From: Kiloniellales bacterium
GTDB taxonomy: Bacteria > Pseudomonadota > Alphaproteobacteria > Kiloniellales > JAKSBE01
Assembly (NCBI GenBank): GCA_030066685.1
Contig: JASJBF010000051.1
Span: 62,001 to 126,000 of the forward strand
DNA length: 64,000 bases
Direction: 5' to 3'
Shown: piece by piece, positions 1 through 64,000 of the stretch
How positions within the stretch are numbered: the first letter of the stretch is position 1
Layout of the letters: the number at the start of each line of letters is the position of its first letter
Program-made: the position numbers and the translations under genes
The notes under the pieces: generated by a model
Databases searched by the model: none
Seen by the model: only the letters and a program-made list of their open reading frames with translations
Told to the model about the DNA's origin: nothing

Positions 1-512
1 GCGATGCCGGCTTCGATGCGGTCGCCTGTTCCTTCGCCCTCCTGCATCTCAGCGATCCTGAGGCCGCGGTCGCGGAGGCCCTTCGGGTGCTGCGCCCGGG
101 CGGCCGCTACGCCTTCACGGTCTGGCGCGGCCCTGAGGACGGCTGCGAGTTCTTCGCCCTGACCCGCGGCGCGATCGAGGCGCAGGGCTGCAGCGACGTC
201 GGCCTGCCGTCGGGCCCTCCGGCCGACCGCCTGGCCGATCCGGCGGTGGCATCGGCGATCCTGACCGCGGCCGGCTTCGTCGAGCCGGATTTCCAGGACC
301 TGCCCCTGGTCTGGCGCGACCGCTCGGCACGGGCGGTCCTCGAGGCGGTCTACAAGGGTGGCGTGCGCACGGCGATGGTCCTGCGGGCCCAGACCGCTGA
401 CGCGCGGGCGCGGATCGAGGCAGCGATCCTCGAGGCTGCCGAAAGCCACCGCGAGGGCGACCTGATCGAGCTCGCCATGCCGGCGGTGCTGGCCACCGCG
501 CGCAAGCCTTAG
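1..512 (+). CDS. SAM-dependent methyltransferase, C-terminal part (cut by window edge)
   Basis: The frame is open from base 3 and ends at a TAG at 510-512, so the N-terminal part lies outside the window. The visible protein begins with a segment typical of class I methyltransferases: a hydrophobic strand (FDAVACSFALLHL), then the helix and turn LRVLRPGGRYAFTVW, which matches the post-motif II/III 'LrPGG' signature of the methyltransferase 11/25 families. The SAM-binding GxGxG loop would be upstream. The substrate cannot be told from this part. The final 100 residues show no further domain. The apparent GTG start at 87 is internal to the domain and is not a real start. Confidence 0.75.
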   Translation, partial: DAGFDAVACSFALLHLSDPEAAVAEALRVLRPGGRYAFTVWRGPEDGCEFFALTRGAIEAQGCSDVGLPSGPPADRLADPAVASAILTAAGFVEPDFQDLPLVWRDRSARAVLEAVYKGGVRTAMVLRAQTADARARIEAAILEAAESHREGDLIELAMPAVLATARKP

Positions 513-611
513 TTCGGGGCAGGACCGCGCCCAGGGAAGACTCCGCGGGCGACGGTGTCCTTCAGGGGAGGGCGTCGCAGACCGGAGTCGCGCGCGCGGG
601 AGAGAAGGGCC

Positions 612-1598
612 ATGGCCGCGAGGACAGCTTTCGTCACCGGTGCGACCGGATTCCTGGGGCTGAACCTGGTCGAGCAGCTCTCGGCGGCCGGATGGTCCGT
701 GGTCGCGCTGCACCGGCCGACCTCGGAGCTGGCGCCGCTGCGCGCCTTCGCGGTCGAGACGGTCGAAGGCGACCTGCTCGACCCGGCCGCCCTGACGCGG
801 GCGCTGCCGCAGGGCCTCGATGCGGTCTTTCACGTCGCCGCCGACACCTCGGTCTGGTCGCGCAACGACGCGCGCCAGACCCGGGTCAACGTCGAGGGCA
901 CGCGGAACATGCTGGACGCTGCCCTCGCGGCCAAGGCGCGGCGCTTCATCCACACCTCGACCTGGAACACCTACGGACTGGAGCAGGGCGCGCTCCACGA
1001 GGATCTGCCGCAGCTCGGCGGCGCCTCCTGGATCAACTACAACCGGACCAAGTTTCAGGCCGAGGAGGCGGTGCGCGCCGCCGTGGCGCGCGGCCTGGAC
1101 GCGGTGATCCTCAACCCCTGCCATATCATGGGCCGCTACGACCGGCACAGTTGGGCGCGGATCATCATCGACCTCTGCAACCGCTGGATCCCGGCCGCGC
1201 CGCCCGGGGCCGGCTGCTTCTGCCACGGCGTGGCGGTCGCCCGGGCCCAGATCGCCGCTGCCGAGCGCGGCCGAACCGGCCGGAACTACCTGCTAGGCGG
1301 CGAGCACGCCACGCTGCTCGAGGTCTTCCGGATCATCGGCGAGGTCGCCAGCTGCCGGGTCCCGATCCGCAGCGTTCCCGCCTTCGCCTTCAAGGCGGTC
1401 GCCCGGATCAACGTGGCCCTGGCCGCGGTCCTGGGCTACGAGCCGGAGATCACCCCGGAGGGCGTCGAGATGGTGAGCCTGGACGCCCGGGTGGTCTCGA
1501 CCCGGGCGGAGGAGGAGCTGGGCTACGAGACCGTCCCGCTCCGCACCATGATCGAAGACAGCCACGCCTGGCTGCGGGCGCAGGGGCTGGTGCCCTGA
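612..1598 (+). CDS. NAD-dependent epimerase/dehydratase (extended SDR, dihydroflavonol-reductase-like)
   Basis: A 328-residue extended short-chain dehydrogenase. It has an N-terminal Rossmann motif (VTGATGFLGLNLVEQL, about residues 7-22) and a YxxxK catalytic motif (YNRTK) preceded by the expected Ser/Thr-rich strand (IHTSTWNTYG). Members of this subgroup act on NAD(P)H-linked reduction or epimerisation of sugars, flavonoid-like ketones or hopanoid precursors; the substrate here is unknown. The frame is open further upstream to 555, but ATG 612 follows GGGAGAGAAGGG at good spacing and begins right before the Rossmann fold. It sits 99 bp after the methyltransferase, possibly in one transcript. 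No product-specific neighbour is present. Confidence 0.85.
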   Translation: MAARTAFVTGATGFLGLNLVEQLSAAGWSVVALHRPTSELAPLRAFAVETVEGDLLDPAALTRALPQGLDAVFHVAADTSVWSRNDARQTRVNVEGTRNMLDAALAAKARRFIHTSTWNTYGLEQGALHEDLPQLGGASWINYNRTKFQAEEAVRAAVARGLDAVILNPCHIMGRYDRHSWARIIIDLCNRWIPAAPPGAGCFCHGVAVARAQIAAAERGRTGRNYLLGGEHATLLEVFRIIGEVASCRVPIRSVPAFAFKAVARINVALAAVLGYEPEITPEGVEMVSLDARVVSTRAEEELGYETVPLRTMIEDSHAWLRAQGLVP

Positions 1599-1688
1599 AA
1601 TCCGCGCCGCTGTCGGGGGACGGTTCGGATCACGGCCTGGGGCCCGGGACCCGGATGATGGAATAGGTGTCGCGCTCGCCCGTTTTAG

Positions 1689-1769
1689 GGCCGTGAGCGA
1701 CAGGACGTCTGCCCACGGCCGCCGACGTGTTGTGCTCGCACAGCTACCACCGCTGACACGTCGGCGGCC
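1689..1769. repeat. 14-bp perfect inverted repeat with an overlapping alternative stem
   Basis: In the 253-bp gap between the dehydrogenase and tRNA-Val, GGCCGCCGACGTGT (1717-1730) is answered by ACACGTCGGCGGCC (1756-1769). The 25-nt loop holds a second hairpin, TGTG-CTCG-CACA (1731-1742). A competing stem, GGCCGTG (1689-1695) with CACGGCC (1714-1720), overlaps the first four bases of the long arm, so the two stems exclude each other in part. No T-run follows on either strand, so it is not a classical intrinsic terminator. It could end transcription of the dehydrogenase, or be a structured RNA; I cannot tell which. Confidence 0.5.
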
Positions 1770-1851
1770 CCTTGCAGAGACCTGGCCTGGCTCGGTCGGC
1801 CTCGCCATTTTTGTTTTCAGAGGGTCAGAAATCGTCGCCGATCGGGAAGAA

Positions 1852-1926
1852 TGGTGGGCGCACCTGGGATTGAACCAGGGACCTCCTCGGTGTGAACGAG
1901 GCGCTCTCCCGCTGAGCTATGCGCCC
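1852..1926 (-). tRNA. tRNA-Val (anticodon CAC)
   Basis: Read on the minus strand, the 75-nt sequence folds as a standard tRNA. The acceptor stem GGGCGCA pairs with TGCGCCC, the D arm is GCTC/GAGC, the anticodon stem CCTCG/CGAGG carries the loop TTCACAC, and the T arm CCTGG/CCAGG carries TTCAATC. The loop places CAC at positions 34-36, so it reads GUG (valine). The discriminator A and the CCA end are encoded. A sigma-70-like promoter lies just upstream. Confidence 0.97.
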
Positions 1927-1951
1927 TTGCCGCCGCTCGGATGGACTTCCC

Positions 1952-1980
1952 GATGTAGGCGAGCGCTATGACCCTGTCAA
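1952..1980 (-). promoter_or_regulatory. Sigma-70 promoter for tRNA-Val
   Basis: On the minus strand, TTGACA (1975-1980) is followed after 17 bases by TACATC (1952-1957), ending 25 bases before the tRNA 5' end. The -35 is a perfect consensus and the spacing is ideal. GC-rich bases after the -10 could form a stringent discriminator, as is common at stable-RNA promoters; that last point is inference. Confidence 0.7.
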
Positions 1981-2073
1981 GCAAGGGGCGGTCGCGCGCG
2001 CCGGCTGCGAAAAATGCCGCATAAAGGCAATCTAGTTGGAGACGTGCGGCACAAAGCCTGCTACCTTTTGGCC

Positions 2074-2910
2074 ATGATCCAAACACGGTTGTCCCTGGCG
2101 GGCTTTTCTGCCGGTGTGGTTGCGTTGCTGCTGGCGCCTTATGCCGGGGCGGCGGAACCGAAAGCGGTCGAGCTGGACTATCAGATCTGGACCGGTGGCC
2201 TTCAGGCCATGAGCCTGGAGACCCGGATGCTTCGCGGCCAGGATCGCTACCAGGTCGATATCAAGCTCGAGTCCGCCGGCATGATCGGCCGAATGTTTCC
2301 CTTCAAGCTGAGCGCGCGCAGCCAGGGCAAGACCAAGGCCGGAGGCGGCGAGGGCCTGCGGCCCGATGTCTACGACGTCCGCTCCACATGGCGCGACCAG
2401 GACCGTGTCGTGGCCATCCGCTACGAGGACGGGACCAGGCCCGTGGTCAAGGTCGAGCCGCCCGCCGAAGACGACAACCGCGATCCCGTGCCGCAGGAGC
2501 AGATCGCCGGTACCATCGATCCGATGAGCGCGGTCCTGGTCCTGCTCGAGCAGACCGCGGCCGAGGGCCGCTGCCAGGGCGAGGTCCAGGTCTTCGACGG
2601 CCGCCGCCGCTACGACATGGTGGTTCGCCATGTCGGCCCGGCCGAGGTTGCGGAGTCCAGCTATTCGCCCTACGCCGGCCCGGCGGTCGAGTGCCGTGCC
2701 GGCATGAAGCGGATCAGCGGCTTCTGGAACACCAGGAAGGCCAAGGAGCACAACTACGACGAGCTGCGGATCTTCCTGGCGCCGATCCTCGATAACGTTC
2801 CGCCGCTGCCGGTGCGTTTGGTCGCCAAGAACGACTACTTCTCGATCATCATTCACATGGTCGACGCCAGGCTCAGCGACGGCGTGCAGCCCGCTGGCGT
2901 GGACTTCTGA
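2074..2910 (+). CDS. DUF3108 domain exported protein
   Basis: A 278-residue protein with an N-terminal signal peptide (MIQTRLSLAGFSAGVVALLL, cleavage likely after AGAAE-like residues near 27) and no further membrane segment. The body, with a beta-rich pattern (LDYQIWTGGLQAMSLETRM at the start of the mature part and SARSQGKTKAGG in the middle), fits DUF3108, a family of periplasmic proteins of unknown function that occur as single genes in alphaproteobacteria. ATG 2074 is chosen because it starts the signal peptide; the frame is open to 2014 but upstream codons do not look coding. No role can be given. Confidence 0.8.
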   Translation: MIQTRLSLAGFSAGVVALLLAPYAGAAEPKAVELDYQIWTGGLQAMSLETRMLRGQDRYQVDIKLESAGMIGRMFPFKLSARSQGKTKAGGGEGLRPDVYDVRSTWRDQDRVVAIRYEDGTRPVVKVEPPAEDDNRDPVPQEQIAGTIDPMSAVLVLLEQTAAEGRCQGEVQVFDGRRRYDMVVRHVGPAEVAESSYSPYAGPAVECRAGMKRISGFWNTRKAKEHNYDELRIFLAPILDNVPPLPVRLVAKNDYFSIIIHMVDARLSDGVQPAGVDF

Positions 2911-2944
2911 GGTCCGTCCGGGCTCGGGTCACAGGGCGCTTAAG

Positions 2945-3646
2945 TCACCAGACACTTTCCATCAGTCCGTCGAGCGCGGCGGGCAGGTCGTCGAAGCGGT
3001 CGATCAGGACGTCGGCGCCCAGGGCCTCGGCCGGGACCTTGCGATAGCCGTAGGACACCGCGACCACCGCCATGCCGGCGTTGCGGGCCGCGCCGACGTC
3101 GGCCGGGCTGTCGCCGACCATGACCGTCTCCCGGCGCGGACGGCCCAGGACCTCGGCCAGGCCCAGCAAGGGGTCGGCCGCGGGCTTGGCCGCGGCGTAG
3201 GTGTCGCCGCCGGCGAGGCCGTCGAAAAAGCGGGCGAGGCCCAGGTCGTCCAGGATCTCCCGCGCCGGGGTCTCGGCCTTGTTGGTGCAGACCGCCATGG
3301 ACCAGCCGCCGTCGCGGAGCCGGCTCAGGGTCTCGACCACGCCGGGGTAGGGCCGGGTCTCGCGGGTCAGGCGGGCGCGGTAGTGGGCCCGGAAGCGCCG
3401 GACGATCTCGGCTTCCTCCAGCGCCAGCTGCGCGGCGGCCCGGCCCTCGGCCTCCAGGGCGCGGTGGACCAGGGCCGGGATGCCGTCGCCGATCATCTGC
3501 CGGACCTCCTCGATCTTCAGGGCGGGCAGGGCCAGCTCTTCGAGCAGGCTGTTCAGGGCGCCGGCCATGTCCGGCAGGCTGTGGACCAGGGTGCCGTCCA
3601 GGTCGAAGAGCAGGGCCGATCGGCGCCCGGGTCGCGCTGCGGTCAT
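2945..3646 (-). CDS. gph: Phosphoglycolate phosphatase (HAD superfamily)
   Basis: A 233-residue HAD hydrolase. Motif I is LLFDLDGTLVHS (about residues 10-21; the first Asp is the nucleophile), motif II is the CTNK region, the motif III Lys lies in AAAKPAADPL, and motif IV is MVGDSPADVGAARNAG. The alpha-helical cap between motifs I and II is of the Gph/PGP type. The usual role is dephosphorylation of 2-phosphoglycolate from DNA repair or RubisCO side reactions; close HAD relatives act on other small phosphates, so the substrate is likely but not certain. ATG 3646 is preferred because upstream codons are poor. It is divergent from glmU with a 146-bp shared gap, an arrangement seen in other alphaproteobacteria. 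Confidence 0.88.
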   Translation of the reverse strand: MTAARPGRRSALLFDLDGTLVHSLPDMAGALNSLLEELALPALKIEEVRQMIGDGIPALVHRALEAEGRAAAQLALEEAEIVRRFRAHYRARLTRETRPYPGVVETLSRLRDGGWSMAVCTNKAETPAREILDDLGLARFFDGLAGGDTYAAAKPAADPLLGLAEVLGRPRRETVMVGDSPADVGAARNAGMAVVAVSYGYRKVPAEALGADVLIDRFDDLPAALDGLMESVW

Positions 3647-3792
3647 AAATCCGCCCCAAAGCAATGATGACTTGCGGTCCGCCTGCCCCTTGTGGCAAGT
3701 GCTCGGCAGGCCCGGGTCTTTTGCCAGCGCCGAGTCCCGCTGGCAAGGCGCGGTTCCTCGAACGCCCGCAAGCATCCGCCCGCAACACTCAC

Positions 3793-5172
3793 ATGGCCTC
3801 CCAGAACCTCGTCTGCGTCGTGCTAGCCGCCGGAAAGGGCACCCGGATGAAGTCCCGGCGCCCCAAGGTGCTGCACGAGGTCGCCGGCCGCGCCATGCTG
3901 GGCCACGTCCTGGAAAGCCTCGAGGCCCTGGACCCGGCCCGCATCGTCGTGGTCGTCGGGCCGGACATGCCGGAGACGGCCGCGGCGGCCAGGCCGCACC
4001 CCTGCGTCGTGCAGGGCGAGCAGCTCGGCACCGGGCACGCCGTGCTGACCGCGGCCGAGGCGCTCGCGGACATCGGCGCGGACGGCAACGTCCTGGTGGT
4101 CTTCGGCGACACGCCCCTGATCACGGTCGCGACCCTCAGGCGCCTGGTCGCGGCGCGGGCCGCCCAGCCGGCCCCGGCGCTGGTGGCGCTCGCCTTCCGG
4201 GCCGCCGACCCGGCCCCCTACGGCCGCATGCTGCTGGACGGCTCCGGCCGCCTGACCGGGGTCGTCGAGGCGGTCGACGCCGACGCCGCCCAGCGCCGCA
4301 TCGACCTCTGCAACGCCGGGGTCATGCTGGCCGAGCGCAATTGCCTCTTCGATCTGCTGGCCAAGGTCGGCAAAGACAACGCCAAGGGCGAGTACTACCT
4401 GCCCGACGTCTACCGCCTGGCCTATCAGGCCGGCCTGCACGGCGTCGTGGTCGAGGCGGGCGAGGCCGAGGTCCAGGGCGTCAACACCCAGGCCGAGCTC
4501 GCGGTGGTTGAGGCCGAGATGCAGACCCGCCTGCGCGCCGCCGCCATGGCCGCCGGGGTGACCCTGGTCGATCCGGCCGCGGTCTGGTTCAGCCACGACA
4601 CTGCCCTGGCGCCGGGCGTCCTGGTCGAGCCCAACGTGGTCTTTGGACCCGGCGTCACGGTCGGCGAAGGCGCACGGGTCCGCGCCTTCAGCCACCTGGA
4701 GGGCGCCCGCGTCGCCGCCGGCGCCACGGTCGGGCCCTATGCGCGCCTGCGGGCCGGCACCGAACTGGCCGAAGGGGCAAAGGTCGGCAACTTCGTCGAG
4801 GTCAAGAACGCCCGGCTCGGCGAGGGCGCCAAGGCCAACCACCTGTCCTACCTGGGCGACGCCGAGGTCGGTGCGGGGGCCAACGTCGGCGCCGGCACCA
4901 TCACCTGCAACTACGACGGCTTCGCCAAGTCGCGCACCGAGATCGGCGCCGGCGCCTTCATCGGCTCCAACACGGCGCTGATCGCCCCGGTCACGGTCGG
5001 CGCCGGGGCGATCGTCGGCGCCGGCAGCACGATCACCCGCGACGTGCCGGAGGACGCCCTGGCGGTCGAGCGCAACGAACAGCGGAACCGGCAGGGTCGG
5101 GCCAAGCGCTACCGGGAGCTCAAGCAGAAGACGGGGAAGGCGGCGAGGGCACCTAAGAGCGAGGGCGGCTGA
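3793..5172 (+). CDS. glmU: Bifunctional UDP-N-acetylglucosamine pyrophosphorylase / glucosamine-1-phosphate N-acetyltransferase
   Basis: A 459-residue protein, close to the 456 of E. coli GlmU. The N-terminal uridylyltransferase domain opens with LAAGKGTRMKSRRPKVLHEV, which holds the GxGxRM nucleotide loop and the Lys; GTGHAV and the NVLVVFGDTPLI metal-site strand follow. From about residue 250 the sequence turns into hexapeptide repeats of a left-handed beta helix, with the acetyltransferase signature YDGFAKSRTEIG near residue 375. It makes GlcN-1-P into GlcNAc-1-P and then UDP-GlcNAc in the cytoplasm, for peptidoglycan and LPS. The stop is only 4 bp before glmS, so the two steps are in one operon. 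Confidence 0.97.
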   Translation: MASQNLVCVVLAAGKGTRMKSRRPKVLHEVAGRAMLGHVLESLEALDPARIVVVVGPDMPETAAAARPHPCVVQGEQLGTGHAVLTAAEALADIGADGNVLVVFGDTPLITVATLRRLVAARAAQPAPALVALAFRAADPAPYGRMLLDGSGRLTGVVEAVDADAAQRRIDLCNAGVMLAERNCLFDLLAKVGKDNAKGEYYLPDVYRLAYQAGLHGVVVEAGEAEVQGVNTQAELAVVEAEMQTRLRAAAMAAGVTLVDPAAVWFSHDTALAPGVLVEPNVVFGPGVTVGEGARVRAFSHLEGARVAAGATVGPYARLRAGTELAEGAKVGNFVEVKNARLGEGAKANHLSYLGDAEVGAGANVGAGTITCNYDGFAKSRTEIGAGAFIGSNTALIAPVTVGAGAIVGAGSTITRDVPEDALAVERNEQRNRQGRAKRYRELKQKTGKAARAPKSEGG

Positions 5173-5176
5173 CCTC

Positions 5177-7000
<1,824 letters not shown>

Positions 7001-7042
7001 ATTCCCGCCGTCCCCGTTGTGACTTGGGAGGGATAGCGGCGG

Positions 7043-7483
7043 ATGATCTTCTTCTTTTCGCTCGACTCGGCGTTCAGGAACTTCGGCAATTTCTGGGGAC
7101 GCTCCGGGCGTGCCGAGTTCTGGCTCTGGATGCTCTTCGGTTTCTGCCTGCTCTGGACGATGAGCTTCAGCGTCGCCCTGGTCGAGGGCTTCGGGGCCCT
7201 CGACATGTCGGCGGCGGCTTTCGGGCGCGCCTTCACCGAAAAGACCGGCGGCCTCGAGACGCCCTTAAAGATCTTTCTGCTCGCCTTTTCGGCGGTCACC
7301 TTCCTGCCGTCGCTCGCCCTCTCGGTCCGCCGCCTCCACGACACCGGCCGATCCGGCGCATGGATCCTGATCCAACTGGTGCCGGTCGTCGGAGCCTTCG
7401 TGTTGCTCTACTTCTTCGTTATGCCCGGCGATCCGGAACCCAACCGCTACGGCCCGCCGCCGCCGCCCGGCATCGCGACCTGA
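7043..7483 (+). CDS. DUF805 family inner-membrane protein
   Basis: A 146-residue membrane protein with the DUF805 hallmark near the start: a short aromatic lead (FAFRNFGNF-like), then GRSGRAEFWLWMLFGF opening the first membrane span, later SVRRLHDTGRSGAWILI before the next span, and a Pro-rich cytoplasmic tail. Three or four hydrophobic segments are visible. DUF805 proteins (E. coli YhaH/YhaI) have no settled function. The gene is 42 bp after glmS and may be co-transcribed. Confidence 0.85.
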   Translation: MIFFFSLDSAFRNFGNFWGRSGRAEFWLWMLFGFCLLWTMSFSVALVEGFGALDMSAAAFGRAFTEKTGGLETPLKIFLLAFSAVTFLPSLALSVRRLHDTGRSGAWILIQLVPVVGAFVLLYFFVMPGDPEPNRYGPPPPPGIAT

Positions 7484-7566
7484 GCCGCCGCGCCGGGGCG
7501 GGTTTGGCCCCGCTGGCTTTCCTTGGGGCTTTTGCAAGACCGATATAGCGGGGTGCTGCGCTGCCG

Positions 7567-8718
7567 CTAGCCGTCGGTGGCCGGCCGGGCGCCGGCCTCC
7601 TGCAGCACCGGGTCATGGGCCTGGCTCTCCAGAAAGCGCCGATAGGCTTCGGGATCGCTGCTGCCGCGGCGGTGGAAGAAGATCTGCTGGGCGAGCCGGC
7701 GGGTGACGCCGAGGCGCAGCGCGGCCTCGACCAGGAGGTTCGGCGGCGCCAGGTCCAGGGCGCGCCGTAGCCGGCGTTTGAGCCGGAAGCGGGGCAGTTC
7801 GGCGGCCAGCACGCGGCCGGGCTCGCCACCGCCGTCCAGCAGGTGGTCCGAGACGACCTGCGCCGCGCGCCGGCCGAAGCGGTAGGCGAGCTGGATGCCG
7901 CCGCCGGTCATGGGCGAGGCCAGCCCGGCGGCGTCGCCGACCAGCAGCGCGCCGGGACGCCAGAGGGGTCGGACCGGGCCGCCGGCCGGGATCACCCCGG
8001 CCCGGCGGGCCAGGGGCGTCCGGCCCTCCAGGCCGAAGCGCGGGCCGTGGCGGGCGAGGAAGCCGCCGAGGTCCGGCTTGCGGCCGGCGGTCGCCGCCAG
8101 GCCGACCTGGGTGATGCCGACCCCGGCGACGATCCAGGCGAGATAGCCCGGCGCCAGGCGGCTGTCGAGGAAGCAATGCAGGAACGCCGGGGCGACCGCC
8201 GGCGCCTCGGGGAGCTCGGCCTCGAGACCCGTGAGGAAGTGCCGGTTGCGGCCGAGCCCGAGCGTCTCCGCCACCCGGGAGCGGGCGCCGTCGGCGCCGA
8301 TCAGGAAGCGGGTCTCGATCGGCGGCGCGGCCAGGCGCCAGCCGGCGCCGCAGGGCGCGGCGCCCTCGAAGCGCAGGTCGTAGAAGACCTCGGCCCCGGC
8401 ACGCTGGGCCTCCGCGGCCAGCCAGCGCAGCAGGCCGGGGGTGTCGCTGGCCAGGAAGTAGTAGCCGGGCGCGAAGAGGTCGAGGTGGCGGCCCGAGGGC
8501 GCGTAGAGGCGCACGCCCCGGATCCGGCGGGTCAGGCGCGCCGGGATGTCGACCTCGTCGGCGGCCTCCTTGACCATGATCCCGGTCGTGTGGGGCCGCG
8601 CCCCGGCGTCCGGCTTGGCCTCCAGGACCGCGACCCGGAGGCCGCGCTGGGCGGCGACCCGGGCGCAGACCAGCCCGGCGAAGCCGCCGCCCACGATGGT
8701 CAGGTCGTAGCGCCGCAT
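7567..8718 (-). CDS. FAD-dependent oxidoreductase, geranylgeranyl-reductase-like
   Basis: A 383-residue flavoprotein. The N-terminus YDLTIVGGGFAGLVCARVAA is the Rossmann FAD-binding GxGxxG motif, with the acidic end of strand 2 (VLEAK) at the usual place. FLIGADGARSRVAE is the second FAD motif (GADGxxS), and ALLVGDAAGLASPMTGGGI is the GDAAG motif with the Gly-rich tail typical of the geranylgeranyl reductase/p-hydroxybenzoate hydroxylase-like group. These enzymes reduce isoprenoid double bonds or hydroxylate aromatics. No isoprenoid genes are adjacent, so the substrate is open. It converges with DUF805; a small GGGGC/GCCCC hairpin lies in the gap without a T-run. Confidence 0.8.
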   Translation of the reverse strand: MRRYDLTIVGGGFAGLVCARVAAQRGLRVAVLEAKPDAGARPHTTGIMVKEAADEVDIPARLTRRIRGVRLYAPSGRHLDLFAPGYYFLASDTPGLLRWLAAEAQRAGAEVFYDLRFEGAAPCGAGWRLAAPPIETRFLIGADGARSRVAETLGLGRNRHFLTGLEAELPEAPAVAPAFLHCFLDSRLAPGYLAWIVAGVGITQVGLAATAGRKPDLGGFLARHGPRFGLEGRTPLARRAGVIPAGGPVRPLWRPGALLVGDAAGLASPMTGGGIQLAYRFGRRAAQVVSDHLLDGGGEPGRVLAAELPRFRLKRRLRRALDLAPPNLLVEAALRLGVTRRLAQQIFFHRRGSSDPEAYRRFLESQAHDPVLQEAGARPATDG

Positions 8719-8831
8719 GGTCCCTCTCGCTCCTTGCCCCGGCCTTGCAGACCACAGCCTGCCGACACAAGCGGGCGGGACGGCGGTGAAGGCAGGCCGC
8801 TTTCATGGCGGGATTCGGGCGCCGCGCCGCT

Positions 8832-8866
8832 TTCAAAGTCCCGCGCGGCGGCGGTATACTGCCGCC
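8832..8866 (+). promoter_or_regulatory. Promoter with palindromic operator upstream of gabD
   Basis: TTCAAA (8832-8837), 17 bases, then TATACT (8855-8860) forms a sigma-70-like promoter 42 bases before the gabD ATG at 8909. The -10 is embedded in a 20-bp near-perfect palindrome (8847-8866): GGCGGC, GTATAC in the centre and GCCGCC, with one mismatched pair. A protein bound there would block RNA polymerase. The regulator is not identifiable. Confidence 0.5.
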
Positions 8867-8908
8867 CGAGCCCGACATGCCAATGCGCGACCCCTGGGGA
8901 GGTGGACC

Positions 8909-10399
8909 ATGCCGTCAGAAGCCCATGCCAGAATCGAAAGCGGGGCGCCGGCCCTGACGGACCCGGATCTCTTCCGGGAGCTCTGCTACATCGACGGCCA
9001 GTGGGTCGGCGCCGAGTCCGGCGAGACCCAGGAGGTCAACAACCCGGCCAGCGGCGACGTCATGGGGACGGTGCCCAAGATGGGCGCCGAGGAGACCCGG
9101 CGCGCCATCGAGGCGGCCGAGCGCGCCTGGCCGGCCTGGCGGGCCAAGACCGCCAAGGAGCGCGCCGCGGTGCTGCGCCGCTGGTACGAGCTGATGACGG
9201 AGAACCAGGACGACCTGGCGGTCCTGATGACCATGGAGCAGGGCAAGCCGCTCGCCGAGGCCAAGGGCGAGATCGCCTACGGCGCCAGCTTCATCGAATG
9301 GTTCGCCGAGGAAGGCAAGCGGATCTACGGCGACACCATCCCCCAGCACCAGCCCGACAAGCGCATCGTGGTGATCAAGCAGCCGGTCGGCGTGGTCGCC
9401 ACCATTACGCCGTGGAACTTCCCCAACGCCATGATCACCCGCAAGTGCGGCCCGGCCCTGGCGGCCGGCTGCCCGGTGGTGGTCAAGCCGGCCAGCCAGA
9501 CGCCCTATTCGGCGCTGGCCCTGGCGGAGCTGGCCGAGCGGGCGGGCCTGCCCAAGGGCGTCCTCAACGTCGTCACCGGCTCGGCCTCGGCGATCGGCGA
9601 GGAGATGACCTCGAACCCGATCGTGCGCAAGCTCTCCTTCACCGGCTCCACCGAGATCGGCAAGCTCCTGATGCAGCAGAGCGCGGCCACGGTGAAGAAG
9701 GTCTCGATGGAGCTGGGCGGCAACGCGCCCTTCATCGTCTTCGACGACGCCGACCTGGACGCCGCGGTCGAGGGCGCCATCCTCTGCAAGTTCCGCAACA
9801 CCGGCCAGACCTGCGTCTGCGCCAACCGTATCCTGGTCCAGGAGTCCGTTTACGACGCCTTCGCCGAGAAGCTGGCGGCGGCGGTCGCCAAGCTCAAGGT
9901 CGGCAACGGCCTGGAGGCCGGCATCAGCCAGGGCCCGCTGATCGACCTGGCGGCGCTCGAGAAGGTTGAGGAGCACGTCGCCGATGCCACGGAGAAGGGC
10001 GCCCGGGTGGTCTCGGGCGGACAGCGCCACGCCCTGGGCGGCACCTTCTACGAGCCGACCATCCTGGCCGAGGTTACGACCGAGATGAAGGTCACCAAAG
10101 AGGAGACCTTCGGCCCGGTGGCGCCGCTGTTCCGCTTCAAGACCGAGGAGGAGGCAGTCGCCATGGCCAACGACACCGAGTTCGGCCTGGCCGCCTACTT
10201 CTACGCCCGCGACCTGGGCCGGGTCTGGCGGGTCGGCGAGGCCCTGGAGAGCGGCATCGTCGGCATCAACACCGGCATCATCTCGACCGAGGTCGCGCCC
10301 TTCGGCGGGGTCAAGGAATCCGGCGTCGGCCGCGAGGGCTCCCACTACGGCATGGACGAGTTCCTGGAGGTCAAATACCTCTGCATGGGCGGGGTTTAG
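8909..10399 (+). CDS. gabD: NAD(P)-dependent succinate-semialdehyde dehydrogenase
   Basis: A 496-residue aldehyde dehydrogenase. The catalytic Glu lies in SMELGGNAPFIVF and the catalytic Cys in NTGQTCVCANRI; the neighbouring second Cys is typical of GabD. TPWNFPNAMITRK and SFTGSTEIGKLL are the NAD(P)-site motifs. The N-terminus (FRELCYIDGQWV) and the C-terminus (KESGVGREGSHYGMDEFLEVKYLCMGG) match GabD closely. It oxidises succinate semialdehyde to succinate in GABA or 4-hydroxybutyrate breakdown. The frame is open to 8717, but ATG 8909 has a clear GGGGAGGTGG site ahead. No GABA transaminase is adjacent. Confidence 0.93.
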   Translation: MPSEAHARIESGAPALTDPDLFRELCYIDGQWVGAESGETQEVNNPASGDVMGTVPKMGAEETRRAIEAAERAWPAWRAKTAKERAAVLRRWYELMTENQDDLAVLMTMEQGKPLAEAKGEIAYGASFIEWFAEEGKRIYGDTIPQHQPDKRIVVIKQPVGVVATITPWNFPNAMITRKCGPALAAGCPVVVKPASQTPYSALALAELAERAGLPKGVLNVVTGSASAIGEEMTSNPIVRKLSFTGSTEIGKLLMQQSAATVKKVSMELGGNAPFIVFDDADLDAAVEGAILCKFRNTGQTCVCANRILVQESVYDAFAEKLAAAVAKLKVGNGLEAGISQGPLIDLAALEKVEEHVADATEKGARVVSGGQRHALGGTFYEPTILAEVTTEMKVTKEETFGPVAPLFRFKTEEEAVAMANDTEFGLAAYFYARDLGRVWRVGEALESGIVGINTGIISTEVAPFGGVKESGVGREGSHYGMDEFLEVKYLCMGGV

Positions 10400-10588
10400 G
10401 AGCTCGGCTCCTCAGTACTGACCGTAGCCTGACTGCGTGCTCGAGGCTCTCCATTGGAGTCTCGACCGTACAACCGCGCGTGCACGCTTTCGGGTACCAG
10501 CCTGTCCGAGAGTCTCCCAAATGCGGCCGCCGCGCCGCGCAACCCGGATTTCTCGGTTCGATCCCAAGATGCCATTCCGTAGACCGAA

Positions 10589-10936
10589 CTATTCGGTTCT
10601 ACTGCGTGACAAATCCTGCACGTGCCAGCCCGAACTCACATCAAAATGGCGAACCGAGCATTCGTCGATCAGGTCCTCATAACCCGCGGGTAGGAATGAG
10701 CTTTGCCAATCCTGCCCAAATCGGGCCCTTACAGCGTCCAGATTCGTCCACATCGACACGAATACGACAACATTTTCACCGCCCTGGACGCATCGACCGA
10801 AAAAATGCCCTAAGTTGCCAGGCTTGTCTCGGACGACATCTGCCGATGTCGTAGCAAAATTCTCCAATAGCCTATCGGCACATCCCTGTTTGGTTCGAAC
10901 CTCAAAAACCCGCAACAGCGGCCCATCCGTTGTCAT
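10589..10936 (-). CDS. Antibiotic biosynthesis monooxygenase (ABM)-like small protein
   Basis: A 115-residue protein of ferredoxin-like alpha/beta pattern: a first strand LLRVFEVRTKQG, a helix (LLENFATTSADVVR), a strand with GHFFGRCVQGGENVVVFVSMW, then a final helix (AVRARFGQDWQ). This order (strand, helix, 'G...G' strand pair, 'W.....' helix) fits the dimeric ABM/EthD barrel fold. The codons use far more A and T at third positions than the surrounding genes, which suggests recent transfer. The upstream 304 bp also look foreign. The function is unknown; ABM-fold proteins range from quinol monooxygenases to sensors. Confidence 0.6.
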   Translation of the reverse strand: MTTDGPLLRVFEVRTKQGCADRLLENFATTSADVVRDKPGNLGHFFGRCVQGGENVVVFVSMWTNLDAVRARFGQDWQSSFLPAGYEDLIDECSVRHFDVSSGWHVQDLSRSRTE

Positions 10937-11213
10937 GTCGTGCTCCGCGCAATCAGTGTCGGTGAGGCAGGCTTAGCACGCCGACGCACTTCACGCATTG
11001 GTCTGCCGGCGCGGCGTGCAAACGGCAGCTTGTGCCTAAAGCGGACCACCCAGCGGCCTCGCACGCTCGTCCGGTCTGGCACCGGCATCGGACGCTCTGA
11101 GTTCAAGTCTGCTTCCATGGTGGTTCCTGCCGGAATGCACTCGGTCCGGTGGACCGATGCCCTCGACAAAAGATCGGCCTTGAGCGGAAGGGCGCTCTGG
11201 GGCCTTGCCGAGA
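10937..11213. other. Region without a confident gene
   Basis: Lower-GC DNA between the ABM-like gene and the XRE regulator. A 78-codon minus-strand frame (10933-11169) overlaps the ABM start by ATGA, but its product is Arg-rich, without hydrophobic periodicity or family resemblance, and a plus-strand frame overlaps it over the same bases. I see no repeat ends or transposase remnants. Confidence 0.4.
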
Positions 11214-11246
11214 TTCCATATTCGAGATATTTTCTCTTATATGGAA
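11214..11246. promoter_or_regulatory. Nested palindrome over the XRE regulator start codon
   Basis: TTCCATAT (11214-11221) and ATATGGAA (11239-11246) form a perfect 8-bp inverted repeat; the right arm contains the ATG of the regulator (11241). Inside it is a second inverted repeat, GAGA-TATTT-TCTC. The AT-rich block stands out from the flanks. It is a likely autoregulatory operator for the XRE-cupin protein, or an mRNA hairpin hiding the start. Confidence 0.55.
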
Positions 11247-11813
11247 GTCCTGTCCGCAGATGACGCCTCCGTCGACCGGCGAATCGCCCAACGGCTGAAG
11301 GGCCTGCGGGCCGAACGCGGCTGGTCCCTGGACGAGCTGGCGCGGCGCAGCGCGGTCAGCCGGGCCAGCCTGTCGCGGCTCGAGAACGGGGAGGTGAGCC
11401 CGACCGCAAGCGTGCTGGGCAGGCTTTGCGCCGCCTACGGTCTGAGCCTCTCGCGGCTGATGTACTTGGTCGAGGACGGCTTCGCGCCGCTGGTCCGTCG
11501 GGAGGCGCAGCCGGTCTGGACGGACCGGGAGAGCGGCTTTCGGCGGCGATCGCTCTCCCCGCCCGCGCAGAGCCTGGCCGGCGAGGCCCTGGCGTGCGAA
11601 CTCGAGGCGGGCCGCCACATCGCCTACGAGCGCCCGCCGCGGCCGGGGCTGGAGCACCACCTGCACCTGGTCGAGGGCCGGCTGGAGGTGACCGTCGACG
11701 GGCGGCGCCACGACCTGCGGCCCGGCGACTGCCTGCGCTACCAGCTCTTCGGCCCCAGCGCTTTCGCCACCCCCGCGGAGAGCGGCGCCAGGTACACCCT
11801 CTTCATCGTGTGA
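11241..11813 (+). CDS. XRE-family transcriptional regulator with C-terminal cupin domain
   Basis: A 190-residue protein. Residues about 15-68 form a Cro/C1-type HTH (RLKGLRAERGWSLDELARRS, then SRASLSRLENGEVSPT as the recognition region). Residues about 115-188 form a cupin barrel (LEHHLHLVEGRLEVTVDG and DLRPGDCLRYQLFGP), which senses a small ligand in this family. Such regulators control catabolic or detoxification genes nearby. ATG 11241 is chosen because it opens the HTH lead; an in-frame start at 11205 would add 12 unlikely residues. The GNAT gene follows after 6 bp and is probably regulated together. Confidence 0.9.
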   Translation: MEVLSADDASVDRRIAQRLKGLRAERGWSLDELARRSAVSRASLSRLENGEVSPTASVLGRLCAAYGLSLSRLMYLVEDGFAPLVRREAQPVWTDRESGFRRRSLSPPAQSLAGEALACELEAGRHIAYERPPRPGLEHHLHLVEGRLEVTVDGRRHDLRPGDCLRYQLFGPSAFATPAESGARYTLFIV

Positions 11814-11819
11814 GGCGCT

Positions 11820-12356
11820 ATGGCCAGACATCCGGAACCCGAAATCTCGACCTTCACGGCCGACGACATCGTGCGCCACGTCCGCGAGCTCGGCGCGCTC
11901 CTCCAGGACTGTGTGCAGGACGGGGCCAGCATCAGCTTCGTGCTGCCCTTCACGACGGAGGAGGCCGAGGCCTTCTGGCGACGGAAGGTGCTGCCGGCGG
12001 TCCGCGGCGGCGGTCTCCTGCTCCTGGTCGCGCGCCAGGACGGCGTCATCGCGGGCTCCGTCCAGCTGGACCACGATACGCCGCCCAACCAGCCCCATCG
12101 GGCCGAGGTCCGCAAGCTCATGGTCCATCCCGGCTTCCGCCGCCAGGGCCTGGCCAGGGCCTTGATGGTCGAGCTCGAGCGTCTTGCGTTCCGGATGGGG
12201 CGGCGCCTGATCACCCTGGACACCCGCACCGGCGATGCGGCCGAGCCGCTCTACGCCTCGCTGGACTACAAGACGGCGGGGATCATCCCGGATTTCTGCC
12301 GCGACACCATCGAAGACCGGCTCGATCCGACCACGATCATGTACAAGGCGCTTTGA
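11820..12356 (+). CDS. GNAT family N-acetyltransferase
   Basis: A 178-residue acetyltransferase. The central strand and P-loop AEVRKLMVHPGFRRQGLARALMVELERLA contain the acetyl-CoA motif A (R/Q-x-x-G-x-G/A), and LITLDTRTGDAAEPLYASLDY is motif B, typical of enzymes acting on small molecules such as antibiotics or amino acids. The substrate is unknown. It begins 6 bp after the XRE-cupin regulator stop, so the pair forms an operon of a sensor and a modifying enzyme. Confidence 0.88.
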   Translation: MARHPEPEISTFTADDIVRHVRELGALLQDCVQDGASISFVLPFTTEEAEAFWRRKVLPAVRGGGLLLLVARQDGVIAGSVQLDHDTPPNQPHRAEVRKLMVHPGFRRQGLARALMVELERLAFRMGRRLITLDTRTGDAAEPLYASLDYKTAGIIPDFCRDTIEDRLDPTTIMYKAL

Positions 12357-12377
12357 AGCGGCGGTCTTCCGCTCGGC

Positions 12378-13595
12378 TCAGGCGCCGGCCGTCGAGGCCC
12401 GCGCCGCCGCCCGCCGCCGGTGACGAGCGAAGAGGGCGAGGGCCAGGAGCACGGCCGCCAGGGGCAGGGTCGCGGCGAGATTGATCGCGCCCCAGCCCGC
12501 GGTGTTGTGCAGCGCGCCGGCGGAAAGCGCGGTGCAGGCCACGGTGCCCCAGACCAGGAACTCGTTCATCGCCTGGACCTTGGCCTTCTCCTCGGGCCGA
12601 TAGCTCTCGGTCAGCAAGGTCGTGCCGCCGACGAAGAGGAAGTTCCAGCCGACCCCGAGCAGGACCAGAGCTGCGGCGAAGGTCCAGACGTCGCCGGCGC
12701 CCAGGAGGTTCACCGCCGTGCAGCCGAGCATCAGGACGGCGCCGGTGATCAGCACCCGCAGCACGCCGAAGCGCGCGATCACGTGGCCGGTGAAGAAGGA
12801 GGGGGCGTACATGCCGAGCACGTGCCATTGGATCACCAGGGCCGCGCTGTCGAAGGGATGGCCCTGGCCGATCATGGCCGGCGGCGTCACCGTCATCACC
12901 AGGTTCATGGTGCCGTAGCCGATCAGGGCGCAAAGCACGGCGACGATGAAGACCGGCTGGCGTGCCAGCTCCAGGATCGGCCGTCCGCCCCGGCTGCGTT
13001 CCGTGTCACCCGGCTTCGGGATGGTCGTGAATTGCAGAAGCAGCAGGATCACCAGGGACAGCAGGGCGATCATCAGGTAGCCCCCGGCGAAAGGCGCCTC
13101 CAGAAGGTCCTTGGAGCGCTTGGCGAGCTCCGGCCCGAGGATCGCGGCGATCACGCCGCCGGCCAGGACCAGGGAAATCGCCCGGCTCCTGAAGGCCTCG
13201 TCGGCGACGTCGGCGGCCGCGAAGCGATAGAACATGACTCCCACGGCCGACGCGCCGAAGGGGAGCGAGGTCAGACAGAAGAGCAGGAAGCTTTCGGCCG
13301 AGATCGCCCAGGCGCCGAGCAGTCCGGCGAGGATCCCGAGGCCGGCGCTGAGGCTCAGGCCCAGGCGCCGGCCGCGCTGCTTCATCAGGTAGGCGGCCGG
13401 CATCGCCAGCAGCATGACCGACACCCACTGCAACGCCAGAGGCAGCGTCGCCAGGCGGACGTCCGGGGCCAGCTTGGCCCCGACCAGCGCGGTGAAGCTC
13501 AGCATCAGGGTGGCGCTGCTCATGCCGGCCGCCTGGCACAGGGCCAGCAGAAAGACGTTGCGGCGCCGATGCTTTGCCGCTTCGGCCGGACTCAT
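12378..13595 (-). CDS. MFS transporter
   Basis: A 405-residue polytopic protein with about twelve hydrophobic segments. The cytoplasmic loop between spans 2 and 3 has the MFS motif A remnant (YLMKQRGRRLGLSLSAG). A long loop after span 6 (FTTIPKPGDTERSRGGRP) separates the two halves. Such proteins export or import small solutes; no substrate is suggested by the sequence. It ends head-on to the GNAT gene (22-bp gap). Confidence 0.88.
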   Translation of the reverse strand: MSPAEAAKHRRRNVFLLALCQAAGMSSATLMLSFTALVGAKLAPDVRLATLPLALQWVSVMLLAMPAAYLMKQRGRRLGLSLSAGLGILAGLLGAWAISAESFLLFCLTSLPFGASAVGVMFYRFAAADVADEAFRSRAISLVLAGGVIAAILGPELAKRSKDLLEAPFAGGYLMIALLSLVILLLLQFTTIPKPGDTERSRGGRPILELARQPVFIVAVLCALIGYGTMNLVMTVTPPAMIGQGHPFDSAALVIQWHVLGMYAPSFFTGHVIARFGVLRVLITGAVLMLGCTAVNLLGAGDVWTFAAALVLLGVGWNFLFVGGTTLLTESYRPEEKAKVQAMNEFLVWGTVACTALSAGALHNTAGWGAINLAATLPLAAVLLALALFARHRRRAAARASTAGA

Positions 13596-13733
13596 GGCGG
13601 AGGGTCCCTGTACGCAGCTGGGATCTTGGAGGCGCGGCCCTTACCGCCGCGCCGTCCCTGTCCTATCATCCGGGCCGGGTCGGTGGCAAACGCCTCGGCT
13701 TGTGGCGCCGCAGGGCTTTAGGGAGCAAGAGGA

Positions 13734-14741
13734 ATGAAGGCCTACGAGATCGTCTCGCCGGAAGGCATCGATGCCCTGGCCCTGCAGGAGCGTCCGCAGT
13801 CCGAGCCCGGTCCCGGGCAGATCCTGGTCCGGCTGCGCGCCTCCTCGATCAACTATCGCGACCTGCTCAACGTCCTCGATCCGCCGGCGCGGGGCATCGA
13901 CTACCCCCGAATCCCCAACTCCGACGGCGCCGGCGAGGTGCTCGAGGTCGGGCCGGGGGTGACCCGCTTCCGGACCGGCGACCGGGTCGCCGGCTGCTTC
14001 TTCCAGCGCTGGCCGGCCGGCGGCATCACGCCGGAGGCCATGGCCAGCGCCCTGGGCGGGCCGGTCGACGGCCTGCTGGCGGAAACCGCGGTCCTGGAAG
14101 AGGACGGGGCGGTCGCCATCCCCGAGCACCTGTCCTTCGAGGAGGCCGCGACCCTGCCCTGCGCCGCCCTGACCGCCTGGCACATCCTGGTCGAGATGGG
14201 CCGGATCAAGGCCGGCGACACGGTGCTGACCCTGGGCACCGGCGGGGTCTCGATCTTCGCCCTTCAGTTCGCCGTCCAGCAGGGCGCCCGGGTCATCGTG
14301 ACCTCCAGCAGCGACGACAAGCTGGCCCGCGCGCGCGAGCTGGGCGCCTGGCAGACCGTCAATTACCGGAGCACTCCGGACTGGGAGCGGGCGGTCCTGG
14401 AGCTGACCAGGGGCCGCGGCGCCGACGTCGTGGTCGAGGTCGGCGGCGCCGGCACCCTGGAGAAGTCGATCCAGGCGGTCCGGGTTGGCGGCCGCATCGG
14501 CCTGGTCGGGGTCTTGACCGGCGGCCGGATCGACCCGACCAGCGTGATGCGCAAGTCGATCCGCCTGCAGGGCATCTACGTCGGCAGCCGGGAGATGTTC
14601 GAGGCCATGAACCGGGCGATCGCCGCCGGCGGCCTGAGGCCGGTCATCGACCGCGGCTTCGGCTTCGAGGAGGCCCGCGCCGCCTACCACCACATGCGGA
14701 GCGGCGGCCACTTCGGCAAGATCGTGATCAAGATTCCATAA
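13734..14741 (+). CDS. Zinc-type alcohol dehydrogenase-like oxidoreductase (MDR superfamily)
   Basis: A 335-residue medium-chain dehydrogenase/reductase. The N-terminal GroES-like domain has SINYRDLLNVLD and PNSDGAGEVLEVGPGVTRFRTGDRV; the cofactor domain has TLGTGGVSIFALQFAVQQGA, a glycine-rich NAD(P) loop. The catalytic zinc ligands are not conserved, placing it in the quinone-oxidoreductase-like branch. It reduces or oxidises an unidentified carbonyl substrate. A GGGAGCAAGAGGA site precedes the ATG. Confidence 0.85.
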   Translation: MKAYEIVSPEGIDALALQERPQSEPGPGQILVRLRASSINYRDLLNVLDPPARGIDYPRIPNSDGAGEVLEVGPGVTRFRTGDRVAGCFFQRWPAGGITPEAMASALGGPVDGLLAETAVLEEDGAVAIPEHLSFEEAATLPCAALTAWHILVEMGRIKAGDTVLTLGTGGVSIFALQFAVQQGARVIVTSSSDDKLARARELGAWQTVNYRSTPDWERAVLELTRGRGADVVVEVGGAGTLEKSIQAVRVGGRIGLVGVLTGGRIDPTSVMRKSIRLQGIYVGSREMFEAMNRAIAAGGLRPVIDRGFGFEEARAAYHHMRSGGHFGKIVIKIP

Positions 14742-14900
14742 ACCAACCCGCGGTGAAACAAACCAAAAGGAGTTACGACGATAAAGTCCTGATACCTTAA
14801 GGTGAATTTTGGAAGTTGCGGTCTCTACGGCTCATTAATATTTGTCGGTTATTTTCGGGACCCGTCTTAAAGCCAGCGAACAAGCCTTCAGGAGCAGATT

Positions 14901-15326
14901 ATGGATCGTCGCAGCCTTCTGCGCTTCACCGTTGCCGGGGCCGCCGTCGGCATCATCGCGCCGCGTGGCGTCTTGGCCGGTTCCACCGCTTTCAATCCCC
15001 TGCGCGCGCCCATAGCCGGCGCTCTCTACTACACCGAGGACGCGCCAGGCCGCTGGAGCAAGAAGGTGAACGGTCACCTGCCGCGCTTCGAGCGCGAGGG
15101 GAACATCATCGAAGTCGCTACCGGTCACGAGATGAACGGCTTCGAGCACTACATCGTCAAGCATCAGGTCTTCGACCGGGACTTCAAGCTGATCGCCGAG
15201 AAGATGTTCAATCCGGCCACCGACGCGCCGGTCTCGCGCCACGACATCTCGGGCCACGGCGGCCGCGTCTATGCGCTCAGCTTTTGCAACAAGCACGACG
15301 CCTGGCTGAACGCCCTGGACGTCTGA
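14901..15326 (+). CDS. Tat-exported superoxide reductase-like (SORL/desulfoferrodoxin domain) protein
   Basis: A 141-residue protein. Residues 1-27 form a Tat signal (DRRSLLRF followed by a hydrophobic stretch and an Ala-rich cleavage region), so the mature protein acts outside the cytoplasm. The rest resembles the superoxide reductase iron domain. The candidate ligands of the square-pyramidal Fe site are His59 (NGHLP), His76 and His83 (GHEMNGFEHYI), then Cys129 and His132 in FCNKHDAW (the CNxH signature). In canonical enzymes a Lys precedes the first ligand (E-K-H); here it is Gly58. It could still reduce superoxide, or only bind iron. The 159-bp upstream gap is AT-rich and likely carries its own promoter. 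No rubredoxin-type partner is seen. Confidence 0.75.
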   Translation: MDRRSLLRFTVAGAAVGIIAPRGVLAGSTAFNPLRAPIAGALYYTEDAPGRWSKKVNGHLPRFEREGNIIEVATGHEMNGFEHYIVKHQVFDRDFKLIAEKMFNPATDAPVSRHDISGHGGRVYALSFCNKHDAWLNALDV

Positions 15327-15400
15327 CGCCTGCTGAAGCTTCTGCCGAGCAATGCGCCGGGTCTCCTGCCTGTCTTGAGTGGGAGGTCCGGCGCAAGCAC

Positions 15401-15430
15401 TTGACAATGGATAAAAATTTGCGGTCATAG
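15401..15430 (+). promoter_or_regulatory. Putative promoter of the transglutaminase-like gene
   Basis: TTGACA (15401-15406) is a perfect -35 and lies in an AT-rich patch. TCATAG (15425-15430), 18 bases on, is the best -10. The ATG follows at 15462. Confidence 0.5.
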
Positions 15431-15461
15431 TCCTGCTCCCTGCACCACCCGGGAGCCTGCC

Positions 15462-16355
15462 ATGACCGACCCGACCCTAGCTTTCTACGCCACTCAGTCC
15501 GCTCACTCCGACCCGCAAGACTTTGCCCGGCTCATCGCCGCCGCGCCCGCCGATTGGGCCGGTCTCTGCCGATGGGTGCAAAACCTCGTCTTCCACATCT
15601 ACGATGCCAGCGAGCTGGATCCGCCCCTGCCGGCCGAACGGCAGCAGGATCGCCGGGCCCGCCGCGTCTCGGAGATCCTGGAGCGAATCGGCGACGCAGG
15701 CCCTGGAGACCTCGGAAGGCCGCGGGCGCCGCAGCAGCGCTTCTCCGGGACCTGCCGAGACTTTGCCCTGCTGACCTGCAGCCTGCTTCGGCATCAGGCG
15801 GTTCCGGCCCGGCTCCGGGTCGGCTTCGCCGGCTACTTCAATGCGCCGCGTTTCGAGGACCACTGGCTCTGTGAGGCCTGGGACTCGAATCAAGGGCGCT
15901 GGCGGCTTCTTGACGCTCAGCTTGGCCCGGAAGACCGGCGGCGTTTCCAGGTGGCTTTCGATCCTTTGGACGTGCCTCGCGATGCCTTCCTCACCGCGGG
16001 GGCGGCGTGGCAGTCTCTGCGCACGGGAGACAGGGAGGCAAAGCGCTTCGGCGTCTCCTTCGTCGGGATCGAGGGGGCCTGGTTCGTGGCGAGCAGCCTG
16101 TTCCGCGACCTGGCGGCCCTCAACAAAGTGGAGCTGGAGCCCTGGGACTACTGGTCGCATACGCTCGCGATCTCGGAACGCCATGAGGTGCCTGAGGGCC
16201 TGGAGCCGCTCCTCGACGAGATCGCCGCGGCGCTGGCGGCGGACCCGATCGACTTCGATGCCGTTCGGCAGTTGTATGCGCGGCCGGACCTGGGCGTGCC
16301 GGGCGAGGTGGTCTGCTATCCCTCCGGCGAACTGGAGCGGGCCCGGGTCTTCTAG
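15462..16355 (+). CDS. Transglutaminase-like domain protein
   Basis: A 297-residue protein without a signal peptide. The catalytic triad of the transglutaminase-like superfamily can be seen: Cys in FSGTCRDFALLTCSLLR (about residue 103), His in FEDHWLCEAWD and Asp in RWRLLDAQLG. This is the arrangement of bacterial cysteine-protease-like members, which act on amide bonds; the substrate is unknown. The C-terminal third is alpha-helical and lacks a known domain. Its own promoter is likely (TTGACA upstream). Confidence 0.82.
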   Translation: MTDPTLAFYATQSAHSDPQDFARLIAAAPADWAGLCRWVQNLVFHIYDASELDPPLPAERQQDRRARRVSEILERIGDAGPGDLGRPRAPQQRFSGTCRDFALLTCSLLRHQAVPARLRVGFAGYFNAPRFEDHWLCEAWDSNQGRWRLLDAQLGPEDRRRFQVAFDPLDVPRDAFLTAGAAWQSLRTGDREAKRFGVSFVGIEGAWFVASSLFRDLAALNKVELEPWDYWSHTLAISERHEVPEGLEPLLDEIAAALAADPIDFDAVRQLYARPDLGVPGEVVCYPSGELERARVF

Positions 16356-16463
16356 TCGTTCCGCCGTTCTTGCTTCGAGCAGAGGCTAGCGACATGTCGC
16401 TTCCGGGTGTCTAGATTGGAGAATCGCGGTGTCGTCATTCCTGGTACAAACCGGTCCGTAGGC

Positions 16464-17510
16464 ATGTCGGAGAACACCAACCATCAGGTCCTGCTGGTCG
16501 CACGCCCGGAGGGCGGGGTGCGGGAGGACTGCTTCCGACTGGAGGCTGCGCCACGGCCCGAGCCCGGGCCGGGGCAGCTGCTGGTCCGGGTGATTTACCT
16601 CTCGCTCGACCCGGCCATGCGGGGCTGGATCTCCGAGGCGCCGAACTACCGTGAGGCGCTGCCCTTGGGCTCGGTCATGACCGGCTTCACCGTGGGCGAG
16701 GTGGCGGCCTCCCGGCATCCCGACTACGCCGTGGGCGATGTCGTCCTGGGCCGCCAGGGCTGGCGGGAATGGGCGGTCTCGGACGGCAGCGACGTCCACC
16801 GCAAGCTCGATCCGGCCGAGGCGCCGATCTCGACCGCGCTTCACGTTCTGGGGCACACTGGTCTCACCGCCTATCTCGGGCTGACCGAGGTCGGCCGGCC
16901 GGCGGCCGGGGAAACGGTTATGGTCTCGACCGCGGCCGGCGCGGTCGGCTCCATGGTCGGGCAGATCGCGAAGCTCAAGGGCTGTCGCAGCGTGGGCCTG
17001 ACCGGATCGGACGAGAAGGTGGCGCGCTGCCGCACCGACTTCGGCTACGACGCGGCGATCAACTACAAGACGGCGGCCGACCTCGAGGCCGCGATCGCTG
17101 CGGCCTGTCCCGACGGCATCGACGTCTATTTCGACAACGTCGGCGGCCCGATCTCCGACGCCGTGCTGGAGCGGATCAACGTCGGCGCCCGCATCATCGT
17201 CTGCGGCACCATGGGCATCCCGGACGGCGGGCCGGACGATCCGCCGCCCCTGGGCCCGCGGCCCAACCGCCAGCTGCTGATCAGGCGGGCGCGGATGGAG
17301 GGCTTCCTGGTGCTCGACCACCTGGCCAGCCTGGACCGCCTGCCGGCCGAGCTGGTCGCCTGGGTCCGGGACGGAAAGCTCGGTTATCGGGAGGACAGGG
17401 TGCAGGGCCTGGAGAACGCGGCTTCGGCGCTTCTGCGCCTTCTTTCCGGCCAAAACCTCGGCAAGATGATCGTCCAGGTCGCCGCCGACCCGACACTTTC
17501 CGAGGGTTAG
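16464..17510 (+). CDS. NADP-dependent oxidoreductase (CurA / prostaglandin-reductase-like MDR)
   Basis: A 348-residue double-bond reductase. It has the family's early RPEGGVREDCF and the SLDPAMRGWI motif, then GHTGLTAYLGLTEVG, and the NADP loop VSTAAGAVGSMVGQIAKLKG. Near the end of the cofactor domain are DVYFDNVGGPISDAVLERI and the conserved RRARMEGFLVLDH. Members reduce the C=C bond of alpha,beta-unsaturated aldehydes or ketones with NADPH (detoxification). ATG 16464 is chosen over a TTG at 16407, because the fold begins right after it. Confidence 0.9.
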   Translation: MSENTNHQVLLVARPEGGVREDCFRLEAAPRPEPGPGQLLVRVIYLSLDPAMRGWISEAPNYREALPLGSVMTGFTVGEVAASRHPDYAVGDVVLGRQGWREWAVSDGSDVHRKLDPAEAPISTALHVLGHTGLTAYLGLTEVGRPAAGETVMVSTAAGAVGSMVGQIAKLKGCRSVGLTGSDEKVARCRTDFGYDAAINYKTAADLEAAIAAACPDGIDVYFDNVGGPISDAVLERINVGARIIVCGTMGIPDGGPDDPPPLGPRPNRQLLIRRARMEGFLVLDHLASLDRLPAELVAWVRDGKLGYREDRVQGLENAASALLRLLSGQNLGKMIVQVAADPTLSEG

Positions 17511-17522
17511 CCCTTCGCGCGC

Positions 17523-18441
<919 letters not shown>

Positions 18442-18452
<11 letters not shown>

Positions 18453-19917
18453 CCCCGAGTTTCGCCGCTACCTCTGGCTCGAAATGAGTCCGCAGCGACT
18501 GATCGCGATGCCGGCGATCCTGGGGGCGATTTTCCTGCTTCTCTGGCTCAGCGGTCGCGATACGGCGGCCTTCGGCGACTGGAGCCTCGGCATCTACCTG
18601 CTGCTGGTCCTGCTCTGGGGCACGCGCCTGGCCGCCTCCGCCGTGGTCTCCGAGGTCCGCGCCAGGACCTGGGATTGGCAGCGCATGTCGGCCGTGCGGC
18701 CCTGGCAGATGACCTGGGGCAAGCTCTTCGGCTCCACGGTTTTCGTTTGGTTCGGTGCCTTGATCTGCCTCGGCGTCTTCGCCCTCGAGCTGCTCCTGAG
18801 CGGACAGGGCGCAGAGCTTCCGCGGAGGGTCTTTCTCGTCCTGGCCGTCGCGGTCCTGGCCCATGCGGTCAGCCTGGCGACCAGCCTGCTGTGGCTGCGC
18901 CGGCGTGACCTCGATCGGCGCTCGGTGGTGCCCCTGCCCCAGGTGCTCGGCTTCGTGGCGGGCGGATACACCTACTACGAGGCTTCGGCCGCCCTCGACG
19001 CCGGTGCCGACGGCTTCGCCGCCCTGGCCTGGCACGGCATGACCTTCGATCTCGACCGCTTCGTCCTGGTCAGCCTCGCGGTCTTCCTCGCCTGGTCCCT
19101 GCTCGCCGTCTACCGCCTGATGCAGGCCGAGCTGCAGGTCCGGCAGCGGCCCTGGGCCTGGGCAACCTTCGTGATCTTCCTGATGGTCTATCTTAGCGGC
19201 CTGCCGACCCTGCGCCTGGAGCAGCTGGGCACGACCGGGCTGCTGACGGCACGTCTCCTGCTGGCCCTCGGGGTCGCGCTGGCGCTGGCCTACGCCACCT
19301 GTTTTCTCTTCGAGAAGGATCCCATTTCCTGGCGCGGCTTGCTCTTGGCGCTCAAGGGTGGCGACACCCGGCGGACGCTGCGCCTGCTCCCGCAGTGGCT
19401 GATCGTTACCGTCATCACGGCGCTGGCCGCGCTGGCCTATCTCGTCTGCGTTCTCCTGCTGGACGATCTTCGGGGCCTGGACGAGGTCCTGCTGGGCATG
19501 GGCTTCCAACAGGCCAGCATTCTGATGACCGTCGGCCTGTTGGGCTTTTTGCTGCGCGATCTGGTGATCATCCTGTTGCTCAACCTGCGCGGCGGCCGAC
19601 CGCACGCTGCGGCCCTGGTCTACCTTTTGGTCCTTCACCTTCTGGTACCGGCTCTCATGATCGCCTTGGGTATTGGGGGTCTGGTCGGCCTGGTGTCGCC
19701 CTTCGCCCAGATCCCGGCCCTGCCGCTCCAGGTCTTCTTCCTTGGCGCGGCACCGGTACAGCCGCCCGGCTTCATGTTCACCGATCTCGCGCAGGTGCCC
19801 TGGCTCATCGCCCTGGGACCCTTGCCACAGGTAGCGTTGCTGGCCGTCCTGCTCGCCGGCCGCTGGCGGCGCTTCCAGTCCGATATCGACAGGTCGCTGG
19901 CTCACGAAGCCGTGTAG
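18442..19917 (+). CDS. ABC-2 type transporter permease
   Basis: A 491-residue membrane protein with about twelve hydrophobic segments, including AILGAIFLLLWLSGRD at the start and a C-terminal pair (LIALGPLPQVALLAVLLAG). The start is taken as GTG 18442 because AAGGAGG (18429-18435) stands 6 bases before it, inside the end of the ATPase gene; starting at 18409 would lack any ribosome site. The short loops and the size fit an ABC-2 permease. The substrate is unknown. Translation is probably coupled to the ATPase. Confidence 0.82.
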
Positions 19918-19996
19918 CTGCCCGGCGCCCCGGGCGCTACAAAACAGGGGCCGCCGCGCCCAGATAGCGGATGTCAAAACAGCGAGGGGACAGGCC

Positions 19997-21376
19997 ATGG
20001 CCAAGTACGACTACGACCTCTTCGTCATCGGCGCCGGCTCCGGCGGCGTGCGCGGCGCGCGCATGGCCGCGGCGACCGGCGCCCGGGTCGGCATCGCCGA
20101 GGAGTACCGCTACGGCGGGACCTGCGTCATCCGCGGCTGCATCCCCAAGAAGCTCCTGGTCTACGCCTCGCACTTCCACGAGGACTTCGAGGACGCTGCG
20201 GGCTTCGGCTGGGAGGTGCCAGAGGCCGGTTTCGACTGGGCCCGCCTGATCGCCAGCAAGGACCGGGAGATCGCCCGCCTGGAGGGCGTCTACCGCCGGC
20301 TGCTCGACAACGCCGGGGTCGAGATGCACGACGGCCGGGCGGTCATGGTCGACCCCCACACGGTGGAGGTCGGCGGCCGGCGCATGACCGCGGGGATCAT
20401 CCTGATCGCGACCGGCGGCCATCCCTTCATCCCCGACCACCCCGGCATCGAGCACGCCATCACCTCCAACGAGGCCTTCCACCTCTCCGAGCTGCCGCGC
20501 CGGGTGATGGTCGCCGGCGGCGGCTACATCGCGGTCGAGTTCGCCGGGATCTTCAACGGCCTGGGCGCCGAGGTGACGCAGGTCTACCGCGGCCCCCGGG
20601 TGCTGCGCGGCTTCGACGAGGACATCCGCGCCAGGGTCGACGCCGAGATGGCCAAGAAGGGCGTCGCCTTCAAGTACAACACGGTCATCGACCACGTGGC
20701 CAGGCGCGCCGACGGGGTGCTCGAGGTGGCCCTGACCGACGGCGCGACCCTGGAGGTCGACTGCCTGATGCTGGCCATCGGCCGGCGGCCCAACACCGCG
20801 GGCCTGGGCCTGGAGGAGGCGGGCGTCGCGCTCGGCGAGAAGGGCGCCGTCGCGGTCGATGCCTATTCCAGGACCAGCCGGGAGAACATCTACGCGGTCG
20901 GCGACGTCACCGACCGGATCAACCTGACCCCGGTCGCGTTGGCCGAGGCCATGGCCTTCGTCGACACGGTCTTCAAGGGCGTGCCGCGGGCCATGAACCA
21001 CGAGACCGTCGCCTCGGCCGTGTTCAGCCAGCCGCCGGTGGCGACGGTCGGCCTGACCGAGGACGAGGCCCGCGCCCGGCTCGATCGGATCGAGATCTAC
21101 CGCTCGAGCTTCAGGCCGCTGAAGCACACCCTCTCCGGCCGGGACGAGAAAGCCATGATGAAGCTGGTGGTCGACGCCCGGACCCGGCGGATCCTGGGCG
21201 CCCACATGGTCGGCCCCGATGCCGCCGAGATCATCCAGGGCGTCGCCATCGCGGTGAAGATGGGGGCGACCAAGGAGGACTTCGACGCCACGGTCGGCAT
21301 CCACCCCACCGCCGCCGAGGAGTTCGTCACCATGCGCGAGCCGGTCCCGGAGCCGGAGAAGCAGGCGGCGGAATAG
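19997..21376 (+). CDS. gor: Glutathione-disulfide reductase
   Basis: A 459-residue class I pyridine nucleotide-disulfide oxidoreductase. FAD binding is seen in FVIGAGSGGVRGARMAA, the redox-active pair in GGTCVIRGCIPKKLLVYA, the NADPH loop in VAGGGYIAVEFAGIF, the second FAD motif in ENIYAVGDVTDRI, and the C-terminal His-Glu base in IHPTAAEEFVTM. The GCIPKK spacing fits glutathione reductase rather than lipoamide dehydrogenase. It keeps glutathione reduced with NADPH in the cytoplasm. A GGACAGGCC-type site precedes the ATG. Confidence 0.94.
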   Translation: MAKYDYDLFVIGAGSGGVRGARMAAATGARVGIAEEYRYGGTCVIRGCIPKKLLVYASHFHEDFEDAAGFGWEVPEAGFDWARLIASKDREIARLEGVYRRLLDNAGVEMHDGRAVMVDPHTVEVGGRRMTAGIILIATGGHPFIPDHPGIEHAITSNEAFHLSELPRRVMVAGGGYIAVEFAGIFNGLGAEVTQVYRGPRVLRGFDEDIRARVDAEMAKKGVAFKYNTVIDHVARRADGVLEVALTDGATLEVDCLMLAIGRRPNTAGLGLEEAGVALGEKGAVAVDAYSRTSRENIYAVGDVTDRINLTPVALAEAMAFVDTVFKGVPRAMNHETVASAVFSQPPVATVGLTEDEARARLDRIEIYRSSFRPLKHTLSGRDEKAMMKLVVDARTRRILGAHMVGPDAAEIIQGVAIAVKMGATKEDFDATVGIHPTAAEEFVTMREPVPEPEKQAAE

Positions 21377-21382
21377 GGTCAT

Positions 21383-21495
21383 CCCCTCACCCAGCTCCGG
21401 CTAAGGCTCGGCCTTCGGCCGCGCCAATCCTCCACATCCCTCTCCCGCGGGGAGAGGGAGGGGCCCGGCGCGTCAGCGACAGGAGGGTGAGGGGG
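21383..21495. repeat. Dispersed inverted repeat, family C copy 1
   Basis: Begins CCCCTCACCCAGCTCCGGC and ends GGGTGAGGGG; the ends are inverted relative to each other. In the middle CCCTCTCC-CGCG-GGGAGAGGG forms a hairpin. A copy in the opposite orientation is at 47733-47818, sharing the CAGCTCCGGCTAAGGCT flank and the central CCCTCTCCC hairpin. It lies between gor and the ThrRS gene on the other strand, where the hairpins may stop transcription. Confidence 0.75.
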
Positions 21496-21528
21496 CTTTT
21501 CAAGGAGCCAAAGCCCGATTCCCAAACC

Positions 21529-22716
21529 TCACCGGAAGGCCTCCCCCTGCAGGTTCCGCACCGCCGCTTCGATCGCCAATACGTCTTGCCTGCCGTCGCG
21601 CTGGCGCAGGGCGACCGTGCCGTCCGCTTCCTCCCGCCGGCCGACGGCCATCAGCAGCGGGATGCCGGCTTCGCGGGCGTCGACGATCTTGCGCGACAGC
21701 CGTTCGGGCCGGGTGTCGGCGAGGGCGCGGAAGCCCTCGGCCTCCAGGGCGGCGGCGACGCGTTCGGCATAGTCCGCCTGCGCGGCGCCGATGCTGGCAA
21801 CGACGATCTGCTCCGGGGCCAGCCAGAGCGGCAGGTTGCCCCGGTGGTGCTCAAGCAGGATGCCGATGAAGCGCTCCAGGCTGCCGAGGATGGCGTGGTG
21901 GATCATCACTGGCCGGACCTTGCGGTTCTCGGCGTCGACGTAGTGGGCGTCGAGGCGCTCGGGCAGGACATAGTCGAGCTGCACGGTCCCGCACTGGATC
22001 TCCCGGCCGCCGCGGTCGCGCAGGAAGAAGTCGAGCTTGGGGCCGTAGAAGGCGCCCTCGCCGGGGTCGACGCGGTGGTCGAGCCCGGTCGCCCGGGCGG
22101 CGGCCTCCAGCGCCGCCTCGGCGCGGTCCCAGAGCGCGTCGCTGCCGGCCCTCTGCGCCGGCCGGGTCGAGAAGGCGACCCGCACGTCCTGGAAGCCGAA
22201 GTCGGCGTAGACGGCGTGGAGCCGGCGGGAGAAGCGCGCCACCTCGGCCTCGATCTGGTCGTCGCGGCAGAATACGTGGGCGTCGTCCTGGACGAAGGCG
22301 CGGGTGCGCACCAGGCCCTTGACCGCGCCCGAGGGCTCGTCGCGGTGGCAGGCGCCGAACTCGCAGAAGCGTAAGGGCAGGTCGCGGAAGGAGCGCAGCC
22401 GCTTCTTGAAGATCTGGACGTGGCCCGGACAGCTCATGGGCTTGAGCGCCAGGGCCTGGTCCTCGGCCTCCAGGGTGAACATGTTGTCGCGGAACTTCTC
22501 CCAGTGACCGCTGCGCTCCCAAAGCGCGCGCGACAGCAGCTGCGGGGTGCGCACCTCGCGGAAGCCGCCGCGGCGCATCTCGCGGCGGATGTAGTCCTCG
22601 ACGATGCGGTAGAGGGTGAAGCCGCGCGGGTGCCAGAACACCATGCCGGGGCCTTCCTCCTGCTGGTGGAAGAGGTCCAGGCGGTTGGCGATCGCGCGGT
22701 GGTCGTCGGCGTCCAT
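21529..22716 (-). CDS. Threonyl-tRNA synthetase lacking TGS and editing domains
   Basis: A 395-residue protein that matches only residues ~242-642 of E. coli ThrRS: the class II catalytic core and the anticodon-binding domain. Motif 2 is FCEFGACHRDEPSG...RTRAFVQDDAHVF and motif 3 is AILGSLERFIGILLEH. The zinc ligands are present as Cys in KPMSCPGHVQ, His in QDDAHVFC and His in RPVMIHHAIL. The usual IHR before motif 3 is IHH here. The TGS and N2 editing domains are missing, so it cannot clear Ser-tRNA(Thr) by itself. Short ThrRS paralogues occur in some bacteria beside a full-length enzyme; whether another copy exists is not visible. A threonine-rich leader and a terminator lie upstream. ATG 22716 is chosen because the homology starts there. 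Confidence 0.92.
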   Translation of the reverse strand: MDADDHRAIANRLDLFHQQEEGPGMVFWHPRGFTLYRIVEDYIRREMRRGGFREVRTPQLLSRALWERSGHWEKFRDNMFTLEAEDQALALKPMSCPGHVQIFKKRLRSFRDLPLRFCEFGACHRDEPSGAVKGLVRTRAFVQDDAHVFCRDDQIEAEVARFSRRLHAVYADFGFQDVRVAFSTRPAQRAGSDALWDRAEAALEAAARATGLDHRVDPGEGAFYGPKLDFFLRDRGGREIQCGTVQLDYVLPERLDAHYVDAENRKVRPVMIHHAILGSLERFIGILLEHHRGNLPLWLAPEQIVVASIGAAQADYAERVAAALEAEGFRALADTRPERLSRKIVDAREAGIPLLMAVGRREEADGTVALRQRDGRQDVLAIEAAVRNLQGEAFR

Positions 22717-22763
22717 CTTTCGTCTCCGTTCGCTCTTGGCCGGCGGACGGAGGCGCGGAATCG

Positions 22764-22792
22764 AAAAGGCCCCGTCCGTTTCCGGCGGGGCC
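22764..22792 (-). terminator. Attenuator terminator of the ThrRS leader
   Basis: In the minus-strand RNA, GGCCCCG and CGGGGCC pair (7 bp), extended inward by CCG/CGG around a GAAA tetraloop with one bulged A, and followed by UUUU (22764-22767). It lies 25 nt after the leader-peptide stop and 47 nt before the ThrRS ATG. The 5' arm can instead pair with GGCGGGCC inside the leader (22840-22847), which would break the terminator. Confidence 0.85.
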
Positions 22793-22817
22793 CTTGCTTC
22801 GCGCGCTGCGGCTATGC

Positions 22818-22898
22818 TCAGCGCAGCAGGAAACACGGCGGCCCGCCGTCGCGGGTCGTCGTGGTCGTGGTCTGCAAAGCTGCGAAGCGCCTTCTCAT
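22818..22898 (-). CDS. Threonine attenuator leader peptide (26 aa, six consecutive Thr)
   Basis: A minus-strand ORF of 26 codons: MRRRFAALQ, then six Thr codons in a row (22854-22871: ACC ACG ACC ACG ACG ACC), then RDGGPPCFLLR and TGA at 22818-22820. It ends 25 nt before an intrinsic terminator and sits upstream of a threonyl-tRNA synthetase gene. Stalling at Thr codons for lack of Thr-tRNA would cover a CCCGC arm (22851-22855) that otherwise pairs with GCGGG (22842-22846), freeing the latter for the antiterminator. The promoter places the mRNA start on, or one base from, the A of this ATG, so translation is likely leaderless. The design follows amino-acid biosynthesis attenuators; its link to a tRNA synthetase is inferred from the position. 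Confidence 0.85.
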   Translation of the reverse strand: MRRRFAALQTTTTTTRDGGPPCFLLR

Positions 22899-22904
22899 GA
22901 GCCC

Positions 22905-22933
22905 TGGATAGCCCCGGTGTCGTCGAGAGTCAA
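22905..22933 (-). promoter_or_regulatory. Sigma-70 promoter of the ThrRS leader transcript
   Basis: On the minus strand TTGACT (22928-22933), 17 bases, TATCCA (22905-22910). The seventh base after the -10 is the A of the leader-peptide ATG (22898). Five of six -35 bases match the consensus. Confidence 0.75.
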
Positions 22934-23022
22934 AGCCTCCTAGCTGGGGCGCGCCCGCCGCGGGCCGGGGGAAGGCGGCTGACGCGGCGGGACGGGATCC
23001 AAGACCGAGAGGGGAGGCCCGG

Positions 23023-23547
23023 TCAATCGTCGTCGTCGCGCCCCCGCTTGCCGTGGCGGAAGTCCTCCCGGGTGATCTCGCCGTCGCCGTCCCGGTCGCG
23101 GCGGGCGACCAGCTTGGAGAAGCGCTCGCCGAACTCCTCGGCGGTGACCCGGCCGTCGCCGTCGTCGTCGTGGCTCTGGAAACGGTCGACCATGCGCTCG
23201 CGCATGGCGTCCAGCCAGAGCGCCTCGTACTCCTGCAGGGTCAGGCTGCCGTCGCCGTCGCTGTCGAACTTGGCCAGGCGCTCGGCGCGCACGGCGTCGA
23301 TCTCGGCCTGGGTCAGCTTGCCGTCCTCGTTGCTGTCGTAGCTCTCGAGCAGGCGCTCGAAACGCCGCTCGCTGTGGCGGCCGTGATGGCCGCCCTTGTG
23401 GCCATGCCCGCCGTGCATGGCGTAGTGGTGGCCGCCGTAGCCCCGGCCTTCCTTCGAGCCGCTGGCCTGGGTGACGCCGGTCAGGGCGATGGCGCCGACG
23501 GCGACGGCCACGCCGGCCGCGATGAGGGTCTTGGTGCTGGTCTTCAT
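23023..23547 (-). CDS. EF-hand domain exported protein
   Basis: A 174-residue protein with a signal peptide (MKTSTKTLIAAGVAVAVGAI). After it comes a His/Gly-rich stretch (GGHHYAMHGGHGHKGGHHGRH), a probable metal-binding segment. Four canonical EF-hand loops follow: DSNEDGKLTQAE, DSDGDGSLTLQE, DDDGDGRVTAEE and DRDGDGEITRED, each with Asp/Asn at positions 1, 3 and 5 and an acidic last residue; they should bind calcium. It ends in an acidic tail. It is divergent from a two-component system over a 199-bp gap, so it may be the target or partner of that system. ATG 23547 is chosen as it opens the signal peptide, with AAGGAA ahead. Confidence 0.88.
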   Translation of the reverse strand: MKTSTKTLIAAGVAVAVGAIALTGVTQASGSKEGRGYGGHHYAMHGGHGHKGGHHGRHSERRFERLLESYDSNEDGKLTQAEIDAVRAERLAKFDSDGDGSLTLQEYEALWLDAMRERMVDRFQSHDDDGDGRVTAEEFGERFSKLVARRDRDGDGEITREDFRHGKRGRDDDD

Positions 23548-23746
23548 GGGGGTTCCTTTCAGGGATCGCTGTCCTCGATGCCTGGAAGATGGGGCCGCCC
23601 TGTCGCAAATGTTTGTCGCCGGAGCCCCCGATTTGTCGCAGGTTCTGGCAGGTCCGGCGGCTGACACATCTCGATACAATTTTCCTGGCGCCGCGCGGGG
23701 CCGCCGGGCTCATATTCCAGTCAAGCAGAAGCGAGGCCGCCCCGGC

Positions 23747-24466
23747 ATGGACTCCAGCCCGCACATCCTGGTCGTCGACGATCACCACGATATCCGCGAC
23801 CTGGTCGCCAGGTACCTGACCAAGCACGGCCTGCGGGTCAGCACCGCCGAGGGCGGCGCGGCCATGAGGCGGCGGCTCAAGGACAGCGCGGTCGACCTGG
23901 TGGTGCTCGACGTCATGATGCCGGGGGAGGACGGGCTCAGCCTCTGCCGCCACCTGCGCGAGACCACAGACCTGCCGGTGATCCTCCTGACCGCCCTGGC
24001 CGAGGAGACCGACCGGGTGATCGGCCTGGAGATCGGCGCCGACGACTACGTGACCAAGCCCTTCAACCCGCGCGAGCTGCTGGCCCGGATCAAGGCGGTG
24101 CTGCGCCGGGCCCGGAGCCTGCCGCCGCAGCGCGGCGCGGCGCCCTCCGGCCGCCTGCGCTTCGGGCCCTGGACCTTCGACCCGGCCCGGCGCGAGCTGC
24201 TCGACGCCGAGGGCACCGCGGTGCCGCTCTCGACCGCCGAGTTCCAGCTGCTCGGCGCTTTTCTGGCGCATCCCAAGCGGGTGCTGTCGCGCGACCAGCT
24301 GCTCGACCTGACCCAGGGCCGGGCGGCGAAGGTCTTCGACCGCAGCATCGACAACCAGGTCAGCCGCCTGCGCCGAAAGATCGAGGCCGATCCCAAGAAC
24401 CCGGCCCTGATCAAGACGGTCTGGGGCGGCGGCTACACACTTGCCGCCGAGGTCGAGCCGTCATGA
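23747..24466 (+). CDS. OmpR/PhoB-family response regulator
   Basis: A 239-residue protein. The receiver domain has the acidic pair in ILVVDDHHD, the phospho-acceptor Asp in VDLVVLDVMMPGEDG, the Thr in LTALAEE and the Lys in GADDYVTKPFNPREL. The C-terminal winged helix shows FDPARRELLDAEG, then the recognition stretch VFDRSIDNQVSRLRRKIEADP and the wing GGGYTLAAE. It overlaps the kinase start by ATGA. Three TGTCGC repeats upstream (23601, 23614, 23634) may be its binding sites. Confidence 0.94.
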   Translation: MDSSPHILVVDDHHDIRDLVARYLTKHGLRVSTAEGGAAMRRRLKDSAVDLVVLDVMMPGEDGLSLCRHLRETTDLPVILLTALAEETDRVIGLEIGADDYVTKPFNPRELLARIKAVLRRARSLPPQRGAAPSGRLRFGPWTFDPARRELLDAEGTAVPLSTAEFQLLGAFLAHPKRVLSRDQLLDLTQGRAAKVFDRSIDNQVSRLRRKIEADPKNPALIKTVWGGGYTLAAEVEPS

Positions 24467-25926
24467 TCCGGCAGCGGCTCAAGGCCCTGCTGCCGCAGAG
24501 CCTGGCGGGGCAGATGGTCGCCCTGCTCCTGCTGGCCCTGGTCGCCGCCCAGGGCGTCACCCTGGCGATCTACCTGGACGAGCGGCGCCACGCGGTGCGT
24601 GCGGCCGAGCGGGCGCAGGTCGCCTCGCGCCTGGTCTCGGTCGTGCGTCTCCTCGACGATACGCCGCCGGAGCTGAGCGAGCGCATCACTCGGACCGCCA
24701 GCGGCCCGCGCCTGGGCTTCTGGCTGGCCGCGGAGAGCGCGGTCGACCCCGGCGACCCCGAGGCCCTCGACCGTCCCCTGCAGCGCCGCCTCCGCGGCCT
24801 GCTCGAGGGCACGAGCAGCGGCCGTGTCCTGGTCCGCCTGGAGGACTCCGAGCGCTTCCTCGCCTGGCGCAAGGCGCGGCGGCAGGCCCGCCTGGAGGAC
24901 GACGACGAGGACGATCACGGCGACTATCACCGGGCCGAGTGGCGCAAGCGCGACTACTGGGAGAAGCGCCGGCACCGCCTGCCGCTCAGCCTGACCATCT
25001 CGGTTCGCCTCGCCGACGGGCGCTGGCTCAACGCGGCGACCCTGGTGCCCTTCAACGCCCCGGCCTGGGCCTGGCCCTCGCTGCTCTCCATGGGGCTCAT
25101 GGCGCTGGCGATCCTGGTGATCGTGGTGCTCTCGGTGCGGCGCATCACCCGGCCGCTGCGGACCCTGGCGGCGGCGGCGGACAGCTTCGGCCGCGGCCAG
25201 GAAGGCACGCCCCTGGCCGAGGCCGGACCCGAGGAGGTCCGCCGCACGATCCACGCCTTCAACGAGATGCAGGACCGGCTGCGCCGCTTCGTCGCCGACC
25301 GGACGGGTATGCTGGCCGCCATCAGCCACGACCTGCGCACGCCGATCACCACCCTGCGCCTGCGCGCCGAGTTCATCGAGGATCCGGAGACCCGAGACAA
25401 GATCCTTGAGACCCTCGACGAGATGCAGCAGATGACCGAGGCGACCCTGGCCTTCCTGCGCGAGGACGCGGCGCGCGAGGACAGCCGCCAGGTCGACCTC
25501 GCCGCCTTGGTCCAGAGCCTCTGCGACGACCTCACCGATGCCGGCCGTGACGTCGCCTTCGCCGGCGCCGGCCGGACCCCGCTAATCTGCCGCCCGGTGG
25601 CGCTAAAGCGGGCCCTCGCCAACCTGATCGAGAACGCAACCACCTATGGCGAGCGGGCGCGGGTCGCGCTGCAGGACGGCGCGACGGAGCTCGCCATCGT
25701 CATCGACGACGACGGCCCGGGCATTCCGCCCGAGCGGATGGCGGCGGTCTTCGAGCCCTTCGTCCGTCTCGAGGAGTCGCGCAGCCGGGAGACCGGCGGC
25801 GTCGGCCTGGGCCTGGCCATCGCCCGCTCCATCGCCCGCGGCCACGGCGGCGACGTGACCCTGGAGAACCGCGCCGAGGGCGGGCTGCGGGCGATCCTCC
25901 GTCTGCCCAAGGCCGAGCAGGGCTGA
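24463..25926 (+). CDS. Membrane sensor histidine kinase
   Basis: A 487-residue kinase. A first membrane span (about 19-36: MVALLLLALVAAQGVTLAIY) and a second (about 205-225) flank an extracytoplasmic domain of about 170 residues. This contains a very acidic/His stretch (LEDDDEDDHGDYH near 145-157), followed by HAMP. HisKA has the phospho-His289 in AAISHDLRTPITTLRL; the ATPase domain shows N (LANLIENATTYG), G1 (DDDGPGIPPE) and G2 (GVGLGLAIAR). The acidic stretch and the neighbouring EF-hand protein suggest sensing of a metal ion, but this is a guess. Its partner is the response regulator in the same operon. Confidence 0.93.
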   Translation: MIRQRLKALLPQSLAGQMVALLLLALVAAQGVTLAIYLDERRHAVRAAERAQVASRLVSVVRLLDDTPPELSERITRTASGPRLGFWLAAESAVDPGDPEALDRPLQRRLRGLLEGTSSGRVLVRLEDSERFLAWRKARRQARLEDDDEDDHGDYHRAEWRKRDYWEKRRHRLPLSLTISVRLADGRWLNAATLVPFNAPAWAWPSLLSMGLMALAILVIVVLSVRRITRPLRTLAAAADSFGRGQEGTPLAEAGPEEVRRTIHAFNEMQDRLRRFVADRTGMLAAISHDLRTPITTLRLRAEFIEDPETRDKILETLDEMQQMTEATLAFLREDAAREDSRQVDLAALVQSLCDDLTDAGRDVAFAGAGRTPLICRPVALKRALANLIENATTYGERARVALQDGATELAIVIDDDGPGIPPERMAAVFEPFVRLEESRSRETGGVGLGLAIARSIARGHGGDVTLENRAEGGLRAILRLPKAEQG

Positions 25927-25965
25927 GGGGCCGGCCGGTCCCGGCCCCTGCTGGCGTGCCTGCCG

Positions 25966-26622
25966 TCAGGCGGCGGCCGCGGTCAGCGCAATGGTCTCCT
26001 GCCGCGCGCGGTAGAGCTGCAGGAAGGAGATGACGTGCAAGAGGGTGAAGAAGGGCACCCCGAAGGCCGGCACCAGGACCATGGGCAGGCGCAGCATCGG
26101 GTCGCTGGTCACGCTGCCGGCGAGCAGGCCGGCGGCCGAGCCCGAGGCCAGGAAGCCGACCGAAAAGGCCATCAGGAAATCGGCGACCCCCAGCCAGTTC
26201 CAGAAGATCAGCCCGCGCCGCGAGACGCCCCGCGCGGTGAACATGGCGGCGACCAGGAAGGGCGCCGCCAGTGCCACCGCGGCGTCGCCGAGCCCGGCCG
26301 GATAGGCGAAGAGCGGCGGCAGCACGTCCCAGAAATAGAGCATCAGGAAGCCCATCCCCAGCATCCGCCAGGACTGCAGCCCGGTGATCAGCGGCAGGCT
26401 GAGGGAAAGGACGAAGTCCCGCAGCCCCGCAAAGGCCCGGTAGGCAAGGGCGAAAAGGACCTGGGGCAGCAGCAGAGCCAGGGTCAGCTTCCAGGGCAGC
26501 TCGCCGGGCCCCGCGACGAAGGCGTCGCCGGCGGCCAGCCAGGCGACGACGGCGAACCAGGCGATCAGGACCAGGGCCGCGAGCGGCGGCAGCTTCAGGC
26601 CGGAGGCGGGGGTCTGGGTCAT
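25966..26622 (-). CDS. Six- or seven-span membrane protein of unknown family
   Basis: A 218-residue protein, almost all hydrophobic spans: starts at LAALVLIAWFAVVAWLAAG, ends at ALTAAAA. No catalytic motif or known domain was recognised; the size and the Trp/Phe-rich loops resemble unnamed membrane proteins often found next to MarR-type regulators. ATG 26622 follows AAGGAGAAG; the TTG at 26637 would overlap that site. A palindrome matching the one at the MarR gene lies just upstream (26640-26655), so the MarR protein very probably represses it. Confidence 0.8.
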   Translation of the reverse strand: MTQTPASGLKLPPLAALVLIAWFAVVAWLAAGDAFVAGPGELPWKLTLALLLPQVLFALAYRAFAGLRDFVLSLSLPLITGLQSWRMLGMGFLMLYFWDVLPPLFAYPAGLGDAAVALAAPFLVAAMFTARGVSRRGLIFWNWLGVADFLMAFSVGFLASGSAAGLLAGSVTSDPMLRLPMVLVPAFGVPFFTLLHVISFLQLYRARQETIALTAAAA

Positions 26623-26639
26623 GGTCTTCTCCTTCAAGT

Positions 26640-26655
26640 AAGTGTATTTACACTT
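26640..26655. promoter_or_regulatory. MarR operator at the membrane-protein gene
   Basis: AAGTGTA-TT-TACACTT, a perfect 7-bp inverted repeat around two bases, 17-18 bp upstream of the membrane-protein ATG and 19 bp past the MarR stop. It matches 27125-27140 at 13 of 16 positions. The AT-rich sequence is striking against the 70% GC surroundings. Confidence 0.8.
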
Positions 26656-26673
26656 AATTTCAGAAATGAAGAT

Positions 26674-27120
26674 TCAGGGCCTTCTGGCGGCGGCAAGGTC
26701 CGACAGCAGGCGCTCCAAGCGCTCGCTTCCGAGGCGGTCCTCGATCCGATCCTGCACCGCCTGCCACAGCGGCAGGGCCTCCCGGTAGGTCCGCCGGCCG
26801 GCCTCGGTCAGCGCGAGTAGCCGCTGGCGCCGGTCCTCGCCGCGGTCTTCGCGGACGTAGCCCTCCCTGAGCAGCGGCCGCAGGTTGCGGGTCAGGCTGG
26901 TCCGGTCCATGCCCAGCTCCCGGGCCAGCTCCGACAGCGGCACCCGGCCGAGCAGGGCGAGGGCGGTCAGCAGACTGAACTGTGTGCCCTTCAAGCCGAC
27001 GGGCCGCAGCGCCGCGTCGTAGACCTGGCCCAGGGCCCGGCTCGCCCGGCGCAGGTTGAAGTTGGCACAGCGCGTCGCCGCCCGGGCCGCCTCGCGGAGG
27101 TCATCGGAGTTCTCGGTCAT
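26674..27120 (-). CDS. MarR-family transcriptional regulator
   Basis: A 148-residue winged-helix protein. The helical dimer region starts LREAARAATRCANFNLRRASR, the HTH is FSLLTALALLGRVPLSELAREL with GMDRTSLTRNLRPLLREGYV as recognition helix, and the wing is REDRGEDRRQRLLALTEAG (the DxRxR-type motif). Such proteins bind palindromic operators as dimers and release on ligand binding. One operator copy covers its own upstream region and a second the next gene, so autorepression plus control of the membrane protein is likely. Confidence 0.93.
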   Translation of the reverse strand: MTENSDDLREAARAATRCANFNLRRASRALGQVYDAALRPVGLKGTQFSLLTALALLGRVPLSELARELGMDRTSLTRNLRPLLREGYVREDRGEDRRQRLLALTEAGRRTYREALPLWQAVQDRIEDRLGSERLERLLSDLAAARRP

Positions 27121-27124
27121 GATT

Positions 27125-27140
27125 ATGTGTATATGCACTT
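27125..27140. promoter_or_regulatory. MarR operator at its own gene
   Basis: ATGTGTATATGCACTT, directly upstream of the MarR ATG (27120), matching the downstream operator at 13 of 16 positions. Imperfect inverted symmetry (GTG-TATATG-CAC). Confidence 0.75.
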
Positions 27141-27182
27141 AGTGGCCCGAGTTCAAGGCCCCTGCTCGACTGCCTTTAGCGA

Positions 27183-28982
27183 TTAGTCTTGGTTTTGGCC
27201 GATGAGCAGGATGCCGTGAAGCCGAACCACCTTCGGCCCCAGGACGCCCCGTTCGAGGTAGAAGCCTTGAAGGATCAGGCGCAAATGCAGCCCGTCCTGG
27301 CGGTTCTCCAGGGTCATCTGATCCTGGCTCACGGTCCCCTGTGTTGTGCCGCCGTCGCTCTCGGCATTGTGCTTGAGGCGCTTCCGAAGGGTTGCGAGAT
27401 CGAAATCGAGAGTCGGGCCGTTCTCTTCCGTCACGCGAAGGTGGCCAACCCCGCTGTCCAGCTGCACCAGATAGCGGCCGAAGTTACTATCCACGGTCAG
27501 CTCTCTGTTGTCCGGGGTCCAGAGCGAGAGATCCTGATAGATCTGGAAGGGCGCCACGTCCAAGCGGGTCACCCTGGCGGCTTGGTAATGCTCTATGCCT
27601 GGATCCTGGCCGGGCCAGACGAGGCTCAGGCCGAGCGCTGTGACGATGTCCGACGCGCTGGGCCGGGCCTGGAGGTCCAGGTCCATGGTGTCGAAGAGAG
27701 GCGCCAGCGCCGGCTGCTTACCCATGCGATCGAGGTAGATCGCGATGGCCGAGACTTCCGCTTCGTCGTCCCGGCTTATAGGTCTGCCGGAGCGGAGAGC
27801 CTTGCCCTCGGCAAGCAGGCTGTTGCGGGCGAGGATTTCCTTCAGGCGCGTGATCTGGCTGTCGGTCGCCAATCCGACGCCGCCCCAGGGGCCGAAGCTC
27901 CCCAAGGCGAGCAGGAGGGCCAAGGACAGAGGCAGCAGCACAGGCCCGGACCGGCGCCGGAACGTAAAGACCAGCGCGATGCCCAGCAGCCAGAGGCCGA
28001 AGACCGCCACGGCGTAGCGCTGCTCGGTGACGCCATAGGCCTCGATCCGCACCGCGATGGCGAGCAGCAGCAGTCCGGCCGGAACCAGCAGGGCCGGGTG
28101 GAAGAAGCGGCAGAACTGGCGAACTGCCAGGTTTCCGCTTTCCCTCAGGGGGTGGGCGAAGAGGTAGGTCGCTACGCCGAAGGCGGCGTAGCCGGCGACG
28201 AGGTATCCCAGCTCGCCGTGCGGCAGGTCCCAGGTGATCAGGGTCTTGGCGGCGTAGGCATAGAGCAGCAGCAAGTAGGCGATGATGAAGGGCACCAGGA
28301 AGAAGCCGGTCAGGTAGCGGGCCCAGGTCGGGCAATAGTCGGCTTCGGGCTCTGCGAAGTCTTTCGGCACGCCCGACATCGCCTGCAGCGGCCATACGAA
28401 CCCCAGCCCGAGGGCCCAAGTGTCACTGTAGACATCGTCGTCGATGTCCACCTCGAAGAGCGCTTCCAGTGCGGCGTAAAGGGCGTGCAGGCCGCCCGCG
28501 AAGATCAGCCCGACCAGGAGGCCGAAGGCGGCGCTCAACCATAGCCCGCGGTTGTAGTCCCAGAAGGCGTCGCCGGCGTCGAGCCGGGTCACAAAGGGTG
28601 CGCAGGCCAGGAAGAGCAAGCCGGCGGGCAGGAGCGGCAGCAGGAGGCCGGCCCAGACGGCGTCGTAGTTGGCGGGCAGGGTGAAGGCCCGCAGGGCCAG
28701 GAGCAGCACCAGGGCCAGCGAGAAGGCCAGACCCTTGGGCCACGACCATTTCCGGCTTTCGGCCAGCAGCTTGGCGCCCAGCGCCGCGAAGACGGCGAGC
28801 AGCAGGAAGGCGAAGGCCCGAAAGTGCTCGTCCTCCCGCTCGAAGACGTTGAAGTCGTGAATTCTGGCGATGGCCAGGCCCACTTGTACCGTGGCCAGCG
28901 CCACGGGAAGCGGAAAGCGCAGGACCGTGGCCCTGAGGCCCGAAGCCACGTCACGCCAGGCGATCAGGGGCAGGACTTGCAT
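27183..28982 (-). CDS. DUF4153 domain membrane protein
   Basis: A protein of about 599 residues. The N-terminal two-thirds hold about twelve membrane spans and the DUF4153 hallmark LWLSAAFGLLVGLIFAGG with EVDIDDDVYSDTWALGLG. The C-terminal ~200 residues are soluble (LKEILARNSLL...), with beta-rich segments LWTPDNRELTVDSNFGRYL and a closing HGILLIGQNQD. The family function is unknown. ATG 28982 is used; the frame continues to a TTG at 29066, which would add 28 basic residues and cannot be excluded. Confidence 0.85.
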   Translation of the reverse strand: MQVLPLIAWRDVASGLRATVLRFPLPVALATVQVGLAIARIHDFNVFEREDEHFRAFAFLLLAVFAALGAKLLAESRKWSWPKGLAFSLALVLLLALRAFTLPANYDAVWAGLLLPLLPAGLLFLACAPFVTRLDAGDAFWDYNRGLWLSAAFGLLVGLIFAGGLHALYAALEALFEVDIDDDVYSDTWALGLGFVWPLQAMSGVPKDFAEPEADYCPTWARYLTGFFLVPFIIAYLLLLYAYAAKTLITWDLPHGELGYLVAGYAAFGVATYLFAHPLRESGNLAVRQFCRFFHPALLVPAGLLLLAIAVRIEAYGVTEQRYAVAVFGLWLLGIALVFTFRRRSGPVLLPLSLALLLALGSFGPWGGVGLATDSQITRLKEILARNSLLAEGKALRSGRPISRDDEAEVSAIAIYLDRMGKQPALAPLFDTMDLDLQARPSASDIVTALGLSLVWPGQDPGIEHYQAARVTRLDVAPFQIYQDLSLWTPDNRELTVDSNFGRYLVQLDSGVGHLRVTEENGPTLDFDLATLRKRLKHNAESDGGTTQGTVSQDQMTLENRQDGLHLRLILQGFYLERGVLGPKVVRLHGILLIGQNQD

Positions 28983-29237
28983 CGTGCCGGAGGTTCCCAG
29001 GTGCCGCCGAAGGAGCCGGGTCGAAAGCTTCCGATAGACAAGATCTATGAGCAGATTGTGTAGCAAATGTGGAAAGACTGTGTGTAGAGTACAGCCTAGA
29101 GTTTAGTGTCGTCACTGTGTTACACGAGGGACCGGGCCTTGTCCCCGGCTCCTGCTGCAGCGCAGAATCGGGTGGCAAAGGGTGGGAAAGGCCGGTACAA
29201 CGGCAGGTCCCGCTGTGGAGGAGGAGGGGGAAGTCCC

Positions 29238-30620
29238 ATGGCTGCCAAATGGTCGCCGGGATCCTGGCGCGACAGGCCGATCCAGCAGGTACCCGAATAT
29301 CCCGATCCCGCCGGTCTGGCGCGGGTCGAGGCGATCCTTGAGAACTATCCGCCGCTGGTCTTCGCCGGCGAGGCGCGCCGGCTGCGCGGCCACCTGGCCA
29401 AGGTGGCGGCGGGCGAGGCTTTTCTGCTCCAGGGCGGTGACTGCGCGGAATCCTTCGCCGAGTTCCATCCCGACAACATCCGCGACACCTTCCGGGTCTT
29501 GCTCCAGATGGCCGTGGTCATGACCTTCGGCGCCGCCTGCCCGGTGCTCAAGGTTGGCCGCATGGCCGGCCAGTTCGCCAAGCCCCGCTCGGCGCCGACC
29601 GAGGCCCAGGGCGGGGTCGAGCTGCCCTCCTACCGCGGCGACATCGTCAACGGCATCGAGTTCGAGGCCGAGCGGCGGATGCCCGATCCGGAGCGCCTGC
29701 TGCGCGCTTACAACCAGGCGGCGGCGACCCTCAACCTGCTGCGCGCCTTCGCCCAGGGCGGCTTCGCCGACCTGCACAAGGTGCATCGCTGGAACCTGGA
29801 GTTCGTCGCCGGCAGCCCCCTGGGCAGCCGCTACGAGGAGCTGGCGACCCGCATCGACGAGGCCCTGGCCTTCATGAATGCCTGCGGCATCAACGCCGAG
29901 AAGGTGCCCCAGGTCAGCGAGACCGACTTCTACACCTGTCACGAGGCGCTGCTGCTGCCCTACGAGCAGGCCCTCACCCGCATCGATAGCCTGACGGGCC
30001 AATGGTACGACTGCTCGGCGCACTTCCTGTGGATCGGCGACCGGACCCGCCAGCTCGACGGCGCCCACGTCGAGTTCCTGCGCGGGGTCGAGAACCCGAT
30101 CGGCATGAAGTGCGGGCCCAGCCTGGATCCGGACGACCTGCTGCGCCTGATCGAGACTCTCAACCCCGACAATGAGCCGGGCCGCCTGACCCTGATCTCG
30201 CGGATGAGTGCCGATCAGGTTGAGGCCAAGCTGCCGCCCCTGGTCCGCGCGGTGCAGCGCGCCGGCTTCAGCGTGGTCTGGTCCTGCGATCCCATGCACG
30301 GCAACACCATCAAGTCCTCGACCGGCTTCAAGACCCGGCCCTTCGACCGGATCCTGGCCGAGGTCGAGGGCTTCTTCGCCGTGCACCGGGCCGAGGGCAC
30401 CCACGCCGGCGGCATCCATATCGAGATGACCGGCCAGGAGGTGACCGAGTGCACCGGCGGCGCCCAGGCGATCAACGACGAGCGCCTCGCCGACCGCTAC
30501 CACACGCACTGCGACCCGCGGCTCAACGCCAGCCAGGCGCTGGAGCTCGCCTTCCTGATCGCCACCCGCCTGAAGGAAGAGCGCGACGGCGCCGCCGGCC
30601 GGGCGGTGGCCGCCCTTTAG
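29238..30620 (+). CDS. 3-deoxy-7-phosphoheptulonate synthase, class II
   Basis: A 460-residue class II (plant/Mycobacterium-type) DAHP synthase. [15 protein letters not shown] has the metal-binding Cys and substrate-loop Glu; [31 protein letters not shown]-like and [15 protein letters not shown] hold further active-site residues; [18 protein letters not shown] is the conserved C-terminal strand. It condenses PEP and erythrose-4-P to start aromatic amino acid synthesis. ATG 29238 follows GGAGGAGGAGGGGGAAG. I saw no aromatic leader peptide in the upstream 130 bp. Confidence 0.95.
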
Positions 30621-30661
30621 CGCTGGGCGCGGTCCGACCCCGTCCCGGCCGGAGGTCAGCC

Positions 30662-31822
30662 ATGGCCCGCAACGGAAGCAAACCCGGACCCGCCAACGGC
30701 CAGGCCTGGCCCGACGAGGGGCGGGTGCCGGCCTGGACCGACACCTATTTCAAGCGCAGCAAGGAGACCATCGGCCGCTTCGGCGATGCCAGGGTCACCT
30801 ACGCGCTCTTCCTGCGCCGGCCGGTGGTCTCGGCGCCGCGGCTCGCCCTCGACTGGCTGACGGCGGTGACCGCCCAGCGCAACGTCAAGGTCGAGGTCGA
30901 CCTGCGCTACCCCGAGGGCAAGTGGGTCGGCGCCGGCGAGCCCCTGGCCTACGTGACCGGGCCCTTCTATCACCTGGTCGATCTGGAGACCCTGCTGCTG
31001 ATGAAGCTCGGGCCGCCCTGCGTCGCCGCCTACAACGCCTATTCCATGTGCGCCGACCTGCCGAAGGTCGCCTTCCTGGCCATGGACGCCCGGCACTGCG
31101 CCGGCACCGAGATGGCCGAGCTCATGGCCTACGCCGCCTCGGTCGGCTCGGCGCGGGCCAAGCGCAAGGTCGGCGCCCTCGGCTTCATCGGCAACGCCAC
31201 CGACGCCACCGCCCACTTCTTCGGCCAGGACAGCGGCAAGGGCACCATGCCCCACGCCCTGATCGGCTACGCCGGCTCGACCCTGCGCGCGGCCGAGATG
31301 TTCGACGAGACCTTCCCCGACGGCCCGATGACCGTCCTGGTCGACTACTTCGCCCAGGAGGTGACCGACTCCCTCGCGGTCTGCCGGCGCTTTCCGGAGC
31401 GCGCGGCGGCCGGGCAGCTCGCGGTGCGCATCGACACCCCCGGCGGCCGCTTCCTGGAGGGCCTGGACCCGCCGGAGTCCTACGCCGTGCTGGAGCGCCA
31501 CGCCCCGGAGGCGATCCGCGGCTATCGCAACGACGCCGAGCTGCGCTTCCTGATCGGCCCCGGCGTCTCGGCGGCGGCGATCTGGTTCCTGCGCGAGGCC
31601 CTGGACAAGGCCGGCTTCGACAAGGTGAAGATCGTCGCCTCCTCGGGCTTCGGCCCGGCAAAGTGCCGCCTCATGGCCGAGGCCCAGGCGCCCATCGACG
31701 TCATCGGCAGCGGCTCCTACCTGCCGGAGCGCTGGTCCGAGACCTACGCCACCGCCGACATCGTCGCCTACGACGGCGTCCCCCGCGTCAAGGTCGGCCG
31801 CGAGTTCCTGCTCAGGAAGTAG
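30662..31822 (+). CDS. pncB: Nicotinate phosphoribosyltransferase
   Basis: A 386-residue protein. It opens with PAWTDTYFKRSKETIGRFG, contains the family's EMAELMAYAASVGSARAKRK and the phosphoribosyl pocket FGPAKCRLMAEAQAPIDVIGSG, and closes with VAYDGVPRVKVGREFL. It joins nicotinate and PRPP to nicotinate mononucleotide, the salvage entry to NAD; nadE for the last step is at 39033. It is about 14 residues shorter than E. coli PncB. GGAGGTC stands at good distance from ATG 30662. It is 41 bp after DAHP synthase. Confidence 0.9.
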   Translation: MARNGSKPGPANGQAWPDEGRVPAWTDTYFKRSKETIGRFGDARVTYALFLRRPVVSAPRLALDWLTAVTAQRNVKVEVDLRYPEGKWVGAGEPLAYVTGPFYHLVDLETLLLMKLGPPCVAAYNAYSMCADLPKVAFLAMDARHCAGTEMAELMAYAASVGSARAKRKVGALGFIGNATDATAHFFGQDSGKGTMPHALIGYAGSTLRAAEMFDETFPDGPMTVLVDYFAQEVTDSLAVCRRFPERAAAGQLAVRIDTPGGRFLEGLDPPESYAVLERHAPEAIRGYRNDAELRFLIGPGVSAAAIWFLREALDKAGFDKVKIVASSGFGPAKCRLMAEAQAPIDVIGSGSYLPERWSETYATADIVAYDGVPRVKVGREFLLRK

Positions 31823-31890
31823 CGCGCTCAAGCGTGCAGCGGATTGCGGTCGCTCTATCCGGTAGAGGTTGCGACCGCGTCGGCCGAGCT

Positions 31891-32019
31891 CTTCCTCCCC
31901 CTTGATGGGGGAGGATAGAGGAGGGGGTGGCGGCCGTAAGGCCGCACACTCACGCCCCGAGATGAGTCCTTGAGCCGGCTTTCACCCCCCACCCGAACCC
32001 TCCCCCACAAGGGGGAGGG
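31891..32019. repeat. Dispersed composite repeat, family A copy 1
   Basis: The left half has CCTCCCCCTTGATGGGGGAGG and GGAGGGGGTGGCGGCCG followed by AAGGCCGCAC; the right half is CCCCCCACCC...CCTCCCCCACAAGGGGGAGGG. Both halves contain a small hairpin (CCTCCCCC/GGGGGAGG). An inverted copy with nearly identical halves lies at 44107-44234; the middles differ. It sits between the ends of convergent genes pncB and the Ior operon. Confidence 0.85.
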
Positions 32020-32048
32020 CGTTCTCCGCCGAACCTTGCAGCGCGACC

Positions 32049-34385
32049 TCAGGCCTGCAGCTGATCGCCGATGGGCAGGTCGCGGATGCGCTTGCCCGTC
32101 GCGTTGAAGATCGCGTTGGTCAGGGCCGGGAGGAAGGGCGGCACCCCCGGCTCGCCCACGCCGGTCGCATGGGTCTCGAACCTGTGCGGCACGAGGTGGG
32201 TGTGCACGACCTCCGCGAAGTTGTTGGCGCGCACCATCTGGTAGTCGTGGAAGTTGCTCTCCACCACGCGGCCCTTGTCGAAGGTGACCGCGCCGTGCAG
32301 CGCCGCGGACATGCCGAAGACGCAGGCGCCCTGCATCTGCGAGCGCACCCGCTCCGGGTTGACCACGTAGCCGCAGTCGAGCGCGACGTGCACCTCCGGC
32401 ACCTGCAGCCTGCCGCCGCTCTCGACTTTGGCGTGGACGGCGATCGCCACGTAGCTGACGAAACTGCGGTGCACGGCGATGCCCAGGCCTTCGCCCGCAG
32501 GCAGGGACCTGCCCCAGCCGGCCTTTTCGGCCGCCAGCTCGACGACGTGGCGCAGGCGCCCCGTGTCGTTGGGGAACTCCTCGTAGGGCTCGCCGTAGTT
32601 CCAGAAGTCCTCCGGCAGTCCGGCCGCCTTGGGGTCGATGACCCGCGGCGCGCCGATCAGCTCAAGCAGGAAGTTCTTCTGGTCCACGCCCAGCTCGTGG
32701 GCCAGCTCTGCGGCGATGGACTGCACCGCGAAGGCCCGCGGGATGTTCGACACCGAGCGGTACCAGCCGACCCGGGTGTGGGCCAGGGCCTTGCAGTCCT
32801 CGCAGCGGACGTTGGGGATCTCGAAGGGCATGTCGGCCAGGCCCATCCCGACCTCGACCGGATGCATCTCGCCGCTGTCCGGCGCGAAGGTCGACAGGAA
32901 GGAGGGCGCCGCGCTGCGGTGCCGCCAGGCGACCGGCTTGTTCCCGGCGTCGAGGCCGATCTCGATCCGCTCCACCGAGGTGGTGTGGTAGAAGCTGTGG
33001 CGGATGTCGTCCTCGCGGGTCCATTGCACCCGCACCGGCGCGCCGATCTTCCGGGACAGCAGCGCCGCCTCGATCGCGTAGTCGCACTTGGACTTGCGGC
33101 CGAAGCCGCCGCCCAGCAGGGTGACGTGGACGGTCACGTCCTCCTCCTTGAGGCCGAGCGCTTCGGCGATGTCCAGGCGCGCACCGTAGGGGCTCTGGAG
33201 CGGCGCCCAGACCTCGGCCCTGCCGTCGGCGACCTTGGCGATGGCCACCGGCGGCTCCATCGGCGCATGGGGCATGTGCGGCTGGTAGTACTCGCGGGCG
33301 AAGACCCGGGCGGCGCCGGCGAGCGCTCCCTCCGGATCGCCCTGGTTGCGCACGACCTTTCCCGGGGCCTGCGCCGAGGCGCTCAGCTCCTTGCGGTAGT
33401 CCGCCGTGTTGAAGCCGCCATGGGGGCCGTCGTCCCACTCGATCTTCAGGGCATCCCGGCCCTTCAGCGCGGCCCAGGTGTTCTTCGCGATGACCGCGAC
33501 GCCGCCCAGAGGGGCGAACTTGGCCGGTGGGATGCTGCCCGGGATCTGCTCGATCGCTTCCACGCCGGGCACCGCCTCGGCGGCCGAGGAATCGACCGAC
33601 TTGACCTTGCCGCCGACCACCGGCGGCCTGGCGATCACGGCGATCTTCATGCCCGGCAGGCTGACGTCGGCGCCGTAGACCGCCTTGCCGGTGGTGATAT
33701 CGTGCAGGTCGGCGATCTGCACGCGGCCCTTGCCGATGTAGCGGAAGGCGCGCTCGTCCTTGAAGTTCAGTTGCTCGCGCGCCGGCACGGGCAGGCCCAT
33801 GGCCGCCTTGGCAAGCTCGCCATAGCCGAGGCGGCTGCCCAGCGACTTGTGCACGACCTGGTGGTCGATCGCCTCGACGTCGTCGTGCGCCGCGCCCCAG
33901 CGCTGGGCCGCAGCCTCCTCGAGCATCCAGCGCACGGCGGCGCCGATCTCGCGGGCCGGTTGGATGTGGTGGCGCAGGCTGCGCGAGCCGTCGGTGTCCT
34001 GGTTGCCGTAGATCTTCTCGTCGCCCGGCGCCTGGACGATCTTGATCCGGCTCCAGTCGGCCTCCATTTCGTCGGCGATGATCATCGGCGGGCTGGTCCG
34101 CGAGCCCGTGCCCATCTCCGAGCGGTGGGCGACGATGGTGACCGAGCCGTCGCGGTCGATCGCGACGAAGACGTGGGGATCGCTGACCACGCCGTTGGGC
34201 ATTCCTTGGCCGCCGTGGGGATAGGCTTCGAAGGCCTTGGCCTGGCCCAGGGGCAGGACCTGCAGGGCGACGACCAGGCCTGCCGCGCCCTTGAGCAGCG
34301 CACGGCGGCTGACGTTCTGGATGACCGCCGTCCCGGCCTCGGGCAGGGGCGCCGGCGATGCGTATTCCTTCATGTAGTGCAGCAT
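32049..34385 (-). CDS. Molybdopterin-binding subunit of an Ior-type xanthine dehydrogenase-family oxidoreductase
   Basis: A 778-residue protein. It has a Tat signal, SRRALLKGAAGLVVALQV, around residues 26-43, so the enzyme works in the periplasm. The body has the Moco segments of the isoquinoline 1-oxidoreductase beta (IorB) type, including LLGGGFGRKSKCDYAIEA and the final GVGEPGVPPFLPALTNAIF, whose Glu is the catalytic base. Such enzymes oxidise aldehydes or N-heterocycles with water as oxygen donor. The 2Fe-2S subunit is encoded 4 bp upstream. No cytochrome partner is visible. Confidence 0.9.
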   Translation of the reverse strand: MLHYMKEYASPAPLPEAGTAVIQNVSRRALLKGAAGLVVALQVLPLGQAKAFEAYPHGGQGMPNGVVSDPHVFVAIDRDGSVTIVAHRSEMGTGSRTSPPMIIADEMEADWSRIKIVQAPGDEKIYGNQDTDGSRSLRHHIQPAREIGAAVRWMLEEAAAQRWGAAHDDVEAIDHQVVHKSLGSRLGYGELAKAAMGLPVPAREQLNFKDERAFRYIGKGRVQIADLHDITTGKAVYGADVSLPGMKIAVIARPPVVGGKVKSVDSSAAEAVPGVEAIEQIPGSIPPAKFAPLGGVAVIAKNTWAALKGRDALKIEWDDGPHGGFNTADYRKELSASAQAPGKVVRNQGDPEGALAGAARVFAREYYQPHMPHAPMEPPVAIAKVADGRAEVWAPLQSPYGARLDIAEALGLKEEDVTVHVTLLGGGFGRKSKCDYAIEAALLSRKIGAPVRVQWTREDDIRHSFYHTTSVERIEIGLDAGNKPVAWRHRSAAPSFLSTFAPDSGEMHPVEVGMGLADMPFEIPNVRCEDCKALAHTRVGWYRSVSNIPRAFAVQSIAAELAHELGVDQKNFLLELIGAPRVIDPKAAGLPEDFWNYGEPYEEFPNDTGRLRHVVELAAEKAGWGRSLPAGEGLGIAVHRSFVSYVAIAVHAKVESGGRLQVPEVHVALDCGYVVNPERVRSQMQGACVFGMSAALHGAVTFDKGRVVESNFHDYQMVRANNFAEVVHTHLVPHRFETHATGVGEPGVPPFLPALTNAIFNATGKRIRDLPIGDQLQA

Positions 34386-34389
34386 GGCT

Positions 34390-34842
34390 CTAGGCTCCCG
34401 TGGCGGCGTTGCGGACGGCGGCGACGATGCGCTGGTAGCAGCCGCAGCGGCAGATGTTGCCTTGCATTCCCTCCAGGATCTCCTGGTCGCTGGGATTCGG
34501 CTTGGCGGCCAGCAGAGCGGCCGCCTGCATGATCTGCCCGGTCTGGCAGAAGCCGCATTGCGGCACGTTCGCATCGCGCCAAGCCTGCTGGACCGGATGG
34601 TTGCCGTCGGGGCTCAGGCCCTCGATGGTGACCACCGACTTGCCTGCGGCCTCGCCGACCGTGGCCAGACAGCCCTGCACCGCTTGGCCGTCGACGTGCA
34701 GGGTGCAGGAGCCGCAGAGCCCGGTGCCGCAACCGTACTTCGTGCCGGCCAGGCCAAGCTCGTCGCGGACGTACCACAGCAAGGGCGTTTGGGGATCGCC
34801 GTCGAACTGCCGTTCGACGCCGTTGACGGTGAGCGAAACCAT
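34390..34842 (-). CDS. 2Fe-2S subunit of the Ior-type oxidoreductase
   Basis: A 150-residue protein with both cluster motifs of this family: the plant-type set in [18 protein letters not shown] plus the earlier Cys-rich end, and the C-terminal [11 protein letters not shown] with [11 protein letters not shown]. It carries electrons from the molybdenum centre. ATG 34842 follows GGAGGAGAG. It is exported in complex with its partner, since it has no signal peptide itself. It forms an operon with the large subunit. Confidence 0.95.
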
Positions 34843-35174
34843 ATCTCTCCTCCCGATTGGGTTCTGTGTTTCCCGAACCCTTGTCGCATTTTGCCGGTCC
34901 CGTTCCTGTGCCGGGGCCCTTGGCGGCCTGCTTCGACTCGCTCGGGCGCTTCGCCGTCCCGCGAGGGGGCGGCAAGCCCATGGTGCGCGTCTACATGACT
35001 CTGGGAGGCGCCGTTGAGAACAGGCCGCCGATCTCCTTAGTGTAGCAGAATTTCGCGCGCGCTGCCGTCGCCATGTCGGCGGGTCCCGGAGATGTGATGA
35101 CGGCGGTTCGGCGATTGACGTCCAGCCACCGACCGACACAGGATCTTCGCTGCACAGCCGAGCCGGACCCGCCG
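34843..35174. other. Intergenic region between divergent operons
   Basis: 332 bp between the Ior operon and the DadA-like gene. It must hold both promoters. No clear -35/-10 pair, repeat or small gene was recognised. In-frame codons from 35073 join the following gene but look non-coding. Confidence 0.5.
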
Positions 35175-36518
35175 ATGCCGATGATCACCGAGGACTCGCC
35201 GATCGCCTTCGACGATCCGCTGCCCGCGCAGGTCGACGTCGTGGTCATCGGCGCCGGCGTCGCCGGGACCGCGAGCGCCTATTTCCTCGCCGAGAGGGGC
35301 GTCAAGGTGCTGCTCTGCGAGAAGGGCCGGGTTGCCGGTGAGCAGTCGAGCCGCAACTGGGGCTGGGTGCGCCAGCAGGGCCGCGACTGGGCCGAGCTGC
35401 CGATCATGATGGAGGCCAACCGGATCTGGCGCGGCCTGGCCGAGAAGACCGGCGAGGCCGACCTCGCCTTCACGCCTTCGGGCTGCCTCTACCTCGCCGA
35501 CAGCGCCGCCGGCCTGGCCAGGTACGAGGCCTGGCACGACCTGGCCGGGCGTCACCAGCTCGACACCCGGATGCTGACGGCGGCCGAGGTCGCGGCCCGT
35601 CTGCCCGGACTGCAGGGCCGCTGGGTCGGCGGCATGGTCACCGAGAGCGACGGCCGCGCCGAGCCCTTCGTCGCGGTGCCGGCGCTGGCCCGGGCCGCCC
35701 GCGCCCTGGGCGCGAGCGTGATCGAGGGTTGCGCCGTGCGCTGCCTCGACCTCGAGGCCGGTCGGGTCGCCGGGGTGGTGACCGAGCGCGGCCGGGTGCG
35801 CTGCGATCGGGTGCTGCTGGCCGCCGGCGCCTGGTCCAACGCCTTCGCCGCCAACGCCGGGGTCGATCTGCCGCAGCTTGCGGTGCGCTCGACCGCGGCC
35901 CGCACCGAGGCGGCGCCGGGCGCGCCCTACGAGGGCAACGTCTCGACCCCGGGCCTGGCGATCCGGCGGCGCGCCGACGGCGGCTACACGGTCGCGACCG
36001 GCGACACCGCCGAGCACTACCTCTCGCCGGCCTCCTTCCGCTACTTCACCAAGTTCCTCAAGCTGCTCAAGGTCTCGGCCCGGGACCTGCGCCTGCGCCC
36101 GGCAGCGCCGGCCGGCGATCCCGGCGCCTGGGGCCGGCCGCGCCGCTGGACCGCGGAGGAGGAGAGCCCCTTCGAGCGCCGGCGGGTCCTGAACCCGGCG
36201 CCCTCCGCGGCCGTGGTCCGCCAGATCGAAGAGCGCTTGCCGGGCCGCTTCCCGGCGCTGAAGGGCGTCAAGCTCGCCGAGGCCTGGGCCGGCATGATCG
36301 ACGTCACCCCCGACGCGGTGCCGACCCTCGGCGAGGACGAAGGGATCCGGGGCTTCTACATCGCCACCGGCCTCAGCGGCCACGGCTTCGGCATCGGCCC
36401 CGCCGTCGGCCGGATCATGGCCGACGTGATGGAGGGCCGCCCCCCCGGCCACGACCTGACCCGCTTCCGCCCGACCCGCTTCGCCGACGGCAGCGAGATC
36501 GTCCCGGGACCGTACTGA
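35175..36518 (+). CDS. FAD-dependent amine/D-amino acid oxidoreductase (DadA-like)
   Basis: A 447-residue flavoprotein of the DAO superfamily. [24 protein letters not shown] is the FAD Rossmann motif, [16 protein letters not shown] the typical following Arg/Trp segment, and [19 protein letters not shown] with [16 protein letters not shown] the C-terminal FAD segment. It probably oxidises an amino acid or N-methyl amine. Several starts are in frame: ATG 35097 has GGAG nearby; ATG 35175 is chosen because the conserved part begins just after. Confidence 0.85.
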
Positions 36519-36579
36519 GGACTGCGATCAGACGCGCGACCCTTCGTGGAGCTTAGTCATCTGGCAGCCGGTGCCGGTG

Positions 36580-37110
36580 TCAGCCAAGGCCGCCTTTGGC
36601 GCCTGATCCGAGCGAGGCCTCCCGGTCGGTGTATTCGATCGCACCGTTCGGAAGAAGGAAGAGGATGCGGACCCGGCCGCCGGTGCCGGCGGGCCAGTGC
36701 TCGGAACCAGGCGCGTAGACAGCCCAGCCGCGGGGATGGCCGTCGAAGCGGCCGCCGGGTGAACCCGTCATCACGGCGCAGACCTCGCCGTTCGGATGGC
36801 GGTGGTGCGGGCCGGTGAAGTCGATCAGCTGGACTAGGTCGACGCTCATGCCGCGGGTCTCGGTGCAGGGTTCGATCACGCGGGCGCCTTTGCGCACCTC
36901 CTCGCCCCGCAAGCCCATCCAACCGCTCTCGATGCCCTCGTCGCAGCAGGCCTCGAGCCCTCGGAACACGTCGCCGTCGGGGTGAAAACGCGCATTCAGC
37001 CGGACCGCCAGGGCCTCGTTCCAGTCGGAGCCGGCGATCTCTGCAATGACCGGTTCGAGGAGGTCGCACAGCGCCTTTCGCTTTTCGCCCCAATCGTCGC
37101 TTTCGTTCAT
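36580..37110 (-). CDS. DUF4863 cupin protein (4-hydroxylaminobenzoate lyase-like)
   Basis: A 176-residue protein. The N-terminal half is helical (KRKALCDLLEPVIAEIAG); the C-terminal half is a small cupin with VDLVQLIDFTGPHHRHPNGEV (metal-binding His pair and Glu) and the second strand WAVYAPGSEHWPAGTGGRV. This resembles DUF4863, which includes PnbB, a 4-hydroxylaminobenzoate lyase for nitrobenzoate breakdown. No nitroreductase is adjacent, so the name is only a family guess. Upstream 250 bp to the YbjQ gene hold no other gene. Confidence 0.7.
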   Translation of the reverse strand: MNESDDWGEKRKALCDLLEPVIAEIAGSDWNEALAVRLNARFHPDGDVFRGLEACCDEGIESGWMGLRGEEVRKGARVIEPCTETRGMSVDLVQLIDFTGPHHRHPNGEVCAVMTGSPGGRFDGHPRGWAVYAPGSEHWPAGTGGRVRILFLLPNGAIEYTDREASLGSGAKGGLG

Positions 37111-37360
37111 CCCCCGTCTCCCGAATACCCGGCCCAAGCCCTTGCTTCGAGAGCAGGATAGAGGTCTCTGTGACATGCGAGAAGCACGAGGAGCAGACGC
37201 GCGCTGACGATGGCTTGTCCTGCTACGATGAGCCCAAGCGGTTTTCAGGACCCGTGTGGCCGCTTGGTCGAAGCCGCGGCAGCCGCATATTTCCTTAACG
37301 GACCGCACACCTTTCGCTAAGACCATGGCGGCCGATGACGGAAGCGGAACGGAACAGCAG

Positions 37361-37675
37361 ATGATCACCTCGACCCTCGAATACCTTCCCGGGCGCAACA
37401 TCAAGTCCCACCTCGGCATCGTCCAGGGCAGCACGGTGCGGGCCAAGCACCTGGGCCGGGACATCGCCGCCAGCCTGAAGAACATCGTCGGCGGCGAGCT
37501 CAAGGGCTACAGCGAGCTCTTGAGCGAGGCCCGCGAGGAGGCCTTCCAGCGGATGATCCGGCAGGCCGAGGCCAAGGGCGCCAACGCGGTGCTCAACGTC
37601 CGATTCACGACCTCCTCGGTCGCCCAGGGCGCTTCGGAGATCCTGGCCTACGGCAGCGCCGTGGTCGCGGAGTAG
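37361..37675 (+). CDS. YbjQ family (DUF74) protein
   Basis: A 104-residue protein with the family features: YLPGRNIKSHLGIVQGSTVRAKHLGRDI, then SEAREEAFQRMIRQAEAKGANAVLNVRF and a closing ASEILAYGSAVV. YbjQ proteins form pentamers and have been called heavy-metal-binding; their role is not settled. ATG 37361 gives the usual length. A second family member follows after 5 bp. Confidence 0.9.
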   Translation: MITSTLEYLPGRNIKSHLGIVQGSTVRAKHLGRDIAASLKNIVGGELKGYSELLSEAREEAFQRMIRQAEAKGANAVLNVRFTTSSVAQGASEILAYGSAVVAE

Positions 37676-37680
37676 GGGCC

Positions 37681-38142
37681 ATGGAAGCCTTCGCCGAGTT
37701 CTCCGGCCTGATCTTCGTCGTCCTCTTCCTGGTCCTGGGCTACGGCTTCGGGCGCCTGGCCGAGGCCCGGCACTACCGCTCGATCCTGCGGCGCGAGGAG
37801 GAGTTCAACGACCTGATCATCGTCTGCTGCAAGACGGTGCCGGAGAGCCTGCCCACAAACGGCAGCCAGATGGTGCGCGGCAGCGTCGTGGTCTCGGTCG
37901 ACTACTTCAAGCGCTTCGTCGCCCACCTGCGGATGATCTTCGGCGGCCGGGTCCACACCTACGAGAGCCTGATCGACCGCGGCCGGCGCGAAGCCCTGTT
38001 GCGCATGCAGGCCGAGGCCCGCAAGCTGGGCGCGACCATGATCTTCAACACCCGCTTCGAGACCTCCTCGATCTCAAAGGGCCGGCGCCAGAGCGTGGGC
38101 TGCGTCGAGGTGCTGGCCTACGGCACCGCGATCCTGCCCTGA
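37681..38142 (+). CDS. YbjQ-like protein with N-terminal membrane anchor
   Basis: A 153-residue protein. A hydrophobic span (LIFVVLFLVLGYGFGRLAEA) anchors the N-terminus, followed by a YbjQ-like domain: VVVSVDYFKRFVAHL in place of the usual strand, then YESLIDRGRREALLRMQAEARKLGATMIFNTRFETSS and VEVLAYGTAI. The tandem soluble and anchored pair suggests a hetero-oligomer at the membrane. It precedes an M48 peptidase by 20 bp. Confidence 0.85.
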   Translation: MEAFAEFSGLIFVVLFLVLGYGFGRLAEARHYRSILRREEEFNDLIIVCCKTVPESLPTNGSQMVRGSVVVSVDYFKRFVAHLRMIFGGRVHTYESLIDRGRREALLRMQAEARKLGATMIFNTRFETSSISKGRRQSVGCVEVLAYGTAILP

Positions 38143-38162
38143 CCGGGCCGGGGGCGGCCGCG

Positions 38163-39023
38163 GTGGAGTTCAGGAACCCCCAGGTCCCCGAGGGGATCAA
38201 CGTCAGCCGGCACAGCCCGCTCTACGAGTTCTTCCTGCTCAGCCTTGGCGCGCTGCTGCTCTTCGCGGCGCTGGGCTTCGCCTCGCTCTTCCTGGGCAGC
38301 CTGCTCGGCCGCCACGCCCCGGTGGCCTGGGAGAACGCCGTCGCCGGGCTGGTTGTCGGCGGCCGCCTTGCCGAGGAAGCGAAGGGCTCGGCGGCCGAGG
38401 CCGGCCCCCTGCGCGACGAGCTGCAGGCCCTGGCCGACCGCCTGTCGGCGCAGATCGCATTGCCCGCCGGCCTGACGGTCAAGGCCCACTACCTGGACAG
38501 CGACCAGATCAACGCCTTCGCCACGGTCGGCGGGCACATCTTCATCGCCCGCGGCCTGATCGAGCGCATGCCGCACGAGAACGCCCTGGCCATGGTGGTG
38601 GCCCACGAGGCCGCCCACATCGCCCACCGGGACCCGGCCGCGGCCCTCGGCGGCATGGTCCTGCTCCAGGCCCTCTTCGCCCTTGTTTCCTCCTCGGGGC
38701 AGGAGCTTCCCGCCGAGCTCCTGGTCGGCCCCAACGCCCTGCTGCTCACCAGCTTCTCCCGCGACGTCGAGCGCGAGGCCGACGCCGCGGCGCTGGCGGC
38801 CGTCGCCGGGCTCTACGGCCACGTCGCCGAGGCCGCGACCTTCTTCGAGTCGGTGCGCGATCTGCCGCAGCCGCCGGAGCTGCTCAGCACCCATCCCCTG
38901 ACCCAGGAGCGGATCGACGCCATCGCCGAGACCGCGCGGACCCGTGGCTGGCCGCTTCAGGGCGCCATGACCCCCTTGAGCCCGGCCCTGGCCCGGCTTG
39001 CAGAGGCCGCGCCCGGGTCGTAA
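38163..39023 (+). CDS. M48 family zinc metallopeptidase
   Basis: A 286-residue protein with a membrane span near the N-terminus (about 23-50). The zinc motif HExxH is VVAHEAAHIAHRD and the third ligand Glu lies in VEREADAAALA, as in the HtpX/Oma1-like M48 group. The end contains STHPLTQERIDAI, the conserved His-Pro substrate loop. GTG 38163 is used. The gene follows two YbjQ genes and probably cuts misfolded membrane or secreted proteins; a role for YbjQ as partner is inference. Confidence 0.88.
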   Translation: MEFRNPQVPEGINVSRHSPLYEFFLLSLGALLLFAALGFASLFLGSLLGRHAPVAWENAVAGLVVGGRLAEEAKGSAAEAGPLRDELQALADRLSAQIALPAGLTVKAHYLDSDQINAFATVGGHIFIARGLIERMPHENALAMVVAHEAAHIAHRDPAAALGGMVLLQALFALVSSSGQELPAELLVGPNALLLTSFSRDVEREADAAALAAVAGLYGHVAEAATFFESVRDLPQPPELLSTHPLTQERIDAIAETARTRGWPLQGAMTPLSPALARLAEAAPGS

Positions 39024-39032
39024 GTAAGGCCC

Positions 39033-40724
39033 ATGCCCGATGCCGTGAAAATCGCCCTGGCGCAGATCAACCCGACGGTCGGCGACATCGAGGGCAATCT
39101 GGCCAAGCTGCGGGACGTCCGGGCGCGGGCCGCGGCCCTGGGCGCCGACCTCATGGTCGCGACCGAGCTCTGCCTGGTCGGCTATCCGCCCGAGGATCTG
39201 ATCCTCAAGCCGCAGTTCCTGGACGAGGCCTGGGCGGCCTTGGAGGCCCTGGCCGCCGAGACCGCCGACGGCGGCCCCGGCCTGGTCGTCGGCGTGCCCT
39301 GGCGCGCCGAGGGCTGGACGCCCGGACAGCCGCTGCGCCACCACCTCTACAACGCGGCGGCGCTGCTCGATGGCGGAAAGGTCCAGACCCTGCGCGCCAA
39401 GGCCGACCTGCCCAACTATTCGGTCTTCGACGAGAAGCGCTTGTTCAAGCCGGGACCGCCGCCCGGCCCGGTGAACTTCCGCGGCCTGCGCCTGGGCCTG
39501 CCGGTCTGCGAGGACATCTGGACCCCGGAGGTCCCGGAATGCCTGGCGGAGTCCGGCGCCGAGATCCTGGTCGTGATCAACGGCTCGCCCTTCGAGCAGG
39601 ACAAGATCGAGTACCGGCATCAGCTCGCGGTCCGGCGGGTGACCGAGACCGGCCTGCCGATGGTCTACGTCAACCAGGTCGGCGGCCAGGACGAGCTGGT
39701 CTTCGAGGGTGGCTCCTTCGTCCTGGACGCCGACTGCCGGCTGCGCGCCCAGCTGCCGGTCTTCGAGGAGGCCCTGGTCCTGACCGAGTGGACCCGCGGC
39801 GCCGACGAGGTCTGGAGCTGCGCCGAGGCCGACTGCGTTCCGCCCGAAGAGGGCCTGGAAGCGACCTACCGCGCGCTGGTCCTCGGCCTGCGCGACTACG
39901 TCGGGAAGAACCGCTTCCCCGGCGTGGTGATCGGCCTTTCGGGCGGCATCGACTCGGCGCTTTCGGCGGCGGTCGCCGTCGACGCCCTGGGTGCGGCGCA
40001 GGTCCGCTGCGTCATGATGCCCTCGCCCTACACCAGCGCCGAGAGCCTGGAGGACGCCGCCGAGGCCGCCCGCCTGCTCGGCGTCCGGCTGGACGAGATC
40101 GGCATCGAGCCGGCCATGCGGGCCTTCGAGGGCATGCTGAAGCCGCTCTTCGACGGCCGCGAGGCCGACATCACCGAGGAGAACATCCAGGCCCGCTCCC
40201 GCGGCCTGACCCTGATGGCGATCTCCAACAAGTTCGGCCACATGGTGCTCTCGACCGGCAACAAGTCGGAGATGTCGGTCGGCTACGCCACCCTCTACGG
40301 CGACATGTGCGGCGGCTTCAACGTCCTGAAGGACGTTTACAAGACCACGGTCTTCGCCCTGTCTCGCTGGCGCAACCAGGCCCTGCCCAGGGGCGCCCTC
40401 GGGCCGGCCGGACGGGTCATCCCGGAGCGGATCATCACCAAGCCGCCCTCGGCCGAGCTCAAGCCGGACCAGACCGACCAGGACAGCCTGCCGCCCTACG
40501 ATGCCCTGGACGAGATCCTGGAAGGCCTGATCGAGGGCGAGCTGGGGGTTGAGGAGATCGTCGCCAAGGGCCACGACCGGGCCACGGTCAACCGGGTCTG
40601 GCGAATGCTGGAGAACGCCGAGTACAAGCGCCGCCAGGCCCCGCCCGGGGTCAAGATCACCAGCCGCTCCTTCGGCCGCGACCGCCGCTATCCCATCACT
40701 AACGCCTTCAAGGGCCCGCGCTAG
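39033..40724 (+). CDS. nadE: NAD+ synthase (glutamine-hydrolysing)
   Basis: A 563-residue two-domain enzyme. The N-terminal nitrilase-like glutaminase has Glu in [16 protein letters not shown], a Lys and Cys in [12 protein letters not shown]. The synthetase domain has the ATP loop in [16 protein letters not shown] and the later [18 protein letters not shown]. It amidates deamido-NAD in the last step of NAD synthesis. It begins 9 bp after the M48 gene and may share its transcript. Confidence 0.96.
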
Positions 40725-40840
40725 CCGGGCTCCGGCTCCCGGGGGCGCCGCGCGGCTTGGCGCGGCCGATGCTTTCTGGCAGACAAGGCGCCGAAACGGC
40801 GGGGTCCCGAACGGCCCGCAGAGACAGCAGGCGTGACAGC

Positions 40841-42532
<1,692 letters not shown>

Positions 42533-42578
42533 CCCCCTTTTTCGCTTTTCTCTCGGCAAAGTCCGGCCACCGCCTCAC

Positions 42579-42607
42579 TTGACCCTCCTTCGTCTTCGCC
42601 CTAGAAC
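42579..42607 (+). promoter_or_regulatory. Promoter for cysS
   Basis: TTGACC (42579-42584), 17 bases, TAGAAC (42602-42607). The transcript would begin at about 42614-42615, at or next to the ATG of a short ORF, 105 bp before cysS. Confidence 0.6.
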
Positions 42608-42614
42608 CGCAGGC

Positions 42615-42650
42615 ATGTCCGTTCCGACGCAGCGATGTTCCCAGGCCTGA
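42615..42650 (+). other. Possible leaderless 11-aa leader ORF upstream of cysS
   Basis: ATG at 42615, product MSVPTQRCSQA, TGA at 42648-42650, with one Cys codon. The predicted start site is at its ATG. A GC-rich imperfect hairpin follows (from about 42652) but no T-run. Its link to cysteine control is a weak inference from gene context. Confidence 0.3.
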
Positions 42651-42719
42651 TTGCCGGCGCCCACCCGCGCCCGGCCGCCTTCGCGCGAGAACATCTCAGC
42701 CCCTGACCGGGACGGACCC

Positions 42720-44093
<1,374 letters not shown>

Positions 44094-44106
44094 TCCCACA
44101 ATTAAT

Positions 44107-44234
44107 CCCCTCCCCCCTTGTGGGGGAGGGCCAGGGTGGGGGGTATCACGAAGCGACAAGCCGACATCGAGGCAATCCGTGCGGCCTTCGGCCGCCACCC
44201 CCTCCTGTATCCTCCCCCATCAAGGGGGAGGAGG
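44107..44234. repeat. Dispersed composite repeat, family A copy 2 (inverted)
   Basis: Inverted copy of 31891-32019: CCTCCCCCCTTGTGGGGGAGG with GGTGGGGGG on the left, and GTGCGGCCTTCGGCCGCC with CCTCCCCCATCAAGGGGGAGG on the right. It starts 13 bp after the cysS stop. Confidence 0.85.
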
Positions 44235-44323
44235 CCTTTGTTGGCGCCGTTCGAGCTGAAACTGAAAGGCCGTGGATCTGGCCAGCAGATGCCAGCAGGA
44301 GCGGGTGGTGCGGTAAGGTGCCC

Positions 44324-44375
44324 TAGAGCACGATGATATGAGGTTGAACCAACCTCATATCTGAATCGTGCTCTA
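44324..44375. repeat. AGAGC palindrome, family B copy 1
   Basis: 52-bp palindrome beginning TAGAGCACGA and ending TCGTGCTCTA; the inner arms are ATATGAGGTTG and CAACCTCATAT around AAC. It nearly repeats at 59094-59144. It would form a long hairpin in RNA. Confidence 0.88.
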
Positions 44376-44386
44376 AACTGTTGAAA

Positions 44387-44435
44387 TAGAGCGGGATGAT
44401 TTGAAGTCCAATCGACTTCAAATCATCCCGCTCTA
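44387..44435. repeat. AGAGC palindrome, family B copy 2
   Basis: 49-bp palindrome with two perfect 21-bp arms (44387-44407 and 44415-44435) around CCAATCG; the ends read TAGAGCGGGATG and CATCCCGCTCTA. It differs in its core from copy 1, only 11 bp away, so it is a second subtype with the same ends. It ends 27 bp before the SDR start. Confidence 0.9.
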
Positions 44436-44462
44436 GGGGACACGATGCGCGGGAGGCAGGTC

Positions 44463-45212
44463 ATGCTCTTGAAGGACAAGGTCGCCGTCATCACCGGCGG
44501 CGCGTCGCGGGCCGGGATCGGCCGGGCCACCGCGCAGCTCTTCGCGGCCGAGGGCGCCCGGGTCGCGATCCTCGACCTGGCGGAGGAGGAACCCGAAGCC
44601 GCGGCCGCGGAACTGGGCGAGGCGCACTACGGCGCGGTCTGCGACGTCCGCGACCGTGAGGCCTGCCTCGACGCCGTGGCGGCCATCGCCGCGCGCCTCG
44701 GCGGCATCGATATCCTGATCGGCAACGCCGGCGTGGTCTTCGGCACCCCGCTGGCGGAGATCGCTCCTGCCGAGTACGACCTGGTGATGGACGTCAACCT
44801 GCGGGGCAACTTCCAGATGGCCCAGGCCGTGGTCCCGCACATGGAGGCGCGCGGCGGCGGCAGCCTGGTCTTCGTCTCCTCCATCGCCGGGCAGGTCGGC
44901 GGCGGCCTCTTCGGCCGCTCCCACTACGCCGCCGCCAAGTCCGGGATCTTCGGCCTGGCCAAGGCCCTGGCCCGCGAGCTTGCGCCCGAGGGCATCCGCT
45001 CAAACGCCATCGCGCCGGGGGTCATCGACAACGACTTCACCAAGGGCCGGATGACTCCTGAGGACAAGGCGCGGATCGCCGAGACCGTGCCGCTGGGCCG
45101 CCTCGGCCGCTCCGAGGACATCGCCGAGGCCTGCCTCTACCTGGCCTCGGACCGGGCCGCCTACGTCACCGGCCAGGTGCTCTCGGTCAACGGCGGCCTG
45201 CACATCTTCTGA
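44463..45212 (+). CDS. Short-chain dehydrogenase/reductase (FabG-like)
   Basis: A 249-residue classical SDR. VAVITGGASRAGIGRATAQLF is the cofactor motif (TGxxxGxG), LIGNAGVVF the NAG motif, and the catalytic set is Ser in VFVSSIAG, with Tyr and Lys in SHYAAAKSGIFG. The end (ASDRAAYVTGQVLSVNGGLHIF) is typical of 3-oxoacyl-ACP-reductase-like enzymes. ATG 44463 has GGGAGG ahead; ATG 44445 is less well placed. The substrate is not defined; a fabG proper would lie in a fab cluster. Confidence 0.88.
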   Translation: MLLKDKVAVITGGASRAGIGRATAQLFAAEGARVAILDLAEEEPEAAAAELGEAHYGAVCDVRDREACLDAVAAIAARLGGIDILIGNAGVVFGTPLAEIAPAEYDLVMDVNLRGNFQMAQAVVPHMEARGGGSLVFVSSIAGQVGGGLFGRSHYAAAKSGIFGLAKALARELAPEGIRSNAIAPGVIDNDFTKGRMTPEDKARIAETVPLGRLGRSEDIAEACLYLASDRAAYVTGQVLSVNGGLHIF

Positions 45213-45311
45213 GCCGGGACCCGCGGTCCCTGGGCCTCCAGGGTTAACGCCGCTCAAGTTGACCGCCCGGGCGCCCTGGGGCTGAATAGCCGGCCTGGCG
45301 GGAGGCGGGAC

Positions 45312-46931
45312 ATGGCCGAGGACAAGCGGGTCTATCTCTTCGATTCGACGTTGCGCGACGGCGCCCAGACCCAGGGCGTCGACTTCACCGTGCCCGACAA
45401 GGTCGCAATCGCCGAGGCTCTGGACGGCCTGGGTATCGACTACGTCGAGGGCGGCTGGCCCGGCGCCAACCCGACCGACGACGCCTTCTTCGGCGCGCCG
45501 CCGGCCCTGGGCTCGGCGCGCCTGGTCGCCTTCGGCATGACCCGGCGGCCCGGCCGCTCCTGCGCCAACGATCCCGGCCTGTCGCAGGTCCTGCGCGCCG
45601 GCGCGCCGGCGGTCTGCCTGGTCGGCAAGGCCTGGGACTTCCACGTCGAGGTCGCCCTGGGAGTCCCCTTGAGCGAGAACGTCGAGATGATCGCCGACAG
45701 CCTGGCCTACGCGGGGTCCAAGGCCGAGGAGGTCATGTTCGACGCCGAGCACTTCTTCGACGGCTACAAGGCCAACCCCGGCTACGCCCTGGACTGCCTC
45801 AAGGCGGCGCTCGAGGCCGGGGCCCGCTGGATCGTGCTCTGCGACACCAACGGCGGCACCCTGCCGGCCGAGGTCGAGCGCATCGTCGGCGAGGTGGTCG
45901 GCACGATCCCGGGCGAGCGCCTGGGCATCCATTGCCACAACGACACCGAGAACGCGGTCGCCAACTCCCTGGCCGCGGTCAAGGCCGGCGCGCGCCAGGT
46001 CCAGGGCACCCTGAACGGCCTGGGCGAGCGCTGCGGCAACGCCAACCTGGTCTCGCTGATTCCCTCCCTCATGCTCAAGACCGACTACGAGGTCGGGATG
46101 TCCGAGGCGCAGCTCAGGCAGCTGACCTCGGTCTCGCGGCTGCTGGACGAGCGGCTCAACCGGGCGCCGGCGCGCAACGCCGCCTACGTCGGCGAGAGCG
46201 CCTTCGCCCACAAGGGCGGCCTGCACGTCTCGGCGGTCGAGAAAGACCCCAAGACCTACGAGCACATCGAGCCCGGCCTGGTCGGCAACCAGCGGCACAT
46301 CGTGGTCTCGGACCAGTCCGGGCGCTCCAACATCCTGGCCCGCTTCCGCGAGGCCGGCTTCGAGGTTGACCCCAAGGATTCCAAGGTCGCGGCCCTGGTC
46401 GACACGGTCAAGGAGCGGGAGTTCCAGGGCTACGCCTACGACGGCGCCGAGGCCAGCTTCGAGCTCCTGGCCGGCCGCGCCCTGGGCCGGATCGTCGACT
46501 ACTTCACCCTCAGCCGCTTCCGGATCATGGACAACCGGCGCTGGAGCGCCCGCGGCGAGCTGGTGACCGAGTCCGAGGCCACGGTGAACCTGGTGGTCGA
46601 CGGCGAGGAGCGCCACGAGGTGGCCAACGGCAACGGCCCGGTCAACGCTCTCGACATCGCCCTGCGCAAGGCCCTGATCGCCAGTTACCCGGGCCTCGAG
46701 GACCTGCACCTGGTGGACTACAAGGTGCGCATCCTGACCCCCTCCGACGGCACCCGGGCGATCACCCGGGTGATGATCGAGAGCGCCGATTCCACGGGCC
46801 GGCGCTGGACCACGGTCGGGGTCTCGACCGACATCATCGACGCCTCCTTCAACGCCCTCCACGACGCCTACACCTGGAAGCTCTACCGCGACGGCGCCCG
46901 GTCCCTCAACGGCCGGGCCGCGGCCAAGTAG
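45312..46931 (+). CDS. cimA: (R)-citramalate synthase
   Basis: A 539-residue protein of the DRE-TIM family. YLFDSTLRDGAQTQGVDFTV has the DRDG-type metal motif, HCHNDTENAVANSLAAVKAGA the HxH site, and GGLHVSAVEKDPKTYEHI follows. The C-terminal ~150 residues form a LeuA-type regulatory dimer domain (TSTVNLVVDG-like). The DTLRDG...GGWPGANPTD pattern and length fit citramalate synthase rather than isopropylmalate synthase. It makes citramalate from pyruvate and acetyl-CoA, a threonine-independent route to isoleucine. TTGACC at 45260 may be its -35. Confidence 0.88.
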   Translation: MAEDKRVYLFDSTLRDGAQTQGVDFTVPDKVAIAEALDGLGIDYVEGGWPGANPTDDAFFGAPPALGSARLVAFGMTRRPGRSCANDPGLSQVLRAGAPAVCLVGKAWDFHVEVALGVPLSENVEMIADSLAYAGSKAEEVMFDAEHFFDGYKANPGYALDCLKAALEAGARWIVLCDTNGGTLPAEVERIVGEVVGTIPGERLGIHCHNDTENAVANSLAAVKAGARQVQGTLNGLGERCGNANLVSLIPSLMLKTDYEVGMSEAQLRQLTSVSRLLDERLNRAPARNAAYVGESAFAHKGGLHVSAVEKDPKTYEHIEPGLVGNQRHIVVSDQSGRSNILARFREAGFEVDPKDSKVAALVDTVKEREFQGYAYDGAEASFELLAGRALGRIVDYFTLSRFRIMDNRRWSARGELVTESEATVNLVVDGEERHEVANGNGPVNALDIALRKALIASYPGLEDLHLVDYKVRILTPSDGTRAITRVMIESADSTGRRWTTVGVSTDIIDASFNALHDAYTWKLYRDGARSLNGRAAAK

Positions 46932-46956
46932 GCGAGGGGCGGGAAGGCTTAGGGAC

Positions 46957-47718
46957 TTGGCCGGCACCGACAAGACCAAAGCGGCGGCCGAAGGCGGCCC
47001 GGTCGTGATCCTGGTCGACCCGCAGCTCGGCGAGAACATCGGCATGTGCGCCCGGGCCATGCTGAACTGCGGCCTGACCGAGCTGCGCCTGGTCCGGCCG
47101 CGCGACGGCTGGCCCAGCGAGGCCGCGGTCTCGGCCGCCTCGGGCGCCGACCGGATCCTGGCCGAGGCCCGGCTCTTCGACGACACCGCGGCGGCGGTGG
47201 CCGACCAGCAGCGGGTCTTCGCCACCACGGCGCGGCTGCGCGACATGGAGAAGCCCCTCCTGACCCCGCGCGAGGCGGCGGCCGAGCTCAGGGCCGCGGC
47301 GGACGCCGGGGCGCGGGCGGGCCTGCTCTTCGGGCCGGAGCGCGCCGGCCTGGTCAACGACGACGTCGCCCTGGCCGACGTCGCGATCACGGTGCCGCTC
47401 AACCCGGCCTTCTCCTCGCTCAACCTGGCGCAGTCCGTCCTGCTGATCGGCTACGAGTGGTTCCAGGCTAGCGCCGAGGCGCCGCCCGGGCGCCTGACCC
47501 GGACCGGCGCCGCGCCGGCCAGCAAGGCCGAGCTGGTCAACTTCTTCGGCCGTCTGGAGCAGGCCCTGGACGAGACCGGCTTCCTCCACCCGGTCGAGAA
47601 GCGCCCGGTGATGGTCCGCAACATTCGCAACCTCTTCACCCGGGCCGAGCTGACCGCCCAGGAGGTCCAGACCCTCCACGGCATCCTCAGCGCCCTGCGC
47701 AAGGGCGAGGGACGTTAA
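46957..47718 (+). CDS. trmJ: tRNA (cytidine/uridine-2'-O-)-methyltransferase, TrmJ-like
   Basis: A 253-residue SPOUT methyltransferase. VVILVDPQLGENIGMCARAMLNCGL is the first motif with the Asn/Glu, LFGPERAGLVNDDVALAD the second (knot) motif and VPLNPAFSSLNLAQSVLLIGYE the third. A C-terminal helical extension (VRNIRNLFTRAELTAQEVQTL) is typical of TrmJ. It methylates the ribose at position 32 of tRNAs. TTG 46957 is used with AGGGA ahead; no ATG precedes the first motif. Confidence 0.9.
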   Translation: MAGTDKTKAAAEGGPVVILVDPQLGENIGMCARAMLNCGLTELRLVRPRDGWPSEAAVSAASGADRILAEARLFDDTAAAVADQQRVFATTARLRDMEKPLLTPREAAAELRAAADAGARAGLLFGPERAGLVNDDVALADVAITVPLNPAFSSLNLAQSVLLIGYEWFQASAEAPPGRLTRTGAAPASKAELVNFFGRLEQALDETGFLHPVEKRPVMVRNIRNLFTRAELTAQEVQTLHGILSALRKGEGR

Positions 47719-47732
47719 AGCGCCGGGGCCTT

Positions 47733-47818
47733 CCCCTCACCCGCTCGCGGCTTGCGCCGCTCCCACCCTCTCCCGGTGGGAGAGGGTTGTGGAGCCTTAG
47801 CCGGAGCTGGGTGAGGGG
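47733..47818. repeat. Dispersed inverted repeat, family C copy 2
   Basis: CCCCTCACCCGCTCGCGG at the left, CCCTCTCCCGG-TGGGAGAGGG in the middle and CCGGAGCTGGGTGAGGGG at the right. Reverse orientation of 21383-21495. It lies 15 bp after trmJ. Confidence 0.75.
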
Positions 47819-47859
47819 AGTGGCGCAGTCCGTGCCGAAAAGCACCCCGACGCCACGGT

Positions 47860-47887
47860 TTGACAAATCCGGCGGCGGCCCTATAGT
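47860..47887 (+). promoter_or_regulatory. Sigma-70 promoter of rpsD
   Basis: TTGACA (47860-47865), 16 bases, TATAGT (47882-47887): a near-consensus strong promoter, expected for a ribosomal gene. It leaves a leader of about 119 nt before rpsD, with self-complementary GC-rich blocks (such as GGGCTGGGCGCC...GGCCCAG) that could take part in S4 autoregulation; the latter is inference. Confidence 0.8.
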
Positions 47888-48012
47888 CCGGCCGCCAATT
47901 TCCGGGAACGTGGGCTGGGCGCCTGAGGCCCAGACCCCGCCCGCCCCGAGAAGATCCTCTGCGATCGCGGGGCCGGGACTACCGGGACAAAAACAGAAGG
48001 AACCGACCGCAA

Positions 48013-48627
48013 ATGTCGAAACGCGAGACCTCCAAGTACAAGATCAACCGCCGCCTGGGCGTCAACCTTTGGGGCCGGCCCAAGAGCCCGGTCAACAAGC
48101 GCGAGTACGGCCCCGGCCAGCACGGCCAGCGCCGCCGCAAGCCTTCGGACTTCGGCACCCAGCTGATGGCCAAGCAGAAGCTCAAGGGCTACTACGGCAA
48201 CATCGGCGAGAAGCAATTTCGGCGCTATTACGCCGAGGCGGTTCGTCGGCGCGGCGACACCGGCGAGAACCTGGTCGAGATCCTGGAACGCCGCCTGGAT
48301 GCGATGATCTACCGCGCCAAGCTGGTGCCGACCGTCTTCGCCGCGCGGCAGTTCGTCAACCACGGCCACATCCAGGTCAACGGCAAGCGGGTGACCATCC
48401 CCTCCTACCAGCTGCGCGACGGCGACGTGGTCCAGATCAAGGCCAAGAGCCGGGAGCTGCCGCTGGTGCTGGACGCCGTCCAGTCGAGCGAGCGCGACGT
48501 GCCGGACTATCTCTCGGTCGATTACAACCAGATGAAGGCCCAGTTCGTCCGCGGGCCCAAGCTCGCCGACGTGCCCTACCCGGTGCAGATGGAGCCGAAC
48601 CTGGTGACCGAGTACTACTCGCGCTAA
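48013..48627 (+). CDS. rpsD: 30S ribosomal protein S4
   Basis: A 204-residue protein. It starts [20 protein letters not shown], has the typical [17 protein letters not shown] and an S4 RNA-binding domain at [17 protein letters not shown] with [17 protein letters not shown], and ends VTEYYSR. It binds 16S rRNA early in 30S assembly. It stands alone here, outside the alpha operon, as is usual in alphaproteobacteria. It has its own promoter and terminator. Confidence 0.98.
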
Positions 48628-48653
48628 CCCCGCCGCGACCCAGAAAGATCGAG

Positions 48654-48685
48654 GGCCCGCCGCCGGAGAGGCGGCGGGCCGTTTT
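48654..48685 (+). terminator. Rho-independent terminator of rpsD
   Basis: GGCCCGCCGCC (48654-48664) pairs perfectly with GGCGGCGGGCC (48670-48680) around GGAGA and is followed by GTTTT. It is 27 bp after the rpsD stop. Confidence 0.93.
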
Positions 48686-48714
48686 GAGCCTCGGCCTGGA
48701 CGAAGGATCGGGCG

Positions 48715-49707
48715 TTAGTTGATCTCGCCCATCTTGGCCAGGAGGCTGCGGTGGATGTCGCGCTCCTGGAGCCAGTAGCTCTTGAGGTCCTTGCCGGTCA
48801 GGAAGGTGCCGCGCAGGCTGGCCTGGTTCATGTAGTCCTGCCAGTCCTTGGACTCGTAGACCTCGCGGAAGAGGTCCTGGTAGAAGGCGGCGGCTTCCTG
48901 GCTCATCCCCGGCGGGCCGACGATGCTGCGCTGCATGAAGTAGACGATCTCGCGTCCCTTCTCCTTGAAGGTCGGGACGTCGGTGAACATGTCGAGGCGT
49001 TCCGGGGTGAACACGGCCAGGGGACGGGTCTTGCCATCGAGGTAGTAGTCCTCCTGCTCCGCCGGGTTGTTGACCGTCGAGTCGGCGCGCTTCTCGACCA
49101 GCTCCTTGGCGACCCGGCCGCCGCCCTTGAAGGGCACGTACTTCATCCTGAGGCCGTAGGTGGCGTTGAGGGAGTCGGTCAGCAGGTTGTCCTCGGAGGA
49201 CTTGCCGGTCCCGGCCATGATCCACTTGTCGCCCTTGGCCTTGGCGGCGGCGATGAACTCGTCGAGCGAGGTGATGTTGGTGTCGGCGTGGACCCAGAGC
49301 ACGAAGGTGTCCTCGGCCATGCGGCCGATCGGCGTGAAGGTGTCGATGTCGATCTTCAACTCGGGCCGGCGCAGCGGCGTGGTATAGAAGCTGTTCAGGG
49401 TCACCATGACGACGTGCGGGTTGCCCCTGTTCTTGGCCATGTAGCTCAAGGCCTCGGCGCCCGAACCCTCGGGCTTGTTGATCGGGACGAAGGGCACCGG
49501 CGAAAGCTCCTCGTCCTCGATGATCCGCTTGAAGCGCCGGGCCATCTTGTCGGCGCCGCCGCCCTTGCCGGCCATGATGACCAGCTCGACCGGCTTGCGT
49601 GGTTCCCAGCTCTGCGCCGTCGCGTCGCTTGTCGCGAAGCCCAGCGCGAGGACCGCGGCAAGGCAGATTCCCAAAACCAGACTTCCGCGTGACCCTGCTT
49701 TCGCCAT
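48715..49707 (-). CDS. Tripartite tricarboxylate transporter (TTT) substrate-binding protein, Bug/TctC family
   Basis: A 330-residue protein. The signal peptide starts MAKAGSRGSLVLGICLAAV, followed by SWEPRKPVELVIMAGKGGGADKMARRF, the TctC ligand-binding loop. Later FVPINKPEGSGAEALSYM and the LWVHADTNITSLDEFIAAAK segment also match. It captures a carboxylate in the periplasm. The membrane subunits TctA/TctB are not nearby, so it is an orphan, as is common for this family. ATG 49707 has GGAGGAGAAG ahead. Confidence 0.9.
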   Translation of the reverse strand: MAKAGSRGSLVLGICLAAVLALGFATSDATAQSWEPRKPVELVIMAGKGGGADKMARRFKRIIEDEELSPVPFVPINKPEGSGAEALSYMAKNRGNPHVVMVTLNSFYTTPLRRPELKIDIDTFTPIGRMAEDTFVLWVHADTNITSLDEFIAAAKAKGDKWIMAGTGKSSEDNLLTDSLNATYGLRMKYVPFKGGGRVAKELVEKRADSTVNNPAEQEDYYLDGKTRPLAVFTPERLDMFTDVPTFKEKGREIVYFMQRSIVGPPGMSQEAAAFYQDLFREVYESKDWQDYMNQASLRGTFLTGKDLKSYWLQERDIHRSLLAKMGEIN

Positions 49708-50226
49708 ACTTCTCCTCCTGGTGACGAAGCCAGCACCGACTTTGGCCCGATCCCTAGCGGCCATGGCTGACGCTCAATCCTGGGACGGTGGGCGCGCGCA
49801 CCTGCAACCGATCCGATTTTGCAGCTCAAGCCTTCTCGCGCAAGCGGATAGGTCGGCGGCTCTGCGTCGACTTGCCGTTCGAGCGACCCCAACCTTTCGG
49901 GTCCCAAGTGTCGGTTTCCATGATTGCCGAAGGATATACGTGATCTCCGGGCACGGTGGCGATGCAAAAGACCCGGTCCACAAAAAAGACACAAGAGATT
50001 GATAAAAGCCATAGTCTTTCCGCAGCTTCGGCGGATCCAAATCAATTTGGGGTTGTTGCTTGAGGCGCTGCTGTGCTTTATCCTGAAACTCAGGTCACAC
50101 GAGCTGGCAACTCCATTGCTTTTTTTGTCTATGGAGAAGACCATACCCCACTAGATATATCCCTGGATCTTCACGCAGGGGTGGTGATCTCCGACCCGAG
50201 CTTCTGAAAAAAGGAGGCGATTGAGC
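49708..50226. other. Long AT-richer intergenic region between two receptor genes
   Basis: 519 bp between divergent tctC-like and TAXI genes, visibly less GC-rich than the rest, with runs such as CACAAAAAAGACACAAGAG and TTGCTTTTTTTGTC. It must hold both promoters. TATGG-AGAAGA-CCATA (about 50133-50148) is a small inverted repeat. No gene, RNA or full -35/-10 pair could be assigned. The TAXI gene has AAGGAGG at 50211. Confidence 0.5.
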
Positions 50227-51357
50227 ATGTTGAGGCCAGGAGGATCGTTTAGGAATACGTTCCTGCTCTGCGCCGCGGTCGTTGTGGCGGCCACAAGTGC
50301 ACAGGCGGAAAGCTACTTCCAGCTGAGAAAGAAGGTCAACGCCAACACGGTGCGCATCGTCACCGGCAGCATCGAGGACACGGCCTTCCGGATCGGCGCC
50401 GACATGTCCGCGGTCCTCGACAAGGGCGACGACCTGCGGATCCTGCCGATCATGGGCAAGGGTTCGCTGCAGAACGTCACCGACATCCTCTATCTCAAGG
50501 GCGTGGATGTCGGCATCATCCAGTCCGACGTCCTGGCCTATGTCCGCGACCGCAAGATCCACAAAGGCCTGGACCGCCGCCTCAACTACATCACCAAGCT
50601 CTACAACGAGGAATTCCATCTTCTGGCGCGCAAGCAGGTCGGGAGCCTCAAGGAGCTTGTCGGCAAGCGGGTGAACATCGGCGAGCCGGGCAGCGGATCG
50701 ACCGTCACGGCCTCGATCGTGTTCCAGACCCTGGGGATCCAGATCACGCCGACCAACTACGATCAGGCCCTGGCCCTGGAGATGCTGAAGAGCGGCAAGA
50801 TCGACGCCATGGTCTCGGTGGCGGCCAAGCCGACGGGCCTCCTGAGCACGGTCAAGGCCGAGGACGGGCTGCATCTCTTGGGCATCCCGCGGACCCCGGC
50901 GCTGCTGCAAACCTATCTGCCCGGGCGCTTGAAGGCCGAAGACTATCCGAAGCTGATCGCCGCCGGCAGCGAGATCGAGACGCTCTCGGTCGGCGCCGTC
51001 CTGGCGGTCTTTGCCTGGAAGCAGGACACCAAGCGCTATCGGAACGTCGAGCGCTTCGTAAACGCCCTTTTTGACAACATCTCCGAGTTCCAGAAGAGGC
51101 CACGGCACCGGAAGTGGACCGAGGTCAGCCTTCAGGCTTCTGTGCCCGGCTGGACCCGTTTTCCGGCCTCCGAGGCCTGGCTGCAGAGGCGGCTCGCCGT
51201 CGCCCGTTCCGGCGGGAGCAGCCAGGAGGACCAGCTTCAGGCCGCCTTCAAGGCCTTCCTGGCCAAGGAGGCGCCGGGCTTGGCCGACAAGATGAACCAG
51301 CGCCAGCAGGACGAGCTGTTCCAGCGCTTCCTGATCTGGGCCAAGGAAAACCAGTAA
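50227..51357 (+). CDS. TAXI family TRAP transporter solute-binding protein
   Basis: A 376-residue protein. The signal peptide (FRNTFLLCAAVVVAATSAQA) leads into a TAXI/NMT1-like fold: RIVTGSIEDTAFRIGADM, LPIMGKGSLQNVTDILYLKGVDVGI and KRVNIGEPGSGSTVTASIVF, the family's core. It is longer than usual (about 320), with a C-terminal extension ending FLIWAKENQ. The membrane subunits are not nearby. ATG 50227 is used because TTG 50221 lies too near AAGGAGG (50211-50217). A terminator follows. Confidence 0.85.
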   Translation: MLRPGGSFRNTFLLCAAVVVAATSAQAESYFQLRKKVNANTVRIVTGSIEDTAFRIGADMSAVLDKGDDLRILPIMGKGSLQNVTDILYLKGVDVGIIQSDVLAYVRDRKIHKGLDRRLNYITKLYNEEFHLLARKQVGSLKELVGKRVNIGEPGSGSTVTASIVFQTLGIQITPTNYDQALALEMLKSGKIDAMVSVAAKPTGLLSTVKAEDGLHLLGIPRTPALLQTYLPGRLKAEDYPKLIAAGSEIETLSVGAVLAVFAWKQDTKRYRNVERFVNALFDNISEFQKRPRHRKWTEVSLQASVPGWTRFPASEAWLQRRLAVARSGGSSQEDQLQAAFKAFLAKEAPGLADKMNQRQQDELFQRFLIWAKENQ

Positions 51358-51383
51358 CCGATCGGCACGAGATCGCAGAGCTC

Positions 51384-51421
51384 CGGGCCGCCGGCCTATT
51401 GGCTGGCGGCCCGTTTTCTTT
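51384..51421 (+). terminator. Rho-independent terminator of the TAXI gene
   Basis: CGGGCCGCCGGCC (51384-51396) pairs with GGCTGGCGGCCCG (51101-style 3' arm at 51401-51413) around TATT, with one wobble pair, followed by TTTTCTTTT. Confidence 0.92.
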
Positions 51422-51433
51422 TCACCGGGGTCT

Positions 51434-51823
51434 TCAGGTCGCCGCCGCCGCCTCGTCGGGCGCGAAGGCGACCTCGACGTGGTTGCCGTCGGGGTCCCGC
51501 AGGTGGATCTGGCGGATCCCCCAGTCGGGCACGGTGCGAAGCTCGTAGGCGATCTCGGCAGCGCGCAGACGCTCGAGGAAGGCCTCCAGCCCCTTGGCCG
51601 TGAAGGCGAAGTGCTCGATGCCCGAGATCCCGCCGCCCGCTGCCGGCGTCTCGATCTCGACCAGATGAATGGCCGCCTTGCTGCCGCAATAGAGCCAGGT
51701 GCCGTCGAAGCTGAAGGGCGGCCGCGGCCCGACTTTGAGGCCCAGGACCTCCCGATAGAAGCGGACGAGATCGGGGCTGCGGGCGGTGCGGATGTTGACG
51801 TGGTCGAGATCGATCAGGGCCAT
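51434..51823 (-). CDS. VOC family protein (glyoxalase/dioxygenase-like)
   Basis: A 129-residue protein with two beta-alpha-beta-beta-beta units. LIDLDHVNIRTARSPDLVRFYREVLGL carries the first metal His; HLVEIETP, GIEHFAFTAKG with a second His, and RQIHLRDPDGNHVEVAF with a final Glu complete the VOC site. The function (glyoxalase, ring-cleavage or fosfomycin-type) cannot be told. It is the last gene of the purine/bolA/grxD string. Confidence 0.88.
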   Translation of the reverse strand: MALIDLDHVNIRTARSPDLVRFYREVLGLKVGPRPPFSFDGTWLYCGSKAAIHLVEIETPAAGGGISGIEHFAFTAKGLEAFLERLRAAEIAYELRTVPDWGIRQIHLRDPDGNHVEVAFAPDEAAAAT

Positions 51824-51910
51824 GATTCGGCCAGTCTGACCGAGGCGCCGAAAAACGCAAGGGCCGCCCGATCCCGGGCGGCCCCGCAGGTCGTCCGACA
51901 GGCCGGCCGC

Positions 51911-52249
51911 TCAGGCGACGGCTTCGGTCTTGACGCCGCTCTTGGCCAGCAGGTCCTGGAGCTCGCCGCTCTGGAACATCTCGCGGATGATGTCGCAGCC
52001 GCCGACGAACTCGCCCTTGACGTAGAGCTGCGGGATCGTCGGCCAGTTGGTGAAGTCCTTGACTCCCTGGCGCAGGCCCGGGTCCTGCAGGACGTCGATG
52101 CCCTTGAACTTGACCCCCAGGTGGTTGAGGACCTGGACCACGGTGGCGGAAAAGCCGCACTGTGGGAAGACCGGCGTGCCCTTCATGAAGAGCACCACCT
52201 GGTTCTCGTCCAGCTCCTGTTGAATGCGCTCGTTGATCGTTTTGTCCAT
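51911..52249 (-). CDS. grxD: Monothiol glutaredoxin, Grx4 family
   Basis: A 112-residue protein. The active site is CGFS (FPQCGFSATVVQVL), preceded by VVLFMKGTPVFP, and followed by WPTIPQLYVKGEFVGGCDI with the cis-Pro and glutathione-binding GG. CGFS glutaredoxins carry a 2Fe-2S cluster shared with BolA proteins for iron-sulphur delivery; a BolA gene is 46 bp upstream. Confidence 0.96.
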   Translation of the reverse strand: MDKTINERIQQELDENQVVLFMKGTPVFPQCGFSATVVQVLNHLGVKFKGIDVLQDPGLRQGVKDFTNWPTIPQLYVKGEFVGGCDIIREMFQSGELQDLLAKSGVKTEAVA

Positions 52250-52294
52250 GCTGTCCTTCCTTGCGGTCCGGTCCAGGACCCCTGCCTTGCAGGC

Positions 52295-52534
52295 TTAGGC
52301 CTCCGGCGGCGCCGAGGTCTGCAGCGCGAGGGCGTGCAGCTCGTTGCCCATGCGTCCCTGAAGGGCCTGGTAGACCATCTGATGTTGCTGTACCCGGTTC
52401 TTGCCTTTAAAGGCGGAGGAGACGACGTAGGCGGCGTAGTGGTCACCGTCGCCGCGCAGATCCTCGATCTTCACCTCCGCGTCCGGCAGGGCGTCCTTGA
52501 TCAGCTTCTCGATTTCCGCCGGATTCATCGGCAT
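52295..52534 (-). CDS. BolA family protein
   Basis: A 79-residue protein, BolA/IbaG-like: IEKLIKDALPDAEVKIEDLRGDGDHYAAYVV with the [HC] cluster ligand candidate His near residue 34, then FKGKNRVQQHQMVYQALQGRMG-type ending and ELHALAL. It partners monothiol glutaredoxin in cluster transfer. The gene pair follows purL directly, as in many alphaproteobacteria. Confidence 0.92.
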   Translation of the reverse strand: MPMNPAEIEKLIKDALPDAEVKIEDLRGDGDHYAAYVVSSAFKGKNRVQQHQMVYQALQGRMGNELHALALQTSAPPEA

Positions 52535-52563
52535 GTCATTGCGTCCCCACCGCTTGTTCGATG

Positions 52564-54815
<2,252 letters not shown>

Positions 54816-54819
<4 letters not shown>

Positions 54820-55505
54820 GACAGCGCCTCCACCAGGCCGTCGAACATCGCCCGGCCGTCGTTGCCGCCGAGCTGCGGATCGGCGAGCCGCTCCGGATGG
54901 GGCATCAGGCCGAGCACGGTCTTGGCCTCGTTGTAGACCCCGGCGATGTTGGCCATGGAGCCGTTGGGATTGGCCGCCGGGCTCGGCGTGCCGTCGCGCT
55001 CGCAGTAGCGGAAGGCGATCTGCTCGCGGTCCTCAAGCCGCTTGAAGGTGTCCGCGTCGGCCTCGTAGTTGCCGTCGTGGTGGGCGACCGGGATGCGCAG
55101 GACCTGGCCGGTCTCGTAGCGTGCGGCGAAGAGGCTCTGACTGGTCTCGACCCGGATCAGCACGTCGCGGCAGACGAACCTGAGCTCGGCGTTGCGCATC
55201 AGGACGCCCGGCAGCAGACCGGCCTCGGTGAGGACCTGGAAGCCGTTGCAGATGCCCAGGGTCGGCACCCCGTCGCGGGCCCGGCGCACCACCTCGGTCA
55301 TGACCGGCGAGTGCGCGGCCATGGCGCCGCAGCGCAGGTAGTCGCCGAAGGAGAAGCCGCCCGGCAGGACCATCAGGTCGACGGCCTCGAAGTTCGCCTC
55401 CTTGTGCCAGACCATGATGGGCTCGCCGCCCATGGACTGCGCCAGCGCGACCTTCACGTCGCGGTCGCAGTTCGAACCCGGAAAGACGATCACCGCGGCT
55501 TTCAT
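54816..55505 (-). CDS. purQ: Phosphoribosylformylglycinamidine synthase, glutaminase subunit
   Basis: A 229-residue class I glutamine amidotransferase. [12 protein letters not shown] is the typical start, [16 protein letters not shown] holds the Cys nucleophile, and the His/Glu pair is in [10 protein letters not shown]. It passes ammonia to PurL. It lies 116 bp after purS. Confidence 0.97.
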
Positions 55506-55621
55506 CGAGGCCACTGTCTCCTGAGGGTTTCGGGGACTTCGGCGATCGGGCCGTCGAGCCCGACCGCCGGCGACCCTTCGCTTCGCCAGGGAAGATCTTG
55601 TGTCGCCGGGAGGACCAAGTC

Positions 55622-55864
55622 CTAAGCGTCCAGTTCGACCGAGTAGTTCTCGATCACCGTGTTGGCGAGCAGCTTCTCGCACATGGCCTCGACCTCGCGC
55701 CGGGCGCGCTCGGGATCACTCTCGGTCAGCTCGATCTCGAGGAACTTGCCCTGGCGAACGCCGGTCACCGAATCGAATCCCAGGGTGCCGAGGGCGTTGT
55801 GGATGGCCTTGCCCTGAGGGTCCAGAACGCCGGCCTTCAGCGTGACGTGAACTCTGGCTTTCAC
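55622..55864 (-). CDS. purS: Phosphoribosylformylglycinamidine synthase, PurS subunit
   Basis: An 80-residue protein from GTG 55864, with GGAGAAAG ahead on the minus strand. It matches the family: [41 protein letters not shown], and the closing [17 protein letters not shown]. It bridges PurL and PurQ. The upstream sequence is in the same frame with no stop for another 98 codons (see the next entry), so a longer fused product is possible. Confidence 0.93.
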
Positions 55865-56158
55865 GGGGCTTTCTCCATCGCCGGATTCGCGCGTGGAGAC
55901 TAGCCCTGGGCCCTGGGACTGACAAGCGGCCGCACGGTCCGGGGCCGCCGATTTTGCCCCCAGCGCGCCGATCGTCGCGAAGACGTAGGGCACCACGAAA
56001 GTCAAGATCACCTTCCACCAGACCAGGGCTTGGGCGCCGGTCAGAGCCTCGAACTGGTTTATGGCGGTGAGGACCGGGCCGACGACCAGAGCGACGATCG
56101 CAGCCCGCCGCGGGATGCCGCCGGAGACCGCGAGTCGTAGCCAGGTCATCAGCGCCAT
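55622..56158 (-). CDS. NrtS-like membrane segment, open in frame into purS (possible fusion)
   Basis: From ATG 56158 (GGAGGGCGAG ahead) the frame encodes about 70 residues of the NrtS nitrate/nitrite transporter type: [21 protein letters not shown] with the INQ motif and two spans, the second [21 protein letters not shown] short polar linker ([20 protein letters not shown]) then runs, without a stop, into purS. Total 178 residues. Either a real two-domain protein is made besides PurS from the internal GTG, or the NrtS stop has been lost. Stand-alone NrtS normally ends after the second span. Confidence 0.5.
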
Positions 56159-56290
56159 GAGGCTCTCGCCCTCCGGGTCGGGGCAGGTGGCTCCAGGCGG
56201 ACCAGTCTAGGGAGGTCAAAGGGTGCCGGCCAATTGCAAAGGGCGGCGCCTTTCGGGTGCCGCCCTGAAGCAACCTCGGTCCGGCCCCGG

Positions 56291-57052
56291 CTACTGCATC
56301 ACGCGGGGCCCCTTGATGTCGATCGGGCCGGCTTCGGGCAGCACGCCCAGGCGGCGGGCGACCTCCTGGTAGGCCTCGGCGACCTGGCCCAGGTCGCGGC
56401 GGAAGCGGTCCTTGTCCAGCTTCTCGTTGGTCTTGGTGTCCCAGAGCCGGCAGGAGTCCGGGCTGATCTCGTCGGCGAGGATGATCCGCATCTCCTCGTT
56501 CTCCCAGAGCCGGCCGAACTCCAGCTTGAAGTCGACCAGGCGCAGGCCGACCCCCATCAGCAGGCCCGAGAGGAAGTCGTTGACCCTCAGCGAGAGCTGC
56601 AGCATGTCGTCGAGGTCCTGGGTCGAGGCCCAGCCGAAGGCGGTGATGTGCTCCTCGGTGACCAGGGGATCGCCCAGGTCGTCGGACTTCAGGTAGTACT
56701 CGACGATGGAGCGGGGCAGGGGCGCGCCTTCCTCCATCTTGAAGCGCTGGGCGAAGGACCCGGCCGCGATGTTGCGGACCACCACCTCCAGCGGGATGAT
56801 CTCGACCTCGCGGACCAGCTGCTCGCGCATGTTCAGGCGGCGCATGAAGTGAGTCGGAATGCCCACCTCCGACAGCCGCACCATGAAGTACTCCGAGATC
56901 CGGTTGTTCAGGACGCCCTTGCCGGTGATGACGCCCTGCTTCTGGTTGTTGTAAGCCGTCGCGTCGTCCTTGAAGTACTGGACGAGGGTCCCGGGCTCGG
57001 GGCCTTCGAAGAGGACCTTCGCCTTGCCCTCGTAGATCCGCTTGCGTCGCAT
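56291..57052 (-). CDS. purC: SAICAR synthase
   Basis: A 253-residue protein. [32 protein letters not shown] is the start typical of PurC, then [29 protein letters not shown] and [12 protein letters not shown]. It adds aspartate to CAIR in purine synthesis. ATG 57052 is preferred to GTG 57061. Its promoter is at 57142-57170. Confidence 0.97.
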
Positions 57053-57141
57053 TCTTGTCACCCGATTTCGGCCAAAACCGTCTTTTTTCAGAGGCTTAGT
57101 AGGCCTTGCGATGGACCCGGCCAGCGCCGGATCGACGCCCA

Positions 57142-57170
57142 GATATAGCAGTTGCGATCCCCCAAAACAA
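57142..57170 (-). promoter_or_regulatory. Promoter for purC
   Basis: On the minus strand TTGTTT (57165-57170), 17 bases, TATATC (57142-57147), about 90 bp before the purC start. The purC-purS-purQ-purL genes probably run from here. Confidence 0.6.
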
Positions 57171-57185
57171 CGTCATGAAGCGGCC

Positions 57186-57956
57186 TCAACCATGAAGATT
57201 CGCGGGCAGATAAGGCGCCTCGTCCGGCCGCCCTGCCGCGAAGAGCCATTGCAAATCAATATCTTGGGTCGCCAGATCCTGGCCTAGGGCGATCAGGGAG
57301 CTGGACACGGTCCCGAAGCCGCTGGCCAGGCCCAGGTTCATGGCGGCCATAGGGTCGGCGCCGCCGGGATCGCCACGATCCGCCAGTATCGCCTGCCAGG
57401 CGGCCCAGTCGCCGGTGCCGGGATCCGGCGCCGCCGCCGCCTCCAGGCGCGGCAGATAGCGCCGGATCCGGGGGCTGGAGGGATCGTTGCGGTCGCCGGC
57501 GGTCAGCAGGGTCAGGCCGGGGGGCAGGGGATGGGCCTCCGGGCCCCGCGTCGCCTCGGGCCCGAGGTGGCGCAGCCAGACCGCGTCGCGGCGGTCGGCG
57601 ACGACCAGGTTGAAACTGCGGTAGTCGGCCGGCGAGATCGCCGCCAGCTCTGCAGCGGCGGCCCGGGCGGACTCCGCGTCCAGGGCCCGCAGCACGAGCT
57701 CGCCGCGGGAGCGCTTGCCGGGCTGCGGGCCCAGGCTGCCGCGGCGGTTGAGGATCGCCGCGACCAGCCCGGTCGCGCTGTTCAGACCAAGCCAGGAGCC
57801 CCCGCCCAGCAGGTCGAGGCCGGCCATGACCTCGGGTCGCTCGGGCCAGTGCCGGCCGGGTGCCCGCCAGGGCCGGTCGCGCATCTCGTCCCGGTTGGCG
57901 CCGAGGATCAGGGGCCAGGGATGGGCGGGGCGGAACAACAGGATGAGCGTGCACAT
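57186..57956 (-). CDS. NRDE family protein (TANGO2-like)
   Basis: A 256-residue protein beginning MCTLILLFRP, with the N-terminal Cys and the hallmark ILGANRDEMRDRPW. Later LLGGGSWLGLNSATGLVAAILNRRG and FNLVVADRRDAVWLRH also match. NRDE/TANGO2 proteins have an Ntn-hydrolase fold; eukaryotic TANGO2 has been linked to heme or lipid handling; bacterial function is not settled. It is upstream of the purC promoter and separate from it. Confidence 0.9.
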   Translation of the reverse strand: MCTLILLFRPAHPWPLILGANRDEMRDRPWRAPGRHWPERPEVMAGLDLLGGGSWLGLNSATGLVAAILNRRGSLGPQPGKRSRGELVLRALDAESARAAAAELAAISPADYRSFNLVVADRRDAVWLRHLGPEATRGPEAHPLPPGLTLLTAGDRNDPSSPRIRRYLPRLEAAAAPDPGTGDWAAWQAILADRGDPGGADPMAAMNLGLASGFGTVSSSLIALGQDLATQDIDLQWLFAAGRPDEAPYLPANLHG

Positions 57957-58094
57957 GATCCCTCAGGGCGCCACCGGGCGCCGTGATCGGCGGTTGACCC
58001 GGTGACCCGGAGTCTGCTGATCTGAGCCTTCGTTGCAGGGGAGGGCGGGATGCACGGGACAGCCGATCCGGTGGTTGCGGGCGAGGAGGCGAGC

Positions 58095-59096
58095 ATGACA
58101 GCTTCGCTGACGGATCGCAGCTTCTTGAAGCTTGACGACTTCTCCTCGGCCGAGATCCAGAGCCTGCTCGACCTGGCCGCGAAGCTCAAGGCGGAGAAGC
58201 GGGCACGGCGCGAGGAGCGCCGGCTGGCCGGACGCAACGTCGCGTTGATCTTCGAGAAGTCCTCGACCCGGACCCGCTCGGCCTTCGAGGTCGCGGCCTT
58301 TGACCAGGGCGCGCAGGTCACCTACTTCGACAGCGCCGGCTCCCACCTGGGCGGCAAGGAGTCCATGAAGGACACGGCGCGGGTCCTGGGCCGCATGTAC
58401 GACGGCATCGCCTACCGCGGCCACGGCCAGAAGGTGGTCGAGGAGCTGGCGGCCTATGCCGGCGTGCCGGTCTGGAACGCCCTGACTCAAGAGTATCATC
58501 CGACCCAGAGCCTGGCCGACCTGCTGACCATGCAGGAGCATTGCGACAAGCCCTTCAACGAGATCGTCTGCTGCTATCTCGGGGACGCCGGCAACAACAC
58601 CTGCAACTCCCTGGCCATGGGCGCGGCCAAGATGGGCCTCGAGCTGCGCCTGGCGGCGCCGGAGTCCTGTTGGCCCGAACGGGCCCTCTTCGAGAGCTGC
58701 CAGGCCGTTGCCGCCGCGGCCGGCGGCCGCTTGCTGCTGAGCGAGGAAATCGCCCCGGCCCTCGCGGGCGCCGACTTCGTCTACACCGACGTCTGGGTCT
58801 CGATGGGCGAGCCGGCCTCGGTCTGGGAGACCCGGATCGAGGCTCTGCGCCCCTATCGGGTGACCCCGGAGATCATGGCGGCGACCGGCAATCCCGAGAC
58901 CCGCTTCCTGCACTGCCTCCCGGCGATCCACAACCGGGAGACCGAGCTGGGCGAGCGGGTGTTCCGCGACTACGGCCTCGACGGCCTGGAGGTCACCGAA
59001 GCGGTCCTCGAGTCCGAGGCCTCGATCGTTTTCGAGCAGGCCGAAAACCGGCTCCATACCATCAAGGCGGTGATGGTCGCCACCCTCGCCGGCTAG
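58095..59096 (+). CDS. argF: Ornithine carbamoyltransferase
   Basis: A 333-residue protein (E. coli 334). The carbamoyl-P site is [16 protein letters not shown], then [32 protein letters not shown], and [13 protein letters not shown] with the Cys that binds ornithine; [11 protein letters not shown] is also present. It makes citrulline in arginine synthesis. The length and SMGE are of the E. coli-like long type. ATG 58095 is used; ATG 58050 would add 15 residues. The stop TAG is the first three bases of a family B repeat. Confidence 0.94.
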
Positions 59097-59144
59097 AGCA
59101 CGATGATATGAGGTCGAATCGACCTCATGTCTGAATCGTGCTCT
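59094..59144. repeat. AGAGC palindrome, family B copy 3, overlapping the argF stop
   Basis: Begins TAGAGCACGATG and ends ATCGTGCTCT; inner arms ATGAGGTCG/CGACCTCAT. It differs from the copy at 44324 by only a few bases. Its first TAG is the stop of argF. It may fold in the mRNA as an end signal. Confidence 0.88.
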
Positions 59145-59194
59145 CAACCGCTTTAGGTCCGGACAGAGCCGTCTTTCGGCCGCGCCGCCAGACC

Positions 59195-59208
59195 TTGCGC
59201 GAGATCAA
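59195..59208. promoter_or_regulatory. FNR/FixK-like box
   Basis: TTGC-GCGAGA-TCAA fits the FixK consensus TTG(A/C)-N6-(T/G)CAA. It is 150 bp upstream of the zeta-subunit gene. One such match can occur by chance. Confidence 0.35.
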
Positions 59209-59357
59209 GGCGGAGGTGGATCGCCGCCTGCGAGGCTTTCGACCTGGATCTTGACCTTCACCTTAAATAAGGGAAAACAGCGGCTATATATCCGGTAGGA
59301 CGGCGTCAGGCGGCGAGTTCGGCCTGGCTTGAGGAATCTCCAGGGAGAGCGGCGGAA

Positions 59358-59678
59358 ATGACAACGTTCAACGATCGAGAGAAGGCTTTCGAGGACAAGT
59401 ACAAGCACGACCAGGAGCTGCAGTTCAAGGTCGAGGTCCGGCGCAACAAGATGCTCGGCCTCTGGGTTGCGGAGCTCATTGGGCTGCAGGGTGCTGACGC
59501 CGAAGCCTACGCCAAGGAAGTGGTCGCCTCCGACTTCGAGGAGCCGGGTGATGCCGATGTCGTGCGCAAGGTCCTGGGCGACCTCGAGGCCAAGGGCCAG
59601 GAGATGACCGAGCACCGGCTGCGCAAGAAGATGGACGAGCTGCTCCTCTCGGCGAAGCAGCAGGTGATGTCCGAGTAG
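59358..59678 (+). CDS. F1-ATPase inhibitor zeta subunit (DUF1476 family)
   Basis: A 106-residue, highly charged helical protein: TTFNDREKAFEDKYKHDQEL then QFKVEVRRNKMLGLWVAEL, the signature of this alphaproteobacterial family, and a helical end with LRKKMDELLLSAKQQ. In Paracoccus the zeta subunit binds F1-ATPase and blocks ATP hydrolysis, acting through its N-terminal region. The family is nearly confined to Alphaproteobacteria, so it supports the assignment. The upstream 213 bp hold AT-rich DNA and a possible FNR/FixK-like box. Confidence 0.93.
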   Translation: MTTFNDREKAFEDKYKHDQELQFKVEVRRNKMLGLWVAELIGLQGADAEAYAKEVVASDFEEPGDADVVRKVLGDLEAKGQEMTEHRLRKKMDELLLSAKQQVMSE

Positions 59679-59704
59679 GGCCGGCCGCCGCGGCGGCCAG
59701 CACA

Positions 59705-61033
<1,329 letters not shown>

Positions 61034-61136
61034 GCGGGTCTCGGCTGCAAGGGCGGCTGTGGCCTAACCAAGAGGAGCGTCCAGGCAATGTCAACGCCGG
61101 GCGACGCGCCCGCCGAGCCCGGCCTTGCAAGAGCGC

Positions 61137-61853
61137 TCAGTCGGCGTCCTCGCCCTGCACCATCAGCTCCAGGGTCTTCACGTCGGTCACGACGATGTAG
61201 CCGCCGCGGTCGTAGGTGATGACTCCCTGGTCCTGGAGCAGCCGCAGCGACTTGTTGGTGCTTTCCCGGGTCGCACCGAGCATGTTGCCGAGCTCTTCCT
61301 GGGAAAGCTTGATGTCCAGCTTGATCCCCTCGCGGCTTGGCGAGCCGTGGCCCCGGGTCAGGGTCAGCAGCCGCTTGGCCAGCCGGCGCGGGATGTTGAG
61401 GAAGATCGTGTCCTCGATGATGTCGCTGATCCAGCGGACGCGCTCGCAGAGCATCTCCATCATCCGTATGCAAAGCGCGGGGTGCTTCTCCAAAAAAGGG
61501 ACGAAGTCCTTCCTGTCGACCCTCAGCAGCTTGGTCGGTGCCATGGCGACCGCGCCGGCGGTCCGTTCCCGTCCGTCCAGCAGGGCGATCTCGCCCAAGA
61601 CCTGGCCCGGTTCCATGATGTTCAGGAAGATCTCCCGTCCCTCATCCGACAGCGTGTTGATTCCGACCCGTCCGGCCAGGATCGCGTAGAGGCACTCGCC
61701 GGGAGCGCCCTTGTGGAAGATCACCTGGCCATCGGTGAAGACCTCGGTCTTGCAGAGGTTCAGGAACTCGTCGAGCTCTGCCGCCTGAAGCTGGCTCAAC
61801 AGCCCTGTGGACAGGATCTTCTTGAGCTCCGCAGACTCTCGGTTGAATGACAT
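61137..61853 (-). CDS. Crp/Fnr family transcriptional regulator
   Basis: A 238-residue protein. The N-terminal cyclic-nucleotide-binding barrel has GQVIFHKGAPGECLYAILAGRV and the phosphate cassette GEIALLDGRERTAGAVA, with Arg and Thr at the cAMP-contact positions. The long dimer helix is followed by a winged HTH: LSQEELGNMLGATRESTNKSLRLLQDQGVI. The FNR cysteines are absent, so it is not an FNR oxygen sensor; a cNMP or another ligand is likely. It stands 108 bp downstream of TfuA on the same strand. Confidence 0.92.
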   Translation of the reverse strand: MSFNRESAELKKILSTGLLSQLQAAELDEFLNLCKTEVFTDGQVIFHKGAPGECLYAILAGRVGINTLSDEGREIFLNIMEPGQVLGEIALLDGRERTAGAVAMAPTKLLRVDRKDFVPFLEKHPALCIRMMEMLCERVRWISDIIEDTIFLNIPRRLAKRLLTLTRGHGSPSREGIKLDIKLSQEELGNMLGATRESTNKSLRLLQDQGVITYDRGGYIVVTDVKTLELMVQGEDAD

Positions 61854-61961
61854 TCCACAGGTTCCCGGCTTGGATGACGACGACAGAATACTCCCGCACT
61901 GTCGCCTTCGTCCAATGGCATGGTTCGGTATTGGGAGTCGCCGGCGCCCCGGCGCCGAAAC

Positions 61962-62714
61962 TCAGGCCGTTCCGGGCCGATGACCCTGCCCGGACAGCCG
62001 GGTGGCCTGGTCCCAGTGGACTGTGTGCTCGAAGTGGAACTGAACCTGCTTGACCGGCGGCTCGCCCTTGAAACGGTCGCGCATGGTCCGCAGCATGAGC
62101 AAGGCATCCTCGCGCTTCTGGTCGACCCGGCCGCCGGGGAGCCAGGATCTGAAACGTTCGAGCTCGGCGTTCGACACGCCCGACGCGGCGGCATCCGAGA
62201 TCATGGTGCCGTAGGTCCGCTCCCGGTAATGCCGGGCCTTGGCCGCGCTTTCGAGGCTCTGTCGCGAGGCTTCCGTCAGGACGTTGGCGGCGCAGGCATC
62301 GGAGAGGGTTCGGCGGATCGACACCATGGCCTCGGAGAGCAAAGGATACCCGAGTTCCGCCGGTCCATGGGTGACGGCAACCTCGTCGTCGTCCTCCAGG
62401 TGGCCGTCCCGAAAGGCCTGAAAGATCGCGCCCACGCCTTCCATGCCGAAAGGCGCGAGCTCTGCGGCGCGCAGGGCACCCATGCTCGAGGCGCCAAAGA
62501 CGTGGACCCCGCGGCTCAGGGCGTAGAGGATCTCCTTGTGCCAGACCGAGGGCACGTTTTCGAAGTAGCCGTCGATGATCCCGATCGCCACCGGTTTCTT
62601 GAGCGTGACCCGGTACACGTCGCCTTCGGAGACCGGCGGCAGGTACTCGGCCGGCAACTCCTCCCTCGCCTCCTCGGCCGGCAGCGTCGGCCCGGTGAAG
62701 ATGTAGATCGTCAT
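61962..62714 (-). CDS. TfuA-like protein (YcaO partner)
   Basis: A 250-residue protein. The family core is seen: IYIFTGPTLPAEEAREEL, IGIIDGYFENVPSVWHKEIL, and VHVFGASSMGALRAAELAPFGMEGVG. TfuA, first named in the trifolitoxin cluster of Rhizobium, works with YcaO to put sulphur into peptide backbones, probably by preparing or delivering sulphide. Its ATG overlaps the YcaO stop (ATGA). The C-terminus (HTVHWDQATRL) has no known domain. Confidence 0.92.
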   Translation of the reverse strand: MTIYIFTGPTLPAEEAREELPAEYLPPVSEGDVYRVTLKKPVAIGIIDGYFENVPSVWHKEILYALSRGVHVFGASSMGALRAAELAPFGMEGVGAIFQAFRDGHLEDDDEVAVTHGPAELGYPLLSEAMVSIRRTLSDACAANVLTEASRQSLESAAKARHYRERTYGTMISDAAASGVSNAELERFRSWLPGGRVDQKREDALLMLRTMRDRFKGEPPVKQVQFHFEHTVHWDQATRLSGQGHRPGTA

Positions 62715-63946
62715 GTCTGGCCTCCCTTGAGGCGCCGAAGCCGCTCACCGGGAACGTAGCGTGCCGAGCTGTCAATCCCCTCCAGGCCGGGAATGATGAC
62801 CCGCACCACGGGGATCTTGAACTCCGGCCTGGTCAGATCGACGGCGATGACTTCTTCTATCCCGACGGCCCGGAGCCGGTCGAGCAGCAGGCGTAGATCC
62901 TCTTCGAAGCTGCGACCGTGATAGGACGGTGCATCATGGAAGCTGCGGCCGCCGGTGCTGGGTGCCATGACCCTTCGCCAAGCGTCGTAGGTCTGGCGGT
63001 CGAGGAACGCCTCGTAGCCCTGCCTCGGCATGTCGTCGCGCGCGCCGGCGATGAAGGTGAGCCGGCTCTGCGCCGCTTCCGTCAGGGCACGCAGCAAAGC
63101 GACCTCGCGGACCAGGTGGCAGCCCATGCCGGCTGCGGGACGGACGGTCTGCGAAAGACCTGAATCCTCCTGGAGGATTCGGCAAAGGAAGACCGGCAGG
63201 CCGATATCGCTTGTGGTTTCCCATACCGCGACCATGACGCCGGCCTGCGCAAAGCGGTCCAGCAACTCGCGGCAACGGGGGTCATCGACCGTGTGGAGGT
63301 TGACCCTTGTCGCTTCGCGCTCGCTGTCTTCAAGCCGGTGCCAGAGCGTCATGGCATCCCGCTCGATCAATTCGCAGATCGCGTGGGTGGTCGCCTCCAG
63401 ATAGTGGTTGCCAGAGGCCAGGCCGTTGGAACTGGCCTGGAAACAGCCGTGCCCGCTGGGCAGGGGCAAGGTGTAGTCCAGGTGAACCGTCTCGTAGGGA
63501 ACCCAGCGCGGACTATCGCCCATAAGGTCGTCGCCCTCGACCCAGAGAATTCGCTCGAAGGGCGTGAACCGGCTGTCGGAGAGCCGCGGGAGCCGATCCA
63601 CATCGACCACGGCTTGGGTGTACCTCAGGTCTTCAAGGCTGCAGAGCTTGAGCGGATGGGAGATCCGCTCGGCGTGAAGGGATTCGACCGATTCCATCAG
63701 GCCGGAGACCTTGGCCGCGATCAGGTCGAAACCTTTGCCCTGGGCCACGGAAACGGAGCGCGAGTTCGGCCGGCACACCATGACCACCGGGATTCCGATA
63801 GTGTCGAGACCTGTGACGTTTGCGATGCGTGTGATGCCCATGACCGGGACGAACGGCAAGACCCGCTCCAGGGTCTTCTCGGGCGGGACAAGACGATGGG
63901 TGGACTCACGATAGCCCTTGGTTGCTTCTGCGACTTCCAACCCCAT
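62711..63946 (-). CDS. YcaO-like protein, TfuA-associated class
   Basis: A 411-residue protein. Characteristic segments are LPFVPVMGITRIANVTGLDTIGIPVVMVCRPNSRS and SVAQGKGFDLIAAKVSGLMESVESLHAE, with the Glu residues that bind Mg-ATP, and later NGLASGNHYLEATTHAICELIERDA. The C-terminus has PGERLRRL and lacks the PxPxP end of azoline cyclodehydratases, so it is of the thioamide-type class. It activates a backbone amide with ATP. The gene lies 54 bp from the window edge, so its promoter and any precursor gene are only partly inside. Confidence 0.93.
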   Translation of the reverse strand: MGLEVAEATKGYRESTHRLVPPEKTLERVLPFVPVMGITRIANVTGLDTIGIPVVMVCRPNSRSVSVAQGKGFDLIAAKVSGLMESVESLHAERISHPLKLCSLEDLRYTQAVVDVDRLPRLSDSRFTPFERILWVEGDDLMGDSPRWVPYETVHLDYTLPLPSGHGCFQASSNGLASGNHYLEATTHAICELIERDAMTLWHRLEDSEREATRVNLHTVDDPRCRELLDRFAQAGVMVAVWETTSDIGLPVFLCRILQEDSGLSQTVRPAAGMGCHLVREVALLRALTEAAQSRLTFIAGARDDMPRQGYEAFLDRQTYDAWRRVMAPSTGGRSFHDAPSYHGRSFEEDLRLLLDRLRAVGIEEVIAVDLTRPEFKIPVVRVIIPGLEGIDSSARYVPGERLRRLKGGQT

Positions 63947-64000
63947 CGTCTCTTGCCTCGTGAAGACCCAAGCTTCAGCCCGACAAAGCCTAGATCAAGT

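Follow-up and report, generated by a model that had tools for sequence, protein, structure and literature searches.

The leader of the enterobacterial thr operon (RF00506, Thr_leader) controls biosynthesis, and in E. coli leader-peptide attenuation also acts on a synthetase gene, pheST. To our knowledge, neither the pheST leader nor the His leaders of hisS and hisZ are leaderless. The latter are found in firmicutes, where they precede hisS paralogues or hisZ (PMC2965389), and attenuation of a synthetase paralogue is therefore not new as such, as far as the part of that paper available to us goes. A leaderless case is trpL of S. meliloti (rnTrpL/peTrpL), whose ORF lies at the 5′ end of the transcript (PMC7298713, PMC10117765; both available only in part). 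The second of these sources, in the same part, also describes SEP5. This translated sORF contains six Thr codons and three Lys codons, lies in the 5′-UTR of an "aspartate dehydrogenase" gene and has been proposed to be a leader peptide. Two further systems concern the enzyme. Anabaena has a second ThrRS, T2, beside the full-length one; it is stress-induced, editing-defective and regulated by Zur (PMC4787780, from the accessible portion). ObaO is a second ThrRS copy that gives self-resistance to obafluorin (PMC11252418, likewise in part).

Here we describe a leader on the minus strand of the window, by which we mean the whole stretch of 64,000 nucleotides analysed. It precedes thrS2, which encodes a second and short threonyl-tRNA synthetase (ThrRS). 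We conclude with high confidence, albeit with no RNA or protein data, that a ribosome-mediated transcription attenuator on a leaderless mRNA controls this second, editing-less ThrRS. The class is a known one, the ribosome-mediated attenuator, in this case leaderless. With S. meliloti trpL the thrS2 leader shares the leaderless ORF, the run of codons for one amino acid and the choice between terminator and antiterminator; however, in the extracts available trpL has Trp codons and belongs to a biosynthetic operon, with no synthetase. With the enterobacterial thr leader it shares the Thr-rich peptide and the alternative hairpins. The pheST and hisS/hisZ leaders resemble it in attenuating a synthetase gene by means of a leader peptide, but they involve other amino acids and, so far as the partly available literature goes, no editing-less paralogue. 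SEP5, judged from the part of its description at hand, is probably the element that we find upstream of asd (see below), and differs in preceding a biosynthetic gene and not a synthetase. The closest system in logic is Anabaena T2, although in the available part of that work T2 keeps an impaired editing domain, which the short clade lacks entirely, and the regulators differ, being Zur for T2 and the inferred attenuator for the short ThrRS. Among the matches listed, and with subscription journals mostly uncovered, the literature search gave no description of a Thr attenuator before a ThrRS gene.

Organisation of the leader

The features of the locus are as follows, in order of transcription.

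22928–22933, minus strand: −35 box TTGACT, read from the sequence; a TTGAC or TTTAC counterpart is present in 57/59 loci
22905–22910, minus strand: −10 box TATCCA, 6 nt 5′ of the ATG at 22898; a weak consensus match (3/6 by our count)
22818–22898, minus strand: leader ORF of 26 codons plus stop, MRRRFAALQTTTTTTRDGGPPCFLLR*; a transcript start at or next to the ATG is inferred
22854–22871, minus strand: sensor of six consecutive Thr codons, ACC ACG ACC ACG ACG ACC, read from the sequence
22851–22863, minus strand: region 1, 5′ arm of the protector stem with core CCCGC at 22855–22851, overlapping the Thr codons (MFE prediction)
22834–22847, minus strand: region 2, core GGCGGG at 22847–22842, predicted by folding to pair with region 1 or region 3; GGYGG in 59/59
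22783–22792, minus strand: region 3, terminator 5′ arm GGCCCCGCCG (of which 22792–22784 is GGCCCCGCC), from the sequence
22764–22778, minus strand: region 4, terminator 3′ arm CGGACGGGGCC plus TTTT, preceded by a GAAA loop, from sequence and fold
22744–22752, minus strand: region 5, CTCCGTCCG, complementary to region 4 and to the thrS SD; a proposed second gate without support from covariation
22724–22729, minus strand: region 6, ACGGAG with the SD of the short thrS, from analysis of sequence complementarity
21529–22716, minus strand: short ThrRS (thrS2), 395 aa, with a class II core and an anticodon-binding domain, no TGS and no tRNA_SAD editing domain

The promoter-like pair and the leader start thus read TTGACT-17-TATCCA-6-ATG on the minus strand, and thrS2 starts at 22716, 47 nt beyond the end of the terminator at 22764. 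The antiterminator segment of the leader is GGCGGGCC at 22847–22840, the alternative partner of the terminator 5′ arm at 22792–22784. A sequence-only reading of the window had described the promoter, ATG, ORF, stem, alternative pairing, terminator and ThrRS, and all of them are found on the minus strand where it had placed them. In one detail it can be refined. The last Thr codon was said to abut the stem arm; it is indeed adjacent, but it also supplies the first two C's of the arm, and the lower stem reaches the earlier Thr codons. In the MFE structure the protector stem (CCCGC/GCGGG) is formed by leader positions 36–48 with 53–65, overlapping the Thr codons at 28–45. The folding of the minus-strand leader, which had been suggested as a check, gives this stem over the Thr codons, with an energy of −68 kcal/mol compared to −55.2 (sd 3.9) for shuffled sequences, a z of −3.3 that was matched in 0/200 shuffles.

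The Thr run, ACNACNACNACNACNAC, is found at a single place in the window and in 0/100 shuffles, which together with its conservation rules out a chance origin. By contrast, GGCGGG and CCCCGCCGG at the observed distance are not rare by themselves, being present at least once in 33/100 shuffles. A default consensus scan of the window called neither a promoter nor a terminator at the leader; the terminator is a strong hairpin with only four T, and is not called by the scan. Because of this negative scan and the frequency of the GGCGGG/CCCCGCCGG pair in shuffles, the window sequence alone would not settle the matter.

Comparison with Rfam does not place the leader in a described family. The window leader has no match to RF00506 at E ≤ 10, and the Burkholderiaceae locus L187 aligns to the whole of this model (1–118) with 16.3 bits and E 0.93, where the gathering score is 55. 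There is no T-box match at the leader at E ≤ 10, the only gathering-level match in the window being a tRNA. The Burkholderia sRNA ncS37 was considered as a possible terminated leader and rejected: its full-length match in the window is weak (18.1 of 112 bits, E 0.57), it has no gathering-level match in 18 Burkholderiaceae loci and none in L187 at E ≤ 1, and no literature link was found.

It is worth adding that a GC-rich inverted repeat (CTCACCC ... GGGTGAG) can be seen by eye at 21380–21500 of the window, between the end of thrS2 and a convergent oxidoreductase gene.

Distribution and conservation of the leader

One genome scan yielded 80 ThrRS loci, of which 7 are short, and a second, long-frame ThrRS is also present in all 7 genomes reached from these short loci. 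In total, 59 short-ThrRS loci were collected without duplicates, from Alphaproteobacteria and Burkholderiaceae. Two loci with a ThrRS cut by contig ends (L029, L085) were not counted as short, and a second match in genome G294, at a contig edge (386 aa), was left out of the short-ThrRS set. The short ThrRS is present in at least 13 of 385 genomes of the window's class and in one of two other genomes of the window's genus. Of 195 genomes in the genus to which the Bradyrhizobium locus L003 belongs, 25 have it at E ≤ 1e-130, and in one of these the gene has an internal stop. For the family that includes the Burkholderia locus L001 the count is 17/249 genomes; here 71 matched at E ≤ 1e-145, and the 17 were classed as short from their open frames. 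A search of plasmids matched 100 records, 97 of them below 60% identity. The remaining three, at 60–80% identity, come from Burkholderia and (two) Caballeronia, on replicons of 2–3.5 Mb, and may well be short ThrRS genes.

The leader is present at all 59 of the short-ThrRS loci, 39 of which lie outside the set used to train the covariance model. This model was built from 20 leaders. It matched 46/46 short-ThrRS loci, seven of which (L148–L154) are copies of training loci and were excluded, so that the independent count is 39/39 (38 at E ≤ 1.4e-17, and L178 at 8.6e-8). Against full-length thrS loci it gave 0/91 matches at E ≤ 0.01 (best 0.077), and 0/16 in a further set at E ≤ 0.1. Across the 385 genomes of the window's class, a short ThrRS was recognised in 13, and these same genomes contain the 13 best RNA matches; 12 of the leaders concerned belong to the training set. 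The conservation at the 39 loci outside the training set is the strongest test of the observation. The locus counts are not independent of one another, because the 59 loci are related.

The sensor is conserved with the leader. At least three Thr codons lie within the 14 codons before GGYGG in 58/59 leaders, and Thr codons make up 321 of the 1508 codons in 58 leaders; L189, which has a frame shift so that the ORF runs through the terminator, was excluded from this codon total. Leaders with an intact ORF, including that of the window, have 2–10 Thr codons. Some leaders are poor, namely L168, with two Thr codons, L093, with three that are scattered, L189, with its frame shift, and L178, which is a degenerate copy. 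The sequence-only reading would have been contradicted had close relatives kept the gene and lost the Thr run. This is not the case, as locus L084 of the same genus retains TTTTTT. The search for Thr runs before thrS paralogues in relatives, which it had also proposed, found the leader at 59/59 short-ThrRS loci. That reading called a leader on a ThrRS gene unusual, and in this it understated the case: the leader occurs at every short-ThrRS locus of this clade that was examined, and is not peculiar to a single genome.

Flanking ORFs of six loci, inspected by eye, revealed no shared neighbours around the short thrS, and the leader and the gene therefore seem to travel together.

Thr attenuators also occur outside the short-ThrRS loci, for two full-length thrS genes of the window's class carry a leaderless Thr leader: MRTHPVLRSTATTTTTATGGRWRMRA in genome G053, whose ThrRS has both TGS and editing domains, and MTYPTTATMTTTATRCGGP in G281, the latter assigned by eye.

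The inferred leaderless start and the proposed RNA switch

In 57/59 loci a TTGAC or TTTAC begins 35–39 nt before the ATG of the leader, at exactly 35 nt in 35 of them; the two without it are L010 and L191. Four SD-like tetramers were looked for at −15 to −4 from this ATG, and none of the 59 leaders has one. On account of the kept distance and the absence of an SD, leaderlessness looks conserved. We infer that such a tightly kept promoter distance would be hard to explain unless transcription starts at the ATG or within a few bases of it.

The alternative pairing was examined by folding each leader in the predicted stalled state, represented by RNA that lacks region 1 and the still untranscribed region 4. 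Helix 2:3 is part of the MFE structure of 59/59 leaders, and in 48/59 no other 12-mer pairs as well as the region 2:3 partner. As region 3 is common to helices 2:3 and 3:4, antiterminator and terminator are mutually exclusive. The GGYGG of region 2 is present in 59/59 leaders, and in four of them (L094, L096, L097, L178) it persists outside the Gly-Gly frame, which argues that region 2 is kept as RNA and not as peptide. Covariation offers little evidence, as the arms hardly vary. There is a single double change in the 59 sequences, GGTGG/CCACC in L010, and this level was matched by 7/500 shuffles, compared with 54/500 when only the first 20 sequences were used.

A leaderless Thr attenuator before the short ThrRS, as the sequence-only reading had it, thus survives comparison: at least three Thr codons before GGYGG are found in 58/59 leaders, stalled-state pairing 2:3 in 59/59, the promoter distance in 57/59 and the absence of an SD in 59/59. 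The two tests that do not help are the consensus scan and the covariation. The action in trans that the same reading had raised is speculative.

The short ThrRS

The short ThrRS matches TIGR00418 (NCBIfam) with 462.6 bits, above the cut-off of 383.65, but only from profile position 171 onwards. Pfam identifies the class II core (PF00587) and the anticodon-binding domain (PF03129) and nothing further; the TGS and tRNA_SAD editing domains of canonical bacterial ThrRS are absent in the Pfam analysis. Truncated ThrRS constructs of around 400 residues are present in the PDB, and the short ThrRS aligns with them over its length. The genome of the window has a second, full-length ThrRS that is 57% identical to the short one.

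The 11 catalytic, Zn-ligand and pocket positions sampled are kept in 59/59 short ThrRSs. Two clade-specific changes were identified, at positions presumed to correspond to E. coli residues 333 and 512 by our own assignment of the numbering. At N333S, Ser is found in 59/59 short enzymes compared with Asn in 105/107 full-length ones; at R512H, His is found in 58/59 short and Arg in 107/107 full-length. Both positions are beside Zn ligands. In a tree of 34 of the 59 short and 33 full-length ThrRSs, the short sequences form one side of a branch with support 100/100, inside which the 12 Burkholderiaceae sequences are a single group; the full-length ThrRS of the window's genome clusters with alphaproteobacterial ones. 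From this clustering, and because a genome of the Bradyrhizobium survey seems to recur among those of the window's class, we infer that this class is Alphaproteobacteria. We suggest, with less weight than is given to the attenuator, that the short ThrRS is an active, Zn-dependent enzyme that stands by for failure of the housekeeping ThrRS; its activity is itself an inference.

The short ThrRS is like ObaO in being a second ThrRS copy, but ObaO has Ser at Gly463 (PMC11252418, in the part available). Resistance of the ObaO kind via Gly463 is ruled out here, as Gly is found in 59/59 short ThrRSs.

At one locus (L179) the short ThrRS gene has an in-frame stop after about 310 codons, and the leader is intact.

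Related leaders upstream of other genes

The covariance model also gives weaker matches before genes other than thrS. One group precedes asd, in the window's class, with a core of the GGCGGG/CCCGCC type and Thr and Lys codons in the leader (L131, L132, L135, L136, L138, L140–L142, L145, L147, L212, L214, L215, L227). At least two codons of each kind are present in 14/15 asd leaders, with means of 5.1 for Thr and 2.6 for Lys. The identity of asd rests on NCBIfam for 7/15 and on inspection by eye for the others, and the leader peptides were read by hand. The pathway to which asd belongs leads to Thr as well as to Lys. With Thr and Lys codons before asd and Thr codons before thrS, the codons therefore follow the gene, as attenuation predicts. 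The asd gene of the window's own genome has no such leader.

Similar leaders stand before dapA-like genes at L213, L216, L218 and L223 (three of the four scanned); dapA homologues follow L213, L216 and L223, and two of these three have adjacent Lys codons. Other leaders share the core but encode peptides of hydrophobic or mixed composition, without a run of codons (L137, L143, L211, L217, L210, L219, L226, L139, L260, L261). They precede GNAT acetyltransferases, ABC ATPases and, at a distance of about 290 nt, an AAC(3)-like gene (L226, L260 and L261 by eye), and are possibly stalling peptides that sense a signal other than an amino acid. Leaders that contain HMTR are found before small DUF1127-like ORFs (L133, L209, L240; Pfam supports L209, the ORF of L133 has no match and L240 was judged by eye). 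Of the weaker RNA matches 20 were read, most of the lower ones being unread, and L221, L222 and L225 look like chance hits.

A different arrangement is seen in the Burkholderia family, where full-length thrS genes (L196–L198, L200–L208, L156, L157) have another Thr-rich mini-ORF upstream, MTPRTLTETFSERR, MNMTTRTTTAG and variants, followed by a separate terminator. In those that were read a tRNA precedes (anticodon GAC, by eye).

Thr leaders also occur in one genus of another class, where 62/149 genomes have a leader match at E ≤ 1e-6, most matches in these other-class searches being unread. In 14/15 fetched loci a Thr leader precedes an isochorismatase-family-like ORF, an assignment that comes from Pfam for L238 and L239 only and was made by eye for the remainder. 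The leaderless Thr leaders before such ORFs in this genus are those of L238, L239, L242–L254, L258, L259 and L262. Five further places in this genus were read, three of the hydrolase kind and two (L260, L261) without a Thr run before GNAT-like ORFs. L241, the fifteenth of the fetched loci, has the leader TTTTTTTTT, followed by codons for MDDFDHRALRNKLDL that run in frame into an MFS transporter; over 15 residues, MDDFDHRALRNKLDL is 67% identical to the beginning of the short ThrRS, with E 0.04. This arrangement of a Thr leader, about 15 codons like the start of the short ThrRS and an in-frame MFS transporter lies at L241:1501–2967 and is seen also at L255 and L256.

Because Thr leaders precede full-length thrS, isochorismatase-like ORFs and an MFS gene, we put forward the tentative hypothesis, for which the case is at present somewhat short of even, that the leaderless Thr leader serves as a portable alarm which signals failure of ThrRS. 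As such it would provide inducible resistance to natural ThrRS inhibitors or threonine antimetabolites, and would be one branch of a larger group of leaderless attenuators that share GGCGGG/CCCGCC and have exchangeable sensor codons. Uncharged tRNA-Thr would then switch on a countermeasure, namely a spare ThrRS in Alphaproteobacteria and Burkholderiaceae, and an isochorismatase-like hydrolase or an MFS exporter in the other class.

Proposed mechanism and alternative explanations

We propose the following mechanism. RNA polymerase would start at or next to the ATG of the Thr-rich leader ORF. With ample Thr-tRNA, the ribosome would run through the ORF and stem 1:2 would form behind it, leaving region 3 free for region 4, so that transcription would stop at 22764. 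When Thr-tRNA is scarce, the ribosome would stall on the Thr codons and cover region 1. Region 2 (GGCGGG) would then pair with region 3 (CCCGCC) and block the terminator, so that the short ThrRS would be made and charging restored. The anatomy, the conservation with the ThrRS clade, the distance from promoter to ATG, the role of region 2 as RNA and the match of sensor codons to gene are established at the level of sequence; the transcript start, stalling, termination and the induction of thrS2 are inferred.

The trigger may involve no inhibitor. The short ThrRS could be a stress isoenzyme for shortage of zinc or threonine, like Anabaena T2, with the attenuator sensing only a drop in Thr-tRNA. 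We hold this to be possible without thinking it probable. The Zn ligands are intact in 59/59 short enzymes, N333S (59/59) and R512H (58/59) adjoin these ligands, and there is a precedent in the editing-defective T2, which is induced by zinc stress (PMC4787780, in the part available); however, the related leaders before isochorismatase-like ORFs and an MFS transporter have no obvious fit to zinc.

A second proposal extends the attenuator explanation and does not exclude it. Besides the terminator, the read-through RNA may sequester the SD of thrS2 in a hairpin of regions 5 and 6 (CTCCGT/ACGGAG). In antiterminated RNA, region 4, not being paired with region 3, would pair with region 5 and so free the SD, and transcription and translation would be released together. 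The complementarity of regions 4 and 5 is significant against shuffles (p ≤ 0.05) in 15/26 representatives of our choosing and 43/59 loci overall, and the 5:6 hairpin in 13/26 and 19/59 respectively. The SD is predicted to be paired in 22/25 representatives with a recognisable SD. In an alignment of 33 loci, the 5:6 helix keeps 85% of cells, compared with 32–49% when it is slid; these 33 come from the 34 that comprise the loci outside the Bradyrhizobium group plus L178, L093 being left out. However, RNAalifold finds no consensus pair in the region after the terminator (again without L093), and covariation in 5:6 is not above shuffles. Region 5 of the Bradyrhizobium group is complementary to region 4, whereas inspection by eye shows no such match to the SD. 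The sibling leaders pass in only 4/15 cases for 4:5 and 4/15 for 5:6; a sixteenth, L213, was not evaluable, and in L131, L135 and L142 the wrong GGGG was taken as the terminator arm. The pattern was also noticed post hoc, and on balance we consider such a second gate unlikely, though not to be discarded.

A reading in which the Thr-rich ORF stands alone, as a small gene or sRNA that ends at a terminator of its own, and thrS2 has a separate promoter downstream can hardly be sustained, for although leader RNAs can act in trans, as do rnTrpL and peTrpL in S. meliloti (PMC7298713, in the part at hand), the leader lies directly upstream in 39/39 independent short-ThrRS loci, the flanks of six loci are unshared (by eye) and the region 2:3 switch is conserved.

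Implications

With the attenuator as the preferred explanation, a clade of ThrRS that lacks the editing domain would be induced when accurate charging fails, and fidelity would be traded for supply upon a defined trigger. The 59 natural variants of one leaderless attenuator, together with the Thr and Lys siblings, form a data set on the coupling of ribosome and RNA polymerase on leaderless mRNA. If the leader does prove to be an alarm for ThrRS failure, leader codons of this type would reveal resistance genes.
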